A stretch of 64,000 bases of DNA from a virus, in IMG/VR virus record IMGVR_UViG_3300032241_002336, positions 1-64,000 of that record; one strand, given 5' to 3'. Position numbers and translations under genes: made by a program. Positions 1 to 64,000 of the stretch are shown piece by piece (the first letter of the stretch is position 1; every line of letters begins with the position of its first letter). A model generated the notes under the pieces. The model ran no database searches. It was not told the origin of the DNA and saw only the letters and a list, made by a program, of their open reading frames with translations.

Positions 1-6397: not shown

Positions 6398-6742
6398 TGG
6401 AGCAATTGGGAGTCGAACCCAAGTCTTAAGTATTCTTCAAAAGTTTTCTACATGTTTATTAGAGTTTTATAACCCTACAAATCTTTACAGCATTTTACTA
6501 TTACTGTGAATAGTCTACTATTTTTGATTCTTAGTATTGAATGTTCGTAGTTTACTACTATTACTTTATTAGGCTAAAGCAAGCTCTTCTTCGCTAACAG
6601 TTAATGTTGCTTCGTCAAGAAAATTTTTTGATACGATAAAATCGTTGTCATTTATTTTTTTAATAGCGAGATTTAAGTGCTTCCATCTAGCACTACATGC
6701 TTACGATTTACGACTATACCTAATCAAAACCAGTATTGCCCC
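6398..6742 (-). ncRNA. ssrA: tmRNA
   Basis: Both halves of the tRNA-like domain are present: 5' GGGGCAA pairs over 7 bp with 3' TTGCTCC (discriminator A), and the T arm is TTGGG-TTCGACT-CCCAA. The 5' part keeps the tmRNA signature ACTGGTTTTGAT and the AAGCATG element usual in Bacteroidota tmRNAs. A tag frame ends ...SEEELALA at tandem stops TAA TAA (6566-6571). The resume codon is not certain. By position it is GAC or a nearby upstream codon, so the tag is 26-32 residues, far longer than the usual ~10. tmRNA rescues stalled ribosomes and marks peptides for proteolysis; ClpP is encoded next door. Confidence 0.9.
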
Positions 6743-6810
6743 ATATTTTAAAGAACTAAAATTTATTTATATAAATACATCATTCTGACATAAAAGTTCA
6801 TAATGCTATA

Positions 6811-6842
6811 CAAATATACAACATTCTGAACTATTTTGCAAA
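6811..6842 (-). promoter_or_regulatory. Bacteroidota-type promoter of the tmRNA
   Basis: Minus-strand TTTG, 20 nt, TATATTTG, located ~70 nt upstream of the mature tmRNA 5' end and directly after the clpP stop codon. A short 5' leader would need processing. Confidence 0.75.
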
Positions 6843-6843
6843 T

Positions 6844-7545
6844 TTATTTCTTAGTTTTTGATTTTTTCTTTATAATATCATCTATAATGCCATAACTAAA
6901 TGCTTCTTCTGCTGAAAACCATAGATCTCTTTGGGCATCTTTTTTAACTTGTTCGGCAGACTTATTGGTATATGAACCAAGTAATTCGAATAATAAATCA
7001 TTCATTTTTTTAGCCTCAGTCATTGAAATTTCCATATCTTGGATATTACCAACAGCTCCGCTAGATACTTGGTGTAGCATTACTCTACTTGATGGTAGAG
7101 AAAATCTCTTCCCCTTTGTACCTGCACCCAATAATATACTACCCATACTAGCGGCCATTCCTGTGTTAATAGTGACAATATCTGAATTAACATAATTCAT
7201 TACGTCTACCATACTGAGACCAGATTTTACGCTACCACCTGGCGTGTCAACGTGTATTGTAATATCACTATTTTCAAGATTATCTAGGAAAAGAAGTTGA
7301 GCTTGTACAACTGTACTCATTCTATCATTTACTGGACCAGCTAACCAAATTTTTCTTTCCATCATCATACGTGAAAAGATATCTATCTGTGTCACTCTTA
7401 ACTCTCTTTCTTCAAGAACATATGGTGTCATTGATGCTTGTACCCCATATAATTTCTCCTGAAGATGTGACCAATGTTCAAAATCTGATAATGATACTCC
7501 CATATGCTGTATAGCATAATCTTTAAATTCGAGTTTAAAATTCAT
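6844..7545 (-). CDS. clpP: ClpP-type serine protease subunit
   Basis: 233 residues, slightly longer than typical ClpP. The catalytic serine is in TGMAASMGS (S133) and the catalytic histidine in RVMLHQ (H158); the acidic residue is probably D207 in RDLWFSAEEA. The oxyanion segment TPGGSV is at ~101-106. ClpP forms a tetradecameric barrel fed by an AAA+ partner. No ClpX or ClpA is visible here, so a host unfoldase is probably used. In T4-like phages such proteases can also act in head maturation, which is a possible alternative. The adjacent tmRNA hints at a link with degradation of tagged peptides. Confidence 0.88.
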   Translation of the reverse strand: MNFKLEFKDYAIQHMGVSLSDFEHWSHLQEKLYGVQASMTPYVLEERELRVTQIDIFSRMMMERKIWLAGPVNDRMSTVVQAQLLFLDNLENSDITIHVDTPGGSVKSGLSMVDVMNYVNSDIVTINTGMAASMGSILLGAGTKGKRFSLPSSRVMLHQVSSGAVGNIQDMEISMTEAKKMNDLLFELLGSYTNKSAEQVKKDAQRDLWFSAEEAFSYGIIDDIIKKKSKTKK

Positions 7546-7546
7546 A

Positions 7547-7630
7547 TTATTTTATTATTGTTAAAAAAACTGGTGTATTGTCTCCTAACCATGCGCATAG
7601 AATATTATATTCAAAATACTCAAGTGCCAT
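7547..7630 (-). CDS. 27-residue small protein
   Basis: ATG at 7630, TAA at 7547-7549, fitting exactly between the stop of the upstream gene (7632) and the clpP start. It reads MALEYFEYNILCAWLGDNTP and then VFLTIIK. Tight packing with both neighbours supports a real gene. No function is recognised and the short length limits confidence. Confidence 0.45.
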   Translation of the reverse strand: MALEYFEYNILCAWLGDNTPVFLTIIK

Positions 7631-7631
7631 T

Positions 7632-7859
7632 TCATATTTTATATTTTATATCCTCAATGCTACGACCATCTGTAATGTCGCCATATAAATCAATTGTAGG
7701 TATATCCATTTGACTTTTTAAAATATCTATTGCTTTTTCTATATCATAAGCAACTACAGGCCCTAAATTAATACGTTCCGCCATACCAACAATGGCATCA
7801 TCTAAACCATCATATATTATAGCCTCTGGATTTATTTCAAAAATTTCTTCTCTTGTCAT
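7632..7859 (-). CDS. Small acidic phage protein of unknown function
   Basis: 75 residues. It begins MTREEIFEINPEAIIYDGLD and continues with DAIVGMAERINLGPVVAYD, a type of small protein I associate with many phages but which has no known function. Its ATG overlaps the stop of the preceding gene (TAATG), indicating translational coupling. No catalytic motif is seen. Confidence 0.65.
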   Translation of the reverse strand: MTREEIFEINPEAIIYDGLDDAIVGMAERINLGPVVAYDIEKAIDILKSQMDIPTIDLYGDITDGRSIEDIKYKI

Positions 7860-8284
7860 TAATTATTATTTTCAGCATCTTCTTGAGCTTCTTCGGAAAA
7901 TAGTTCTTTTATTAAAGTCTTTAAATTTAAACATTTTTCAGCACCATATTTCAATAATAATAAACTAAAAGTAGAAAAATCTGGATTAATTAATGTTAAT
8001 TTATCCTTTTCAGGATCAAAATAAATTCTCGCAACATATTCTTCAACAATCATATTTTTTTGTTCGGCTTCTAGTTTCTCAAAAATAGCCTCATTCAATA
8101 GAATAATAACATCTTCATTAGTCATATGTTTAAGAATATCTGAGGCCTTACTGACTTTACAGATTTCTTTTAATCTATTGCAACCCAATATTTTAACGTT
8201 TAAATCACGTAATGAGTCAATTTGTGAAATAAAATTAATAAATAGTTCTTCGTGATCTTCAAATACTTCATGATATTTTGCCAT
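7859..8284 (-). CDS. Unknown acidic protein
   Basis: 141 residues from ATG at 8284 (MAKYHEVFEDHEELF). A longer reading from a TTG at 8302 is unlikely, because that codon lies inside the -7 element of the promoter at 8300-8330. The protein is mostly helical with a Leu-rich middle and an acidic C-terminal tail (EAQEDAENNN). No known family recognised. It overlaps the next gene by the TAATG junction. Confidence 0.65.
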   Translation of the reverse strand: MAKYHEVFEDHEELFINFISQIDSLRDLNVKILGCNRLKEICKVSKASDILKHMTNEDVIILLNEAIFEKLEAEQKNMIVEEYVARIYFDPEKDKLTLINPDFSTFSLLLLKYGAEKCLNLKTLIKELFSEEAQEDAENNN

Positions 8285-8299
8285 AATATAAATTTTTGT

Positions 8300-8330
8300 C
8301 AAATATACACAATACTATCTTAACTAACAA
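8300..8330 (-). promoter_or_regulatory. Bacteroidota-type promoter inside the dnaJ 3' end
   Basis: Minus-strand TTG, 20 nt, TATATTTG. The -33 element lies within the last codons of dnaJ and the -7 element just upstream of the ATG at 8284. It would give a short leader of about 10 nt and drives the gene at 7859-8284 and the clpP run. Confidence 0.7.
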
Positions 8331-9351
8331 TTTTTTTATTAATTTTTTTTAATTCTTCAATTAAATGTCTTTCCTCGTCAGTAATTTTATTTGGTATATA
8401 TAAATCAAGATTTATAAGCATATCGCCCCTATTATTTGTATTAAGCTGTTTCATGCCTTTTTCTGGTATCTTTAAAGTATCACCAACTTTACTATATTCA
8501 GGTATTTGAATTCTTATTTTACCACCTTCTATTGTAGGTATTTCAACTTTATCACCCAATATTAATTGCGGATAGGTAAGTTTTATATTTATTTTTAAAT
8601 CATTATTACTTCTCACAAATTTATCATTTGGCACTTCTAATATTGCCATAATTAAATCACCAACACCACCATTTTTCACAGCATGACCCTTATTACTCAA
8701 TGCTAAAGTCATATTTTCAACAACACCGCTTGGAATAGTTACATCTACTATTTCATCAATAGAAACAACACCCCCACCATTACATATATTACAAATATTT
8801 TCATATGTAAATCCTTCACCATTACATACATTACATTGACTTGAATTATGTATCTGTCCAATGGGTGTATTTATTATTTGCGTAATTATACCACTACCAT
8901 TACATGTATTACATGATTTACTTCCAGTCCCACCCTTACCACTACAATTACTGCAGTGTGTATTTCTTTTATATTTAAATTTTTTATTTACACCATTAAA
9001 GATTTCTTCAAGGGTTAATTTAACGGTTAAATTTAAATTGGCACCATTTCTTGGCGTAGAATTTCTAGCAAATGGATTAAAGCCACTTCTATTGAAAAAA
9101 TCTTGAAACATATCAAACGGATTTCCTGATGGTCCTTGTCTTGGGATATTATGACCATGAATATCATACTGTTTTCTTTTTTCATCGTCAGACAGTATTT
9201 CATATGCTTCAGCTATTTCCTTAAAAATATTTTCATCACCTCCTTTATCAGGATGATGGGCAAGTGCTTTTTTACGATAAGCTTTTTTTATCTCATCCTG
9301 AGTTGCGGTTTTTGGGACTTCCAATACTTCATAATAATCTCTTTTAGACAT
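8320..9351 (-). CDS. dnaJ: DnaJ (Hsp40) co-chaperone
   Basis: 343 residues. Residues 1-70 are a J domain with the essential HPD at 33-35 and the usual [20 protein letters not shown] start. A Gly/Phe-rich linker follows ([18 protein letters not shown]). Four CxxCxGxG zinc motifs lie at ~133-190 ([32 protein letters not shown]), then the C-terminal substrate-binding beta domains. This is a full type I DnaJ. It stimulates DnaK, and no DnaK is visible, so it probably works with the host's. It is divergent from the plus-strand gene at 9401. Confidence 0.93.
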
Positions 9352-9366
9352 CTATTGATTTTTTGA

Positions 9367-9374
9367 CAAATATA
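9367..9374 (-). promoter_or_regulatory. Possible -7 element for dnaJ
   Basis: TATATTTG on the minus strand 16 nt upstream of the dnaJ ATG matches TAnnTTTG, but no clear TTG lies 19-20 nt further upstream. A weak or partial promoter. Confidence 0.4.
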
Positions 9375-9400
9375 GATATTTTAACTAAAAAGGAAATATA

Positions 9401-10060
9401 ATGTTATATAGAGTTGTATTGGTAAGCAATGATGAATATAAAAAAACTATTTCTAGAAGTCTAACTAGAGAAACTGCCTTTATTAATTTTAATAAGTTAA
9501 TTGAAAAAAATAAAGAAGTAAAATTCCCTAAAAAATATATTAATACAAATGCCATTCTGCCTGTTAAATTTAAAATTTGTATAACAAAACCGACAGAACC
9601 TAATGATGTATTTAGAACACTTAGGGATAATTTTGGTCGTACTTATATTGAAAAGCCATTGGGTGATTGGACAATTCTTGCTTCTGCAGATTATAATGTA
9701 GAGGAAAAATTTTGGATATACGGACATGATCCTAAAGCAAATAGGCCTACAATTGATGTAATAGTTAAAAAACTAATGCTGGGGGCTTATAAAAAAAATA
9801 TGGTAAAACAAGTCATAGTTGTACATAATAAATTGATAATTTATAATGAAGAACAATTTGATATGGTATTATGCAAATGTATGGATGATGCTCAGCGTTT
9901 ACACCATACATTAGCAAAAATTGCTAAAAAAATGAAAATTAAAAGTCTATTATTTATGGGAACCGCTCAACCCGTAGTAATTAGTCAAATGTATGAAATA
10001 ATTCAACAACATACTAATTGGCCAATGGAAAAAATAAGAAGATATACAACTAGACCATAA
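9401..10060 (+). CDS. Unknown protein, plus strand
   Basis: 219 residues with an AAGGA-type ribosome site 6 nt before the ATG. Its composition is mixed alpha/beta and basic, with no membrane segment. Distinct stretches include PLGDWTILASADYN, IYGHDPKANRPT and LLFMGTAQPVVISQ. I do not recognise a family. It stands alone on the plus strand between divergent dnaJ and the convergent small genes, one base from the stop of the gene at 10061. Confidence 0.7.
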   Translation: MLYRVVLVSNDEYKKTISRSLTRETAFINFNKLIEKNKEVKFPKKYINTNAILPVKFKICITKPTEPNDVFRTLRDNFGRTYIEKPLGDWTILASADYNVEEKFWIYGHDPKANRPTIDVIVKKLMLGAYKKNMVKQVIVVHNKLIIYNEEQFDMVLCKCMDDAQRLHHTLAKIAKKMKIKSLLFMGTAQPVVISQMYEIIQQHTNWPMEKIRRYTTRP

Positions 10061-10246
10061 TTAAAATAGACTCTCTAATTTTTTAACAAATTTTGATATT
10101 TTAATTTCATTTTCGGATATTACTTTTTGAATATGCTGTGGTATATTAGTCACATATTGAGATTTTAATCTTGAATTCTCTCTCTGTAAAACTTCAACTT
10201 GTCTTATACAATCATCATATATTATCGCCTTTTCTTGATTATTCAT
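10061..10246 (-). CDS. Small coiled-coil protein
   Basis: 61 residues. Heptad-like spacing (RQVEVLQRENSRLKSQ) predicts a coiled coil over most of the length. It ends tail-to-tail with the plus-strand gene at 10060. No function recognised. Confidence 0.5.
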   Translation of the reverse strand: MNNQEKAIIYDDCIRQVEVLQRENSRLKSQYVTNIPQHIQKVISENEIKISKFVKKLESLF

Positions 10247-10258
10247 TTTAATATTTTT

Positions 10259-10546
10259 TTAAATTTGATCTTCTTTAAGATTATCTTCACCGACATTGAA
10301 ATGTTTATTCAAATCTTGAATTATTTTGGAGACTTTTTCCATCTCTATTTTTGGTACAACAACTGGATTAAGACATTCAAGTCGTTCTTCTCCATCTGTT
10401 GGTAGAAAAAATGCGACAGCATTCATTTCTTTAATTTCAATTATATGATTCACCGATTCAACAAATGGATTTATAATTTTACTATTACTCATTAATTCTC
10501 TGTCTAGATAAAAGACTAGTACTAGGGGGTGTTGTTTTTCTGCCAT
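10259..10546 (-). CDS. Small conserved-looking phage protein
   Basis: 95 residues starting MAEKQHPLVLVFYLDRELMS, with a later AFFLPTDGEERLECLNPV segment and an amphipathic C-terminal helix. It has alternating beta strands at the N-terminus. No enzyme motif. It lies four bases from the gene at 10551, so they are co-transcribed. Confidence 0.6.
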   Translation of the reverse strand: MAEKQHPLVLVFYLDRELMSNSKIINPFVESVNHIIEIKEMNAVAFFLPTDGEERLECLNPVVVPKIEMEKVSKIIQDLNKHFNVGEDNLKEDQI

Positions 10547-10550
10547 AAAT

Positions 10551-10757
10551 TTATATTAAATAAAATTTCGTTATTTCCGCTTCTGGGTTATTATTTTTAA
10601 TTATATTAATTCTATTATGCATATTATTTGATCCAAATTCTATATATGCTTCGATGGGAATATTATCTATCATTAAGTAGACTATATATTCAGTTATTAT
10701 CTTCTTTTTATGTTTTGCACTTTTGTATTTATCTATTTCCTTCGATAAAATTGTCAT
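10551..10757 (-). CDS. Small protein of unknown function
   Basis: 68 residues, basic at the N-terminus (YKSAKHKKKIITEYI) with a hydrophobic, beta-like centre. No recognised domain. It is the first gene of a three-gene minus-strand run that begins after the terminator at 10808. Confidence 0.5.
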   Translation of the reverse strand: MTILSKEIDKYKSAKHKKKIITEYIVYLMIDNIPIEAYIEFGSNNMHNRINIIKNNNPEAEITKFYLI

Positions 10758-10807
10758 AGTTTTAAAATTTAATTAAATCTATTAATTTTATTTCAAAGTG
10801 TAAATAG

Positions 10808-10837
10808 AAAAAGGACTATATTTCTATAGCCCTTTTT
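10808..10837 (-). terminator. Hairpin terminator after the Ro60-like gene region
   Basis: AAAAAGG and CTATA on one arm pair with TATAG and CCTTTTT on the other, with one A-C mismatch and a TTTC loop. In minus-strand sense the hairpin ends in CCTTTTT. It would end transcripts coming from 12495. Confidence 0.75.
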
Positions 10838-10861
10838 GATTTAACTTGTTTTCAGATTACT

Positions 10862-10956
10862 GGAGCTTTTTACTTCTAACTCTGTATTGAAGTTTGTTTC
10901 TTAAATATTCTGCTATTGGTAGCTACTTAGTTATTTTTTTACTCCAATAACATTGG
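10862..10956 (-). ncRNA. Candidate Y-RNA-like element downstream of the Ro60-like gene
   Basis: This ~95-nt non-coding stretch lies between the Ro60-like gene and the terminator. By eye it has a GGAG/CTCC closing stem followed by an unpaired A, a CCAAT-GTT-ATTGG hairpin at the 5' side and an inner ACTTC/GAAGT hairpin. Bacterial Ro60 genes are often next to a Y RNA, some of which mimic tRNA. That comparison, not a recognised sequence motif, is the basis of the call. The rest of 10838-11046 shows no coding frame. Confidence 0.3.
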
Positions 10957-11046
10957 CGGAAACAATAATAAAAGACCTTTTTTTATTTAAGCATAGAATT
11001 TAAGTATTTCTGGTTGCTGGATGCAATCTTTAATAAACAAGTTAAT

Positions 11047-12495
11047 TTATATTGTTATCGCACTATAACGTTCACTATTAACAACCTTATTCATCATACT
11101 TAGTGGGGTTAGGTCATCACCGCCTAATAAATTAGTCAACAATGCTGGACTGAATCCGCTAACAAGACATGTCCCTTGTTTATCATATTGAACTGGAAAG
11201 TTTTTATTCCTAGAATTCAAATTCCAATAAACAATTTTAGGCATTTTATAGCCAGAATCAGCATACATGTTTTCAATCATTTCCTGAGCAGTTGGATTCC
11301 AATTGCTATTACCCCAGTATGAACCAGTTGCTGAATCAAATTCCATGTCAGACAATATCAAAATCATCGTAGGCATTTGATCTTTTGGAACATTGTTCTT
11401 AGTTGCTTGTCCTAAAACAAGTTTAAAAACAGCTTCTAGATCAGTATTTCCGTCCCAATCAGCTGTAGCTAATTGATGATATCTCTGACTCAATTTACCA
11501 CTCAAATACTGTAATTTAGGTCTAGCCGAGAATGTAATAAACGCATCTTTAAATAAGCCTTCATTTCTTTCAGAAATATAAAGACCAAGTGAAATACTCA
11601 CATCCATACAAGTGACATTTTTACTGCCACCAGCAGAACAAGACATACTTCCTGATACGTCAACCACTGGTAATAGTCTTTCTGAATTATTTATTAAATA
11701 ATTAGGCAAAGCTAACCATTGAGCATCAGCACCTTTTGATACACCTAGTCTTAGATTTTTAGTGACATCATATGGATATAATGCACCAGCATTAATCTTA
11801 GTCTCGCCTTTTTCAAGACTAGTAAGATACGCTTGAAATCTAGCCAAGTCATTTCTGCTAAAACTCTTCATATAATCAGACATAGCCTTAGAAGGCAATT
11901 TGGAGTACTCAATAGCCTCCCAATTTTTAAAACACATAAGTTGTTCAACCGTATTAGAAAGGCCAACAATGAGCTTCCTATACTCTTTAGGGCTAAGTTT
12001 CATGAAATTATAGATAGCTTTAGCTTGTCTTCTACTTTCTCTGCTACTTACATTTGGTCTTGGGCACCATTTAGCGGCCAATGAATTTTTTGCGTCCAAT
12101 CCTTCCTTTATAAGGGACAGAGCTTCTTTTTCAAGAGAAGTTCCAATCAAGACTAATAGATCATCCCATCTTCCATATTCTGGAAATAATGAAATATTTT
12201 TAACAATAGAATCTTTATGATTTTCAGCAAGATATTTTACAATATCTCTGAATATTTGTCTTTCACCTGCGCCACCTCTGATATCACGTGCCCAGAATAG
12301 GAGCCTAATAGCGGTTAATTGGTTTTCATTATAGGCTTTAACAAAAGTATTAATAAGCAATTGTTTATCTTTTCCACGCATAGCTCCAATCTGGAAAAAT
12401 AAATTAACACAATTGTTTAATGACGAACTGTTAGTTGTCATACCATTTTCCGTAAAAGAATCTCTTGTCTGTAAAGCTTCCAATAATGTTCCCAT
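11047..12495 (-). CDS. Ro60-like / DUF2828-type RNA-binding protein with a von Willebrand A domain
   Basis: 482 residues. The N-terminal ~260 residues are helical-repeat-like, with LLFWARDIRGGAGERQIFRD near residue 70, as in Ro60/DUF2828 proteins. The C-terminal part is a VWA domain with the MIDAS motif DVSGS at ~279-283 and later DWDGNTDLEAVF. Ro60 rings bind misfolded RNAs and Y RNAs and act in RNA quality control with exonucleases. It has its own promoter (12516-12547) and a terminator, making it a single-gene unit. The exact family (TROVE or DUF2828) needs a profile search. Confidence 0.8.
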   Translation of the reverse strand: MGTLLEALQTRDSFTENGMTTNSSSLNNCVNLFFQIGAMRGKDKQLLINTFVKAYNENQLTAIRLLFWARDIRGGAGERQIFRDIVKYLAENHKDSIVKNISLFPEYGRWDDLLVLIGTSLEKEALSLIKEGLDAKNSLAAKWCPRPNVSSRESRRQAKAIYNFMKLSPKEYRKLIVGLSNTVEQLMCFKNWEAIEYSKLPSKAMSDYMKSFSRNDLARFQAYLTSLEKGETKINAGALYPYDVTKNLRLGVSKGADAQWLALPNYLINNSERLLPVVDVSGSMSCSAGGSKNVTCMDVSISLGLYISERNEGLFKDAFITFSARPKLQYLSGKLSQRYHQLATADWDGNTDLEAVFKLVLGQATKNNVPKDQMPTMILILSDMEFDSATGSYWGNSNWNPTAQEMIENMYADSGYKMPKIVYWNLNSRNKNFPVQYDKQGTCLVSGFSPALLTNLLGGDDLTPLSMMNKVVNSERYSAITI

Positions 12496-12515
12496 AAAAA
12501 AATAATTTAAGAATG

Positions 12516-12547
12516 CAAATATACAAAATAATTTTACGTTTTACAAA
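12516..12547 (-). promoter_or_regulatory. Bacteroidota-type promoter of the Ro60-like gene
   Basis: Minus-strand TTTG, 20 nt, TATATTTG, ending ~20 nt upstream of the ATG at 12495. Confidence 0.75.
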
Positions 12548-12564
12548 TTTTTTTTAATTTTTTT

Positions 12565-13077
12565 TTAATTTTTTTTTATTTTAAAAGAAGTAATTTTTTT
12601 TAAATCGGATGTTTTAACTAAAAATATTAGGTCTTTTCTCTTTTCTCTCTTATAGAGTTTATTTAGCTTTATTTTTGTTTCTTTATGAATTACATCTGGT
12701 TCCTCTGTAAAATTTATTAATTTAAGGTATTCAACAATTGAAGTTCTTGGTACAAAAAGATAATCGTTTATTGTTTCAAACGCTATAAAATCGGCCATTC
12801 CATATATCCAGCCTTTATTTCCAAGTACATTTTGTATTTCAATCCAATGATAGTCTTCAGTAGGGGTTAAATCACTTCGATGAACTCTTTTCATTGATTT
12901 AACATCAATTTTTTTCCCAATTAATTCTAATTCAGAATAATCACCTAAAAAATCCCAATGTTCATTAATATCCTCTTCTTTTGTCGCTTTTTTTATATTT
13001 TTAAAATAACTTTGGCAATCTAATTCAACAACTTTGCTTGGTTTATATACTATATTTAAATCATTTAATGTAATCAT
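12565..13077 (-). CDS. Putative PD-(D/E)XK nuclease-like phage protein
   Basis: 170 residues. The core DFLGDYSELELIGKKIDVKS (acidic residues then D-V-K) followed by HWIEIQNVLGNKGWIYGMAD and FIAFE resembles a class of phage proteins with a restriction-endonuclease-like fold. The D-x-K and following E would be the metal site. The basic C-terminal tail (FKIKKN) would suit DNA contact. The fold assignment is inference from this pattern. The substrate is unknown. Confidence 0.5.
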   Translation of the reverse strand: MITLNDLNIVYKPSKVVELDCQSYFKNIKKATKEEDINEHWDFLGDYSELELIGKKIDVKSMKRVHRSDLTPTEDYHWIEIQNVLGNKGWIYGMADFIAFETINDYLFVPRTSIVEYLKLINFTEEPDVIHKETKIKLNKLYKREKRKDLIFLVKTSDLKKITSFKIKKN

Positions 13078-13102
13078 AGATTAGCCTATCATATATTTAA
13101 AC

Positions 13103-13327
13103 TTATTTTTTTTTATTGAATTTTATTAATAAACCACCTATTTCCACTTCAAAAAGATCTGTATAAATTACTGGCTCAGATTTAAAATTATTCATATAAA
13201 AAAAATGTTCTTGCATTTTTTTATGGTCAGTTTCATTCAATGAATATTCTAATGATAATCCATTTTTATCAATGTTAGCATTTTCAATTATTTCTGAAAC
13301 AGTTGATATTAATTTATCGTAATTCAT
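13103..13327 (-). CDS. Small acidic protein of unknown function
   Basis: 74 residues with an amphipathic N-terminal helix and a beta-like C-terminus (EPVIYTDLFEVEIGGLLIKF). No recognised domain. Its start overlaps the stop region of the gene at 13328, so the two are coupled. Confidence 0.5.
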   Translation of the reverse strand: MNYDKLISTVSEIIENANIDKNGLSLEYSLNETDHKKMQEHFFYMNNFKSEPVIYTDLFEVEIGGLLIKFNKKK

Positions 13328-13564
13328 TTAAAACTTAGTAAATATTTTTTTTAAAAAATTTTTTAATCTGATGATTAAGGGTGTTTTTACTATTTTTATA
13401 GCATTTGGATTTTCTTTTATCTCTTCACCCAATCCATTCTTAATTTCTTTAATAAACTGAACTTTTTTAAAAGCCGTTTTATATTTCTCAACAGCATTTA
13501 TCCTCTCAGTATTTTTTAATTCTTTTAATATAATATCATCGTTTATCATAAAAAATATAAACAA
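13328..13564 (-). CDS. Small basic protein of unknown function
   Basis: 78 residues; an N-terminal amphipathic helix and a basic, hydrophobic C-terminus (LIIRLKNFLKKIFTKF) that could associate with membrane. A second possible start is the ATG for MINDDII at residue 6. The promoter at 13562-13593 overlaps its first codon, which favours that inner start. Confidence 0.5.
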   Translation of the reverse strand: MFIFFMINDDIILKELKNTERINAVEKYKTAFKKVQFIKEIKNGLGEEIKENPNAIKIVKTPLIIRLKNFLKKIFTKF

Positions 13565-13593
13565 ATATACAAATAACTATTTATAAAGTCAAA
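13562..13593 (-). promoter_or_regulatory. Bacteroidota-type promoter
   Basis: Minus-strand TTTG, 20 nt, TATATTTG, in the divergent region between genes starting at 13564 and 13622. It reads leftward into the small-gene run ending at 12565. Confidence 0.7.
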
Positions 13594-13621
13594 AAAAACA
13601 ATTAAATTTAAATAAAATTTT

Positions 13622-13948
13622 ATGAACACATTAATTTTTATTCTTATTTGTTACGGAGCCTGTAATAATTTAATTTATGGAAGTATTTTTGAAGGATTCA
13701 GAAATTATTTAACAAAATTTGGTACTAATGGATATAGTATATATAAATTATTCACATGTTTCATGTGTCTAGGCACTTGGATGGGATTTGCCATTTCTGG
13801 AATTTATATTTTATCCGATACACAGACACCACTCAATATATCCAATCCAATATTATCTATTTTCATGCATGGTCTATTATCAGCTGGTGGTGTATGGTTA
13901 ATACATACTTTTCAGGAAGCTTTTGAACGAATGGGGAATAAAAACTAA
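13622..13948 (+). CDS. DUF1360-like membrane protein
   Basis: 108 residues with three likely membrane segments: ~1-20, ~48-65 and ~80-98. The CFMCLGTWMGF motif (Cys-x-x-Cys, Trp) at ~46-56 matches the small phage membrane protein family DUF1360, whose function is unknown. It is on the plus strand and convergent with the gene at 13956. Confidence 0.65.
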   Translation: MNTLIFILICYGACNNLIYGSIFEGFRNYLTKFGTNGYSIYKLFTCFMCLGTWMGFAISGIYILSDTQTPLNISNPILSIFMHGLLSAGGVWLIHTFQEAFERMGNKN

Positions 13949-13955
13949 GGAAATT

Positions 13956-14651
13956 TTATAAGTCTTTTCTATGGATACATTTTGAACAAGCTTCATCTGG
14001 TCCACATTCACACTCTTCGTCCATTACATCAACTTCAGTATTTTTTTTGGGTGGTAATTCGACTTTACTAGCAATTTTCTTTAGTTTTTTATTAAACTTT
14101 TGACTCTCTTTCCATTTTTTAAAATTCTCAGCTCTTTCTTCTTCAGCCAATATTTCTTTATCTTCTTCAGATATTTCTCGTATTTCAGAAATTGAATCGG
14201 TTTCTTGAGTCGGTTCTGCTATAATATTTTTTATTTCATTAGGTTCTTCAGATTCTTTATCCTCTATACTTATATCATCTAAATTTGGAATTAGATCATC
14301 TTCAAGTATAAATTTTAATGTCTTTAATTTACTTAAAGAGTTATCTTTAAAAATTTCTTTAAGTTCATTTACTTTGACCTTTAAAAGTTCAATTTTAAGT
14401 TCTCTTTCAATATTTGCTTTGATTGTTGTTTCTAAATATTGTAATAATTCATCTAGACCAATGCCTTCGGTATCACTGAATATCATAAAATGATTATGTT
14501 CATTCTCAGCTTTAATTCTTTTTATTAATTTTGAATCTGGAACAAACCAACCATCCTTAAATACAGCATCAATGATTGGTATACCTTCTAGATATCTTAT
14601 ACCGATAAGATATGGTTGTAGAGCTTGAAGTGTTTTTTGTAAATCAGACAT
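13956..14651 (-). CDS. Acidic helical protein with a C-terminal Cys cluster
   Basis: 231 residues. The first ~85 residues look globular (GIRYLEGIPIIDAVFKDGWF), then comes a long helical, Glu-rich segment. The last ~20 residues hold CECGPDEACSKC, a possible single zinc-binding site. No family recognised. It is followed four bases later by a small membrane protein gene upstream in the same transcript. Confidence 0.6.
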   Translation of the reverse strand: MSDLQKTLQALQPYLIGIRYLEGIPIIDAVFKDGWFVPDSKLIKRIKAENEHNHFMIFSDTEGIGLDELLQYLETTIKANIERELKIELLKVKVNELKEIFKDNSLSKLKTLKFILEDDLIPNLDDISIEDKESEEPNEIKNIIAEPTQETDSISEIREISEEDKEILAEEERAENFKKWKESQKFNKKLKKIASKVELPPKKNTEVDVMDEECECGPDEACSKCIHRKDL

Positions 14652-14654
14652 TAA

Positions 14655-14867
14655 TTAAATTTTAAATCCAGTAAAAAAAGTCATTAGAACATATGAAATG
14701 GATACACCCAATAAAAATAATGACTTATCATTAATTTTATATTTTATTGGTTTTTCTTCAGTAGAAGTAACCCATGTTTGTACAAAATAATAAGAATGTC
14801 TAAATATATTTAATAATGAAAGAATAAATAACAATACTAATATTTTATTAAGTGTATCCAATAACAT
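14655..14867 (-). CDS. Small membrane protein with two predicted helices
   Basis: 70 residues. Hydrophobic helices at ~5-22 (ILVLLFILSLLNIF) and ~50-67 (LFLLGVSISYVLMTFF) are joined by a short polar loop. No motif identifies it. It lies three bases from the Hc1 gene stop, so it is co-transcribed. Confidence 0.6.
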   Translation of the reverse strand: MLLDTLNKILVLLFILSLLNIFRHSYYFVQTWVTSTEEKPIKYKINDKSLFLLGVSISYVLMTFFTGFKI

Positions 14868-14870
14868 AAA

Positions 14871-15044
14871 TTAAGCTTTTTTCTGTGCTGAGATATCTAT
14901 CCTAATTGCTTGTGCAAGTGCTTTGATGTCTTGCAAAGATTTTCTTACTCTGACACCAGCCGCTTTATTTCCTTTGTCATAAAATTTAGTAACATCATCT
15001 TTTAAGCTAGTTACTAATGTCTCTAATTCATTAAACTTATCCAT
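14871..15044 (-). CDS. Histone H1-like protein Hc1
   Basis: 57 residues, ATG at 15044, TAA at 14871-14873. The central stretch KFYDKGNKAAGVRVRKSLQD is the characteristic core of Hc1-family proteins, followed by IKALAQAIRIDI. Family members are common in Bacteroidota and bind and compact DNA. In a phage it may condense phage DNA or reshape the host nucleoid. The ATG overlaps the end of the preceding gene (stop at 15037) by 8 nt, implying coupled translation. Confidence 0.85.
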   Translation of the reverse strand: MDKFNELETLVTSLKDDVTKFYDKGNKAAGVRVRKSLQDIKALAQAIRIDISAQKKA

Positions 15045-15282
15045 TTTCTTTTTCGTTTAAATTGTCGTTATTATCATTTTTTTGATTACTTTTTAATAAT
15101 TGTTGAAATTTAGCCATCATGATTTCATTAAGAGCCATTTCTTTAAGAGTATCTTTTACATTAAATACTTTAGTATTAATATGAATATTCTCATTAAATT
15201 CTCTCTCCAATTCTTCTTGAAGTTTTAAATTTTCAACAGATAAATCCGCTAGTACGAGATTTACTAATCTTGTTGTGTCCAT
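15037..15282 (-). CDS. Small acidic coiled-coil protein
   Basis: 81 residues, mostly helical, with charged heptads (ENLKLQEELEREFNENIHIN) and a polar Asn/Asp-rich C-terminus. No domain recognised. Its 3' end overlaps the Hc1 start, so both are read from the same mRNA. Confidence 0.55.
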   Translation of the reverse strand: MDTTRLVNLVLADLSVENLKLQEELEREFNENIHINTKVFNVKDTLKEMALNEIMMAKFQQLLKSNQKNDNNDNLNEKENG

Positions 15283-15337
15283 AATTTTAATTTTTTTTAT
15301 AATTTAAAAAAACTTTTATAAAAATCAATAGTAAAAC

Positions 15338-15814
15338 CTATTTTTCTACACTAAGAGTGTTTTCTAATAACTTATATATTTCTATAAGTGTATCAATATC
15401 TGACTTACTTTTTATATTATTATAGTCAAAAATATAATTCCATAATCTTAAAATATTACTATGTATTGTTGGATTTTCTTCTTTTTTATTTAATGGATAA
15501 TATACATCAAACATAAATTCCATAAAATAATTAAAAGTTTTTATATCACCCATTTTAATCCCTTCCTTTTTAAAATTATCTATGTTTTTATCCCAACACC
15601 ATTTAAAATGATTTTTTTGTTGAAAATTATTTGTGAATTCATCACCCATATATGTATTAAAAATTAATGTTATTAAAGACTGAACAAAATCATTAAATAA
15701 TTCACATTTTTCATATCTAATATTATTGGCGTTATACAATAACATTATATTTTCTTTACCCATGGGCGTATTAATATAATTCAACAGTTCCAATGTTTTA
15801 TTTTTATTTGTCAT
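15338..15814 (-). CDS. Unknown protein
   Basis: 158 residues, helical, rich in aromatic and Asn residues (FKWCWDKNIDNF, YFMEFMFDVYYPLN). It ends in an amber codon (TAG at 15338-15340); reading through would add only 16 residues. No family recognised. It is a single gene placed after the terminator at 15897. Confidence 0.6.
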   Translation of the reverse strand: MTNKNKTLELLNYINTPMGKENIMLLYNANNIRYEKCELFNDFVQSLITLIFNTYMGDEFTNNFQQKNHFKWCWDKNIDNFKKEGIKMGDIKTFNYFMEFMFDVYYPLNKKEENPTIHSNILRLWNYIFDYNNIKSKSDIDTLIEIYKLLENTLSVEK

Positions 15815-15896
15815 TTTAAAAACATAGTTATTTTTATTTAAAAATAAATATTAAATAATTTATAACTAAATCTAATAATAAATATTATACTAAATT

Positions 15897-15924
15897 AAAA
15901 ACCCCATAAAATTATGGGGTTTTT
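15897..15924. terminator. Bidirectional terminator
   Basis: AAAAACCCCATAA and TTATGGGGTTTTT form a 13-bp stem with a 2-nt centre, ending in T runs on both strands. It closes the virion-protein gene region that ends at 15928. Confidence 0.85.
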
Positions 15925-15927
15925 AAA

Positions 15928-16281
15928 TTATATATCTTTAGTAGTTTTGCCTTTTGGTTTAACCGTATTCATATAAAAAGTTGCCATTTTATGAGCAGAT
16001 GTATTATCGCTAGCCATTGCTTTTTTAGCACATGAAATTGAAGGGCCTTCAAATCCATTCTTTTTACACCATGTAGTAAATTTACCCTTTTCTATTTCCT
16101 CATCTACTTTTTTCTTTTCAGGAAATAATTTGTTAAGATCCGCATTAACTTTTGTCTTTTTTACCTCTGGTGATTTAAAAAAATCACTTGTTTTTTCTTC
16201 AGATTTTTTATTTTCATTTATATCAAAATAATCATCAAAAGATTCTTGGATAAAAAATTCAGGATCTTTATTAACTATTGT
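15928..16281 (-). CDS. -1 frame extension of the virion-type protein, start-less frame
   Basis: A clean 117-codon frame with protein-like composition follows the A-run at 16281-16290 but has no ATG until close to its end. Its C-terminal part (GKFTTWCKKNGFEG, then CAKKAMASDN) resembles a short domain seen at the C-termini of phage structural proteins. A -1 slip on the ten A residues at codons GTA AAA AAA AAA would fuse it to the 460-residue gene upstream and avoid the TAG at 16275-16277, giving a ~576-residue product. Programmed frameshifting, transcriptional slippage and a homopolymer sequencing error all fit. Confidence 0.65.
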   Translation of the reverse strand, partial: TIVNKDPEFFIQESFDDYFDINENKKSEEKTSDFFKSPEVKKTKVNADLNKLFPEKKKVDEEIEKGKFTTWCKKNGFEGPSISCAKKAMASDNTSAHKMATFYMNTVKPKGKTTKDI

Positions 16282-17657
16282 TTTTTTTTTACTGCTTCTT
16301 TGACATCTTTTTTTGCTTCTGGAGCGTGTTTTACCGCATCATCAGGATTACCTGTTTTTGGTTTTGGCGCAGAAATTTCTTGTTTTCCAGATTGTTTCAC
16401 TAGACTTTTTGCTTCAGACGCTTGTTTTTTTACATTATCTCCCCAATGACCTTCTTTTGGTTTAGGGGCATGAAACTCTTTACCATTGGCTACGCTGCCT
16501 TCGATATGTTTCTTAGCTTCTTTAGCTTGTCCTTTTACATTATCTTCCCGATGACCTTCTTTTGGTTTAGGAGCATGAAATTCTTTACCATCAGATGCAT
16601 TACCTTCAATATGTTCCCCAGCTTCTTTGGCATAGTCAACAGCATCGTCAAGGTCACCTTCTTTAGCAGGATGATCATCAATATTATCGGCTTCCATAAT
16701 AGCCTTAGTTTTTTTCCAAATTTCATCAAATTTAGCATTCTCGTTAATTCTATCTTTGCCTTTTACAGTACCAAGAGTAGTTTCTGATTTATAATTAAAC
16801 AAAGCTTTCATTCTTTGAATATCTTCATTTACTAATTTTTTATCCGCTGCCATAAGAACAACTGCTGAGCCATCTTCTGATGAGCCTTCCCAACGGATTC
16901 TATAATTTTCATTACCGTCAGTCATTTCAAATATTTTATTGTCTACTTTATAGCTTTCTGGAATTAATTTAAGTGCGTTTCCAACGCCATTAAACTCACT
17001 TTTAAATCTTAATCTTTTCATGGTTTCTTTTATTTGATTATTTTTTTTATTTGTATTTTCAAAAGCATATGGTTTATTGCCATAATCTTTTCTATCAGCT
17101 TCAATATCTTTACCCTGAAGATGTATTGTAGGGGTTTCTTTATTTCTTAATTCAATACTCTTTTTAATTTTTTTAACAAGATTTTCCCCGAATTTTGGAT
17201 TTCCACCCCATGGTTCTTCTACTACATTAGCCCATTCATTGCTATTTCCCATTCTAGCACTACCAGCAATTGCTTCCATGGCTCTTTCAGTAAAGTTTGA
17301 ATCTGGTTCACGATCATATTGAACCATCTCCATACCATTCATGATTTCCATTTGATCATGATATTCTTCCTCTTTTTTAGTGTTATAGTTAAATTTATTT
17401 ATAGCCATTTCATCTTTATTAGGATCTTGTTTCTTAAACCCCTTTTCATAAGATTTCATTTCTTTGGCAATATCATCAACACCTTCTGAATTTGATTTTT
17501 TATTCTTTTTAGAAATTTCGCTACTCAACTTTTTTGCTGGAAAATTACTAGGCACGGGTGCACCAATATTAGCATCAACAGTTTCTTTCGGATTATTGTC
17601 CACAACTTCTTGAATAAAAGTTTTGTTTAAATACTGTTTTATAATGTTTTTATCCAT
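16275..17657 (-). CDS. Virion-type protein with C-terminal 34-residue repeats
   Basis: 460 residues in the unshifted frame. It starts MDKNIIKQYLNKTF, an amphipathic N-terminus like several other genes here. The middle (residues ~115-290) is Lys/Glu-rich, with a compact region around IRWEGSSEDGSAVVLMAADK. Residues ~332-459 hold four imperfect repeats containing EFHAPKPKEGH. It ends in TAG right after a 10-A run. It sits next to other structural-looking genes with no enzyme motifs. A structural role is inferred from context only. Confidence 0.65.
   Translation of the reverse strand: MDKNIIKQYLNKTFIQEVVDNNPKETVDANIGAPVPSNFPAKKLSSEISKKNKKSNSEGVDDIAKEMKSYEKGFKKQDPNKDEMAINKFNYNTKKEEEYHDQMEIMNGMEMVQYDREPDSNFTERAMEAIAGSARMGNSNEWANVVEEPWGGNPKFGENLVKKIKKSIELRNKETPTIHLQGKDIEADRKDYGNKPYAFENTNKKNNQIKETMKRLRFKSEFNGVGNALKLIPESYKVDNKIFEMTDGNENYRIRWEGSSEDGSAVVLMAADKKLVNEDIQRMKALFNYKSETTLGTVKGKDRINENAKFDEIWKKTKAIMEADNIDDHPAKEGDLDDAVDYAKEAGEHIEGNASDGKEFHAPKPKEGHREDNVKGQAKEAKKHIEGSVANGKEFHAPKPKEGHWGDNVKKQASEAKSLVKQSGKQEISAPKPKTGNPDDAVKHAPEAKKDVKEAVKKKQ
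16278..16664 (-). repeat. Four imperfect 34-residue coding repeats
   Basis: Each unit has the pattern K-x-G-x-x-x-D-x-V-x-x-x-A-x-E-A followed by a helix and then APKP. Units 1-3 carry (E)FHAPKPKEGH or ISAPKP; unit 4 is shorter and ends at the slippery A-run. Copies are diverged, so the array is not recent. Confidence 0.6.
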
Positions 17658-17688
17658 TTTTGTATTTTAATATAAATATCACAGAAAA

Positions 17689-19182
17689 TTATAAAGATTT
17701 ATTATTATTTAATTTTGATTCAATTACTTTTTGAATATCTTCAACATTTCTACCTGTTATTTTAGCTATTTCAGTATAAATATTTTTAGAAATTACGGAA
17801 TCTTTAGTTTTATGTGTTTTTACAACATTATCGACAGCTCCCTGACTACATTTGCCATTTTGCGCTGCTTTGTTATTATTGAGTCTGACACATGGATCAA
17901 ATTCAACCATTTCTCCATTAGGATACTGTGTTTTTTTATTACCAGCCCAATTTTTTTTATCCTTAGCCCAAATAGCTGGCTGTGTATATTGTCCAGTACT
18001 CGAAGATTGTGGTGTACCACCAGCCGCAGCGGTTGTTTCTTTTACTAAAGCCTTTTTGTCTTTTTTATTATTTTTGTTTTCTTTTTTAAGCCCAAATAAT
18101 TCTTCCTCATCATTAATAATTTCACCGATTTGTTTTGATGGACTATTTTCTGATGACATATTTTTATTTTGAGGTGAAAATAAACCAGTAAATGAGCCAG
18201 AACTACTTGCTCCAGTTGTTTCGTCTACAGCATCCATAGAGTCTTTATCACTATCGTTTAGGGCTTTTACAATATTTCTATCTTTTTGATATATGTCCAA
18301 TAAATCATTTTTTAATTCATCATCTAATTTAATAAAATTTTCCTTGGATATATTTTTAATATTATCATTTACATAGCTAGTTATATCTTCATCATTTAAT
18401 TCATAACTAGTATTAGGGAGTTCTTCTCTGGGTATTTCGTCATAATACAAAACATACTTACCGTCAGGTCCGTCAAGAATAGCTATTTCCATATTCATGG
18501 CTATTGTTTTGAACATTTTTGGTTTTTTGGAAACATATACTTCTGGTTCTTTTTTAGAATATTTTGCTTCTGGACTATCTGGATGTGGTTCTACATTGTA
18601 ATAAGCCTCATCCATTTCAGGATTCATGAGTTGTTGACCCTTTGGATCTTTTAATTTATTTTTACTCCAAGGGGCTATTGGATCTTTTTCAATTTTGTCA
18701 GTAATTTTTTCAATTTCTTCTTTTTTCTCTATCATTTTTTTTGATGGATCATTGCTAAATTTCCTATTGAATAGATTTTTAATTTTATATATTCCACCAC
18801 TAAGAACACCGACAACACCAACACCAGTCAAATAACTAATTATATCACCCCATGTAATACCATTTTCAACAAAAAATTTATCCAAATGTTTTTGTGATGG
18901 ATTTAGCCAAATATTCTCAATAAGATTATGGATGGCTTGGTGTAACTCTGGACTAAATATATTTTCTTTTAAACTATCAGGAAGTGGATTTGGTTTAAAT
19001 TTCTTATTCCCACCAGGCACATGAGTTTTTTTTAAGATACTCGCACCATTTTCTTTTATTTTTCTAAATTCGCCAGTAAAAGTCTTATCCACTCTGTTAA
19101 AACCACCTTTAACCCCAGTTGATTCATTTAGTTTTTTTAACATTACATTATACTGTTCCTGAGTTATTTTAATTTTTTTCAT
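17689..19182 (-). CDS. Large virion-type protein of unknown function
   Basis: 497 residues. It starts MKKIKITQEQYNVMLKKLNE, an amphipathic leader. One short hydrophobic segment (YLTGVGVVGVLSGGIYKI, ~118-135) could span a membrane. A low-complexity Ser/Thr region (TGASSSGSFTGL, AAAGGTPQSSSTG) separates it from a compact C-terminal part with VEFDPCVRLNN and GKCSQGAVDNVV, a motif I associate with structural proteins of large phages. It lies between the gene at 16275 and the small gene at 19186. Confidence 0.6.
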   Translation of the reverse strand: MKKIKITQEQYNVMLKKLNESTGVKGGFNRVDKTFTGEFRKIKENGASILKKTHVPGGNKKFKPNPLPDSLKENIFSPELHQAIHNLIENIWLNPSQKHLDKFFVENGITWGDIISYLTGVGVVGVLSGGIYKIKNLFNRKFSNDPSKKMIEKKEEIEKITDKIEKDPIAPWSKNKLKDPKGQQLMNPEMDEAYYNVEPHPDSPEAKYSKKEPEVYVSKKPKMFKTIAMNMEIAILDGPDGKYVLYYDEIPREELPNTSYELNDEDITSYVNDNIKNISKENFIKLDDELKNDLLDIYQKDRNIVKALNDSDKDSMDAVDETTGASSSGSFTGLFSPQNKNMSSENSPSKQIGEIINDEEELFGLKKENKNNKKDKKALVKETTAAAGGTPQSSSTGQYTQPAIWAKDKKNWAGNKKTQYPNGEMVEFDPCVRLNNNKAAQNGKCSQGAVDNVVKTHKTKDSVISKNIYTEIAKITGRNVEDIQKVIESKLNNNKSL

Positions 19183-19185
19183 AAA

Positions 19186-19422
19186 TTAACTTTTTTTATT
19201 GCTTAATCCACTTAACCAAGTGTTTCTTCTTGTCCATAATGTCTTATATAGTTGTGTAAGAACATTTTTATTAATTTCAACAACTTTGTCTTCCAGTTCT
19301 TTATTATTTCTGAGTCTATCGTTTACTATTCGTTCAATTTTAGTCTTAAACTCAGCACTACTCATATAGGTTTTTATACCCTTTTCTATATCACTTTTAT
19401 TTAAATCTTCATTAATTTTCAT
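19186..19422 (-). CDS. Small helical protein, probably virion-associated
   Basis: 78 residues, almost entirely helical and highly charged, beginning MKINEDLNKSDIEKGIK and ending in TRRNTWLSGLSNKKS. No known motif. It is separated by three bases from the 497-residue gene and follows a terminator, so it is the first gene of that transcript. Confidence 0.6.
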   Translation of the reverse strand: MKINEDLNKSDIEKGIKTYMSSAEFKTKIERIVNDRLRNNKELEDKVVEINKNVLTQLYKTLWTRRNTWLSGLSNKKS

Positions 19423-19460
19423 AGTTACTAATAGAATTTTTAATATATTATAAATATATT

Positions 19461-19492
19461 AAAAAAAACAAAAAAAGAGACTTTCGTCTCTT
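19461..19492 (-). terminator. Rho-independent terminator of the lysis cluster
   Basis: In minus-strand sense AAGAGAC-GAAA-GTCTCTT is followed at once by a T-rich run. Textbook form. It ends transcripts coming through the gene at 19525. Confidence 0.92.
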
Positions 19493-19524
19493 AATGATTG
19501 AATATTATTAATTTAAAATAAAAA

Positions 19525-19974
19525 TTATAAAATTAAAATAAATGTTAAAATCCCAATTCCTATGAATCCAATAATTTTTAATCTTTTTTGCTTTTTTATT
19601 TGTTTATTCTGGACGTTAATCGTATTTTCAAGATAGCCTATTTCATTTTTTTGATTATCAATAATTTGCATTAAAAGTTCCATTTGGTTATCTTTATTTT
19701 GGCTAAGAATCTCTAGTTTTTTAATATCAATCATTTGTAGCATAATGATTGATTTATAAATTTTTTCGTTTTCTTCATAAACATCTAAAATGCTATCTAC
19801 ATATTGTTTATCCAATAGATCAGAGAGGATTACCCTTGCATCCTTTACATTCATAACTATCAAAGTGTCCCCTTTGGGGTTTATTAGCAACTTTACTTCT
19901 CCATTTGAGATAGTCTGAGAGTTGCCTAGCAACACCGTTAGCATCAAGGTCGTTAACAATATTATGTACTTCAT
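19525..19974 (-). CDS. Secreted, C-terminally anchored coiled-coil protein, spanin-like
   Basis: 149 residues. A signal peptide (ILLTTLMLTVLLGNS, ~4-18) without a lipobox Cys is followed by a periplasmic region, a coiled coil (~60-125) and a C-terminal membrane helix (IGFIGIGILTFILIL). This topology resembles one-protein spanins that bridge inner and outer membranes. Its first 155 nt overlap the preceding gene in another frame, as in Rz/Rz1 pairs. Together with the amidase upstream this suggests a lysis cassette. Function is inferred from topology. Confidence 0.6.
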   Translation of the reverse strand: MKYIILLTTLMLTVLLGNSQTISNGEVKLLINPKGDTLIVMNVKDARVILSDLLDKQYVDSILDVYEENEKIYKSIIMLQMIDIKKLEILSQNKDNQMELLMQIIDNQKNEIGYLENTINVQNKQIKKQKRLKIIGFIGIGILTFILIL

Positions 19975-20239
19975 GTCTTTTTTTATTTAAAACTTCTATA
20001 ATTGAATCTTGGTCAAACACGTATTCAACATATTCATCAATGGCTGTATTACTTTCTTTAATTTGTGTTAATAAGCTATCATTACTTTTTTTAAAATTAT
20101 TAACAAGATTCAATAATGAATCATTTTTTAAATTAATTTTATTTATTTCTTTTTTATAATCATTTTTTTTAACTGTAAGTATAATTCCGTAAATGCTAAT
20201 TAATAATAAAATTAATGATATAAAAACTTTTAATTTCAT
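19820..20239 (-). CDS. Inner-membrane spanin-like (Rz-like) protein
   Basis: 139 residues. One N-terminal membrane helix (VFISLILLLISIYGIILTV, ~5-23) is followed by a long periplasmic coiled coil rich in Lys, Asn and Asp, and a C-terminal part with CKGCKGNPL. This is the shape of an i-spanin. The last 155 nt overlap the start of the next gene in another frame. Placed between a probable endolysin and the secreted partner, it is likely to act in the last step of lysis. Confidence 0.6.
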   Translation of the reverse strand: MKLKVFISLILLLISIYGIILTVKKNDYKKEINKINLKNDSLLNLVNNFKKSNDSLLTQIKESNTAIDEYVEYVFDQDSIIEVLNKKRHEVHNIVNDLDANGVARQLSDYLKWRSKVANKPQRGHFDSYECKGCKGNPL

Positions 20240-20245
20240 AAATTA

Positions 20246-20764
20246 TTATTTTATTTTATATTCATTGGTTAATTTAGTTGACCATTCTTTAATAAAATTT
20301 TGGAAATACCCATCTACTCTTTTCATCATATCAAGTAAATTAGAATCTAGGGGTATTTTAACTGGTTCACTATTATTATCTGTTATAGATATAATTGCAT
20401 TTTTTTCTTTTAATGAAAAATAAAAATTAAGACCCGTAAAACTTCTACATTCGATTTCAACATCACTATCTCTTGGATATATTTTAAATTTAGTAATTTG
20501 AACTCTCGAATCAATAGTATCTTTTATTTTTTTTAATTCTTCTACATAATTTGGATCATTTTCAGATGGAGTAATTACATCTTTTCCCTCATCATGAGGC
20601 TCAGCATTATAATCTATTTCAGCACTATTATTTGGTGTTTCATTATTAGATTCATCATTAATATCCAACTGAGTTTCTTCTTTAATGATATTTTTTTTGC
20701 TATTTCTAATAGCATCAATCATTAATTTGGTATAATCGTGTTCGTTAATTAAATTTTTTTTCAT
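20246..20764 (-). CDS. Unknown, possibly virion-associated protein
   Basis: 172 residues. It begins MKKNLINEHDYTKLMIDAIR, then a disordered acidic stretch (~35-75), then a beta-rich C-terminal domain (VQITKFKIYPRDSDVEIEC and LNFYFSLKEKNAIISITD). No family recognised. It lies between the amidase and spanin-like genes and overlaps the amidase gene end by 20 nt. Confidence 0.55.
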   Translation of the reverse strand: MKKNLINEHDYTKLMIDAIRNSKKNIIKEETQLDINDESNNETPNNSAEIDYNAEPHDEGKDVITPSENDPNYVEELKKIKDTIDSRVQITKFKIYPRDSDVEIECRSFTGLNFYFSLKEKNAIISITDNNSEPVKIPLDSNLLDMMKRVDGYFQNFIKEWSTKLTNEYKIK

Positions 20765-21371
20765 TGTTTTCTAATTTATATTTAAACATTTCAAAATCCC
20801 ATGCTGGACTTAAATCGGTAAAATGTTTTTCTAAATTGCTCTTATATAAAATACCTGAAAAATTATCCAGATCATCAATCTTTGTATTATGTGATATGGC
20901 TACTTTTGGTATATAAAAATCCTCACACAATTTATTAACTAATTCTAATGTAGAATTAAATTGTTCATTCGTATAAGGTGCCCAATAAAAATAGTTTCTC
21001 CACTTTTTTTCAACTATTTCTTCAGGTTTATTATAAATATAACCAATCCAATTAATATACTTATTTTTCTCAAAATCTTTAATTAACCAACCATCGTTTT
21101 CCAATAAAATAACAATACTTTTTTTATCCAAATCATTATTTCCTAATATATTAGAACAATAAATTGGATCGAAATGTTTATAAACATTACCCTTCTTATT
21201 TATCGTAAATGGAGCTGTTTTTGTATAATTACCATTGAGTCTATTCGTCCACTTAGCAAAATTATTTTTTTCATTTTCACTAATATGACCAATGACTATT
21301 TGCTTTTTAATAGTCTCAATTTGAATATAATTTTTATCACTAATAGGATATTTTGAATTATTAATAATCAT
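20745..21371 (-). CDS. N-acetylmuramoyl-L-alanine amidase-like endolysin
   Basis: 208 residues. The layout fits amidase_2: QIVIGHISENEKN (His near residue 34), APFTINKKGNVYKHFDP, NDGWL, VAISHN at ~165 and the closing HFTDLSPAWDFEMFK. The His residues would bind zinc. This enzyme cleaves the amide bond between muramic acid and the stem peptide. Adjacent spanin-like and multi-helix membrane genes support a lysis role. Its ATG overlaps the stop of the membrane protein gene. The exact catalytic residues need alignment. Confidence 0.75.
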   Translation of the reverse strand: MIINNSKYPISDKNYIQIETIKKQIVIGHISENEKNNFAKWTNRLNGNYTKTAPFTINKKGNVYKHFDPIYCSNILGNNDLDKKSIVILLENDGWLIKDFEKNKYINWIGYIYNKPEEIVEKKWRNYFYWAPYTNEQFNSTLELVNKLCEDFYIPKVAISHNTKIDDLDNFSGILYKSNLEKHFTDLSPAWDFEMFKYKLENNEKKFN

Positions 21372-22585
21372 TATTTAAATCTTTTAATAATGTTATTTTT
21401 AGGATGTGGTATATTCATACTAAATCCACGATTTGTTTCTTTTATTTCTTTAATGTCGTTTAACTCTACTTTACCATTTGGTATGACAGGTTCGTTTTTA
21501 ATAGGTATTTCAACAATTTCTTCAACATCTTCAATAGGCTCCTTATTAATTTCTTCAATTGTTTCTTCAACTACTATATCAATCGGTTCTTCAATTGATT
21601 CCTCAATTTCATCCTCAATTTCTTTTTGAGTACCTTCAATTATTTCTTCTTTATCATCAAATACTTCAATTGATTTTTCAGTTTCTTTTTCTTTATGCTC
21701 AACTATTTTCTCTGGTTTTATATCTTCTTTAAATTCTACATTTTTTTCAGAAAAAGGAATAGTCGGAATTTCTGTATTATCAGTTTTTACATTTTCTTGT
21801 TCCAATTGCTGTACTTTGTTAAAAGCTATAACAAGCGCAACTGCTAATGGATCAAAAACAAATATAAGAAGTAAAATAAAATAGTTTACAACTTTATCCA
21901 TCGGATATCCAGTTAATTGAGCGAGATATTTTAATGGCCCAATTTCACTATTTGTAGTACTTTTTGATTTAGCATCAATGGCTTTACTTGAATATAGATT
22001 TGAAGAATCTAATAATATACTATTTTTAGCATTTAAAGTATCAATATCTTTATTTAAATTCTGTATCTCAAGCGTTGATAAGGATATATCATTTCTAGCC
22101 CTATTTCTGTTAGCGTTACTAGTCGCAGCATCCAATCTTGATTCTTGATTATTTCTTAAACTACTGAGTTGTTCTAGTCTTTTTGATTTTGTATTTATAA
22201 TATTTTGATTATCTAAAATATTTTTATCAAATAAAGCTTTTTTATTAGTCAATACAGAAATTTCGTTCTCGCTTATTTGGTATTTATTAGCTGTTTTTTG
22301 ATATGCATTTGATAGAAATCCATATATACCAGCAGATGTTATACAGACTAAAATAAAAACACCTATTGATAAATAAATTTTTAAGGAGTTTGAAATTTTA
22401 TGCCAGAATCTTTGTAATAGACTTACACTTATAATTTTACTAAATTCGAGACTAGATGCCATTATAATAACCGCCAAACTAGCTCCTGCGAATAATTGAC
22501 TCAATCCGAAGACAGAATAATATGCAGCAGAAGAAGCAAGTAAAAATGCTGATAATGCTACAATATAACTAAACCTTATTTTCAT
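21371..22585 (-). CDS. Multi-helix membrane protein with coiled coil and acidic tail
   Basis: 404 residues. Three membrane helices lie in the first ~90 residues (IVALSAFLLASSAAYYS; LFAGASLAVIIMASS; IYLSIGVFILVCITSAGIYG). A long coiled coil (~100-205) follows, then a fourth helix (YFILLLIFVFDPLAVALVIAF, ~237-257). The last ~140 residues are a Glu-rich, disordered tail. No known family. It is encoded just before the amidase and may be a holin-like or membrane-remodelling protein, but that is only positional inference. Confidence 0.6.
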   Translation of the reverse strand: MKIRFSYIVALSAFLLASSAAYYSVFGLSQLFAGASLAVIIMASSLEFSKIISVSLLQRFWHKISNSLKIYLSIGVFILVCITSAGIYGFLSNAYQKTANKYQISENEISVLTNKKALFDKNILDNQNIINTKSKRLEQLSSLRNNQESRLDAATSNANRNRARNDISLSTLEIQNLNKDIDTLNAKNSILLDSSNLYSSKAIDAKSKSTTNSEIGPLKYLAQLTGYPMDKVVNYFILLLIFVFDPLAVALVIAFNKVQQLEQENVKTDNTEIPTIPFSEKNVEFKEDIKPEKIVEHKEKETEKSIEVFDDKEEIIEGTQKEIEDEIEESIEEPIDIVVEETIEEINKEPIEDVEEIVEIPIKNEPVIPNGKVELNDIKEIKETNRGFSMNIPHPKNNIIKRFK

Positions 22586-22603
22586 ATATTTTATTAATAA
22601 ATA

Positions 22604-23428
22604 TTATTCATTTATTAATGAATATAGATCATGAGAATTATGACGCAACTTTCTTAGACTTTTTTCTTTTATTTGTCTTATTCTTTCTTTTGTTAAATCA
22701 TATTTTTCACCAATTGCTTCAAGCGTCATTGGTTCAGAATCCCTATTAATACCATAATAAGATTGAATTATATCTCTTTCTCTTTCATCCAATATAGATA
22801 ATGTCGTATTTAGTTGATTTTTTATTCTATCATCTATTATTGATTCTTCCTCTTCATCAGAAGAAATTAAATCAATAATTTCATCACCATCTTCATTAAT
22901 AATATCATTCAATGATGAGCATTTTGGAAAACTATATAATTCAATTGGTTCATTATTGTCATCGAATAAATCACCATATATTGGCTCACGCTCATTTTCA
23001 TTTTCAAATTTTTCAATTTCTTTTTTTAAAAATGATATTTTATTAATTATATTTGCTGGTAATCTTACTGTTCTAGCATTCTCATTAAGACTCTGAATTA
23101 TGGATTGTTTAATCCACCAAACAGCATATGATATAAATCTAAATCCTCTAGTATGATCAAATCTACTAGCAGCTTTAACAAGACCATAGTTTCCCTCGCT
23201 TATTAAATCAGAAAGAGATAATCCTTGGTTCTGGTACTCTTTAGCAATGGAGACAACAAATTTTAAGTTCGCATTTATTAATTTTTCAATAGCTTTTTTA
23301 TCACCATTTTGTATTTCTTGAGCTAATGTTACTTCTTCATCTGGTGTTAATAAAATTGACTTTCTTACATCTTTAAAATACTTTGATAAACTATCTTGGC
23401 CATTCGAAATTACATTCTTTTTAATCAT
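22604..23428 (-). CDS. Sigma-70 family RNA polymerase sigma factor
   Basis: 274 residues. Region 1.2 (LTPDEEVTLAQEIQNGDKKA) and region 2 with NLKFVVSIAKEYQNQGLSLS, GLVKAASRFDHTRGFRFISY and WWIKQSIIQ (the core-binding and -10 recognition helices) are plain. Region 3 is short. Region 4 holds TLEAIGEKYDLTKERIRQIK at ~234-253, the -35 helix-turn-helix. It resembles primary Bacteroidota sigma factors but lacks a long region 1.1. It probably redirects host RNA polymerase to a subset of phage promoters. It has its own host-type promoter upstream. Confidence 0.95.
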   Translation of the reverse strand: MIKKNVISNGQDSLSKYFKDVRKSILLTPDEEVTLAQEIQNGDKKAIEKLINANLKFVVSIAKEYQNQGLSLSDLISEGNYGLVKAASRFDHTRGFRFISYAVWWIKQSIIQSLNENARTVRLPANIINKISFLKKEIEKFENENEREPIYGDLFDDNNEPIELYSFPKCSSLNDIINEDGDEIIDLISSDEEEESIIDDRIKNQLNTTLSILDERERDIIQSYYGINRDSEPMTLEAIGEKYDLTKERIRQIKEKSLRKLRHNSHDLYSLINE

Positions 23429-23474
23429 TTAAAACCTCATATTTGCATAAAATTGTTATTGTTCATAGAACATA

Positions 23475-23504
23475 CAAATATACTCAAAAAATGCTAAAAG
23501 TCAA
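23475..23504 (-). promoter_or_regulatory. Bacteroidota-type promoter of the sigma factor
   Basis: Minus-strand TTG, 19 nt, TATATTTG, ending ~47 nt upstream of the sigma ATG. Host polymerase should therefore express the phage sigma factor early. Confidence 0.75.
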
Positions 23505-23513
23505 GGTTTTAAC

Positions 23514-24032
23514 CTAGTTTATAGCTAATTTTTTTAATATTTTTTTATCGTATTCTGATAATTTACTCGGTCCTTTTTCTAATAATTTATTTAATAAAAT
23601 TTCTTTTTCTTCAGAACTCATTTCATCAATATCCTCTAGAGAAATTTTATTTTTTTGTGGCTTTTTTTCTTTTATGTTTTTGAAATTATGAACTATTGTT
23701 GAGGATGTTAATTCTTGTATTAAGTCTTCTGTTTTTTGCTTTAAAAAACCCTCGGATAAATTATCCAAAAAACCAAATAACCCCTTACTTATATCCTCTT
23801 TAAGAATATTAAAACCAGAGTAATCTTTATTTAAATCAAAAATTAAAAAATTGCGATTCATATTTTTAAAAAAATCAGTTAATTCACTTGGTTCAGCATT
23901 TGACATAAATGTCGCAATTAATATACCCTTAGCATCTAAAATATTGGGACCTTTTTCAGCAATACTAGTTATTTCCTTTATAACACCATCTGTCTCACCC
24001 ATAACAACAATACAATAATTTCTAAATTTCAT
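23514..24032 (-). CDS. Unknown protein downstream of gp46
   Basis: 172 residues. It starts with a beta-rich domain (NYCIVVMGETDGVIKEITSI) and ends in a charged helical tail (SSEEKEILLNKLLEKGPSKL). It is encoded one base after gp46, so it may work with the recombination nuclease, but no motif shows this. It ends in TAG; readthrough would add 10 residues. Confidence 0.6.
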   Translation of the reverse strand: MKFRNYCIVVMGETDGVIKEITSIAEKGPNILDAKGILIATFMSNAEPSELTDFFKNMNRNFLIFDLNKDYSGFNILKEDISKGLFGFLDNLSEGFLKQKTEDLIQELTSSTIVHNFKNIKEKKPQKNKISLEDIDEMSSEEKEILLNKLLEKGPSKLSEYDKKILKKLAIN

Positions 24033-24033
24033 A

Positions 24034-26388
24034 CTATTTTAACGTTAATTTGGATATATTATTTTCTTTTTCCACCGTAACGATATTATCGGACCAATCT
24101 TTTATAAGATCATTATGTGTAATTAAAAATACAATTTCATACATATTCTTAATTTTATCAAATAATGTTTTTATCTTTTCAAGATTTTCATTAGCCACTT
24201 TTCCTAAAACTTCATCAAATGTGATGAAATTTGGCATAGGTAGAGTGGATAATTTACCCAGAATACTTCTTAGTGTTAAACTAGCCGCAGTCTTTTCAAG
24301 ACCACTACCAGATTTTAATAATTTTGTTATTCCATCCTTATTTAAATGGAATTGAACATCATTCTTATCATCAATAAATATCTCAACCTCAAAATCAACA
24401 ACATCATCTAAAAGCCTCTGTAATTCAGAATTAATAATTGGTAATACAGATCTGAGTACTAATTTACTAATCCCCTTTTTACCAACCAAGTCTATGTATA
24501 TTTTATATATTTTTTCTAATTCTTCTTCTTTTTTTATTTCTTTAATTAGTTTTTGTTTTATAATTATTTCACTTTCATTATTTTTAATATCCTGAGTAAT
24601 AGTCTGAATTTTGGATAAAAGATTTTCTTTACTATGATTTGCGACACTTAATTTAGTCTTAACTATATTAACATCGGCATCAGCTCTTCTATTATGCTCT
24701 ATGGCTTCTTGATTTAATTTATATTTTTTTAAATCATTATTTTTTTCATAAATTTTATTCCTGAGGCCACTCATTTCTACTTCACCCCTATCTCTTTCAA
24801 GTTCAAGTTTATTTTTTTCATCTATATTTTTCTTAATACTATCAAGAGATTGTAATTCAGTAACAATAATTACCAATTCTTTATCTAAATCAATAATTTC
24901 TTTTTCAATTTTATGAATTCTTTTTTTATGTGTCTCTATGTGTTCAGTATTATCTACATCATCCAATTTTCTATTACACGCTTTACAAATACCACCATCT
25001 ATTAAATCCTTTATTGTAGCTTCTAATCGTTTAACTTCAGCTTTTTTAAATAAAATATTAGTAGTAACAGTATTTTTATTTTTTGTTAAATCATAATACC
25101 TATCCTCATTAAAAATAATATCTCCAAACTCAATAATTTTTAAATTGATATTATTTACCTTTTCTTTTATTTTTAACCCAGTACTAGTATATTCTTTTAT
25201 TTCCGATTCTAATTTTGATGGATTTAATGAAATTATGCTGACATCTATAGTTATTTTACTATTAAGAAGTCTATCATTCTCATTATTCAAATCCTCTATT
25301 TCCTTCTTAACTTCTTCTAAAGAAATATTTAATTTTTCTTTAGCATCATTGCCCATATTAATCTTCTCTTCATGATCCTGTATTTCATGCATAAGAGTAA
25401 CTACGTCATAATCATTTGATTTTTTCTTTTTATCAAATTCATTATACATTTTTCTAACAACAACTTCCTTCATCTCTATTACCTCAAGACCTATTAATCT
25501 AGTTAATATTTTACCACTCTCAGTTGTTGTTAGACCAATTAAATCATCTAAATTTTTTTCAGTAGCTAATACAAGCATTTCAAAATCCTTTTCGCTACCT
25601 ATGGTATTTCTTAGTTTAGCCGTTGTCTTTATTGCATCTTCATCATTTAATTGTTCTTCTTCACCATCTGGCAATAATTTAAAATAGTTAACTTTATTAG
25701 TAACAGTCCATCCGCCACCCTTTTTGGCGGTTCTTTTCATTCTGCGTTCTATGATTAACTCTTCGTCAGAAATATCGATCATTCCCCTAACTGTCAATTC
25801 ATTCTTATCTGAAAATGAATTAAATATTTCCTCATTCTTATCCGTCTTTGTTGTACTGCCATGTAATAAAAATTTTAAAGCATCAATGGTTAAAGATGTT
25901 TTCCCACCTTGATTTGCGGGTAATGAATTTACTACTGTAAGCCCCTTTAATTTATTAAACGGAAGATAATTTTTTTCACCAAAAGATAAAAAATTATCTA
26001 TCATAAGCCATCTTATAGCCCAACTTCTGTGTTGGATATCATTATTTTCTATATTTAATTCAGCATTAATTTTTTCATCAAGATTTATAATTCTATTAAA
26101 ATCAACAATCTTATTTTCTCTTTTAATCCATTCTTTCATGAGTTCACGCTGATAGTTCGTGTCCATGATATTTTCAATACTAGCACCATTAATTTCAATT
26201 ATATTGCCATTTTCGGTAATTTTTATTGGTCTATATATAACATCAATATTATTCTTATTAAACCCATATTTCTTTGCAAAATGGCTTCTAATCTTATTCT
26301 TAGCTTCTTTACTATAGTTTTCAGGGACATCGTCCCAATATACCTTTACCTTAGCGTATGGCGATAATTTAATATCAAGATTCTCCAT
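24034..26388 (-). CDS. gp46: gp46-like recombination endonuclease subunit (Rad50/SbcC family)
   Basis: 784 residues. The ATPase head starts with WLMIDNFLSFGEKNYLPF near 130, Walker A is ANQGGKTS at ~160, long coiled coils flank a zinc hook CKAC at ~469, the signature KSGSGLEKTAASL lies at ~690 and Walker B is FITFDEVLG at ~727. It pairs with gp47 to process DNA ends for recombination and replication. Odd: about 125 residues precede the usual ATPase start, an N-terminal extension not typical of T4 gp46. The extension carries no motif I know. The gene order gp47, small genes, gp46 supports the pairing. Confidence 0.93.
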   Translation of the reverse strand: MENLDIKLSPYAKVKVYWDDVPENYSKEAKNKIRSHFAKKYGFNKNNIDVIYRPIKITENGNIIEINGASIENIMDTNYQRELMKEWIKRENKIVDFNRIINLDEKINAELNIENNDIQHRSWAIRWLMIDNFLSFGEKNYLPFNKLKGLTVVNSLPANQGGKTSLTIDALKFLLHGSTTKTDKNEEIFNSFSDKNELTVRGMIDISDEELIIERRMKRTAKKGGGWTVTNKVNYFKLLPDGEEEQLNDEDAIKTTAKLRNTIGSEKDFEMLVLATEKNLDDLIGLTTTESGKILTRLIGLEVIEMKEVVVRKMYNEFDKKKKSNDYDVVTLMHEIQDHEEKINMGNDAKEKLNISLEEVKKEIEDLNNENDRLLNSKITIDVSIISLNPSKLESEIKEYTSTGLKIKEKVNNINLKIIEFGDIIFNEDRYYDLTKNKNTVTTNILFKKAEVKRLEATIKDLIDGGICKACNRKLDDVDNTEHIETHKKRIHKIEKEIIDLDKELVIIVTELQSLDSIKKNIDEKNKLELERDRGEVEMSGLRNKIYEKNNDLKKYKLNQEAIEHNRRADADVNIVKTKLSVANHSKENLLSKIQTITQDIKNNESEIIIKQKLIKEIKKEEELEKIYKIYIDLVGKKGISKLVLRSVLPIINSELQRLLDDVVDFEVEIFIDDKNDVQFHLNKDGITKLLKSGSGLEKTAASLTLRSILGKLSTLPMPNFITFDEVLGKVANENLEKIKTLFDKIKNMYEIVFLITHNDLIKDWSDNIVTVEKENNISKLTLK

Positions 26389-26674
26389 ATATATCTTTTA
26401 TTTTTTCTCTAATATCAATTTTTTTATTGAGTTCGATATTTTTATTCTTTTCTTCTAGTAATTCTTCATGTAACTTTTTAATTTCATCATCATTAGTGAT
26501 GACTTTTTCCACTACTTTTTCTATTATTTGAGCTTTAGGCGTTGCACCATATTTTTCAACGGTAAACCCTTGCTTTATCATTTTTAAAATAAAACTATCA
26601 ATATCTGTAATATTGTTTAACTTACAGTAATTAATTATTTCATTATTAAGTGCTTGTGGTATCTCCATATTCAT
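26375..26674 (-). CDS. Small coiled-coil protein between gp46 and gp47
   Basis: 99 residues. The N-terminal half (IPQALNNEIINYCKLNNITD) looks like a short helical domain; the C-terminal half is a Lys/Glu coiled coil (EEKNKNIELNKKIDIREKIK). It overlaps gp46 by 14 nt and the gene at 26646 by 29 nt, so all are co-translated. It may help the Rad50/Mre11-like complex, by position only. Confidence 0.6.
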   Translation of the reverse strand: MNMEIPQALNNEIINYCKLNNITDIDSFILKMIKQGFTVEKYGATPKAQIIEKVVEKVITNDDEIKKLHEELLEEKNKNIELNKKIDIREKIKDIYGES

Positions 26675-26912
26675 TAGAATTTAATACATCGTTTACGTCT
26701 TCCTGTGTCTGGTGAAATAGACAAATCTCTCTATCATTTTTATCAACATATAGAGCAATTATTGGTTTGTCAACACGATACATGACTTTATCATCATCTT
26801 TATCATTAGTGTTCTCAATGTCAAAATAACCAACTTCACCATTCACAACTGTGAAATCGTTCATTTCTTCTGGAAGATTATTAATAAAATCTTTTAATTC
26901 TTTTAGTGTCAT
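26646..26912 (-). CDS. Small acidic protein in the gp46/gp47 operon
   Basis: 88 residues. MTLKELKDFINNLPEEMNDF followed by VVNGEVGYFDIEN and YRVDKPIIALYVDKNDREIC resembles small phage proteins of unknown role. Its ATG overlaps the gp47 stop (ATGA). No catalytic motif. Confidence 0.6.
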   Translation of the reverse strand: MTLKELKDFINNLPEEMNDFTVVNGEVGYFDIENTNDKDDDKVMYRVDKPIIALYVDKNDREICLFHQTQEDVNDVLNSNEYGDTTST

Positions 26913-27733
26913 AAATTTGTAAGTATTTCTTTGTTATTATCTAAATCCTCTAGTGATTTAATTTTAAAATTATAAAAAGGATTATTATTGTTTACATTGT
27001 GTTCTGTAAAAGTTCTGTTTTCGACATCCCATAACAAATAACCATGATTTTTAACAGTCTCTCCAAAGTTCTGTTGTATTAGAGAACTTGGCATCATAAT
27101 GGGTATATTTTTTTTACCCTGTTTTAAAGTAAACCCACCTCTTTTATGTATGTCACCACATAATACCATATCGCAATCTTCAAATATTTCTAATTCAGCA
27201 CCATTTTCAATAATATATCCTATATCAGTTTTTAGTCCTATAATTGGCCCATGAAATAATCCAATATATGTTTTATCATCGCCAAATTCTTGTCTCGCAC
27301 TTTCAATATTTGGTCTGCTATTTTCTTCAAAAATACTATATACACACCATACAATATTATCATCTAAATAACACCTACTTTCTTTGAAAAAATTAATATC
27401 ACTATTTGGTAAAAATTGGACCATGGGTGTTATGCTATCAACACGATCTTTATTATTCTCCAATAAATCATGATTTCCAGCTATAATAATAACTGGACCT
27501 ATTTCTTCTAATTTTCTTAGAAACCAAGTTCCTAAGATTAATTGTTCATTTGAAATGATAATTTTTTGATGTACCAAATCACCAACTAATACTATCCTAA
27601 TTTCTTCTCTTTTATAATCCTTGAGTTGGTTTTTCAATTGATTTAAAAAAGTAATAAAAACCTCTTTATATTCATCATGTAATCTATATGTACGTATATG
27701 AATATCGGCCAGGTGAACACAAATTCTTATCAT
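26909..27733 (-). CDS. gp47: gp47-like recombination nuclease subunit (Mre11/SbcD family)
   Basis: 274 residues. All metallophosphoesterase motifs are present: HLADIHIR (D10, H12), VLVGDLVH at ~48-55, IIIAGNHDLLEN at ~85, GLFHGP at ~165 and VLCGDIHKRGG near 200. It forms the nuclease partner of gp46. It is the first gene of the operon, behind a clear promoter, and lies divergent from the plus-strand gene at 27813. Confidence 0.94.
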   Translation of the reverse strand: MIRICVHLADIHIRTYRLHDEYKEVFITFLNQLKNQLKDYKREEIRIVLVGDLVHQKIIISNEQLILGTWFLRKLEEIGPVIIIAGNHDLLENNKDRVDSITPMVQFLPNSDINFFKESRCYLDDNIVWCVYSIFEENSRPNIESARQEFGDDKTYIGLFHGPIIGLKTDIGYIIENGAELEIFEDCDMVLCGDIHKRGGFTLKQGKKNIPIMMPSSLIQQNFGETVKNHGYLLWDVENRTFTEHNVNNNNPFYNFKIKSLEDLDNNKEILTNL

Positions 27734-27749
27734 AAGAAAAATTTTAATA

Positions 27750-27780
27750 CAAATATACCAATTAATGTAATCATTTGCAA
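27750..27780 (-). promoter_or_regulatory. Bacteroidota-type promoter of the gp47-gp46 operon
   Basis: Minus-strand TTG, 20 nt, TATATTTG, ending 17 nt upstream of the gp47 ATG. Confidence 0.75.
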
Positions 27781-27812
27781 CTAATTAAAATATTTATTTT
27801 TATAATAAACTT

Positions 27813-28733
27813 ATGAAAATTTGGATTAAACAAAAATTAAGGGAAAATTTAGAAGGGGGGTGGAAAAATAACGCATTAGCCGCTATTTTAACCGTTTCTA
27901 ATTTATTTGGCAATGCTAAGGCTTCTGGTACTAATCCTGAACCAAATGTTGGTATTTCAAAAAAAATTGTAAATAATTCGTTTACATTGAATATAACTAA
28001 TGCTTTTGCTAGCGGAAAATATAATTTTCATGAAAAGGAGATCGGTGTTTTACAGTCTGAATTAAAAAAATTTGGTTTTTTAATAGAAAAAAATCCAAAT
28101 ACAAACATACTCGTAGAAATTGTTTCAAGTGAATCTCAAGTACCAAACTATGATAATGAAATAGGGACCAATATTAAATTGGATGTTGGCATATTAGCCC
28201 AAAAAAGAACCAATACAGCTAAATTTGCTATCTTAAAATTTATTGAGGATTTAAAAAATAAAAACGTATTTAGGGGTGGTCTTAAATTTACGGAACCTGT
28301 AATTAAAATTGGTAATGTTAAATGGGACCCCAAACTTGGTAAAGATAACCCAGTATACACTAAAGATCAATTTGTAAAAGTACATATAAAATTTGTACCA
28401 ATTAAAGATACAATTAATACTATTGATTTTAGCGCATATTCAGATAGGGGTGAAGTAATACGTTTGGGTAACAATACTTGGGGTATGATTTTCTATCCAA
28501 CTAGAAAATCAAATACTGATACAGCTTCTGGTAATTTAAACACAGCATATCAAGATGTTTTATTAAAAACTGTAAAACCAAACACACCATTAAGAGGCCT
28601 TAAAGATGAAAAAAATGTTTATTTAGATACATATCTCATACCATCAGAATGGTGGAATAAAAATGTCTCTAATAATACATTGACACCAGAACTTGTTAAA
28701 GTAATAACGAGTACTCCTGAATGGAAAAAATAA
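27813..28733 (+). CDS. Possible OmpA-like virion or secreted protein
   Basis: 306 residues on the plus strand. It opens MKIWIKQKLRENLEGGW, closely like the start of the gene at 3031, then a short Ala-rich helix. Residues ~75-190 (FHEKEIGVLQSELKKFGFLI ... VEIVSSESQVPN ... GILAQKRTNTAKFAILKFI) have the beta-alpha pattern of OmpA-like peptidoglycan-binding domains, with SSESQVPN where OmpA has its Asp/Arg site. The C-terminal part is beta-rich and unassigned. A head-targeting or secreted leader is possible. It is flanked by replication genes but oriented against them. Confidence 0.5.
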   Translation: MKIWIKQKLRENLEGGWKNNALAAILTVSNLFGNAKASGTNPEPNVGISKKIVNNSFTLNITNAFASGKYNFHEKEIGVLQSELKKFGFLIEKNPNTNILVEIVSSESQVPNYDNEIGTNIKLDVGILAQKRTNTAKFAILKFIEDLKNKNVFRGGLKFTEPVIKIGNVKWDPKLGKDNPVYTKDQFVKVHIKFVPIKDTINTIDFSAYSDRGEVIRLGNNTWGMIFYPTRKSNTDTASGNLNTAYQDVLLKTVKPNTPLRGLKDEKNVYLDTYLIPSEWWNKNVSNNTLTPELVKVITSTPEWKK

Positions 28734-28736
28734 AAA

Positions 28737-29495
28737 TTATTTATACTGTGTATTGTATTTATGTATTTCCATTAATTTTTTAGCCTCATGTTTTAGATAC
28801 ATGACTTGAATTTTAGTAAATGATTCAATTGCTTTATCCCAATACATAATAAATATTTGTCTACATTTTCGACCAGTCTCCATTTCATACATTAACGCAT
28901 ATATACTCAATTGTATTGTATATATTGACCATTGACAGTTTTGAAGATGGTCAAATGGTTTTAATAATGTCTCAAATCCATATGGATTATAATAATTAAA
29001 AACTCTATTCGTTTTATAATCCCCGACATCAAAAAATTTATCATCAATATCTATAATTAAATCGCTCATTCCAGCTAATTCAAATTCTTCGGAAAACATG
29101 ATTCTTTCTGGATGTATTCTTATACCCTCATCAATATTTAATTTATTATATTCGTCTATTACCTTCTTAGCTAATTCATCCTTAGGAAACCACCATTTAT
29201 TAGCTTTTAAATATGTCTCCATGATGTCATGAACCTTGCTACCATAGATATTTGCCTCATCGTTTAACATCTGCCAATAGTCTAATATTTGCGTTACACT
29301 CATTTGAATATATTTCGGATCTTTGACTTCATCCAATTGATTGAATATAGCCTCTGCCACAGCAGGGGCATCAAAATGAGGTTCAATACTAGAAATAGTC
29401 TTAGTAACAGAACTATATTTTTTTCCTGTAATTTTATGAATATATGTATGGGAAATTGGCTCTAAATATACGGGTGAAACTTCTTCTGCTAACAT
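28737..29495 (-). CDS. RecB/Cas4-like PD-(D/E)XK nuclease
   Basis: 252 residues. KVHDIMETYLKA at ~83-94 is the N-terminal helix motif. FELAGMSDLIIDIDDKFFDV then DYKTN at ~145-163 gives the D...D-x-K site, and QLSIYALMYEMETGRKC at ~193-209 is the conserved Q-x-x-x-Y helix. RecB-family nucleases of this size degrade or trim DNA ends in phages. It lies in the replication/recombination block just before the primase gene and converges with the plus-strand gene at 28733. Confidence 0.85.
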   Translation of the reverse strand: MLAEEVSPVYLEPISHTYIHKITGKKYSSVTKTISSIEPHFDAPAVAEAIFNQLDEVKDPKYIQMSVTQILDYWQMLNDEANIYGSKVHDIMETYLKANKWWFPKDELAKKVIDEYNKLNIDEGIRIHPERIMFSEEFELAGMSDLIIDIDDKFFDVGDYKTNRVFNYYNPYGFETLLKPFDHLQNCQWSIYTIQLSIYALMYEMETGRKCRQIFIMYWDKAIESFTKIQVMYLKHEAKKLMEIHKYNTQYK

Positions 29496-29525
29496 AATTT
29501 TTAATACAAATCTACAAAATTAATT

Positions 29526-30473
29526 CTAATAAAATACTGTTTTTTTTATTTTTTTTATATTATGTAAGTAATGTACAATTCCACTACTATTCCATTTTTC
29601 AAAAATTAAACTTGGGTCATACCCATCTGGTAATTTACAAATTCTAATACGACCAGATAAATCCCCAAAATCTAATTTAAAATATAATTTTTTAGCATCC
29701 TCATAAGCATCATTATCCAATAGTATAACAATATTGGACTTAGCGTTTTCATATAATTTATATAATAATATATCTGGAATATTTTTGCCTAATAAAGGTA
29801 TGGAGTTTGGAACAACAATGTGATCAAAAACACCTTCCACTAAATAAATTGTTGCGTCCCAATTTATTTTATATTCATTAAAAATAATATCCTGTTTTGA
29901 GGCATCTGGATTTAAATATTTTAACTTTGTAAATTGTTTATCAAACCATCTAGCTATAAAATAATTTAAAAATCCTTCTTCATTATATGAAGGAATTATA
30001 ATACGATTATGATATCTTCCAACAGTTGTATAACCAATATCAAATTGAGATATAATTCTGGAATTTATACCACGTTGTGTCAAATAATACATGGCACGAT
30101 TATATTTAAAATCTCTTGAATTACAATCTTTTAACAATTTAAATCCATCTGGAAGTGCAAGTATTTTAAAATTATCTCTTTCTTCTAATATTTTTTCAGG
30201 CTGTAATAATCTATAATTTGATAGAATTTTATTATTACCAAATCTCTTAATTAATTTAGTAATACTGCCATGCATATCATTGGTATCTTTGCAGACCCAA
30301 CAATTAAAAACATCTTTATAATAATTTAATTCAAGATTTCCCTTACCATCACCCTCAGGCATACCCTTCTCAGCTGAACAACTCGGACAATCCCATTTGC
30401 ATTGACCAGAGTCTTCATTATGTCCTCTACACTCGCCTAAAAAACTTTCTAAAATATTTATTATATTCGTCAC
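29526..30473 (-). CDS. DnaG-like primase (zinc-finger plus TOPRIM)
   Basis: 315 residues. The N-terminus has a Cys/His-rich zinc site (C15, H18, C25, C29, C32, then CWVC at ~58-61) larger than the classic CHC2 finger. The TOPRIM part shows YLVEGVFDHI at ~208-217 and IVILLDNDAYEDAKKLY at ~247-263 with the acidic metal ligands. It makes RNA primers for lagging-strand synthesis, like T4 gp61. No helicase is visible in the window. The extra Cys/His residues in the zinc region are unusual. Confidence 0.8.
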   Translation of the reverse strand: MTNIINILESFLGECRGHNEDSGQCKWDCPSCSAEKGMPEGDGKGNLELNYYKDVFNCWVCKDTNDMHGSITKLIKRFGNNKILSNYRLLQPEKILEERDNFKILALPDGFKLLKDCNSRDFKYNRAMYYLTQRGINSRIISQFDIGYTTVGRYHNRIIIPSYNEEGFLNYFIARWFDKQFTKLKYLNPDASKQDIIFNEYKINWDATIYLVEGVFDHIVVPNSIPLLGKNIPDILLYKLYENAKSNIVILLDNDAYEDAKKLYFKLDFGDLSGRIRICKLPDGYDPSLIFEKWNSSGIVHYLHNIKKIKKTVFY

Positions 30474-30498
30474 AAGACAAATATACTAAAAATAAAAA

Positions 30499-31149
30499 TT
30501 ATTTCCAGTAATTATTTTTTTTCATGTATCCAACAACTGAACAATACGCATCAGCGCAATCAAAGTTTTCTTTTTTAAGTTTATTCTTTTTATCATAAAA
30601 CCAACTAATTTGAGGCTCTAAATCGGATACTAACTCCCAGATAATCATTTTTTTATCAGCATCAAAATCATATGCCCCAAATAATACTGGTTCACTTTTG
30701 GCTATTTCCTTTTCATTACGAGGTGAGCCGTCTTTTTTAAACTTTCTGACACTAATTAATTCTGGGAAAGCATATTTTCTAGCATCATGAGAGGAAATAA
30801 AATCAGGTACTATATTAAGTGTTTCGTAAACACTTCTGGCAATCATACCATTAAATCTAAGAAGTGTTGCTATTGTATAAACATTATTAGATTGTAATAA
30901 TGGCTCTTCAATTATTACCCTATTAATACCAACATCAGCATAATCATTGAGAAATTCTTTCTCAAAAATACGAGCTTTTTCGAATAATTCTTCTAATTTT
31001 TTTTCTGGTTCTGGTTTGACTTTGGGGCTGACGTGATGTAATAATTTTAAATCTCCAACACCATTTTTATCCTCAAATAAAGCAATTCCAATTGTTTTTG
31101 TTGAAATGTCAAGCCCTAGAACTAAATTACTTTCATTATCTTTATCCAT
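30499..31149 (-). CDS. RuvC-like Holliday junction resolvase
   Basis: 216 residues with an RNase H-like fold. LVLGLDISTKTIGIALFED places the first acidic residue at D14, VIIEEPLLQSNN the second near 84, and FDCADAYCSVVGY near 196 the last pair. Phage RuvC-like enzymes resolve branched DNA before packaging. It sits directly upstream of the primase gene in the replication block. Confidence 0.85.
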   Translation of the reverse strand: MDKDNESNLVLGLDISTKTIGIALFEDKNGVGDLKLLHHVSPKVKPEPEKKLEELFEKARIFEKEFLNDYADVGINRVIIEEPLLQSNNVYTIATLLRFNGMIARSVYETLNIVPDFISSHDARKYAFPELISVRKFKKDGSPRNEKEIAKSEPVLFGAYDFDADKKMIIWELVSDLEPQISWFYDKKNKLKKENFDCADAYCSVVGYMKKNNYWK

Positions 31150-31194
31150 AAGTTTTTAAACATAATATAAAAACAATATATAAAAAATAAAGTC

Positions 31195-32391
31195 TTATAC
31201 TGTAATTTTAATTGATAATGCAAAGAAATCATTAATATTTTTTAATATGTGCCTATCAGTTTTGGCTATTGCTATAAGACTTCCATTAATATCATATAAT
31301 CCAACTTCACTAATTCTTGGGGTATCTCCAGTACTAAATGTAGTATTTGTGGAAATGGCAAATTCACCTCTATCAGCTATGCATGTAATATTCTGTGATA
31401 CCGTACTAGATAGACTAGTCAATGTCACACTTGTTGCTGTTGATGATGTATTGAAGCTATTAACGATAGTCGGATGTGTTATGACACAGAATCCCTTATC
31501 TAAATAAGCAATACCGACAATAGTATCGGCTGTCTGACTTAGATTACTATTTGTTGTTAAATTATATAACTGTTTATTATTTTTGCTGAATGGTTTTACT
31601 GTATTATATCCAGTAGCCCAACTTAGACTTGGGTTTCCACTTGGTTTAGCTATATTATCTGAGAACAGAAAAGCTATATTCGAGCCTAAAAATTGTGTAT
31701 TTGTTGCTGTATCATTATTATTAGCATCCTGAACACTCAATGGAATACCAGTATTCTGATAAGTGCTATAAATTGTGTAACTACTAGCTGTTGTGCTTAA
31801 ATTTAATTTTATTGATTTACCATCAATTAATTCACCATAATTATTATTATTAAGTCCAATAACCAATATATTAGTAGCATCAATGCCACTTAACGCTGTA
31901 TTTGCATAACCACCAAAATTTGATGTTAATCCTGTAAATTTATAATCATCACTTGTTGATAATGGTAGATTAAAAGTATAATATAAATTAACTAACGGAT
32001 CTGTATTAATATTGTTTCTATTAACTATATTCTGTGTAATATTCGCACCACTAATTGTTGTTTGGCCATTTGATACATATACAAATGTTACACCACTTGA
32101 TTGTGGCTCAACAGCTTTTGTCTTTGCGTTAGTACTATTAACAAATAAAACGCTTTTAATATTAACATTATTTCCAACACTATTTGAAATAGAATTATTT
32201 GCGCCTATATTTCCCCCATTTGTTGATACCTGACCCGCTGACAGAGGTAATGCTGCATTATAATTTGCATCAGAATCACCTAAGCTAAAAGTTGAAATTA
32301 ATGTTGTATCATTCTGTAACAACATTGTTCTGCCGTATGGTGTTAATTTTGCCGTTAATGTTGTGGTACTACCACTGTTAATATATCCCAT
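31195..32391 (-). CDS. Tail-associated protein, paralogue of the next gene
   Basis: 398 residues, rich in Ser, Thr, Asn and Gly, beta-type. The N-terminal ~45 residues (AKLTPYGRTMLL ... FSLGDSDANYNA) and the C-terminal ~40 residues (ISEVGLYDINGSLIAIAK) match the ends of the 713-residue protein at 32405, while the middle differs. Such shared ends suggest the same attachment site and assembly role with different exposed regions. It lies at the end of the tail gene run. Confidence 0.7.
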   Translation of the reverse strand: MGYINSGSTTTLTAKLTPYGRTMLLQNDTTLISTFSLGDSDANYNAALPLSAGQVSTNGGNIGANNSISNSVGNNVNIKSVLFVNSTNAKTKAVEPQSSGVTFVYVSNGQTTISGANITQNIVNRNNINTDPLVNLYYTFNLPLSTSDDYKFTGLTSNFGGYANTALSGIDATNILVIGLNNNNYGELIDGKSIKLNLSTTASSYTIYSTYQNTGIPLSVQDANNNDTATNTQFLGSNIAFLFSDNIAKPSGNPSLSWATGYNTVKPFSKNNKQLYNLTTNSNLSQTADTIVGIAYLDKGFCVITHPTIVNSFNTSSTATSVTLTSLSSTVSQNITCIADRGEFAISTNTTFSTGDTPRISEVGLYDINGSLIAIAKTDRHILKNINDFFALSIKITV

Positions 32392-32404
32392 TAGTTTATT
32401 ATAT

Positions 32405-34546
32405 TTAGAAATCCATTGATAATTCTAGCATTATTGTCTGACCAGCTATCAATGGAACTGGTTGACTTAATTTACCCACAACAACAAGATTATTATTAGA
32501 ATCATATATTCCTACTTCACTAACCTTAATATTTGGCGGATTAGTTGATGCTGTTTGGCTTCTTGTTTTATTTGTCGTCTGTGTTAATTGAGCTGAATTA
32601 ACCCTTATATCAAATAATGTTTTATAAATTGTTGCACCTATATAGGTATCCAAATTACCATAAAAAAATCTTTCATCACCAAACTGTAAAATATTTGAAT
32701 TTGTATTTGGTGCCATTCCCAATGGTATTGTTATATCATATGTCGTAGCAAGAGCATCAATTGCATTTGTTAAAACAAAACCATTGACTATTGGTGTTTG
32801 ATTTTCTAACAACAAAGGATCTATTGTCTGTCCTGCTGTATTAGTAATCAATGTACTAGTAAAATCATAAGTCTTCCAATTATTTGGATCTGGTCTAGAA
32901 TTTTCACTAGGAACAATTTGATATAATAACCTAAAATTATAGGCATTAAAACCACGACCATCATATCCAACTTTTTCAATTTTTCTCATGAATGGTAGTA
33001 GACCAACATTACTAATTGAAAAAGCCACATCCTGTGCTGTAGGTGTATTATTTGTAAGAACTGTATAATATTGACATGGTAAAGATGAACCTAAACCAGA
33101 ATATGGACTATCTAATGCATATGTTATATACATTGTTTCATTTACATCCAATATACCAGTATCAGTTCCACCAGTAGGACTGCTTAAGACAGCACTCAAT
33201 GGGGGTAAAGTCCAATTTCTATTTGATTTATATGACATTGCCGCAACTATTTCGTCATCACTTATTACTATTGTTTTAAGTTGTGGAAATACCTTACCAA
33301 CTACATTTGGTGTTAAATTACCTATTAATGTTGGATCTTCGATTAAATCTAAATATTGAATATTTGTATCACTTAATAATTGTATATTGCCAGTAGCAAT
33401 AAAACTCATACCCATTGTTGTACCAGTAGAAGTACCATAATTGCTTCTGTGATACATCAAATCTGGTAATGTAATACGCACATTTTTATTATTTGTTGTA
33501 TCTATATAAAAAAATTCTCCATATAGATTAGATATTGTATTATTTGTATAATGAATAATAGATATAGATTTGCTAATATAATCTATATAACCGTAGCCTG
33601 GTCCACTACACTGATTAGTTACACTTGTACCGATAGATGCGCATAGATATTGAAAATATGGATTTTTACTACCCAGATAATCAAATGAACCAAATTTTGT
33701 ATAATCCTCATAATAAGCCGTTGTACTTAAACCAGTCATACCAGCTAAGTTTTCACACCATACATTATTCATATTCCAAACCTTTACATCATTACATGTA
33801 ATATTTGTAGCTGAATCAAACGATAAAGTTCCTGTATCCCAATAAGCTGTTGTTGTATTATAACCAAAAGCGGTAGCAACTTCTCCGCTGGGATATATAA
33901 AAACATATGAGTTACTTGAGCTTTGGCTTGAATTATTTGGTAATTTTCTATCCAATGTCAATACCAATGTAGCTCCTGTTGATATTGATTGTACATTATA
34001 CCATAAATTTGGCATAGGAGTAGCATTTTCAACAGCATTTGGGGTTGAAGTATTATTCGTTAATTTAAGTCTGATAAAATCACCAACACTTACATTTGTT
34101 CCTAATGGAAGATTAAGGGTAGATGTTCCACTTATCGTTGTATTTGAGACACTTGTAACAGCTTTTACATATGTCGTACTTGTTAAACTTGTGTATGATA
34201 AGGATGAACCAGTAAAAAATCCTCTTTCTTCAGCTTGATTATTTACAATAGCTTGAACTACATTAATATTTGCTTGAGTCATTGGAAATAAGTGATTTCC
34301 ATTAGAATCTATAATATATGATTCAAAATTTGGTTGTTGATCAACTGGTCTAAATACTCTACTTGTAGCTGAAAGTATTGGATCTGTAGGATTAGCATCT
34401 AAAATAGCTTCTCTTTCATAATTTAATTCAGAATCACCAATTGCCCAATTAGAAAAATTTAATTGACCAGATGCAAGTTGTTTTCTTCCAACTTCAGTTA
34501 GTTTGATGTTAATGTACGGACTCGTACTTTTTATAATGTAACTCAT
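32405..34546 (-). CDS. Large tail-associated protein
   Basis: 713 residues of beta-rich, Thr/Asn/Ser-heavy sequence. The start (NIKLTEVGRKQLASGQLNFS then WAIGDSELNYERE) and the end (KVSEVGIYDSNNNLVVVGKL) are shared with the 398-residue protein downstream. A virion tail or fibre-tip role is inferred from length, composition and position between other tail genes. No enzymatic motif. Confidence 0.7.
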   Translation of the reverse strand: MSYIIKSTSPYINIKLTEVGRKQLASGQLNFSNWAIGDSELNYEREAILDANPTDPILSATSRVFRPVDQQPNFESYIIDSNGNHLFPMTQANINVVQAIVNNQAEERGFFTGSSLSYTSLTSTTYVKAVTSVSNTTISGTSTLNLPLGTNVSVGDFIRLKLTNNTSTPNAVENATPMPNLWYNVQSISTGATLVLTLDRKLPNNSSQSSSNSYVFIYPSGEVATAFGYNTTTAYWDTGTLSFDSATNITCNDVKVWNMNNVWCENLAGMTGLSTTAYYEDYTKFGSFDYLGSKNPYFQYLCASIGTSVTNQCSGPGYGYIDYISKSISIIHYTNNTISNLYGEFFYIDTTNNKNVRITLPDLMYHRSNYGTSTGTTMGMSFIATGNIQLLSDTNIQYLDLIEDPTLIGNLTPNVVGKVFPQLKTIVISDDEIVAAMSYKSNRNWTLPPLSAVLSSPTGGTDTGILDVNETMYITYALDSPYSGLGSSLPCQYYTVLTNNTPTAQDVAFSISNVGLLPFMRKIEKVGYDGRGFNAYNFRLLYQIVPSENSRPDPNNWKTYDFTSTLITNTAGQTIDPLLLENQTPIVNGFVLTNAIDALATTYDITIPLGMAPNTNSNILQFGDERFFYGNLDTYIGATIYKTLFDIRVNSAQLTQTTNKTRSQTASTNPPNIKVSEVGIYDSNNNLVVVGKLSQPVPLIAGQTIMLELSMDF

Positions 34547-34606
34547 ATTGTATAAATATGTTTATTTTTTATTTTATTTTACTTATAAATACTAAATTGT
34601 CAATAT

Positions 34607-37255
34607 TTAATAAGAATTTATTGCATTACTCTGAATAGTAACCTTAACAGTCTCGCTATAAGCTGTACTACTGATAACATCACCACAAATTGAATTATAA
34701 TTTTTAATATTTTGAACCCTATAATAATAATTACTTCCAGATAAACCAGTTAATATCAAATTTCCTGTATAATTTGTGACTAATGGTACATATTGTACAG
34801 TGGAACTGATAGTATATGCAGTAAATGTATTATCATTGCTATATTGTACAGTAAAGTAGCCGTTATTAGACTGAGGTTGGTTCTGTATACTCCACCCAAT
34901 TACAGTATTATTTTGAGTAATTCCATTTATTACATTTGCAAGTGGATAATAGATAATTGTTAATATATCACCTGACATTATATATCCATTTAATATTATT
35001 CTATTTGGATTAGAAGTAGATGGATAAAAATCAATATTGCTCAATAATGTTATACCATTTAATGTTAAAATTACATTTGTAAAATTTAAAATTTGATTCT
35101 GTGTGTAAATTTCATATTTTCCAGTACTTGTATTATAATAATATGTATTGGTACCTTGATTATTAGTTATTCCAGATGGAATTGGAGACCCCACATATAT
35201 ATTCTCTGAAATTATAGTTAATACAGAAGATCTAGTATAAATTATTGTTATAACATCTCCGTTTACAATTGGTCTTGTAAATGTTAAAACAGTTCCATTA
35301 AGAGTATAATCTATGCCATTTGCTAATGTTAATCCACTTAATGTCACTACAATATCACCGACATATGTACTGTTTAAAGTAAGTGTTGATCCAGTTCTTG
35401 TATAACCGCTTGGTGCTGCGTCATTTATTACAATTACATCTTGATACAATGGTAATGTACCGTTTAAGGGTAAATTAATGACATTGCTCTGTTGAAATAT
35501 AGGTGTATCCGCATTTTTTACAGCGACAAAATAAAAATCAGTGCTTGGTTCATATAATTGAAATGAAGAACCCTGATTATAAATTGATGTATCAATTGTT
35601 TTACCCAATAATCCAAGATAAGTCGTACATGCTGCAGCATTATAATAACCCTTAATTAAGTAATCACCATCTAATGATAGACTACTTATTGGTATATTTT
35701 GTAATAATTGATTAGTACTACTAAATTCACTATATGGTATATTAGCACTAGTATATACAGGTGGAACCGTAAAAACATTTAAGCTAGTATTAAATTTATA
35801 TATTTCATATTTAAAACTTGCATTATTTCCCGTAAAACTATGTGTATTACCTGTAAAATTAAATGTAAGGGGTATATTGGGTATTGTATTATTTACTAAA
35901 TAAACACCAATACTATTTGCAGATATTGAATCAAAAGTCTGTGAACATATTGTAGTACAATTAGCACTGCATGATCCAGTACAACTAGTACCTCCAGTTG
36001 TTATAATTTGAGTACAGACATAACCATCACCACAGCCATCTAATGAATATCCAGATGGACATGAATAACCAATACTAGAACCTATTTCCCATGTTTTACC
36101 AACAAAATCAGCTGTTGTAAAAATTGCATTGGCTTGTGTCGCTCCAATACTTGTAGCCCCAGTTAATATTTGATAATTAATTGGATTATATATTTCCGCA
36201 CCAAAAGCTGAAACTGTTGAGGGAACATTTGAACCTAATAACTCAATTATATTTTTACCAGAATTTAAATAAAATGGAAATACGCTCCAATTTTTAAAAT
36301 TTTCTTGTGTTGAACTTCCTGTAAAATTAACATATAATATTCCATTAAGATACAATTCAGCATAATTATCTCCAGCAACTCCAACATAATAAAGACCGCT
36401 AGTTGGTATATCTAAACAATAAGTAAAACCCACGTATTCTGGACTAGTTGATGCGCTTAAACCAATATTATTTAATCTTCCACTAGTTAAATTGTGTGCG
36501 CTATTCGCCCAAAATGTATTTGAATTATTTATATTTAAAGCTGTTATTGTTCCGCCACTTTGATCCTTTAAAAAACCACTTCCATCATAATAAACTGGTA
36601 ACGCACCATCATTTTGAATATTTGGATAAAAATAAGCTCCATTATCAGCATATAAACCATCTTTATTTCCAGCAACAATTGGTATACTGCTGCCATTAAA
36701 AGTAGCACCAGTTGTGTTAATTTGAACACAAGCATCATTTGCTGGTGTTGGTGAAAACCCACTTGGGCAGCTAAGTTTTTTAAGATTAAATACAATACAG
36801 ACATCTACCTCTAAATCAATCACGCCATATGGCTTATCAATAGTAAAATAAGCACCATTTGATGTATACGAATATCCCAATGCATTGTAGGCACTGGCTA
36901 CTGAATTTAGAAATAAATTATTTGATGGTGTATCTCCAGTTAGATTTGATGTATTATAGAAAATACCAGTATATACAACTTCATTATTCGCAAGTATTAC
37001 AGTCTCCCAAGAGGTTGATTCATAGCATGTACTTCCTGATGTAAAACAATTACTTGTAGCAGCACTGAGCATATTGGAAAAAGAATATCCAGTTAATATA
37101 CATTCAACTGTATTACACTGTATTTTTGTAGCACCATTAACATTAAATGTTGGTGACTTAAAAATACAGAAATCAGAAGACATATTTACATTATTAATAG
37201 CTCTATTTCTAACATAAATGTTACTCTGGTCATATATTGGTTCTTGGAATCTCAT
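34607..37255 (-). CDS. Tail fibre protein with a PA14-like domain
   Basis: 882 residues. Residues ~170-410 form a PA14-like (possibly carbohydrate-binding) domain: GLYYVGVAGDNYAELYLNG then NIIELLGSN and FGAEIYNP. The same domain occurs in the 1580-residue protein at 37516. A Cys-rich patch (CTGSCSANCTTIC) follows at ~425-440. The rest is beta-type with two stretches of Fn3-like repeats (STLTLNSTYVGDIVVTLSGL). It probably binds the host surface. Its start overlaps the stop of the small gene at 37255. Confidence 0.7.
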   Translation of the reverse strand: MRFQEPIYDQSNIYVRNRAINNVNMSSDFCIFKSPTFNVNGATKIQCNTVECILTGYSFSNMLSAATSNCFTSGSTCYESTSWETVILANNEVVYTGIFYNTSNLTGDTPSNNLFLNSVASAYNALGYSYTSNGAYFTIDKPYGVIDLEVDVCIVFNLKKLSCPSGFSPTPANDACVQINTTGATFNGSSIPIVAGNKDGLYADNGAYFYPNIQNDGALPVYYDGSGFLKDQSGGTITALNINNSNTFWANSAHNLTSGRLNNIGLSASTSPEYVGFTYCLDIPTSGLYYVGVAGDNYAELYLNGILYVNFTGSSTQENFKNWSVFPFYLNSGKNIIELLGSNVPSTVSAFGAEIYNPINYQILTGATSIGATQANAIFTTADFVGKTWEIGSSIGYSCPSGYSLDGCGDGYVCTQIITTGGTSCTGSCSANCTTICSQTFDSISANSIGVYLVNNTIPNIPLTFNFTGNTHSFTGNNASFKYEIYKFNTSLNVFTVPPVYTSANIPYSEFSSTNQLLQNIPISSLSLDGDYLIKGYYNAAACTTYLGLLGKTIDTSIYNQGSSFQLYEPSTDFYFVAVKNADTPIFQQSNVINLPLNGTLPLYQDVIVINDAAPSGYTRTGSTLTLNSTYVGDIVVTLSGLTLANGIDYTLNGTVLTFTRPIVNGDVITIIYTRSSVLTIISENIYVGSPIPSGITNNQGTNTYYYNTSTGKYEIYTQNQILNFTNVILTLNGITLLSNIDFYPSTSNPNRIILNGYIMSGDILTIIYYPLANVINGITQNNTVIGWSIQNQPQSNNGYFTVQYSNDNTFTAYTISSTVQYVPLVTNYTGNLILTGLSGSNYYYRVQNIKNYNSICGDVISSTAYSETVKVTIQSNAINSY

Positions 37256-37497
37256 TAATAACTTATTTGTAAATTTTTAATTTTTAAATTAAACTGATTT
37301 TTTAAACCAAATGTCAATGGTTTATTTAGCGTAGTTAAACTCTGAACTTGTGTAAAATTCTGTAAATACGCTATATATCCATTTAAATTAATATAATCCT
37401 CAAATTGAATCTCAGATGATAATGTCGTATAATAAGACAAATTTGACATATAATTGTCTAGTATTACGGATTGTATGTTTTTTATTAAATTTGGCAT
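37255..37497 (-). CDS. Small protein in the tail operon
   Basis: 80 residues, mixed polar and aromatic (YYTTLSSEIQFEDYINLNGY), no Cys, no membrane helix. It overlaps the next gene start by one base. Possibly a chaperone or minor tail component, by position only. Confidence 0.5.
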   Translation of the reverse strand: MPNLIKNIQSVILDNYMSNLSYYTTLSSEIQFEDYINLNGYIAYLQNFTQVQSLTTLNKPLTFGLKNQFNLKIKNLQISY

Positions 37498-37515
37498 ATT
37501 AATAAATAGTTTTTA

Positions 37516-40500
37516 TTAAATTATTGGTGGACAATAATAAAATATTGTATTATCACCACTATCAGCTAACAATAAAATATTAGTTGATTGATTATTAGTT
37601 ACTGTAACAGAATATGGTAATGTTTCACAATATCCGTTACTCATAGAATCTTGGAATTCAATATAATGAGTTGGGCTAGTAACACTTTGAACATACATAG
37701 TAACAATATTACCACTAGTTAATCCTGTTACTGTACCAAGTAATCCATATGTAGAATTGGCTGGTACTGATGTTGTTTTAAGTAGTTTATAACTTCCACT
37801 ATTAATTTTATAATATAATGAAGCAGTAGGTGTTGATACCATATTTCCATTATAAGCCCAATCTATTGTTAGAGAATAACCTGGCACGACACTTGTTGTC
37901 GCTGTACAACCCCAAAGTGTATCTGTTACTGTTACAGTGTAGGTCGTACCCGCAACTAGACTAGTTGCTGTTGCAGTAGTTTGTCCATTACTCCAACTAT
38001 AGGAATAAGAACCACTTCCTCCAGCTGGTATAGCAGTAGCTGTTGTATCCGTATGTGTTGTTGATACTGTTAAAGCACATGGTGTATTATTAACCGTAAT
38101 ACTAGGTGTAATGACGCAATTTAATGCATCTTTAATCGTTACAGTATATGTACTAGGTGTTAATCCTGTTGCTGTAGCTTTGGTCTGTACTGGGCTTGTA
38201 TTCCAACTATATGTATATGGTGCCGTACCAGCTGTTACCGTGGCAGTTGCTGTGCCATTTGCAAACCCTCCGTGTGAAGTTGTTGAACTTAGGGTAGCAT
38301 TGAGTGTACATGGTGTAGCACTTACTGTAACATTACCTGAATATGTACAATTCCATATATCTTTAACAGTTACTGTATAAGTACTAGCTGATAATCCTGT
38401 AGCTGTAGCTGTAGTCTGTACAGGAACGGTGTTCCAAATATATGTATATGGCGAATGTCCAGATAAAATAGTGGCACTTGCTGTACCATTATTTAAATTA
38501 CCAGCTGTATTTGTTGAACTTAGATTAACAGTTAAATTACATGGTATATCTAAGATAAAGGCACTATTTGTATAATTACAACCAGCATTATCTATTACAG
38601 TAACACTATAAGAAGTATTTCCAGATAAATTATTGGCAGTAGCTGTAGTCTGACCATTGCTCCAACTGTATGTATATGGTGGTGTACCACCGCTAGCTGT
38701 AACAGTTGCTGAGCCGTTTGATAGATTACCCTGAGAATCAACTGTAGTTATTGTACTTGTTAAATTACATGTTAAATTTGATACTGTTCCCCCTGTCGAT
38801 GCGCTACATTGATAATAATCAGTAACAATAACACTAAAAGTACCACTTGTAATACCAGTAATGGTCTGACCAGTATAAGATGTATTCCAAATATAAGTAT
38901 ACGGTGGAGTACCACCAGCTGGTATAGCTGTTATTGAACCATTTGAATTACCATTTGTACCATTTAATATATTGACATTGGCTGTCAATGTACATGGTAT
39001 ATCACCTACATTTACAGTCGTATCCGCTTGACAGAATACTGAGTCCGTTACTGTGATAATATAATCCCCAGTTGTAAGACCCGTTGCTGTTGTTCCCGTT
39101 TGGATCGGACTTGTCCCCCATTCATAATAATATGGCGGTAATCCACCCGTGACGGTTACACTTGCTGTACCATTTGCTAATATATTATTTGCATTTGTTG
39201 ATGTAGTTGTTAATGCTAAATCACATGGTAATTCTGTTAAATATATCTCTTGATATGCTGTACAATTTGGCATACTTGTATCAGTAACTGTTACACTATA
39301 TACTTCTGCTGGTATATTTGAAATAGTCTGTGTTGTGGCACCATTATTCCATAAGAATGTAACGGGTCCATTAGAGCCATATACATGTGCCGTAGCACTA
39401 CCATTTGATTGATTATAACTAGGCTCTACTGTATCAATTATAACTTGTATTCCACATTCATTTATAGTATTTTTTAATGCTGGGGCATTTGGTCCAACTA
39501 CACTAACAGTACCATAAAATTCAGAACCACTATTCATTTGGATTAAATATACATTAGAATAATCATTTGATTGTCCCTGTGTAAAAAATGATGCTGTGGC
39601 TAATGAGTTTCCTTCAATAACTTTAGTAGTAGCACTTACACTACATGAAATACCACTTGCTGGATATGAATCAAAAGAAAATGAACCATCATATCCAAAT
39701 AATGTACTATATGATTTATATTTAAATTTATTATTATCAAATATTGTATTTGTATATATTTTTGTAGAGCCCCATAGTGTTGTGGCTGGAATGACTTGTT
39801 CGATAATACTGACCCAATAGTTTCCTACTAAATTAGCAAACGAATCCATATTAAAATAGTTAAACTCAGCACTCTTTAAGCCGCATAAATTGGTGCTATT
39901 CATATATCTATCATATAATAGTCTTAATGTAGGATATGAGCTAATTGTTTTTCTATTCTTCGCATCAATTAATTCTGTAGTTAAATAGTATTCAAAATCC
40001 TCTATTGTAGATACAGCACTCAATGGCTGTGTCATTAAACTATTAATATCAACATTTGCGTCCCCACAATATTCGCTACAGCAATAAATCTGTGGTGTAC
40101 ATATTATTGTTCCAGTATGAGCTGTTGTATATGTATATCCTGTAGTATAACCAAATACAGTAGTTGTTCCTGTAGTAATCATTATAGGGACATTATCTAT
40201 TTTACTACAAGTAGGTGGAGTGGCGCATGTATTTAAAGCAAAATTAGTCGGACATGTATAACCCATAGTTGTGCCTAGATCAAAATTCATCCCTATTTTT
40301 TGAATTGTTGAAAATATGACATTAGCACCAGTAATTCCTGAACTAGTAGCACCAGTTAAAGTCGCAAAACTTGTGGGTTCATAAATTTCAGCAGCAAATG
40401 CAGTAAATCCACCCGCATTTTTACCTATCATTTCAATTATGTTTACCCCTGCGTTTAATTGAATTTCAAACACACTCCAAAAATAATAACTAGTGCCAGC

Positions 40501-42258
40501 TGTTGAACTACTAAAATCAACTATTAATGTTCCATTTAATGAAAATTGAGCATAATTATCAGCACCAATTCCAAGATAATAAGTTCCACCAGTTTGGGCA
40601 CTTATACATTCTGAAAATCCTAACCATTCTGTAGTTGATGCGCTTAAACCAGCATTATTCAATCTACCATTAGCAATACTTCCTAATGAAGCCCAAAATG
40701 GACTAGTATTATTAATAACTATTGGTGAAATTGTTCCACCACTTTGGTCTACTAAAGTTCCCCCACTATAGGTAACTGGTAAAGCCCCATCATTCAATAC
40801 ATTTGGATAAAAAAAGGCACCATATGTTCCATAAAGAGTATTTTTATCACCAGCTACTATAGTGCTTCCAGAACCATTATAAGTTGCACCTGTTACAATA
40901 ATAGATTGACAAGAACTATTTAATGATGTCGCAGTATAACCAAGTGGACATGAGTATATTGTTGTAGCTGAAGTTGTACTTGTTAATGTTAAAGTAGTTG
41001 ATGTTATTACTGTATAATTTGGATAAAAATTTCCAGCTTCCTTTACACATAATGTAGTACCAATACTGACACCAGTTAAAATACAGGGATTATTAGATAT
41101 AAAACTCCAGACATCTGTTTCCACGGCTTCAGCTAAGTTAATATCTAAATTAATTTCTTTTGTATTTATAGCTTGATTTGAATTATCTATATAATAATCT
41201 GTATATCTTATTGGATTATTGCCAAAAGCATCTGTTACTGAAAATGTACGCTGTGTTGTACTAGAATTCGCTATCCAAGATTTTTTATTATCTCTTACTC
41301 TGTCTAATTGAAAGCCTGGGGATTGTGTAAGAAATAATGTATTTTCTTTTACATCCACACAATTATGATTAAGTGTAATATTATCCAGTAAAACACAAGT
41401 ATCAATACATATACCACTTACTTGAATTGATAATTTTATTTTTTGATTGGTCATGGCACTTATTACAGTTGGATCTGTAATATCTGTATGAAAATGCTGC
41501 CAATTTGCGCCAAATGCGTTTGCATTTATATTTTGCGTAAATGCTGTTAATTCTAAAACATTTAATCCAGATTCATCATATAATTGTGTTATAAGTTGAT
41601 TAGCAACAATACCACAATTAATACTATTACCACTGGCATTTAAATTATATAAATTTAGGGGATGGCATGTAGTATCTGATGTATTAGTGACAGATTCCCC
41701 ACAAATAAAAAAACCAGTATTTGTACCAGTTGTACTTAAATAATTATATAAATTACCACTTCCTATTACATTAAAAAGTTTTTGTTCATATACTGTTTTA
41801 AAATTTGTTTGGGATTCTACTACATCTATTGATATAGAAGCTCCTATTGATTCAAAAACATCTATAATTGTGTTACAAGTTCCAGTAACAATACCAGAAG
41901 CAAGTTGTGTTAATGTAGCGCAATCAAATTTAAATAAATAATCAAAATCAACACTCAATGTACATGTCTGATCAGGATAAATTGCAAACATAGTACCATC
42001 ATTTCCTCTTGTATTTAAGACTATATTAGGCGCAACCGAACAGTCTATATTAGACCAGCGACATTGTTGTTTTGTAGAGTCCCAATATGCGTTAGTAATT
42101 CCCAGCGCATCACAACTAGATTTGACTAAAGATTGGGGGGCTAAATTTCCTGTGATACTATTATAGGTATAAACAGAAATTGTCCCATCAGGATTTTGAA
42201 TAACCTGTCCATTTGCATTTGTTATGTCTTGCGCTGATGGCCAACTTGTTTCTGTCAT
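37516..42258 (-). CDS. Giant tail fibre/adhesin with PA14-like domain and SprB-type repeats
   Basis: 1580 residues, the largest gene here. Residues ~1-430 are beta-rich with several Cys. Residues ~440-680 are the PA14-like domain shared with the 882-residue protein (TYYLGIGADNYAQFSLNG). Residues ~930-1465 are seven consecutive SprB-type repeats, each about 75 residues with GGTPPYTYSW-like cores and a Y-x-V-T-V-x-D end. SprB repeats are known from gliding adhesins of Flavobacteriia. A receptor-binding role is likely. No signal peptide is present, as expected for a virion protein. Confidence 0.8.
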   Translation of the reverse strand: MTETSWPSAQDITNANGQVIQNPDGTISVYTYNSITGNLAPQSLVKSSCDALGITNAYWDSTKQQCRWSNIDCSVAPNIVLNTRGNDGTMFAIYPDQTCTLSVDFDYLFKFDCATLTQLASGIVTGTCNTIIDVFESIGASISIDVVESQTNFKTVYEQKLFNVIGSGNLYNYLSTTGTNTGFFICGESVTNTSDTTCHPLNLYNLNASGNSINCGIVANQLITQLYDESGLNVLELTAFTQNINANAFGANWQHFHTDITDPTVISAMTNQKIKLSIQVSGICIDTCVLLDNITLNHNCVDVKENTLFLTQSPGFQLDRVRDNKKSWIANSSTTQRTFSVTDAFGNNPIRYTDYYIDNSNQAINTKEINLDINLAEAVETDVWSFISNNPCILTGVSIGTTLCVKEAGNFYPNYTVITSTTLTLTSTTSATTIYSCPLGYTATSLNSSCQSIIVTGATYNGSGSTIVAGDKNTLYGTYGAFFYPNVLNDGALPVTYSGGTLVDQSGGTISPIVINNTSPFWASLGSIANGRLNNAGLSASTTEWLGFSECISAQTGGTYYLGIGADNYAQFSLNGTLIVDFSSSTAGTSYYFWSVFEIQLNAGVNIIEMIGKNAGGFTAFAAEIYEPTSFATLTGATSSGITGANVIFSTIQKIGMNFDLGTTMGYTCPTNFALNTCATPPTCSKIDNVPIMITTGTTTVFGYTTGYTYTTAHTGTIICTPQIYCCSEYCGDANVDINSLMTQPLSAVSTIEDFEYYLTTELIDAKNRKTISSYPTLRLLYDRYMNSTNLCGLKSAEFNYFNMDSFANLVGNYWVSIIEQVIPATTLWGSTKIYTNTIFDNNKFKYKSYSTLFGYDGSFSFDSYPASGISCSVSATTKVIEGNSLATASFFTQGQSNDYSNVYLIQMNSGSEFYGTVSVVGPNAPALKNTINECGIQVIIDTVEPSYNQSNGSATAHVYGSNGPVTFLWNNGATTQTISNIPAEVYSVTVTDTSMPNCTAYQEIYLTELPCDLALTTTSTNANNILANGTASVTVTGGLPPYYYEWGTSPIQTGTTATGLTTGDYIITVTDSVFCQADTTVNVGDIPCTLTANVNILNGTNGNSNGSITAIPAGGTPPYTYIWNTSYTGQTITGITSGTFSVIVTDYYQCSASTGGTVSNLTCNLTSTITTVDSQGNLSNGSATVTASGGTPPYTYSWSNGQTTATANNLSGNTSYSVTVIDNAGCNYTNSAFILDIPCNLTVNLSSTNTAGNLNNGTASATILSGHSPYTYIWNTVPVQTTATATGLSASTYTVTVKDIWNCTYSGNVTVSATPCTLNATLSSTTSHGGFANGTATATVTAGTAPYTYSWNTSPVQTKATATGLTPSTYTVTIKDALNCVITPSITVNNTPCALTVSTTHTDTTATAIPAGGSGSYSYSWSNGQTTATATSLVAGTTYTVTVTDTLWGCTATTSVVPGYSLTIDWAYNGNMVSTPTASLYYKINSGSYKLLKTTSVPANSTYGLLGTVTGLTSGNIVTMYVQSVTSPTHYIEFQDSMSNGYCETLPYSVTVTNNQSTNILLLADSGDNTIFYYCPPII
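37860..39465 (-). repeat. Seven SprB-type repeats encoded in tandem
   Basis: The cores are, in order, PVTFLW, GGLPPYYYEW, GGTPPYTYIW, GGTPPYTYSW, SGHSPYTYIW, AGTAPYTYSW and GGSGSYSYSW. Spacing is about 70-80 codons and most units carry a Cys near their end. Diverged copies argue for long maintenance rather than recent expansion. Confidence 0.8.
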
Positions 42259-42298
42259 TTTATTATTTTAGTTTTTTATAAATAGCGAATATTACACT

Positions 42299-45200
42299 TT
42301 ATATACAATTATTTGGTATACCCTTACTGTTATTTTCGCTTACTACAGTAATAAGTACAGGTACAATTTTAGTCCCAACAACAAAGCTATAATAATTATC
42401 AGATGGGCGAAATCCACAATAAGCATTTGTATCCCCATAAATGTAAAAACTAGCTATATTATTATTTAAATCCGAAACACCAATATATACTGTTGTTCCA
42501 ATAGCTACATTATCAATTTTTCCTATACTCATATAACTAAGTGACATGCCTTGTGGGTATACAGTAAAATATTTCCAATTTTTGCCATTATCAACACTAT
42601 ACCAAATATTAACGCCCATAACATTTTGTTGTATAGTTTGATTTAACTCAATAGGTACACTAACTGTATTGGATACATACGCAGTTGCTGTTACTTGACA
42701 ACCAGTACTTAAATCAGTTACAGTAACATTATAAGTTCCAGTTCCTAAATTATTTATTGTCTGTGTAGTAGCATTATTATTCCATAAATAAGTTATATTT
42801 GTATTAGAATTAACACCACCTACATTAGCCGTAGCTGAATTACTTGTTGTTGTTATAGTTACTGTTAAATAACTACAATCAATTGATGGAACAGTAATTG
42901 GTAATGTATTTGAACAGCCAATACTATCTGTTACGGTTACTTTATAATTACCTGCTGATAAGCTACTTATAGTATTTGTTGTATTCTGTATTAAAATAGT
43001 ACCATTATTATTGAGTGAATACCAAGTTATTGTATAGGGTCCCGTGGCATTATTTACATTAATTTTTATGGAGCCATCACTTCCTGTACTACCCTTAACA
43101 GTAGGTGTTATTGTTAAATTACAAGATATTAAGGGTACATTTATGGCAGTAGTTACTGAACAACCATTTGAATCATTAACGGTAATATTATATATACCAT
43201 TAATTAAATTTGGTATTGTAAAAGTACCGACAATATTTTCATTCGTTGTTGTTGTATTTCCTATATTCCAACTATAATTATATGTTCCATTACCACCAGC
43301 AGTTATTATTGAAATAGAGCCAGTTGGTGAACCATTAGTTGAACCAATGACATTAGTTGTTAGTTTTAATTTACAAGCTATACTGCTACAGCCTATAGTT
43401 CCACTGGATCTCTCATTATATGTAGAAATTATTATAGAATTAGCTGATAATAAATCATTTAATCCTAATGATGTCAATTGACATCCATAACCAATATTAT
43501 TAGTGATTGGATCGGTAATTTTTGTCGCTATTGTATAATTAGGAATACAATTACATCCATCTACAGATACCGTTGTTGTTCCACCAGTTTCTGTATCAAA
43601 TACCAAATATTTTTGATTATCCTGAGGATTTATAAGATATTCTGCGACATCTAATTTCCAATTACATGTAACAAAGCAACCACATGTATTAGTTGTTTGG
43701 CAGCAAATATATCCGTTATTATATAAATTACCATTTGAATCTAATTCATTATAGAAGTATGGTATACTGCCGTTAAAATTACAGCATTTTTCATTAATAA
43801 AATAACTACTGTAATAAACTGGGGCGTTATTAACTTCATAAAGGCTACCATCCAAATTATATTGATTAAAATTGAATATATAATAACCATACTGAGTATT
43901 TAAACTTGTACTAGCTATTTCTTCTTGACAACTTAATTCTATAACTTTATTACTAAGACAAACACTAAGACATTTTGAATCTGTTGGTATAACACAACCG
44001 CAATTTGTTAAATCTTGTCTATCCGCTGGATCTAATACGACACTTGATGTTATCAATACACAATTACTAAAATCAGCGCCATCATCATTTGTTATGTCAA
44101 CATATGTATTACCAGAATAACTGGTCATTGTGCCACCATTATAGTTATTGAATAAATTTACACTACTTGTTGTTGTAGTCTGTGAACTTATAGTGACAGC
44201 TGAAAAATTAGGTATTAGGCTTTTAAATTGATTAATATAAGCATATCCACCATCATATGGACCTAAATGTGGATTATTACCAGTTGTAATATCAAGATTT
44301 GCATTCGGACCTCCTGTTTCTCTATACCATAATCCATTACTCTGAAAATATAAATTAGGAGTATTTGTTAATGGAGCTGGGTATCCACTTAGACTTACTG
44401 GATAATTTGTTAAATCAGGATTAGCATTATTTAATAGTAATGCTTCTTGAAAAACATTCATGTCTATTTGATTCTGTGCGACATAAACATATTCATTAAA
44501 TGATATAAGACCCAATGGAGTACCTATAAATTTAAATAAAAATTCAACAGCTTTTCTTGTTCCCTTTGACTTCCATAACCATGGAGTATTTAAAATTAAT
44601 CTTCTCCATAGCTCATTATCAGCCTCTTCAGCAGTAAATCCAACACTATGTCCACTATATGTTGATTGATTAGGTAAGACATAATTTTTTAATAAATCTA
44701 ATTCTAATACAGAAGATATTAAATCCCAACCTAGATTTTTAGCTAGATCTTTTAAATATACATCTGGTGTATTATCATTTTTATCATAACTAACAACATG
44801 TGCAAAACTAATACCCTTTACGTATGTATTTAAATCATCATATCCCCTACCATAAATGTTTAAAGTTTTTAACATTTTTTGGTCACTTGTATCTTGATCC
44901 TGCGGATCAGCATGTACTTCAGTCGTGTCAAAATCAGTAATAGAATTTGATACAAGGAATCTGGTCATTAAACTACTTGTTGTTAAATCATAATTTGAGC
45001 ATATTCCAGATAATTTGGTAGCATAATTGATATATTGAACAGTATCAAAATCAAGATTATAACCATCGGTTGTCGGCCATGTAACAGTATCGCTTATATA
45101 TAATATATTACCCGTATCAGCCTTAACTGTATAATTAAATTTTGCGGTATATTTTGGATTTGAAAATCTATTTAATAGATATGCTTCAAAAGGTGGCAGA

Positions 45201-46003
45201 TTATTAAAAAATAAATTTTCTTGTACGGTATTTGGTTTTATATAATATGTTAAATAACCATTATTCGTTATTCCAGAAAAAACATTTCCCTGAACAACAA
45301 AATATAAATAATCATTAATTGTTTTTGTAGAACCAGTGAACCCAAATATATCATATTCTTGATTATTATATAATATCGCATATTCTTGATAACTGTTAAT
45401 TAAAACAGTTAATGGGTTGTTTGAAGCCGTTGTCTGTCCAGACATCCCATTATTAAAATAATTAAGTTGATATTGATTAGCAATTGTATTAACATTAACT
45501 CTAAAGGATGACTGATTACTAATGCTATTGTATATATAATTTTCAACTGTATATCCTGATTGTGTCAGATATACTGGAGGAATGGCATAAATTGGATTGA
45601 CGTATAATGCCGCTGGCCAATTAATAATAATATCCTCTAGTGATACTCTAACTAATTCAGTCAAGGAACCAAATAAAGCATAATTTGTTAAATCTGTAGT
45701 ATCAAGATTTAATAAAACTGTAGCATTATTTAATAATAAATTTAAAGAATCTGCTAAATTTGTATTTAAATTAGTTAATGTTACAAAATTAGAAAAGTTC
45801 TTAGTTGTAAAAGTTTTAGTCGTTTTAGGACTATAATTTGTTGTTACAGCAAAATTACCAAGCGTAAAAAGAGATGTTGAGCCTGATGAAACTAGCGATG
45901 GGCCAGCTAGATCAGGCATAAAATTTCTATATTCTATATTGTCATTATATACGACCTTCTGGGCATATCCGACAACTTTTATTCTTGGGTTGCTACTTGT
46001 CAT
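42299..46003 (-). CDS. Large baseplate/tail protein with C-terminal SprB-type repeats
   Basis: 1234 residues. The segment around 470-520 (ELWRRLILNTPWLWKSKGTR then AVEFLFKFIGTPLG) is a helical patch unlike the rest and recalls large baseplate-wedge proteins. A Cys-rich zone at ~650-830 (CCNFNG, CCQTTNTCGCFVTC) may be disulphide- or metal-stabilised. Three SprB-type repeats at ~875-1115 end near a compact C-terminal domain. It follows the 301-residue gene with a TAATG overlap, so translation is coupled. Confidence 0.7.
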   Translation of the reverse strand: MTSSNPRIKVVGYAQKVVYNDNIEYRNFMPDLAGPSLVSSGSTSLFTLGNFAVTTNYSPKTTKTFTTKNFSNFVTLTNLNTNLADSLNLLLNNATVLLNLDTTDLTNYALFGSLTELVRVSLEDIIINWPAALYVNPIYAIPPVYLTQSGYTVENYIYNSISNQSSFRVNVNTIANQYQLNYFNNGMSGQTTASNNPLTVLINSYQEYAILYNNQEYDIFGFTGSTKTINDYLYFVVQGNVFSGITNNGYLTYYIKPNTVQENLFFNNLPPFEAYLLNRFSNPKYTAKFNYTVKADTGNILYISDTVTWPTTDGYNLDFDTVQYINYATKLSGICSNYDLTTSSLMTRFLVSNSITDFDTTEVHADPQDQDTSDQKMLKTLNIYGRGYDDLNTYVKGISFAHVVSYDKNDNTPDVYLKDLAKNLGWDLISSVLELDLLKNYVLPNQSTYSGHSVGFTAEEADNELWRRLILNTPWLWKSKGTRKAVEFLFKFIGTPLGLISFNEYVYVAQNQIDMNVFQEALLLNNANPDLTNYPVSLSGYPAPLTNTPNLYFQSNGLWYRETGGPNANLDITTGNNPHLGPYDGGYAYINQFKSLIPNFSAVTISSQTTTTSSVNLFNNYNGGTMTSYSGNTYVDITNDDGADFSNCVLITSSVVLDPADRQDLTNCGCVIPTDSKCLSVCLSNKVIELSCQEEIASTSLNTQYGYYIFNFNQYNLDGSLYEVNNAPVYYSSYFINEKCCNFNGSIPYFYNELDSNGNLYNNGYICCQTTNTCGCFVTCNWKLDVAEYLINPQDNQKYLVFDTETGGTTTVSVDGCNCIPNYTIATKITDPITNNIGYGCQLTSLGLNDLLSANSIIISTYNERSSGTIGCSSIACKLKLTTNVIGSTNGSPTGSISIITAGGNGTYNYSWNIGNTTTTNENIVGTFTIPNLINGIYNITVNDSNGCSVTTAINVPLISCNLTITPTVKGSTGSDGSIKINVNNATGPYTITWYSLNNNGTILIQNTTNTISSLSAGNYKVTVTDSIGCSNTLPITVPSIDCSYLTVTITTTSNSATANVGGVNSNTNITYLWNNNATTQTINNLGTGTYNVTVTDLSTGCQVTATAYVSNTVSVPIELNQTIQQNVMGVNIWYSVDNGKNWKYFTVYPQGMSLSYMSIGKIDNVAIGTTVYIGVSDLNNNIASFYIYGDTNAYCGFRPSDNYYSFVVGTKIVPVLITVVSENNSKGIPNNCI

Positions 46004-46908
46004 TATACTGTTGTTATTGTTGTAAAGTTTTTAGTAAAATCAATATTGGTTCTCTGTTGTCTAATTTCAAATAATGGCAATCCAGTATATGCATCTTTAA
46101 TTTCATACAAATCATACTGTGCATAAATTTGATTATTGAAATTGTATATTGTATATATACCATCATCAATTGATTTAGACTGATTACCATACAATGCATA
46201 AGCAAGTGTATCAAAATCATTTGTAACAAGTTCTAGTTCAATCATTATTGGATTGAAAAATGTATTTGTTAAAATAACTGGCTGATTTGTCTGTCCTATA
46301 AATGGAAAAATATTTGGACTTACATTTGGTGCCGAATTAGGGGAAACAGTACAAAAAACAAGAGTGGAATTATCATTAAAACGATATCTTATAGCTTTTT
46401 GATTTGTATTTGTAAGATTTTGATTTACTGGTTCAGCTCTATTATTAGAGGTAATTATAGTAAATGTATTATTTATCTTAGCGTCTGGCGCAGAAGGATT
46501 TAAATATTCAATTTTATAACCAATTAAGCCATTATTTTCAAAATATGTCAAAAAATTAGTAGGAATTGTTGATAAATCAAATATTAACCCGTTAATATCT
46601 GGATATGCTGACAAAACACCGACATCAACAATATTTGTTCTTATTTCAACTGGTTTTATAATAATTGTATAAATTCCAGCTGTTGAAAATATATTTGTGG
46701 GTAGTTGTAGCGTATACATTCCACTAAACATTTCAAAACTATAGGGACTATTTGGATTTTTAACTTTAACCAAAACATCACTAGAATTAGTTATTTTAGT
46801 CAATGTACTAGCTTGTACTGACCTATTAGACGCATAAGTATAAAAAATCTCTACATCCTGTGGTGCTACATCAGCACTTCTTATATTACCATAGATACCA
46901 CTAGCCAT
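46003..46908 (-). CDS. Baseplate/tail protein of unknown fold
   Basis: 301 residues, beta-rich, polar, without repeats or Cys clusters. It reads SGIYGNIRSADVAPQDVEIF at the start. Its stop overlaps the start of the 1234-residue gene. Upstream lies the homing endonuclease insertion at 46969-48042, so it would originally have followed the 277-residue gene directly. A baseplate role is inferred from position. Confidence 0.6.
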   Translation of the reverse strand: MASGIYGNIRSADVAPQDVEIFYTYASNRSVQASTLTKITNSSDVLVKVKNPNSPYSFEMFSGMYTLQLPTNIFSTAGIYTIIIKPVEIRTNIVDVGVLSAYPDINGLIFDLSTIPTNFLTYFENNGLIGYKIEYLNPSAPDAKINNTFTIITSNNRAEPVNQNLTNTNQKAIRYRFNDNSTLVFCTVSPNSAPNVSPNIFPFIGQTNQPVILTNTFFNPIMIELELVTNDFDTLAYALYGNQSKSIDDGIYTIYNFNNQIYAQYDLYEIKDAYTGLPLFEIRQQRTNIDFTKNFTTITTV

Positions 46909-46968
46909 TTATTTTTTTTTTATTTTTTTTTATTATTTAATATATTTTACTAACTTAAAAAGTAAAAT

Positions 46969-47086
46969 TTATTGTTTTTTTAAATTAAAATATCCGTTAC
47001 CGTAATTCTGTAATTCATCTATATTTGTAATTTCAGCCATTTTTAAATGACTTTCAAATACACTCAAAATTCCTCTATCTATAAAT
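46969..47086 (-). pseudogene. Diverged duplicate of the 3' end of the 277-residue tail gene
   Basis: In minus-strand sense the stretch reads FIDRGILSVFESHLKMAEIT and continues to a TAA stop at 46969. The last ~40 codons of the gene at 48028 read FIDRGILSVFESHLKLSEIT and end similarly (YGKGYFKLIPQ against YGNGYFNLKKQ). Nucleotide similarity is roughly 75-80% by eye. It has no start codon of its own and lies on the far side of the homing endonuclease gene at 47140-48042. Confidence 0.85.
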
Positions 47087-47139
47087 ACATGCAATTATTT
47101 ATATATTTGATATATTTATAAATATGCAAAAAGTAATTT

Positions 47140-48042
47140 ATGTCTAAAAAAATAACATCGGATGAATTCGTCAATAAAGCAAATGAGATTCATAATAATA
47201 AGTATGATTATAGTAAAGTAGAATATATAGATAATTATAGTAAGGTAAAGATTATTTGTCCTATACATGGGGAGTTTGAACAAAAACCTAATAATCATTT
47301 AAAGAGAAAACAAGGTTGTGTATATTGCGGGGGAAGATATAAATTTACTATTAATGATTTTATTTCCAAATCTTATAAAATTCATGGAAACAAATATGAT
47401 TATTCTCTGGTTAATTATAGGAATGCTAGTTCAAAAATAAAAATTATTTGTCCCCTTCATGGTGAATTTGAACAAACCCCAAGTAGTCATACAGACCAAC
47501 AAGCTGGTTGTCCAAAATGTTCAAAAAAATATAAATATACTAATGATGAATTTGTTAATAAAGCAAATGAGATTCATAATAATAAGTATGATTATAGTAA
47601 GGTAAAATATATAAATAATTATACTAAAATTGAGATAATATGTAAAATTCATGGGATTTTTAGCCAAACTCCATCTAATCATTTATCTGGTAAGGGTTGT
47701 CAGGATTGTAGTAATTCAAAAAATGAAAATTTAATTAGTTTATTTTTGGATAAAGAAAAAATAAATTATGCTACGCAGCATAAATTTAATGATTGTATGA
47801 ATATTAGGAAATTACCATTTGATTTTTATATACCAAAATATAATACTTGTATTGAATTCAATGGAAAACAGCATTACGAACCAATAGATTTTTTTGGGGG
47901 GATCAGGGGATTTGAAAAACAGAAAAAAAGAGACAAGATAAAAATAAAATATTGTTTAGATAATAATATAAAATTAATAACAATTAAATATAACGAAAAT
48001 ATTTCAGAAATATTATCAAAACTAGTTTTATTGTGGGATTAA
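47140..48042 (+). CDS. Free-standing homing endonuclease with DUF723-type repeats
   Basis: 300 residues, plus strand against all neighbours. Three tandem ~65-residue modules of the form F-x-x-K-A-x-x-I-H-x-x-K-Y-D-Y-S, then HGEFEQ and a Cys pair (CVYCGG, CPKCSK, CQDCSN), make up the DNA-binding part. The C-terminal ~90 residues hold FDFYIPKYNTCIEFNGKQHY and a basic helix, a Vsr-like PD-(D/E)XK nuclease core. Such enzymes spread themselves by cutting alleles lacking the gene. The 3' end overlaps the tail gene at 48028 by 15 nt. Confidence 0.85.
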   Translation: MSKKITSDEFVNKANEIHNNKYDYSKVEYIDNYSKVKIICPIHGEFEQKPNNHLKRKQGCVYCGGRYKFTINDFISKSYKIHGNKYDYSLVNYRNASSKIKIICPLHGEFEQTPSSHTDQQAGCPKCSKKYKYTNDEFVNKANEIHNNKYDYSKVKYINNYTKIEIICKIHGIFSQTPSNHLSGKGCQDCSNSKNENLISLFLDKEKINYATQHKFNDCMNIRKLPFDFYIPKYNTCIEFNGKQHYEPIDFFGGIRGFEKQKKRDKIKIKYCLDNNIKLITIKYNENISEILSKLVLLWD

Positions 48043-48861
48043 CTTAAAATAACCCTTTCCATATTTTGTTAATTCATCTAAATTTGTTATTTCTGACAAT
48101 TTAAGATGACTTTCAAATACGCTTAAAATTCCTCTATCTATAAAAATATCACTTTTGACTTCTGGTTGAGAAATAATCCCTAATAAATATTCTTCTTTTG
48201 TCATCGCTGATAAAGAAATATTTGTCATATTAAATCCCTGACTTATATATGAAAAATTTGTAACAATAGTTGATGTAAAATCTTGAAAAAATAAGCCGTT
48301 TTTCTGGTTTATTGTTCCAATATTTATATCATTTTTATCAGCATCAAATACATAACTTATTGGTTCAATTAATTGTGTAACTCTATTTACGCCATTTACA
48401 GTATTACCCTGAAAATCAATATATGTATCAGTACTTGTATCGAAATTTAATGTATATTGTCCATTATTAATATATGATTGATTATCCTGTAATCTCGAAT
48501 CACTTGTTCCAGTAACAATAATATTTGGATATTGATAATAAGCTGATACAGTTTGTCCTGTTACTCTTGTATCAATATTAACCATAGTTTGAGCACTTAT
48601 AGGCATTTTTCCAAACATAAATGGAAATGTTATACCACTGGCTGATAGTTTTTCAATTAAAATTGTATAATCAGGTGGTTGACTTATGCCAATAGTAGAT
48701 GGTATATAATAGGTATCCGTAAAAATGCCTAAATCCTCAATATTTTTGGTTAAATAAATGTTTACATAAAAAGTACTAGCCGTTAAAGTACCATAAGTTG
48801 GGCTATAATCATTCCTATCAATAAAAGGCTCAAGTGATATAGTTTTTTTTATAATTTTCAT
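48028..48861 (-). CDS. Tail/baseplate protein whose 3' end adjoins a homing endonuclease
   Basis: 277 residues, beta-rich, no known domain (TYIDFQGNTVNGVNRVTQLI in the middle). Its last ~40 residues are repeated in diverged form at 46969-47086, beyond the homing endonuclease gene. The current 3' end may therefore have been supplied together with the endonuclease. It overlaps the preceding gene by one base. Confidence 0.65.
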   Translation of the reverse strand: MKIIKKTISLEPFIDRNDYSPTYGTLTASTFYVNIYLTKNIEDLGIFTDTYYIPSTIGISQPPDYTILIEKLSASGITFPFMFGKMPISAQTMVNIDTRVTGQTVSAYYQYPNIIVTGTSDSRLQDNQSYINNGQYTLNFDTSTDTYIDFQGNTVNGVNRVTQLIEPISYVFDADKNDINIGTINQKNGLFFQDFTSTIVTNFSYISQGFNMTNISLSAMTKEEYLLGIISQPEVKSDIFIDRGILSVFESHLKLSEITNLDELTKYGKGYFKLIPQ

Positions 48862-49715
48862 TATAATGTCTGTATTTGATATAAATTAACAAAAACATTT
48901 GTATTATTTTGATTTTGGACATAACTTACATTAGTTGAATAAGTATTATCTATTTTGTAATAATATCCATTTGTGTTCTTATATAATGTATATTTTGTAT
49001 ATAATTTATTTACCAATGTATCTATACTATATACATTTGAATCTGTCATTAACTTTGTTACAGAACCATTTTTAGCATTATAATAAGAAGCATTCATATA
49101 TAAATTTTTTGGCGTTTCTATGGAAACAGAATTTTTATAATCATAAATATAATAACCCTCATAAAATGCTTTTGATATTAATAATGGATTAGATAATACA
49201 AAATCAACTGGAACTTGATTTGCTGGTTTTGATTCCCCCTTTAAATAATGAACACCATTTAAGACACCTCCCTGTTGATATAAATCATCCTGTGTCAACA
49301 TACTATATATGTTAATCTGTGTCACTAAATTCTGTGTTAGATTATTATCGGAATCATAAAAATTTAACTCTAAATAACTCTGAGTAAAATAATTTGTTTC
49401 AGTCTGTAAATCAGTATCTGTCATTCCAATATCTGAATACATTGTAGTAATTGGAAAACTTCCATTAACTAAAAAAGATAAATTGTAATTTACATTAATT
49501 ATTAAATTACCATTCATATTTACTGGTGTATATCTTACCTTTTCATAATCCAATATTGGATTTATTGCATTGGCTACCTCAACATTTACAAAATTAGTCT
49601 GTATTATGTCAGCATTATCAACCATTTGATAATTCATGTTTATTGGTATATTAATAGTACTAGCTGTAGTACCACTTAATAGTGTAAATGGATTTATATA
49701 ATATTTAACAAACAT
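48861..49715 (-). CDS. Tail/baseplate protein of unknown function
   Basis: 284 residues, Asn/Tyr-rich, beta-type (YYINPFTLLSGTTASTINIP at the start). No motif. The start at 49715 overlaps the preceding gene by 11 nt and its end overlaps the next gene by one base, so the tail genes form one tightly packed translation unit. Confidence 0.6.
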   Translation of the reverse strand: MFVKYYINPFTLLSGTTASTINIPINMNYQMVDNADIIQTNFVNVEVANAINPILDYEKVRYTPVNMNGNLIINVNYNLSFLVNGSFPITTMYSDIGMTDTDLQTETNYFTQSYLELNFYDSDNNLTQNLVTQINIYSMLTQDDLYQQGGVLNGVHYLKGESKPANQVPVDFVLSNPLLISKAFYEGYYIYDYKNSVSIETPKNLYMNASYYNAKNGSVTKLMTDSNVYSIDTLVNKLYTKYTLYKNTNGYYYKIDNTYSTNVSYVQNQNNTNVFVNLYQIQTL

Positions 49716-51405
49716 TATTTACTTTATTTACTTTAAAATTATTGCTCATTGGATCACCCAATGGATCTGCTGGAAATCCATAAAAATATAGATTCCAATT
49801 ATCAAATGGATCTTGTCTTCTGACATTAAAACAATAGTTTTGATATAGATAATGACATCCATTTAAAAACGGATAATCGGCCATTCCATACTTTATATCC
49901 GATTGACCAATATCCAAAAGACTTCTCCATAAATAAGTTCCATCACCCAAATTAGTAGCATAATCTGGTATATCTATAGTATTTAAATCACCCTGTTCTA
50001 TATAACTTGAAAAAATTCTTATTGTCATTAGATTATGTGCTTTATAATAATAACCCTCTGGTCTCGGACCAGCTACAATAGAATCACCAGTAGTCTCTCT
50101 ATTAATTGTATTAAACCTATGATATACATCTGATAATGAAATCTCTTGAACTGTCATAATATTATATTCAACTACATCGCCATAAAAATATGAATTATTT
50201 ATAGTTACATTTGTTTCTAATGGCGTAAACGTCTCACTAGGTGCACTGAGTACATTATGTATTTTTTGTATTACTGGAATATTTTTTAAATATGTAAGTG
50301 TATTTCCATTATTTAATGTAGGAATAAATGGTGATTCTATTCCAGATGATATTTCTGAAAATATATTATTACTATCTGTTTTAATAGTAGTTAAATATAA
50401 TTGACTCAATGGTCTACCTAAATTATCAACTAAATCGCTGACATCAATATCTTTATTAAAAAGAAATTGCGTTATATCATCAGTAAAAATATTTTCTGAA
50501 AATCCTAATTTATATATTTCATAATCATTTGGTCCTAATACAGATGTCTCAGTAGTTTTAATTGGTTTGAATAGTCTAAAATAATATTTTGATGGAACCC
50601 CATTATATAATTTAATCATTCTTGAATTATCTCCAATTGATAATGTAGTTATATCTAAATTTATACAGAAATAATTATTCTGTAGACTTCCATCATCCAA
50701 TCCAAGTCTTTTTATATCATAAGTCCCATCCATGTTTGTACCCGTGAGTATTATACTATCACCGACATTGAGATTATGATTAACAGCTACGCTTAATGCT
50801 GTCATATTTTTACCACCAATAATTACTGAATTAGAATCCACAATTAATAAACCATTATTAATCATTGGATGTTTTGTATCTGCACTAAATGGATAAGTAA
50901 TTGTTATCTCCCAATTTTTTGTTGGTAAATTATTTTGATTTAAATTTGTTATATCTGGAATAAAAGAAAATCTTTCTCTTTTAGGCTCCATGTCAAAATA
51001 ATTACATAATGAAGCATTTGTCAATACAGGATCAAAATATCCAAACCATCCATCTATTTCCTTTAAATGATTTTGTATGCTCTGTGCAAAAGTATATGGA
51101 ACTAGATTATTATTATAGCCAGTATCTGTAAATAATGGCGTACTTAATGATTTCCAAGAATATTCTATATCAGTTGTATTAAATAATGGATTACTTGTAA
51201 TTGGATTTATAGTACCGAGTATTCTATAATAAGTACTATTTTGCCTTTCAGTATTAAATTGTTTATTTACATCAAGCATATAAGCATTATCATCAGAAGG
51301 CAAAAGTTTTCTACTACTTGTAATTTCAAAATTTGTATACAACTTCGGACTTGTAGCCTGTTTTGATGTACTTGATATTAATATTTGTCTTATTCTATTA
51401 TCCAT
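49705..51405 (-). CDS. Large tail/baseplate protein
   Basis: 566 residues from ATG at 51405 (MDNRIRQILISSTSKQATS). That ATG follows the stop of the upstream gene directly (51408); an in-frame ATG 9 codons earlier lies inside that gene and is less likely. Beta-rich with a few loops, no Cys cluster. It carries no recognised domain, and the structural role is inferred from its place in the tail operon. Confidence 0.65.
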   Translation of the reverse strand: MDNRIRQILISSTSKQATSPKLYTNFEITSSRKLLPSDDNAYMLDVNKQFNTERQNSTYYRILGTINPITSNPLFNTTDIEYSWKSLSTPLFTDTGYNNNLVPYTFAQSIQNHLKEIDGWFGYFDPVLTNASLCNYFDMEPKRERFSFIPDITNLNQNNLPTKNWEITITYPFSADTKHPMINNGLLIVDSNSVIIGGKNMTALSVAVNHNLNVGDSIILTGTNMDGTYDIKRLGLDDGSLQNNYFCINLDITTLSIGDNSRMIKLYNGVPSKYYFRLFKPIKTTETSVLGPNDYEIYKLGFSENIFTDDITQFLFNKDIDVSDLVDNLGRPLSQLYLTTIKTDSNNIFSEISSGIESPFIPTLNNGNTLTYLKNIPVIQKIHNVLSAPSETFTPLETNVTINNSYFYGDVVEYNIMTVQEISLSDVYHRFNTINRETTGDSIVAGPRPEGYYYKAHNLMTIRIFSSYIEQGDLNTIDIPDYATNLGDGTYLWRSLLDIGQSDIKYGMADYPFLNGCHYLYQNYCFNVRRQDPFDNWNLYFYGFPADPLGDPMSNNFKVNKVNNVC

Positions 51406-51407
51406 AA

Positions 51408-54400
51408 TTATAATTGAGCTGTTGCAGTACAAGCAACACTATCTGTTACTGTTGCTGTTATTAGATCACTACTTGGTGCTGTATAGGTATTAGTGCTATT
51501 AGTATCAACTGGTGAATAAATATATGGTGGTTGACCACCAGTTGCTGTATATGTTATTACATTATTACTATCTCTAACACCACTTAATGTTAATGTAGCT
51601 GGTTGAGATACAACCACGGTTGCCGTAGTTTTCTGTCCATTGCTATCTGTAGCTGTCAATGTATATGTATCAGAACATAAATCATTAAATTGCATATTAT
51701 TATATGAATATGTTTGATTATAACCCATAGTACCAACTAAATTAACATTATATGGCGGATAACCACCAGATATAATAGGATTAATACTTGTAGAACAATC
51801 AGTTGTTGAACAGGGAGCGTATTTTGGTAATATTGGCTGTGTTATTAATATTGGTGCTACTGTAGTTACATTCAATGTCGTAATACATTTATTTACTGGA
51901 TTGCTACTGTCTGATGCTGTAATTACATATGTACCAACTCCAATATTGTTTATTGGTGAGTCGCTTAAAGAAGCATTAGTCAAATTAATATTTGTATTTG
52001 GACCACTTATATTTATACTATATGGATGGATACCTCCTAATAAATATTGTATGTTTATACTACCATTATTAGAAGTTGTTGTAGTTGGTGGATTTAATAT
52101 TGAAAATGAGCATGTAAATGGCTGAGGACCAAATAAACTAACTTCTCTAATCATTACAGTATTCAAAGCATCTGTAGCAGTAATTATATAGGGCTGTGTA
52201 CTCGCTGGTAATCCAGTTATAGATCCAGAAGTATTTGTTGTTAATAAGCCACTATTATAATTTATATTTGTTATAGTATATCTATATGGTGGTGTTCCAC
52301 CCAAAAATGTAAATGATATACTACCATCCGTTGATGTCGTAGTAGTAGCATTTGTAACAGACACGATAATGTCAAATTCGTCTTTTACTTGATTAATACA
52401 TGTAGTAAAGAAATTTTTTCTAAATAAATCTAATGCTGTATTATTTGGTACTATACCAAAATAAAAATAATATGAATTACCTTTAGCTTGGGATGAAAAA
52501 TCTAAACCAATATTACTATTATTTGAAAAATTTCTATAGAGTTTATAAGCATTTCCATCATTAAAATCTGGCGTTCCAACGTAATCTTGACCAGTTATAC
52601 CAAATGACGTTCCATTTGCTATTGAATTTAATTGGGTTAAATTATTTGATGGATATGTCTCTTGTGAGCCATTTATATTCAATAAATATAATGAATCTCT
52701 TAAATACTTATTTATACTAGTCTGTGTATCTATAGTATTAGTCTGTTCATAAATTTGATTTATTGAAACGGCATATGGTGGTGTGCTAGTACCTGTAGCT
52801 GAAGGTAAATCAACACCTATTTCTGAGAGTCTTCTTATATTTAAACATTTTTGTTCATTGGCACCTATACCAGCACAATCTATTGTGAAAAATAAACCAG
52901 TATATTGTCCTGATATATCAAAAATTCCAGTAACCGTTTCACCAATTGGTATTCCATTAGACATATCCACTGGTTCTTGGATTAGTGGTGGCATTTTAAA
53001 AGATGAATTAGTTAAATATTGTATAATTTGTGGATATCCCTGCCAATCACAACTTAATATAGAACCTAAGTTAACTATATCTGTCGCAAATAGTTTATTA
53101 TTATTATTATTTAATGTTAATGGTGGGTAGTATAAAATTTTATTATATTGAACTAATAATCCATTTAACATGCTATCATAAAAAGAATCTGAAGTACTAG
53201 TATTACTTACATTTGAATTAGTACTATCATGTAATTGTATTGTATGACATTCGTTATATGATGTTCCAGATATTCCATCTAATGGGCTAATTTCTTTACA
53301 ATATGTTTCACAAAATCTTTCACTGCCACTAGCTTTTTTCTTATATTTTAATAGATAATAATATAATGATCCATTAACCCAATCATTATAAAAATCAAAT
53401 TGAAATATATCTAAATCTTGTGCTAAAATAGTTGCAATGCATGTATCAAAGTTTTTAGCCGTTTGTCCACAACCAGGCGTATAATCTTGTCCATTACAAT
53501 TTAATTTAATCGGATTTATCCATCCAAATGGATGAACACCCAGAATAGATACGCATACAATAGAATTTATAACACTAACAATAGCGGATATTATAGTTAT
53601 TATTAAACATATTACCGTAAATAATATATTTTTTTGTGAATAAAATCTATTATAAGGAAAAGGATTTTTATTACCGACACATCCATCAACATCTTTTATA
53701 CCTGTAAAATTGGTATTTGTTTGTCCAACACCACCTGAGGCTATTAATTCAGCTTTATTTATTATATTACCGACATTTGTTTCGGTTCTAGGAATAAAAT
53801 TTTTAATTGTATATATTTTATTCCAATATAAATCAGTAAAACTATTATCATTTGTGGTTGAATCAAAATTGAAATCAATATCAGATATGGTATTTGGATT
53901 ATGAGGCACTAAATATTTTCCATGTGTTCTTATTCTGCCTATATCAGATTCTTCATCCATACTTATCCTAAATCTAACTCTAGACCTTGTTGGTATGCCT
54001 TTAGTTGTGTCTTTTGATGGTATTAATTCACCAGTCTCACTCGTTACTACATAATCGAGATTCATTGGTATTTGATAAGCCCAATTTCCATTATCATCAA
54101 TAACTCTACCGCCATTTACATTAAAACTTTCTATTTGATTGTTTAATGTTTTTCTAATCATTTCAATTGTTCCTTGTCCAGTTTCTTGTTCACAGAGTAC
54201 GCCTAATTTTTTTCTCGGTATACAATTTTTATTTACGCTATTTTTTTTGCTATCGCCAAAAAGACTTCCAATGAATATTGCAGAAGGGGTTAAACTATAA
54301 TTTAAATTTATTTCAACTCTATTTATTCCTATTTGGCAATTATCAGTATCTCCCCAGAATGGTAATACATTTACAGATACATTTGCTGATTTAATTTGAA

Positions 54401-55031
54401 CTAAAGAATCTAAATTTGTCCCACCTTTAAACTTTGTTGAACTATAGAAAAATTCTTTTGGTGTACCTTGGCTTATTAAATCATATGGTTTCTGAGACGC
54501 AATACCAATATCTGATATATCCGCATCTACATGCAGTGTATATGTACCAAGTGGTATCCCAAAAAGCATAAAATCACCAGCATAATTTGTTGTTGTAGTA
54601 AATTTATAATACTTACAGTATACATAAAGCATTTCATCATTATCCAATACCTCTCTTTTACTTGGAAATGTTCCGACTGGGGTATAACAGGGATTTTGAT
54701 TATCTGGCTCAGATTTTAATAGGTTATATCTTATGCCATTACTATTTGTATCTGTTACAGTCTCAAATGGATAAAGACCGTATATTTGTGGGTTGGCTTT
54801 ATCAACGTCATCAACTGGTATAAAAACGCTTACTTTAGCATTTGGTATACCAAACCCATTATTAACTAATACACGACCAACAACAACACCATAATCAGAA
54901 CAAAAATTTCGATAAGCATTTTCCTGACTTATATTTAAAGATAAAATTTTAATAAAATCAAAATCCTGTTCAATTTTAAAATTAATATACTGTGTTCCTT
55001 GATTTGCTGGTATTCTTATACTATCTGACAT
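51408..55031 (-). CDS. Giant tail protein with a carboxypeptidase-regulatory-like domain, a hydrophobic segment and SprB-like repeats
   Basis: 1207 residues. Residues ~45-165 contain GRVLVNNGFGIPNAKVSVFI and later LGTYTLHVDADI, typical of carboxypeptidase-regulatory or SdrD-like beta sandwiches. A very hydrophobic stretch at ~465-495 (VICLIITIISAIVSVINSIV) would be a membrane helix. Four SprB/PKD-like repeats (GGTPPYRYTI, GGIHPYSINI, GGYPPYNVNL, GGQPPYIYSP) fill ~885-1207. A hydrophobic segment in the middle of a tail protein is unusual and might act during membrane penetration. It overlaps the preceding membrane protein gene by one base. Confidence 0.7.
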   Translation of the reverse strand: MSDSIRIPANQGTQYINFKIEQDFDFIKILSLNISQENAYRNFCSDYGVVVGRVLVNNGFGIPNAKVSVFIPVDDVDKANPQIYGLYPFETVTDTNSNGIRYNLLKSEPDNQNPCYTPVGTFPSKREVLDNDEMLYVYCKYYKFTTTTNYAGDFMLFGIPLGTYTLHVDADISDIGIASQKPYDLISQGTPKEFFYSSTKFKGGTNLDSLVQIKSANVSVNVLPFWGDTDNCQIGINRVEINLNYSLTPSAIFIGSLFGDSKKNSVNKNCIPRKKLGVLCEQETGQGTIEMIRKTLNNQIESFNVNGGRVIDDNGNWAYQIPMNLDYVVTSETGELIPSKDTTKGIPTRSRVRFRISMDEESDIGRIRTHGKYLVPHNPNTISDIDFNFDSTTNDNSFTDLYWNKIYTIKNFIPRTETNVGNIINKAELIASGGVGQTNTNFTGIKDVDGCVGNKNPFPYNRFYSQKNILFTVICLIITIISAIVSVINSIVCVSILGVHPFGWINPIKLNCNGQDYTPGCGQTAKNFDTCIATILAQDLDIFQFDFYNDWVNGSLYYYLLKYKKKASGSERFCETYCKEISPLDGISGTSYNECHTIQLHDSTNSNVSNTSTSDSFYDSMLNGLLVQYNKILYYPPLTLNNNNNKLFATDIVNLGSILSCDWQGYPQIIQYLTNSSFKMPPLIQEPVDMSNGIPIGETVTGIFDISGQYTGLFFTIDCAGIGANEQKCLNIRRLSEIGVDLPSATGTSTPPYAVSINQIYEQTNTIDTQTSINKYLRDSLYLLNINGSQETYPSNNLTQLNSIANGTSFGITGQDYVGTPDFNDGNAYKLYRNFSNNSNIGLDFSSQAKGNSYYFYFGIVPNNTALDLFRKNFFTTCINQVKDEFDIIVSVTNATTTTSTDGSISFTFLGGTPPYRYTITNINYNSGLLTTNTSGSITGLPASTQPYIITATDALNTVMIREVSLFGPQPFTCSFSILNPPTTTTSNNGSINIQYLLGGIHPYSINISGPNTNINLTNASLSDSPINNIGVGTYVITASDSSNPVNKCITTLNVTTVAPILITQPILPKYAPCSTTDCSTSINPIISGGYPPYNVNLVGTMGYNQTYSYNNMQFNDLCSDTYTLTATDSNGQKTTATVVVSQPATLTLSGVRDSNNVITYTATGGQPPYIYSPVDTNSTNTYTAPSSDLITATVTDSVACTATAQL

Positions 55032-55372
55032 TAATCTATTTTAACTATATCATACTTATTGACCAATTCATAATCATCCTCATTAAATTCTTCATCAATT
55101 GGTTCTTCTAATTCTTCTTCTTTTGGAAATATTTTCCTACCAATATATAATAACAATGGTGAGATATCAACTCCTTCTGATAATACAATAACTTTAAATA
55201 ATATAACTACCAATATGGGTATTATAAGTGGTGTTAAAATAATTGATAATAATAAAAAAATAAAAAACTTTACAGTATAAAGTTTAATTTTTTGAGATGA
55301 GGTAAGAGGCTCATCAATTTTAGATATAATATCTTCGTATGAAGATTTTTTTTTGCAACTATTACAAGACAT
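55031..55372 (-). CDS. Small membrane protein in the tail operon
   Basis: 113 residues. It starts MSCNSCKKKS with a CxxC pair, then has one long or two short hydrophobic helices (FFIFLLLSIILTPLIIPIL and VVILFKVIVL, ~32-65) and a strongly acidic C-terminus. The membrane protein is embedded between gp6-like and giant tail protein genes, an unusual place for one. Confidence 0.65.
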   Translation of the reverse strand: MSCNSCKKKSSYEDIISKIDEPLTSSQKIKLYTVKFFIFLLLSIILTPLIIPILVVILFKVIVLSEGVDISPLLLYIGRKIFPKEEELEEPIDEEFNEDDYELVNKYDIVKID

Positions 55373-55415
55373 AATTTTTTTATTTAAAATACTATTTTTT
55401 TATAAAAAGAAAACA

Positions 55416-57236
55416 TTATGCGGTTTTGGTACGAACTATTATGTCTGTATTTGGAAATTTTACCTCATACATGGTTTCAGGCTCTCCATATAATGTATAT
55501 GCATCAGAAATATCAATTTGCATTGTTGATGCATCAATATATGGCTGTGTTATTTGATTTATTGAATAAACACCACCAACCATATTATATACTCTTATTT
55601 CAATTGTATTTAAAACACCATTAACACTATTAATTGTTTGATATAAACCGCCTAAATAAATATTTTCACCCATATCAAAATTATTCACACTCATATGGCT
55701 AGTTATATCATTGACTACTTGGCTTATAATTTGTGATTGAGAATAATTATGATCTACAAGTAAATCAACTTGAAATGATATATTAACTATTCTAGCATCT
55801 AATACTTCTATATAATCATTCATCATTCTATAATTAGACAAGTAAGTCGCTATATTCTGTTGAAGTGTCGTATTTGAAGTATTATTTAATGTTCCGTCAG
55901 CATTAAGTCCTAATATATATACTTGAATTTTATTCTGATTTTCCTGAACACCGACTCTAAATGGTATGCCATATTGACCTGGCATGTTGTTAATAATTGT
56001 CTGATAATCTTTAATTGTAACAGCTCTATTCTGAGCAGAAAAATTATATCTAATATAATTTCTTATTTCTTCAATCGAAGGCGCATTTTTACCGCCTAAA
56101 GCAGGAATTGGATTATTAACAGTTAAGGAAGACTTGACGGAATTATTTGTAGCTGTATTACCACCATTAACAAGAATATTTGCTAAACCAACGCTATTTA
56201 TGACTCCTTGTCCTATATTTGAAGATATACCACCACCTACTCTATATTTAACAAATAATGTATTATTTGGTGATAATGTATAACCTAATGATAAATTATT
56301 TATAAAATCACCGATTTGATTAATTAAATTAGGATTAATTCCATAATTTGTTAATGAACTAATATCCTGTGTACCACCGCCAAATATTAATTTTAAAAAT
56401 CCTTTATCCGTATATTCTGTTATAAATTTATTGTTAACCGTAATGTACTTACCTGCTACAATACTAGGATTACTTGAAAATGAGTTATAATCAGGTACAA
56501 ATACTAAATTTTCTGCTAATGCATCTACTCGATACCATTGATATGTTTCATCTAAAAATTGAGCATAAGTTGGATCTGCATTGTAATTTGTTCCTGGCAA
56601 CAGTATAACGGATTCTATTGATAAAACGTTATTATCTGGTAAAACAACTTCTAAAAATGGAACTATATCAGCAGTAGTAATAACTCTACTATATGTTTTA
56701 CTATATCCATTTGTTACAATTTCCCTCTTTGTAAGTGTATAATTAATTAGATTACCATTGCTATCAAAATTTGGAATAATGAGCCTATTTGGTATACCAC
56801 CAGCGCTAAATGGCTGGGAAAAATCAATATCATCTGTAGTCTCAAATACTTGACCACTGCCATTTACTTGAGCACCAGCTTGAATAATTGGCGCATAAGA
56901 AATATCAAAACTACTTCCATAAACTGGTACTGTTACTGAAAAATCAACAATTGTGGCTGAAGCTCTATTACCAGCTACATTTAAGCCAAAAGTCCTTGCT
57001 AACGCCATTAATGAACTTCTTTGTTGAGCATAATCAATCTGAGTCTCTTGGAACATCCTGTCAGTATTGAAAGAAATCATATCACCTACAGCCGCATTTA
57101 ATTCTAGCAACATCATACCAACAGAGGAATCATTAAAATCGTTGAATATTGAAGGATAGTATTGTTTTACATAATTTATTAGATCGGTTCTAATGTCGGA
57201 AAAATTTCTTGAAGTATAGTTTACATATTGTGCCAT
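55416..57236 (-). CDS. gp6-like baseplate wedge protein
   Basis: 606 residues. The N-terminus (YTSRNFSDIRTDLINYVKQY then FNDFNDSSVGMMLLELNAAV and GDMISFNTDRMFQETQ) is the hallmark of T4 gp6/baseplate J-like wedge proteins. IPALGGKNAPSIEEIRNYIR and the RAVTIKDYQTIINNMPG stretch at ~400-420 are also usual. It connects gp25-type and gp53-type parts of the wedge in contractile tails. The usual neighbour, gp25, is 1.7 kb upstream with a homing endonuclease gene between. Confidence 0.88.
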   Translation of the reverse strand: MAQYVNYTSRNFSDIRTDLINYVKQYYPSIFNDFNDSSVGMMLLELNAAVGDMISFNTDRMFQETQIDYAQQRSSLMALARTFGLNVAGNRASATIVDFSVTVPVYGSSFDISYAPIIQAGAQVNGSGQVFETTDDIDFSQPFSAGGIPNRLIIPNFDSNGNLINYTLTKREIVTNGYSKTYSRVITTADIVPFLEVVLPDNNVLSIESVILLPGTNYNADPTYAQFLDETYQWYRVDALAENLVFVPDYNSFSSNPSIVAGKYITVNNKFITEYTDKGFLKLIFGGGTQDISSLTNYGINPNLINQIGDFINNLSLGYTLSPNNTLFVKYRVGGGISSNIGQGVINSVGLANILVNGGNTATNNSVKSSLTVNNPIPALGGKNAPSIEEIRNYIRYNFSAQNRAVTIKDYQTIINNMPGQYGIPFRVGVQENQNKIQVYILGLNADGTLNNTSNTTLQQNIATYLSNYRMMNDYIEVLDARIVNISFQVDLLVDHNYSQSQIISQVVNDITSHMSVNNFDMGENIYLGGLYQTINSVNGVLNTIEIRVYNMVGGVYSINQITQPYIDASTMQIDISDAYTLYGEPETMYEVKFPNTDIIVRTKTA

Positions 57237-57350
57237 CTTTTTTTTATTATAAATATTAAGATAAAATTTTTATAGTTAAATGGTTAATAATTAAAATATT
57301 TTATGTATATTTGTATTTATTAATATAATTATAGTGAAACATCTACTGGT

Positions 57351-58991
57351 ATGATAAAAAAAAATACAAATGAATTTATTAAAGAGGCCAAAAAAGTACA
57401 TGGCGATAAATATGACTATTCATTAGTTGAATATAAAAAAAATAATCTTAAAGTAAAAATAATATGTCCTATACATGGTGAATTTGAACAGTCTCCGTCT
57501 AAACATATAAATGCTAAACAAAATTGTCCTAACTGTAGTAATGAAAAAATACATAATAAACAAAGAAAAAATATAAATGATTTTATTAAAGAAGCTAAAA
57601 AAATTCATGGAGATAAATATGACTATTTTTTATCAAAATATGTTAGTTATAACAAAAAGATAAATATTATTTGTCCAATACATGGTGAGTTTAATCAAAC
57701 ACCAAATAATCATTTAAATGGTAAAGGATGTAAATATTGTGGCGGTACTTCAAAATTAGATACCAAATTATTTATTATTAACGCTAAAAAAATACATGGG
57801 AATAAATATGACTATTCTAAAGTAAATTATATAGACGCAAGAACAAATATAAAAATTATATGCCCAAAGCATGGAGAATTTGAGCAATCTCCAAATAATC
57901 ATATTTCAAAAAAACAAGGTTGTTATGATTGTTTGGGTAAAATCTATGATACTGATAGTTTTATTAAAATTTGTTCTTTAATACATAATAATAAATATAA
58001 TTATTCTTTAGTTGATTATGTAAATTCAAGTACAAAGGTTAAAATTATATGTTCAGAACACGGTGAATTTGAGCAAAGGTGTGATACCCATAGAAACGGA
58101 GCTGAATGCCCTAAATGTTTAGATATTGGACAATCAAAAAACGAAATAAATTTATACCAATATCTAATATCCATATATAAAAACGAAATTATACAAAAAG
58201 ATAGAAGTATTTTAAGTAAACAAGAATTAGATATCTATATTCCAAATAATAATATTGCCATTGAATATAATGGATTATACTGGCATAACGAATTAAATAA
58301 ACCATCAAACTATCATCTTAATAAAACAAAATTATGTGAAGATAAAGGAATCAAACTTATTCACATATTTGAAGATGAATGGATACATAAAAAAGATATC
58401 GTAAAAAGTAGATTAAAAAATATACTAGGATTAACATCTAATAAAATATATGCAAGAAAATGCATTATTAAAAATATTGATACTAAATTATCAAAAGAAT
58501 TCTTAAATACAAATCATATACAAGGACATGTTAATTCAAGTATAAAATTAGGATTATATTATAATGATGAATTGGTTAGTATTATGACATTTGGCTCTCT
58601 AAGAAAAACAATGGGCAAAAATAAAATAGACGGTTCGTATGAATTATTAAGATTCTGTAATAAATTAGATACTACAGTAATCGGAGGTGCTAATAAACTA
58701 CTTAGTCATTTTATTAAAAATTATAATCCAAATGAAATAATAAGTTACGCTGATAGAAGATGGTCCAATGGTAATTTATATGAAAAATTAGGCTTTGAAT
58801 TTAGTCATAATAGCAAACCAAATTATTGGTATGTTAAACAACTTAAAAGAGAATATAGATTTAAATATAGAAAAAATATTTTAGTTAAAGAAGGTTATGA
58901 TCCTACTAAAAGTGAGCATGAAATAATGCTTGAGCGTGAAATATATAGAATATATGACTGTGGAAATAAATGTTATAAATTAACCATTTAA
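57351..58991 (+). CDS. Free-standing homing endonuclease, four-repeat form
   Basis: 546 residues on the plus strand. Four ~65-residue modules (F-I-K-E-A-K-K-x-H-G-D-K-Y-D-Y-S ... HGEFEQSPSKH ... CPNCSN) of the same kind as in the gene at 47140 come first. The nuclease core is LDIYIPNNNIAIEYNGLYWH and LIHIFEDEWIHKK at ~280-345, Vsr-like/EDxHD type. The last ~170 residues are a third domain with YADRRWSNGNLYEKLGFEF. It is inserted between gp25-like and gp6-like genes and ends 4 nt inside the convergent gp25 gene. A TATATTTG element lies ~40 nt upstream. Confidence 0.85.
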   Translation: MIKKNTNEFIKEAKKVHGDKYDYSLVEYKKNNLKVKIICPIHGEFEQSPSKHINAKQNCPNCSNEKIHNKQRKNINDFIKEAKKIHGDKYDYFLSKYVSYNKKINIICPIHGEFNQTPNNHLNGKGCKYCGGTSKLDTKLFIINAKKIHGNKYDYSKVNYIDARTNIKIICPKHGEFEQSPNNHISKKQGCYDCLGKIYDTDSFIKICSLIHNNKYNYSLVDYVNSSTKVKIICSEHGEFEQRCDTHRNGAECPKCLDIGQSKNEINLYQYLISIYKNEIIQKDRSILSKQELDIYIPNNNIAIEYNGLYWHNELNKPSNYHLNKTKLCEDKGIKLIHIFEDEWIHKKDIVKSRLKNILGLTSNKIYARKCIIKNIDTKLSKEFLNTNHIQGHVNSSIKLGLYYNDELVSIMTFGSLRKTMGKNKIDGSYELLRFCNKLDTTVIGGANKLLSHFIKNYNPNEIISYADRRWSNGNLYEKLGFEFSHNSKPNYWYVKQLKREYRFKYRKNILVKEGYDPTKSEHEIMLEREIYRIYDCGNKCYKLTI

Positions 58992-59374
58992 ACATTAATT
59001 ATGACAAAATCATCAATATCAAATACATTATCAGATATTGTATATTTTAAAGTAATTACAGCGGCATAATCGCTATTTGTGGCTGGTGTAACTGTTAAAC
59101 TTGTAATTATTAGATTTGGTAGATACTTTTTAACTGAAGTTTTAACAGCATCTGTTATATCTGATAATGTTTTTGAATCATTTGGTTCAAATATAAATTT
59201 TAATAAATCTGTTCCAAAATCTGGATTATATAGTCTCTGGCCTTTTCTTGTTAATAATAGATGCATGAGATCGGCTTTGATAGCTTTTTGGTTATCAGCA
59301 TTTAGATTTAAAAAAAACCCCTGTGGACTATTTTTAAACGGATAATCAATATTTATATATCTAGTATTTGACAT
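58988..59374 (-). CDS. gp25-like baseplate wedge protein (GPW/gp25 family)
   Basis: 128 residues. AIKADLMHLLLTRKGQRLYN then PDFGTDLLKFIFEPNDSKTL is the conserved block of T4 gp25 and P2 gpW. This small wedge protein starts sheath assembly and has a lysozyme-like ancestry without activity. It is the first gene of the tail operon and follows a terminator. Confidence 0.92.
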   Translation of the reverse strand: MSNTRYINIDYPFKNSPQGFFLNLNADNQKAIKADLMHLLLTRKGQRLYNPDFGTDLLKFIFEPNDSKTLSDITDAVKTSVKKYLPNLIITSLTVTPATNSDYAAVITLKYTISDNVFDIDDFVIINV

Positions 59375-59430
59375 TATAACAATTTAATTATAAATATAAT
59401 AGTAATTGTTTTTTAACATAAATAAATAAA

Positions 59431-59452
59431 AAAGGGCTCAAAAGAGCCCTTT
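59431..59452. terminator. Bidirectional terminator between reductase and tail operons
   Basis: AAAGGGCTC-AAAA-GAGCCCTTT, a perfect 9-bp stem with a tetraloop, T-rich on both sides. It lies 24 nt after the nrdJ C-part stop and 57 nt before the gp25-like start. Confidence 0.9.
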
Positions 59453-59476
59453 ATTTTTTTTAAAAAAAATTAAAAA

Positions 59477-60277
59477 CTAGACTATTAAAACTTCACAACC
59501 ACCACTTCCACAAGCTATTTCTCCGCTTAGATTTGTGGAATCAGTTACTTCAATAACTTTAGTTAAATCAATATCTGATATATGTTCTATCATTTCTTCA
59601 TACGTTTTTTTGGTACAATCAGTAAATGGAGCTTGGATATATGTTCCACCATCATATGGTAATACGGATATACCATTAAATGAGTTTCTATTATCCCACA
59701 TCCATTTACCTACATTTGGCCATTCATTTATTTTAAAAATAATATTTTCCTTTTCATCTTTTCTATCCTCCAAAATTGGAAATCCGTTAGAATCTATTAT
59801 TGGTAATCCATCATCATTTAGTTTAGTTACCTTTTCTGATTCTTTTTTAATACTAACTGTTACGCTGACATTATGTGTATTTTCACCATCCCTATGTCCG
59901 CCTCTAACCCATTCAATATTAAATCTTTTAACTCTCTCTAATAAATTCATTGGAGATTCAAATCTTAAAATAGAACCTTCTGGTGCTTTAACTGGTAATG
60001 AAATAACGGCTTGGTCCTTTGGCTTAAAATATTCATCTTCAACTAATTCTGGATGATAAATTGATAAATATGTATAAATTGCTTCATTCTTACCTACACG
60101 TATCCTTCTAATATAATAATCATTATGCCAAGCATGAATTCCTGATGCCGTACCTAGAACGAGAGAACTTGTATTATGTACTACAGCTTTATTTTCTAAT
60201 TGATAAGAGTGTGTTTCGTTAACCTCAATATCTACAGTAAACTTAGCTTCTCCCTTTTTAATTGATTTAATTTTCAT
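59477..60277 (-). CDS. nrdJ: Class II ribonucleotide reductase, C-terminal part with C-intein
   Basis: 266 residues. The first 35 are a C-intein ending VVHN; the extein then begins TSSLVLGTASGIHAWHNDYY. That sequence directly continues the TTVKPSG motif at the end of the N-part gene, and TSSLVLG...YYIRR is the reductase signature. The C-terminal tail carries ACGSGGCEV, the redox-active Cys pair. The gene ends with TAG. Protein trans-splicing with the product at 61488 should give an intact B12-dependent reductase that makes deoxynucleotides. Confidence 0.88.
   Translation of the reverse strand: MKIKSIKKGEAKFTVDIEVNETHSYQLENKAVVHNTSSLVLGTASGIHAWHNDYYIRRIRVGKNEAIYTYLSIYHPELVEDEYFKPKDQAVISLPVKAPEGSILRFESPMNLLERVKRFNIEWVRGGHRDGENTHNVSVTVSIKKESEKVTKLNDDGLPIIDSNGFPILEDRKDEKENIIFKINEWPNVGKWMWDNRNSFNGISVLPYDGGTYIQAPFTDCTKKTYEEMIEHISDIDLTKVIEVTDSTNLSGEIACGSGGCEVLIV
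60173..60277 (-). other. Split intein, C-terminal half
   Basis: 35 codons from the ATG at 60277 to Asn (60173-60175). The FTVDIEVNETHSYQLENKAV stretch has the intein block F pattern, and the terminal His-Asn precedes Thr, the +1 nucleophile. Its partner is at 61488-61823. Confidence 0.88.

Positions 60278-64000: not shown

Follow-up and report, generated by a model that had tools for sequence, protein, structure and literature searches.

The commonest length for a tmRNA-encoded peptide tag is 10 amino acids (PMC11915505), and phage tmRNAs have been reported from mycobacteriophages and from Bacillus phage G (PMC4131195). Longer or altered tags have also been described. The mycobacteriophage ET08, which stands for the Bxz1 group in our comparison, carries a tmRNA with a 25-residue tag (ATDTDATVTDAEIEAFFAEEAAALV), and Mycoplasma, which lacks ClpXP, has tags ending in AFA (PMC3985003); an extended Mycoplasma tag is held to co-evolve with the Lon protease (Ge and Karzai 2009, as cited in PMC3985003). 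Genes for both tmRNA and SmpB are on record from huge phages (Al-Shayeb et al. 2020, PMC7162821), and jumbo phages encode ClpP together with DnaJ-type (J-domain) co-chaperones, in an article that mentions tmRNA and SmpB zero times (PMC7824862). The long Bxz1-group tags, the long Mycoplasma tags with Lon and the pairing of tmRNA with SmpB in huge phages were thus known before. What is new here is a conserved family of phage tags, class A, linked to a Clp protease of the phage; we found neither the family nor its link with clpP described in the open-access library searched.

The locus lies in a 64,000-nucleotide stretch (the window; positions 1 to 64,000) of IMG/VR record IMGVR_UViG_3300032241_002336, an 81,655-base virus record with tailed-phage genes, for example for a baseplate wedge protein. 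Like ET08 it has a phage tmRNA with a long tag, but the ET08 tag is unrelated in sequence to class A and the host is different. It shares with the extended Mycoplasma system a long tag, an altered end and a proposed co-evolution with a protease, whereas the Mycoplasma system is bacterial, lacks ClpXP and has Lon as partner, the linked protease here being Clp. As in the huge phages, parts of trans-translation are encoded by large phages; the passages of PMC7162821 that were consulted describe neither tag sequences, nor a clpP linkage, nor a shared module. The jumbo phages offer a parallel for ClpP and the J-domain co-chaperones.

Results

Identification and structure of the tmRNA

A sequence-only reading of the window had proposed a phage tmRNA at 6398-6742, and both ARAGORN and the Rfam covariance model RF00023 confirm it, the latter matching 6395-6742 with 71.6 bits (cut-off 47, E 7e-26). 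The RNA has the features of that family, with a tRNA-like domain containing G3.U70, a T-arm and helix H2, and follows its layout of pseudoknot 1 (PK1), about 12 nt, a resume codon and a reading frame closed by a stop (Table 1). Across 25 aligned tmRNA sequences the T-arm and H2 covary, the stem-1 pairs of PK1 are maintained through compensatory changes, and the third acceptor pair is G.U (G3.U70) in every one (25/25), which is the mark of alanine tRNAs. The 3' CCA is absent from the DNA, where CTG stands instead; a CCA-adding enzyme encoded by the phage could complete the 3' end.

Table 1. Features of the tmRNA locus and associated genes in the window.
Feature	Position	Strand	Detail or basis
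tRNA nucleotidyltransferase (CCA-adding)	757..1911	-	phrog_2244, E 1e-54
tmRNA gene (ssrA)	6397..6742	-	ARAGORN and Rfam RF00023
tmRNA ends	6742; 6398	-	begins with GGGG at the 5' end; discriminator base is A
Tandem stops	6566..6571	-	UAA UAA
Tag reading frame, 26 codons	6572..6649	-	DNDFIVSKNFLDEATLTVSEEELALA; resume GAC at 6649-6647
H5-like hairpin within the tag frame	6584..6622	-	about codons 10-22; RNAalifold and synonymous shuffles
Pseudoknot 1	6662..6694	-	stems AGUGCU/AGCACU and GAUGG/CUAUU; Rfam alignment, stem 2 assigned by eye
Leader, boxA-like, immediately 5' of tmRNA	6743..6758	-	TAGTTCTTTAAAATAT; GTTCTT recurrence in relatives
ClpP peptidase, 233 aa	6844..7545	-	PF00574, 198.5 bits; PDB ClpPs, E 6e-48
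Short conserved gene between clpP and metallopeptidase	7635..7862	-	phmmer match to the neighbour in L316
Phage metallopeptidase	7859..8302	-	PF18894
DnaJ co-chaperone	8320..9351	-	PF00226/PF01556/PF00684

The closest cellular counterparts are the tmRNAs of Bacteroidota, 80 of which were sampled from GTDB genome contigs. They are alike in the PK1 motif (GCATGyAGTG...CACTTAAATCTC), in the spacing of the resume codon and in the tRNA-like domain, but their tags are of 9-10 residues, typically GENNYALAA or GETNYALAA; that host tags end in YALAA, as had been assumed at the outset, is true for most of the 80. Bacteroidota-type tmRNAs also turned up in L100 and L155, contigs whose titles give Lachnospiraceae and Roseburia respectively, and these two bins may be mixed.

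The GTTCTT element of the leader recurs no more than 25 nt upstream of the tmRNA in 36 of 42 phage tmRNAs. Its boxA-like form (A/C)GTTCTTTAA stands directly before the tmRNA in the window and among L320-L363, a GTTCTTT leader is common to two Flavobacteriales-like host tmRNAs (L118 and L139; 2 of 63 host loci), and diverged phage clades have a promoter-like box TATATTTG. Leader and promoter together are the basis of a tentative Flavobacteriales lead for the host. The surroundings of the window tmRNA also include a peptidyl-tRNA hydrolase-like (PTH2) gene at 3600-3899 on the minus strand. On the same strand, at 3983-4054, is a suppressor-like tRNA with a CUA anticodon, labelled Pyl by ARAGORN and found as well in L316 and L317. 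The stop-codon reassignment at which this tRNA hints is not supported: TAG still looks like an ordinary stop in this phage, closing 6 of the 46 ORFs, and a Gln reading gains little.

The resume codon and the length of the tag

From GAC, at RNA position 94, the frame translates to 26 residues, ends in ELALA and runs into UAA UAA, in agreement with the start and end first read from the letters. The GAC stands 12 nt past PK1 (the final base of whose second stem is 6662), a spacing equal to that of Bacteroidota tmRNAs, and 18 nt past the PK1 motif TTAAATCTC, the host resume codon being found at 18-19 nt in the 80 tmRNAs. In the covariance-model alignment, the check proposed with the original reading, GAC AAC GA falls opposite GCA AAC GA, the consensus of the resume region. 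Relatives keep the tag frame from GAC onward, and in many of them an in-frame UGA occurs two codons 5' of this GAC. The tag is therefore long and unlike that of the host, at 26 residues against 9-10.

ARAGORN itself calls a 9-residue tag, VSEEELALA, from RNA position 145, with GTT as the resume codon. This call puts the resume codon close to the stop, the outcome that the sequence-only reading had set against its own proposal, and it is contradicted by comparison: such a codon would stand 63 nt past PK1, and the Rfam model, the host spacing and the frame preserved in relatives all favour GAC. Because these comparative data place the resume codon at GAC, we regard the short-tag start as mis-set and untenable, and give it practically no weight. 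ARAGORN can thus return a false short tag, or overlook tmRNAs of this long-tag type; those of relatives L003-L005 went undetected by it.

A different proposal is that the RNA acts as a decoy which titrates host SmpB or ribosomes and tags nothing, as has been suggested for the tmRNA-like RNA of phage DS6A. Such a phage inhibitor is on record (PMC4131195, PMC11915505), but here, unlike in DS6A, conservation extends over the full mRNA-like domain with its resume codon, reading frame and stops, and a decoy role is very unlikely.

A conserved family of long tags

The cleanest sample was obtained by scanning viral contigs by ClpP alone, the tag not being a criterion, which yielded 80 loci. A profile search found a tmRNA in 42 of these, always on the same strand as clpP and downstream of it, at a distance of 82-1999 nt. 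The tag is 25-26 residues long in all 41 of the 42 that are readable from the resume codon; the remaining one (L354) is too diverged there to fix the start, although an in-frame SENFLDNCTVGVLDGELALA is visible. The class A consensus is xNxFx[VI][SD][EK]NFL...[GR]E[LV]AxA, and divergent clades have GNSFDIDENFLNTASVEVVEGEVALA or GNEFDIDKNFLDTATLGVGMGEVALA as tags. Seventeen further phage tmRNAs were recovered with patterns free of the tag (PK1, 3' half, D-arm), and all 17 have a long tag, while a loose PK1 pattern was discarded (71 of its 74 matches were chance). An earlier set gathered by a tag-codon pattern was rich, but residues 1-9 had guided its selection and what it shows of conservation at those codons is circular; it was superseded by the ClpP-guided set. 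The EEELALA pattern did not occur beyond the window, and neither blastn with the tmRNA nor tblastn with the tag gave a match among named phages. The idea that the tag copies the end of a phage protein was also rejected: none of 347 ORFs from the window and related stretches has a C-terminus or a core motif that matches it.

Within the ClpP-guided set, the first 13 codons give a pN/pS of 0.35 when read in the tag frame, compared with 1.14 and 2.51 for the two alternative frames; in-frame stops are absent from these codons, and variation at their third positions is in excess (p 0.001 on permuting columns, a value to be taken as indicative, not exact, because the sequences are related). For the last seven tag codons alone the third-position excess is not significant (p 0.15). 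Two stretches of the tag are conserved: the core xNxFx[VI][SD][EK]NFL towards the N-terminus and, at the C-terminus, E[LV]AxA, which is unlike the YALAA of the host.

Degradation tags of the ssrA type have a small, hydrophobic C-terminus that an AAA+ protease recognises. Class A tags end mostly in AVA, ALA or AFA, some in AVV or ELV, and none in LAA. These endings would suit a protective or sorting tag, a weak degron that lets chains escape host ClpXP while ribosomes are recycled, so that the phage gains rescue alone. We consider this improbable: the C-termini remain small and hydrophobic like known degrons, and clpP is retained beside the tmRNA, with a Clp ATPase in the same genomes.

A hairpin within the tag-coding region

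RNAalifold detects an H5-like hairpin within the tag frame, in which UUCC (codons 10-11) and GGAG (about codons 20-21) form an outer stem that shows compensatory changes and is followed by an inner hairpin. Compared with synonymous shuffles of the same stretch, the hairpin region has the greater stability in 38 of the 39 sequences (mean z -1.52 versus -0.38 for codons 1-10), that of the window itself being weak. Part of the conservation of the FL and GE codons arises because the helix constrains those bases; the FxVSEN-like core lies largely outside the main helix.

This hairpin, its stability relative to the shuffles and its covarying outer stem argue for the main rival to our preferred reading, in which host ClpXP degrades the tagged chains as usual and reads no more than their final residues (A[VLF]A). 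The N-terminal extension would then be neutral or structural, a by-product of the stops having shifted downstream past H5, retained because the hairpin is built from the same bases. The ordinary short tags of some sister phages point the same way. Against it, codons 1-9, mostly off the main helix, hold the FxVSEN-like residues while their third positions vary, and the length of 25-26 residues is constant across diverse phages; we judge it rather unlikely.

The clpP-linked module and its partner genes

The ClpP neighbour noticed in the original reading is borne out, the gene lying 101 nt from the tmRNA and encoding a triad that looks intact by alignment (motifs GMAASMG for Ser, MLHQ for His and QRDLW for Asp). 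It also matches phrog_94 (prohead protease, a type encoded alongside capsid and portal genes that processes the head); the window gene sits with dnaJ and the tmRNA, and its match to cellular ClpP spans the whole core. Its best identity to nine Bacteroidota genomes is 38-44%. The order dnaJ, metallopeptidase, short gene, clpP, tmRNA is common to the window and its relatives. Within 4 kb, 41 of the 42 tmRNA-bearing loci have the metallopeptidase, 40 the short gene and 34 dnaJ, versus 5, 1 and 5, respectively, for the 38 ClpP loci without such a tmRNA nearby, and clpP is present in 33 of the 33 records carrying a class A tag.

In sister phages whose ClpP belongs to this family, the tmRNA lies away from clpP and specifies tags of 21 residues (GNTFAKMSALGLMREASVVAA and similar) or the ordinary tag GNAEYAMAA; ClpP therefore does not fix the tag length, which counts against a strict pairing of the two. 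Lak phages of Prevotella have an apparent 10-residue tag, DDEIDFRMAA, and a 636-kb record (LR756504) one of about 24 residues, DNVNSFEQSILNELFAPVEMAVAA, both read by eye. Since lengths differ among the sister phages, Lak, LR756504 and ET08, phage tag length is variable, and the class A tag is one stable solution. A second phage tmRNA family (L402-L406 and L409) has 21-residue tags of the form G[NK]TFAKMxALGLxREASVVAA and is not beside clpP. In a 484-kb phage (L421; LR756508.1, 92434-92880) a possible 36-residue tag, GVNNADYESAGFTAEDFAQMDGESLYHGSERKPAAV, can be read where ARAGORN gives a short one.

Eleven of the larger related records have the baseplate protein of the window at 46-71% identity and are therefore phages of one kind. 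A ClpC-like ATPase is encoded in all eight of the related records above 230 kb that were searched, with an MGF/MGL tripeptide, read by eye, at the expected ClpP-binding loop. SmpB is encoded in five related records and missing from several large ones, so host SmpB may serve there; the record containing the window, an 81.7-kb fragment, yielded neither SmpB nor a Clp ATPase. Larger relatives also encode an RNase R-like RNB protein. Near the tmRNA in three records (L316, 10875-11276; L317, 4011-4412; L318, 3209-3610) is a gene for a 133-residue RF-1/GGQ-domain protein, possibly a second ribosome-rescue factor. An apparent intein interrupts one ClpC-like gene (G027; L315, 2261-7594) at the second Walker A motif.

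Discussion

The RNA, its resume site, the long tag, the conservation of that tag and its linkage to ClpP are established by observation. The best explanation, to which we assign a probability of about 0.5, is a functional phage tmRNA with a two-part tag read by the phage Clp or an adaptor. The tmRNA would be of Bacteroidota descent and presumably charged with alanine; it would enter ribosomes stalled on broken mRNA, where translation would resume at GAC and add Ala + DNDFIVSKNFLDEATLTVSEEELALA to the unfinished chain. The C-terminal E[LV]AxA would act as the degron, and the N-terminal core, given its conservation and linkage, would most likely be a second site contacted by phage Clp or by an adaptor. 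Chains rescued by the phage would then be destroyed by its own machine during infection. The wider set of dnaJ, metallopeptidase, clpP, tmRNA and ClpC-like ATPase, joined in some phages by SmpB, RNase R and the GGQ protein, would form a proteostasis module.

Redirection of tagged chains to the phage protease is plausible from the sequences. The more specific proposal, that in a clade of large Bacteroidota phages the phage's own tmRNA writes a two-part tag of 25-26 residues which its own ClpC-ClpP or adaptor reads in preference to the host's, as a private code for a parallel disposal pathway, is possible but tentative. Should the phage in fact redirect rescued chains to its own machine, viruses would have a naturally orthogonal pair of degron and protease, and a further case, after Mycoplasma with Lon, in which tag and protease changed in concert. 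The class A tag and the phage protease offer a direct test of why phages carry tmRNA, and the related large phages, which keep this arrangement, may have a separate means of their own for disposing of unfinished proteins.
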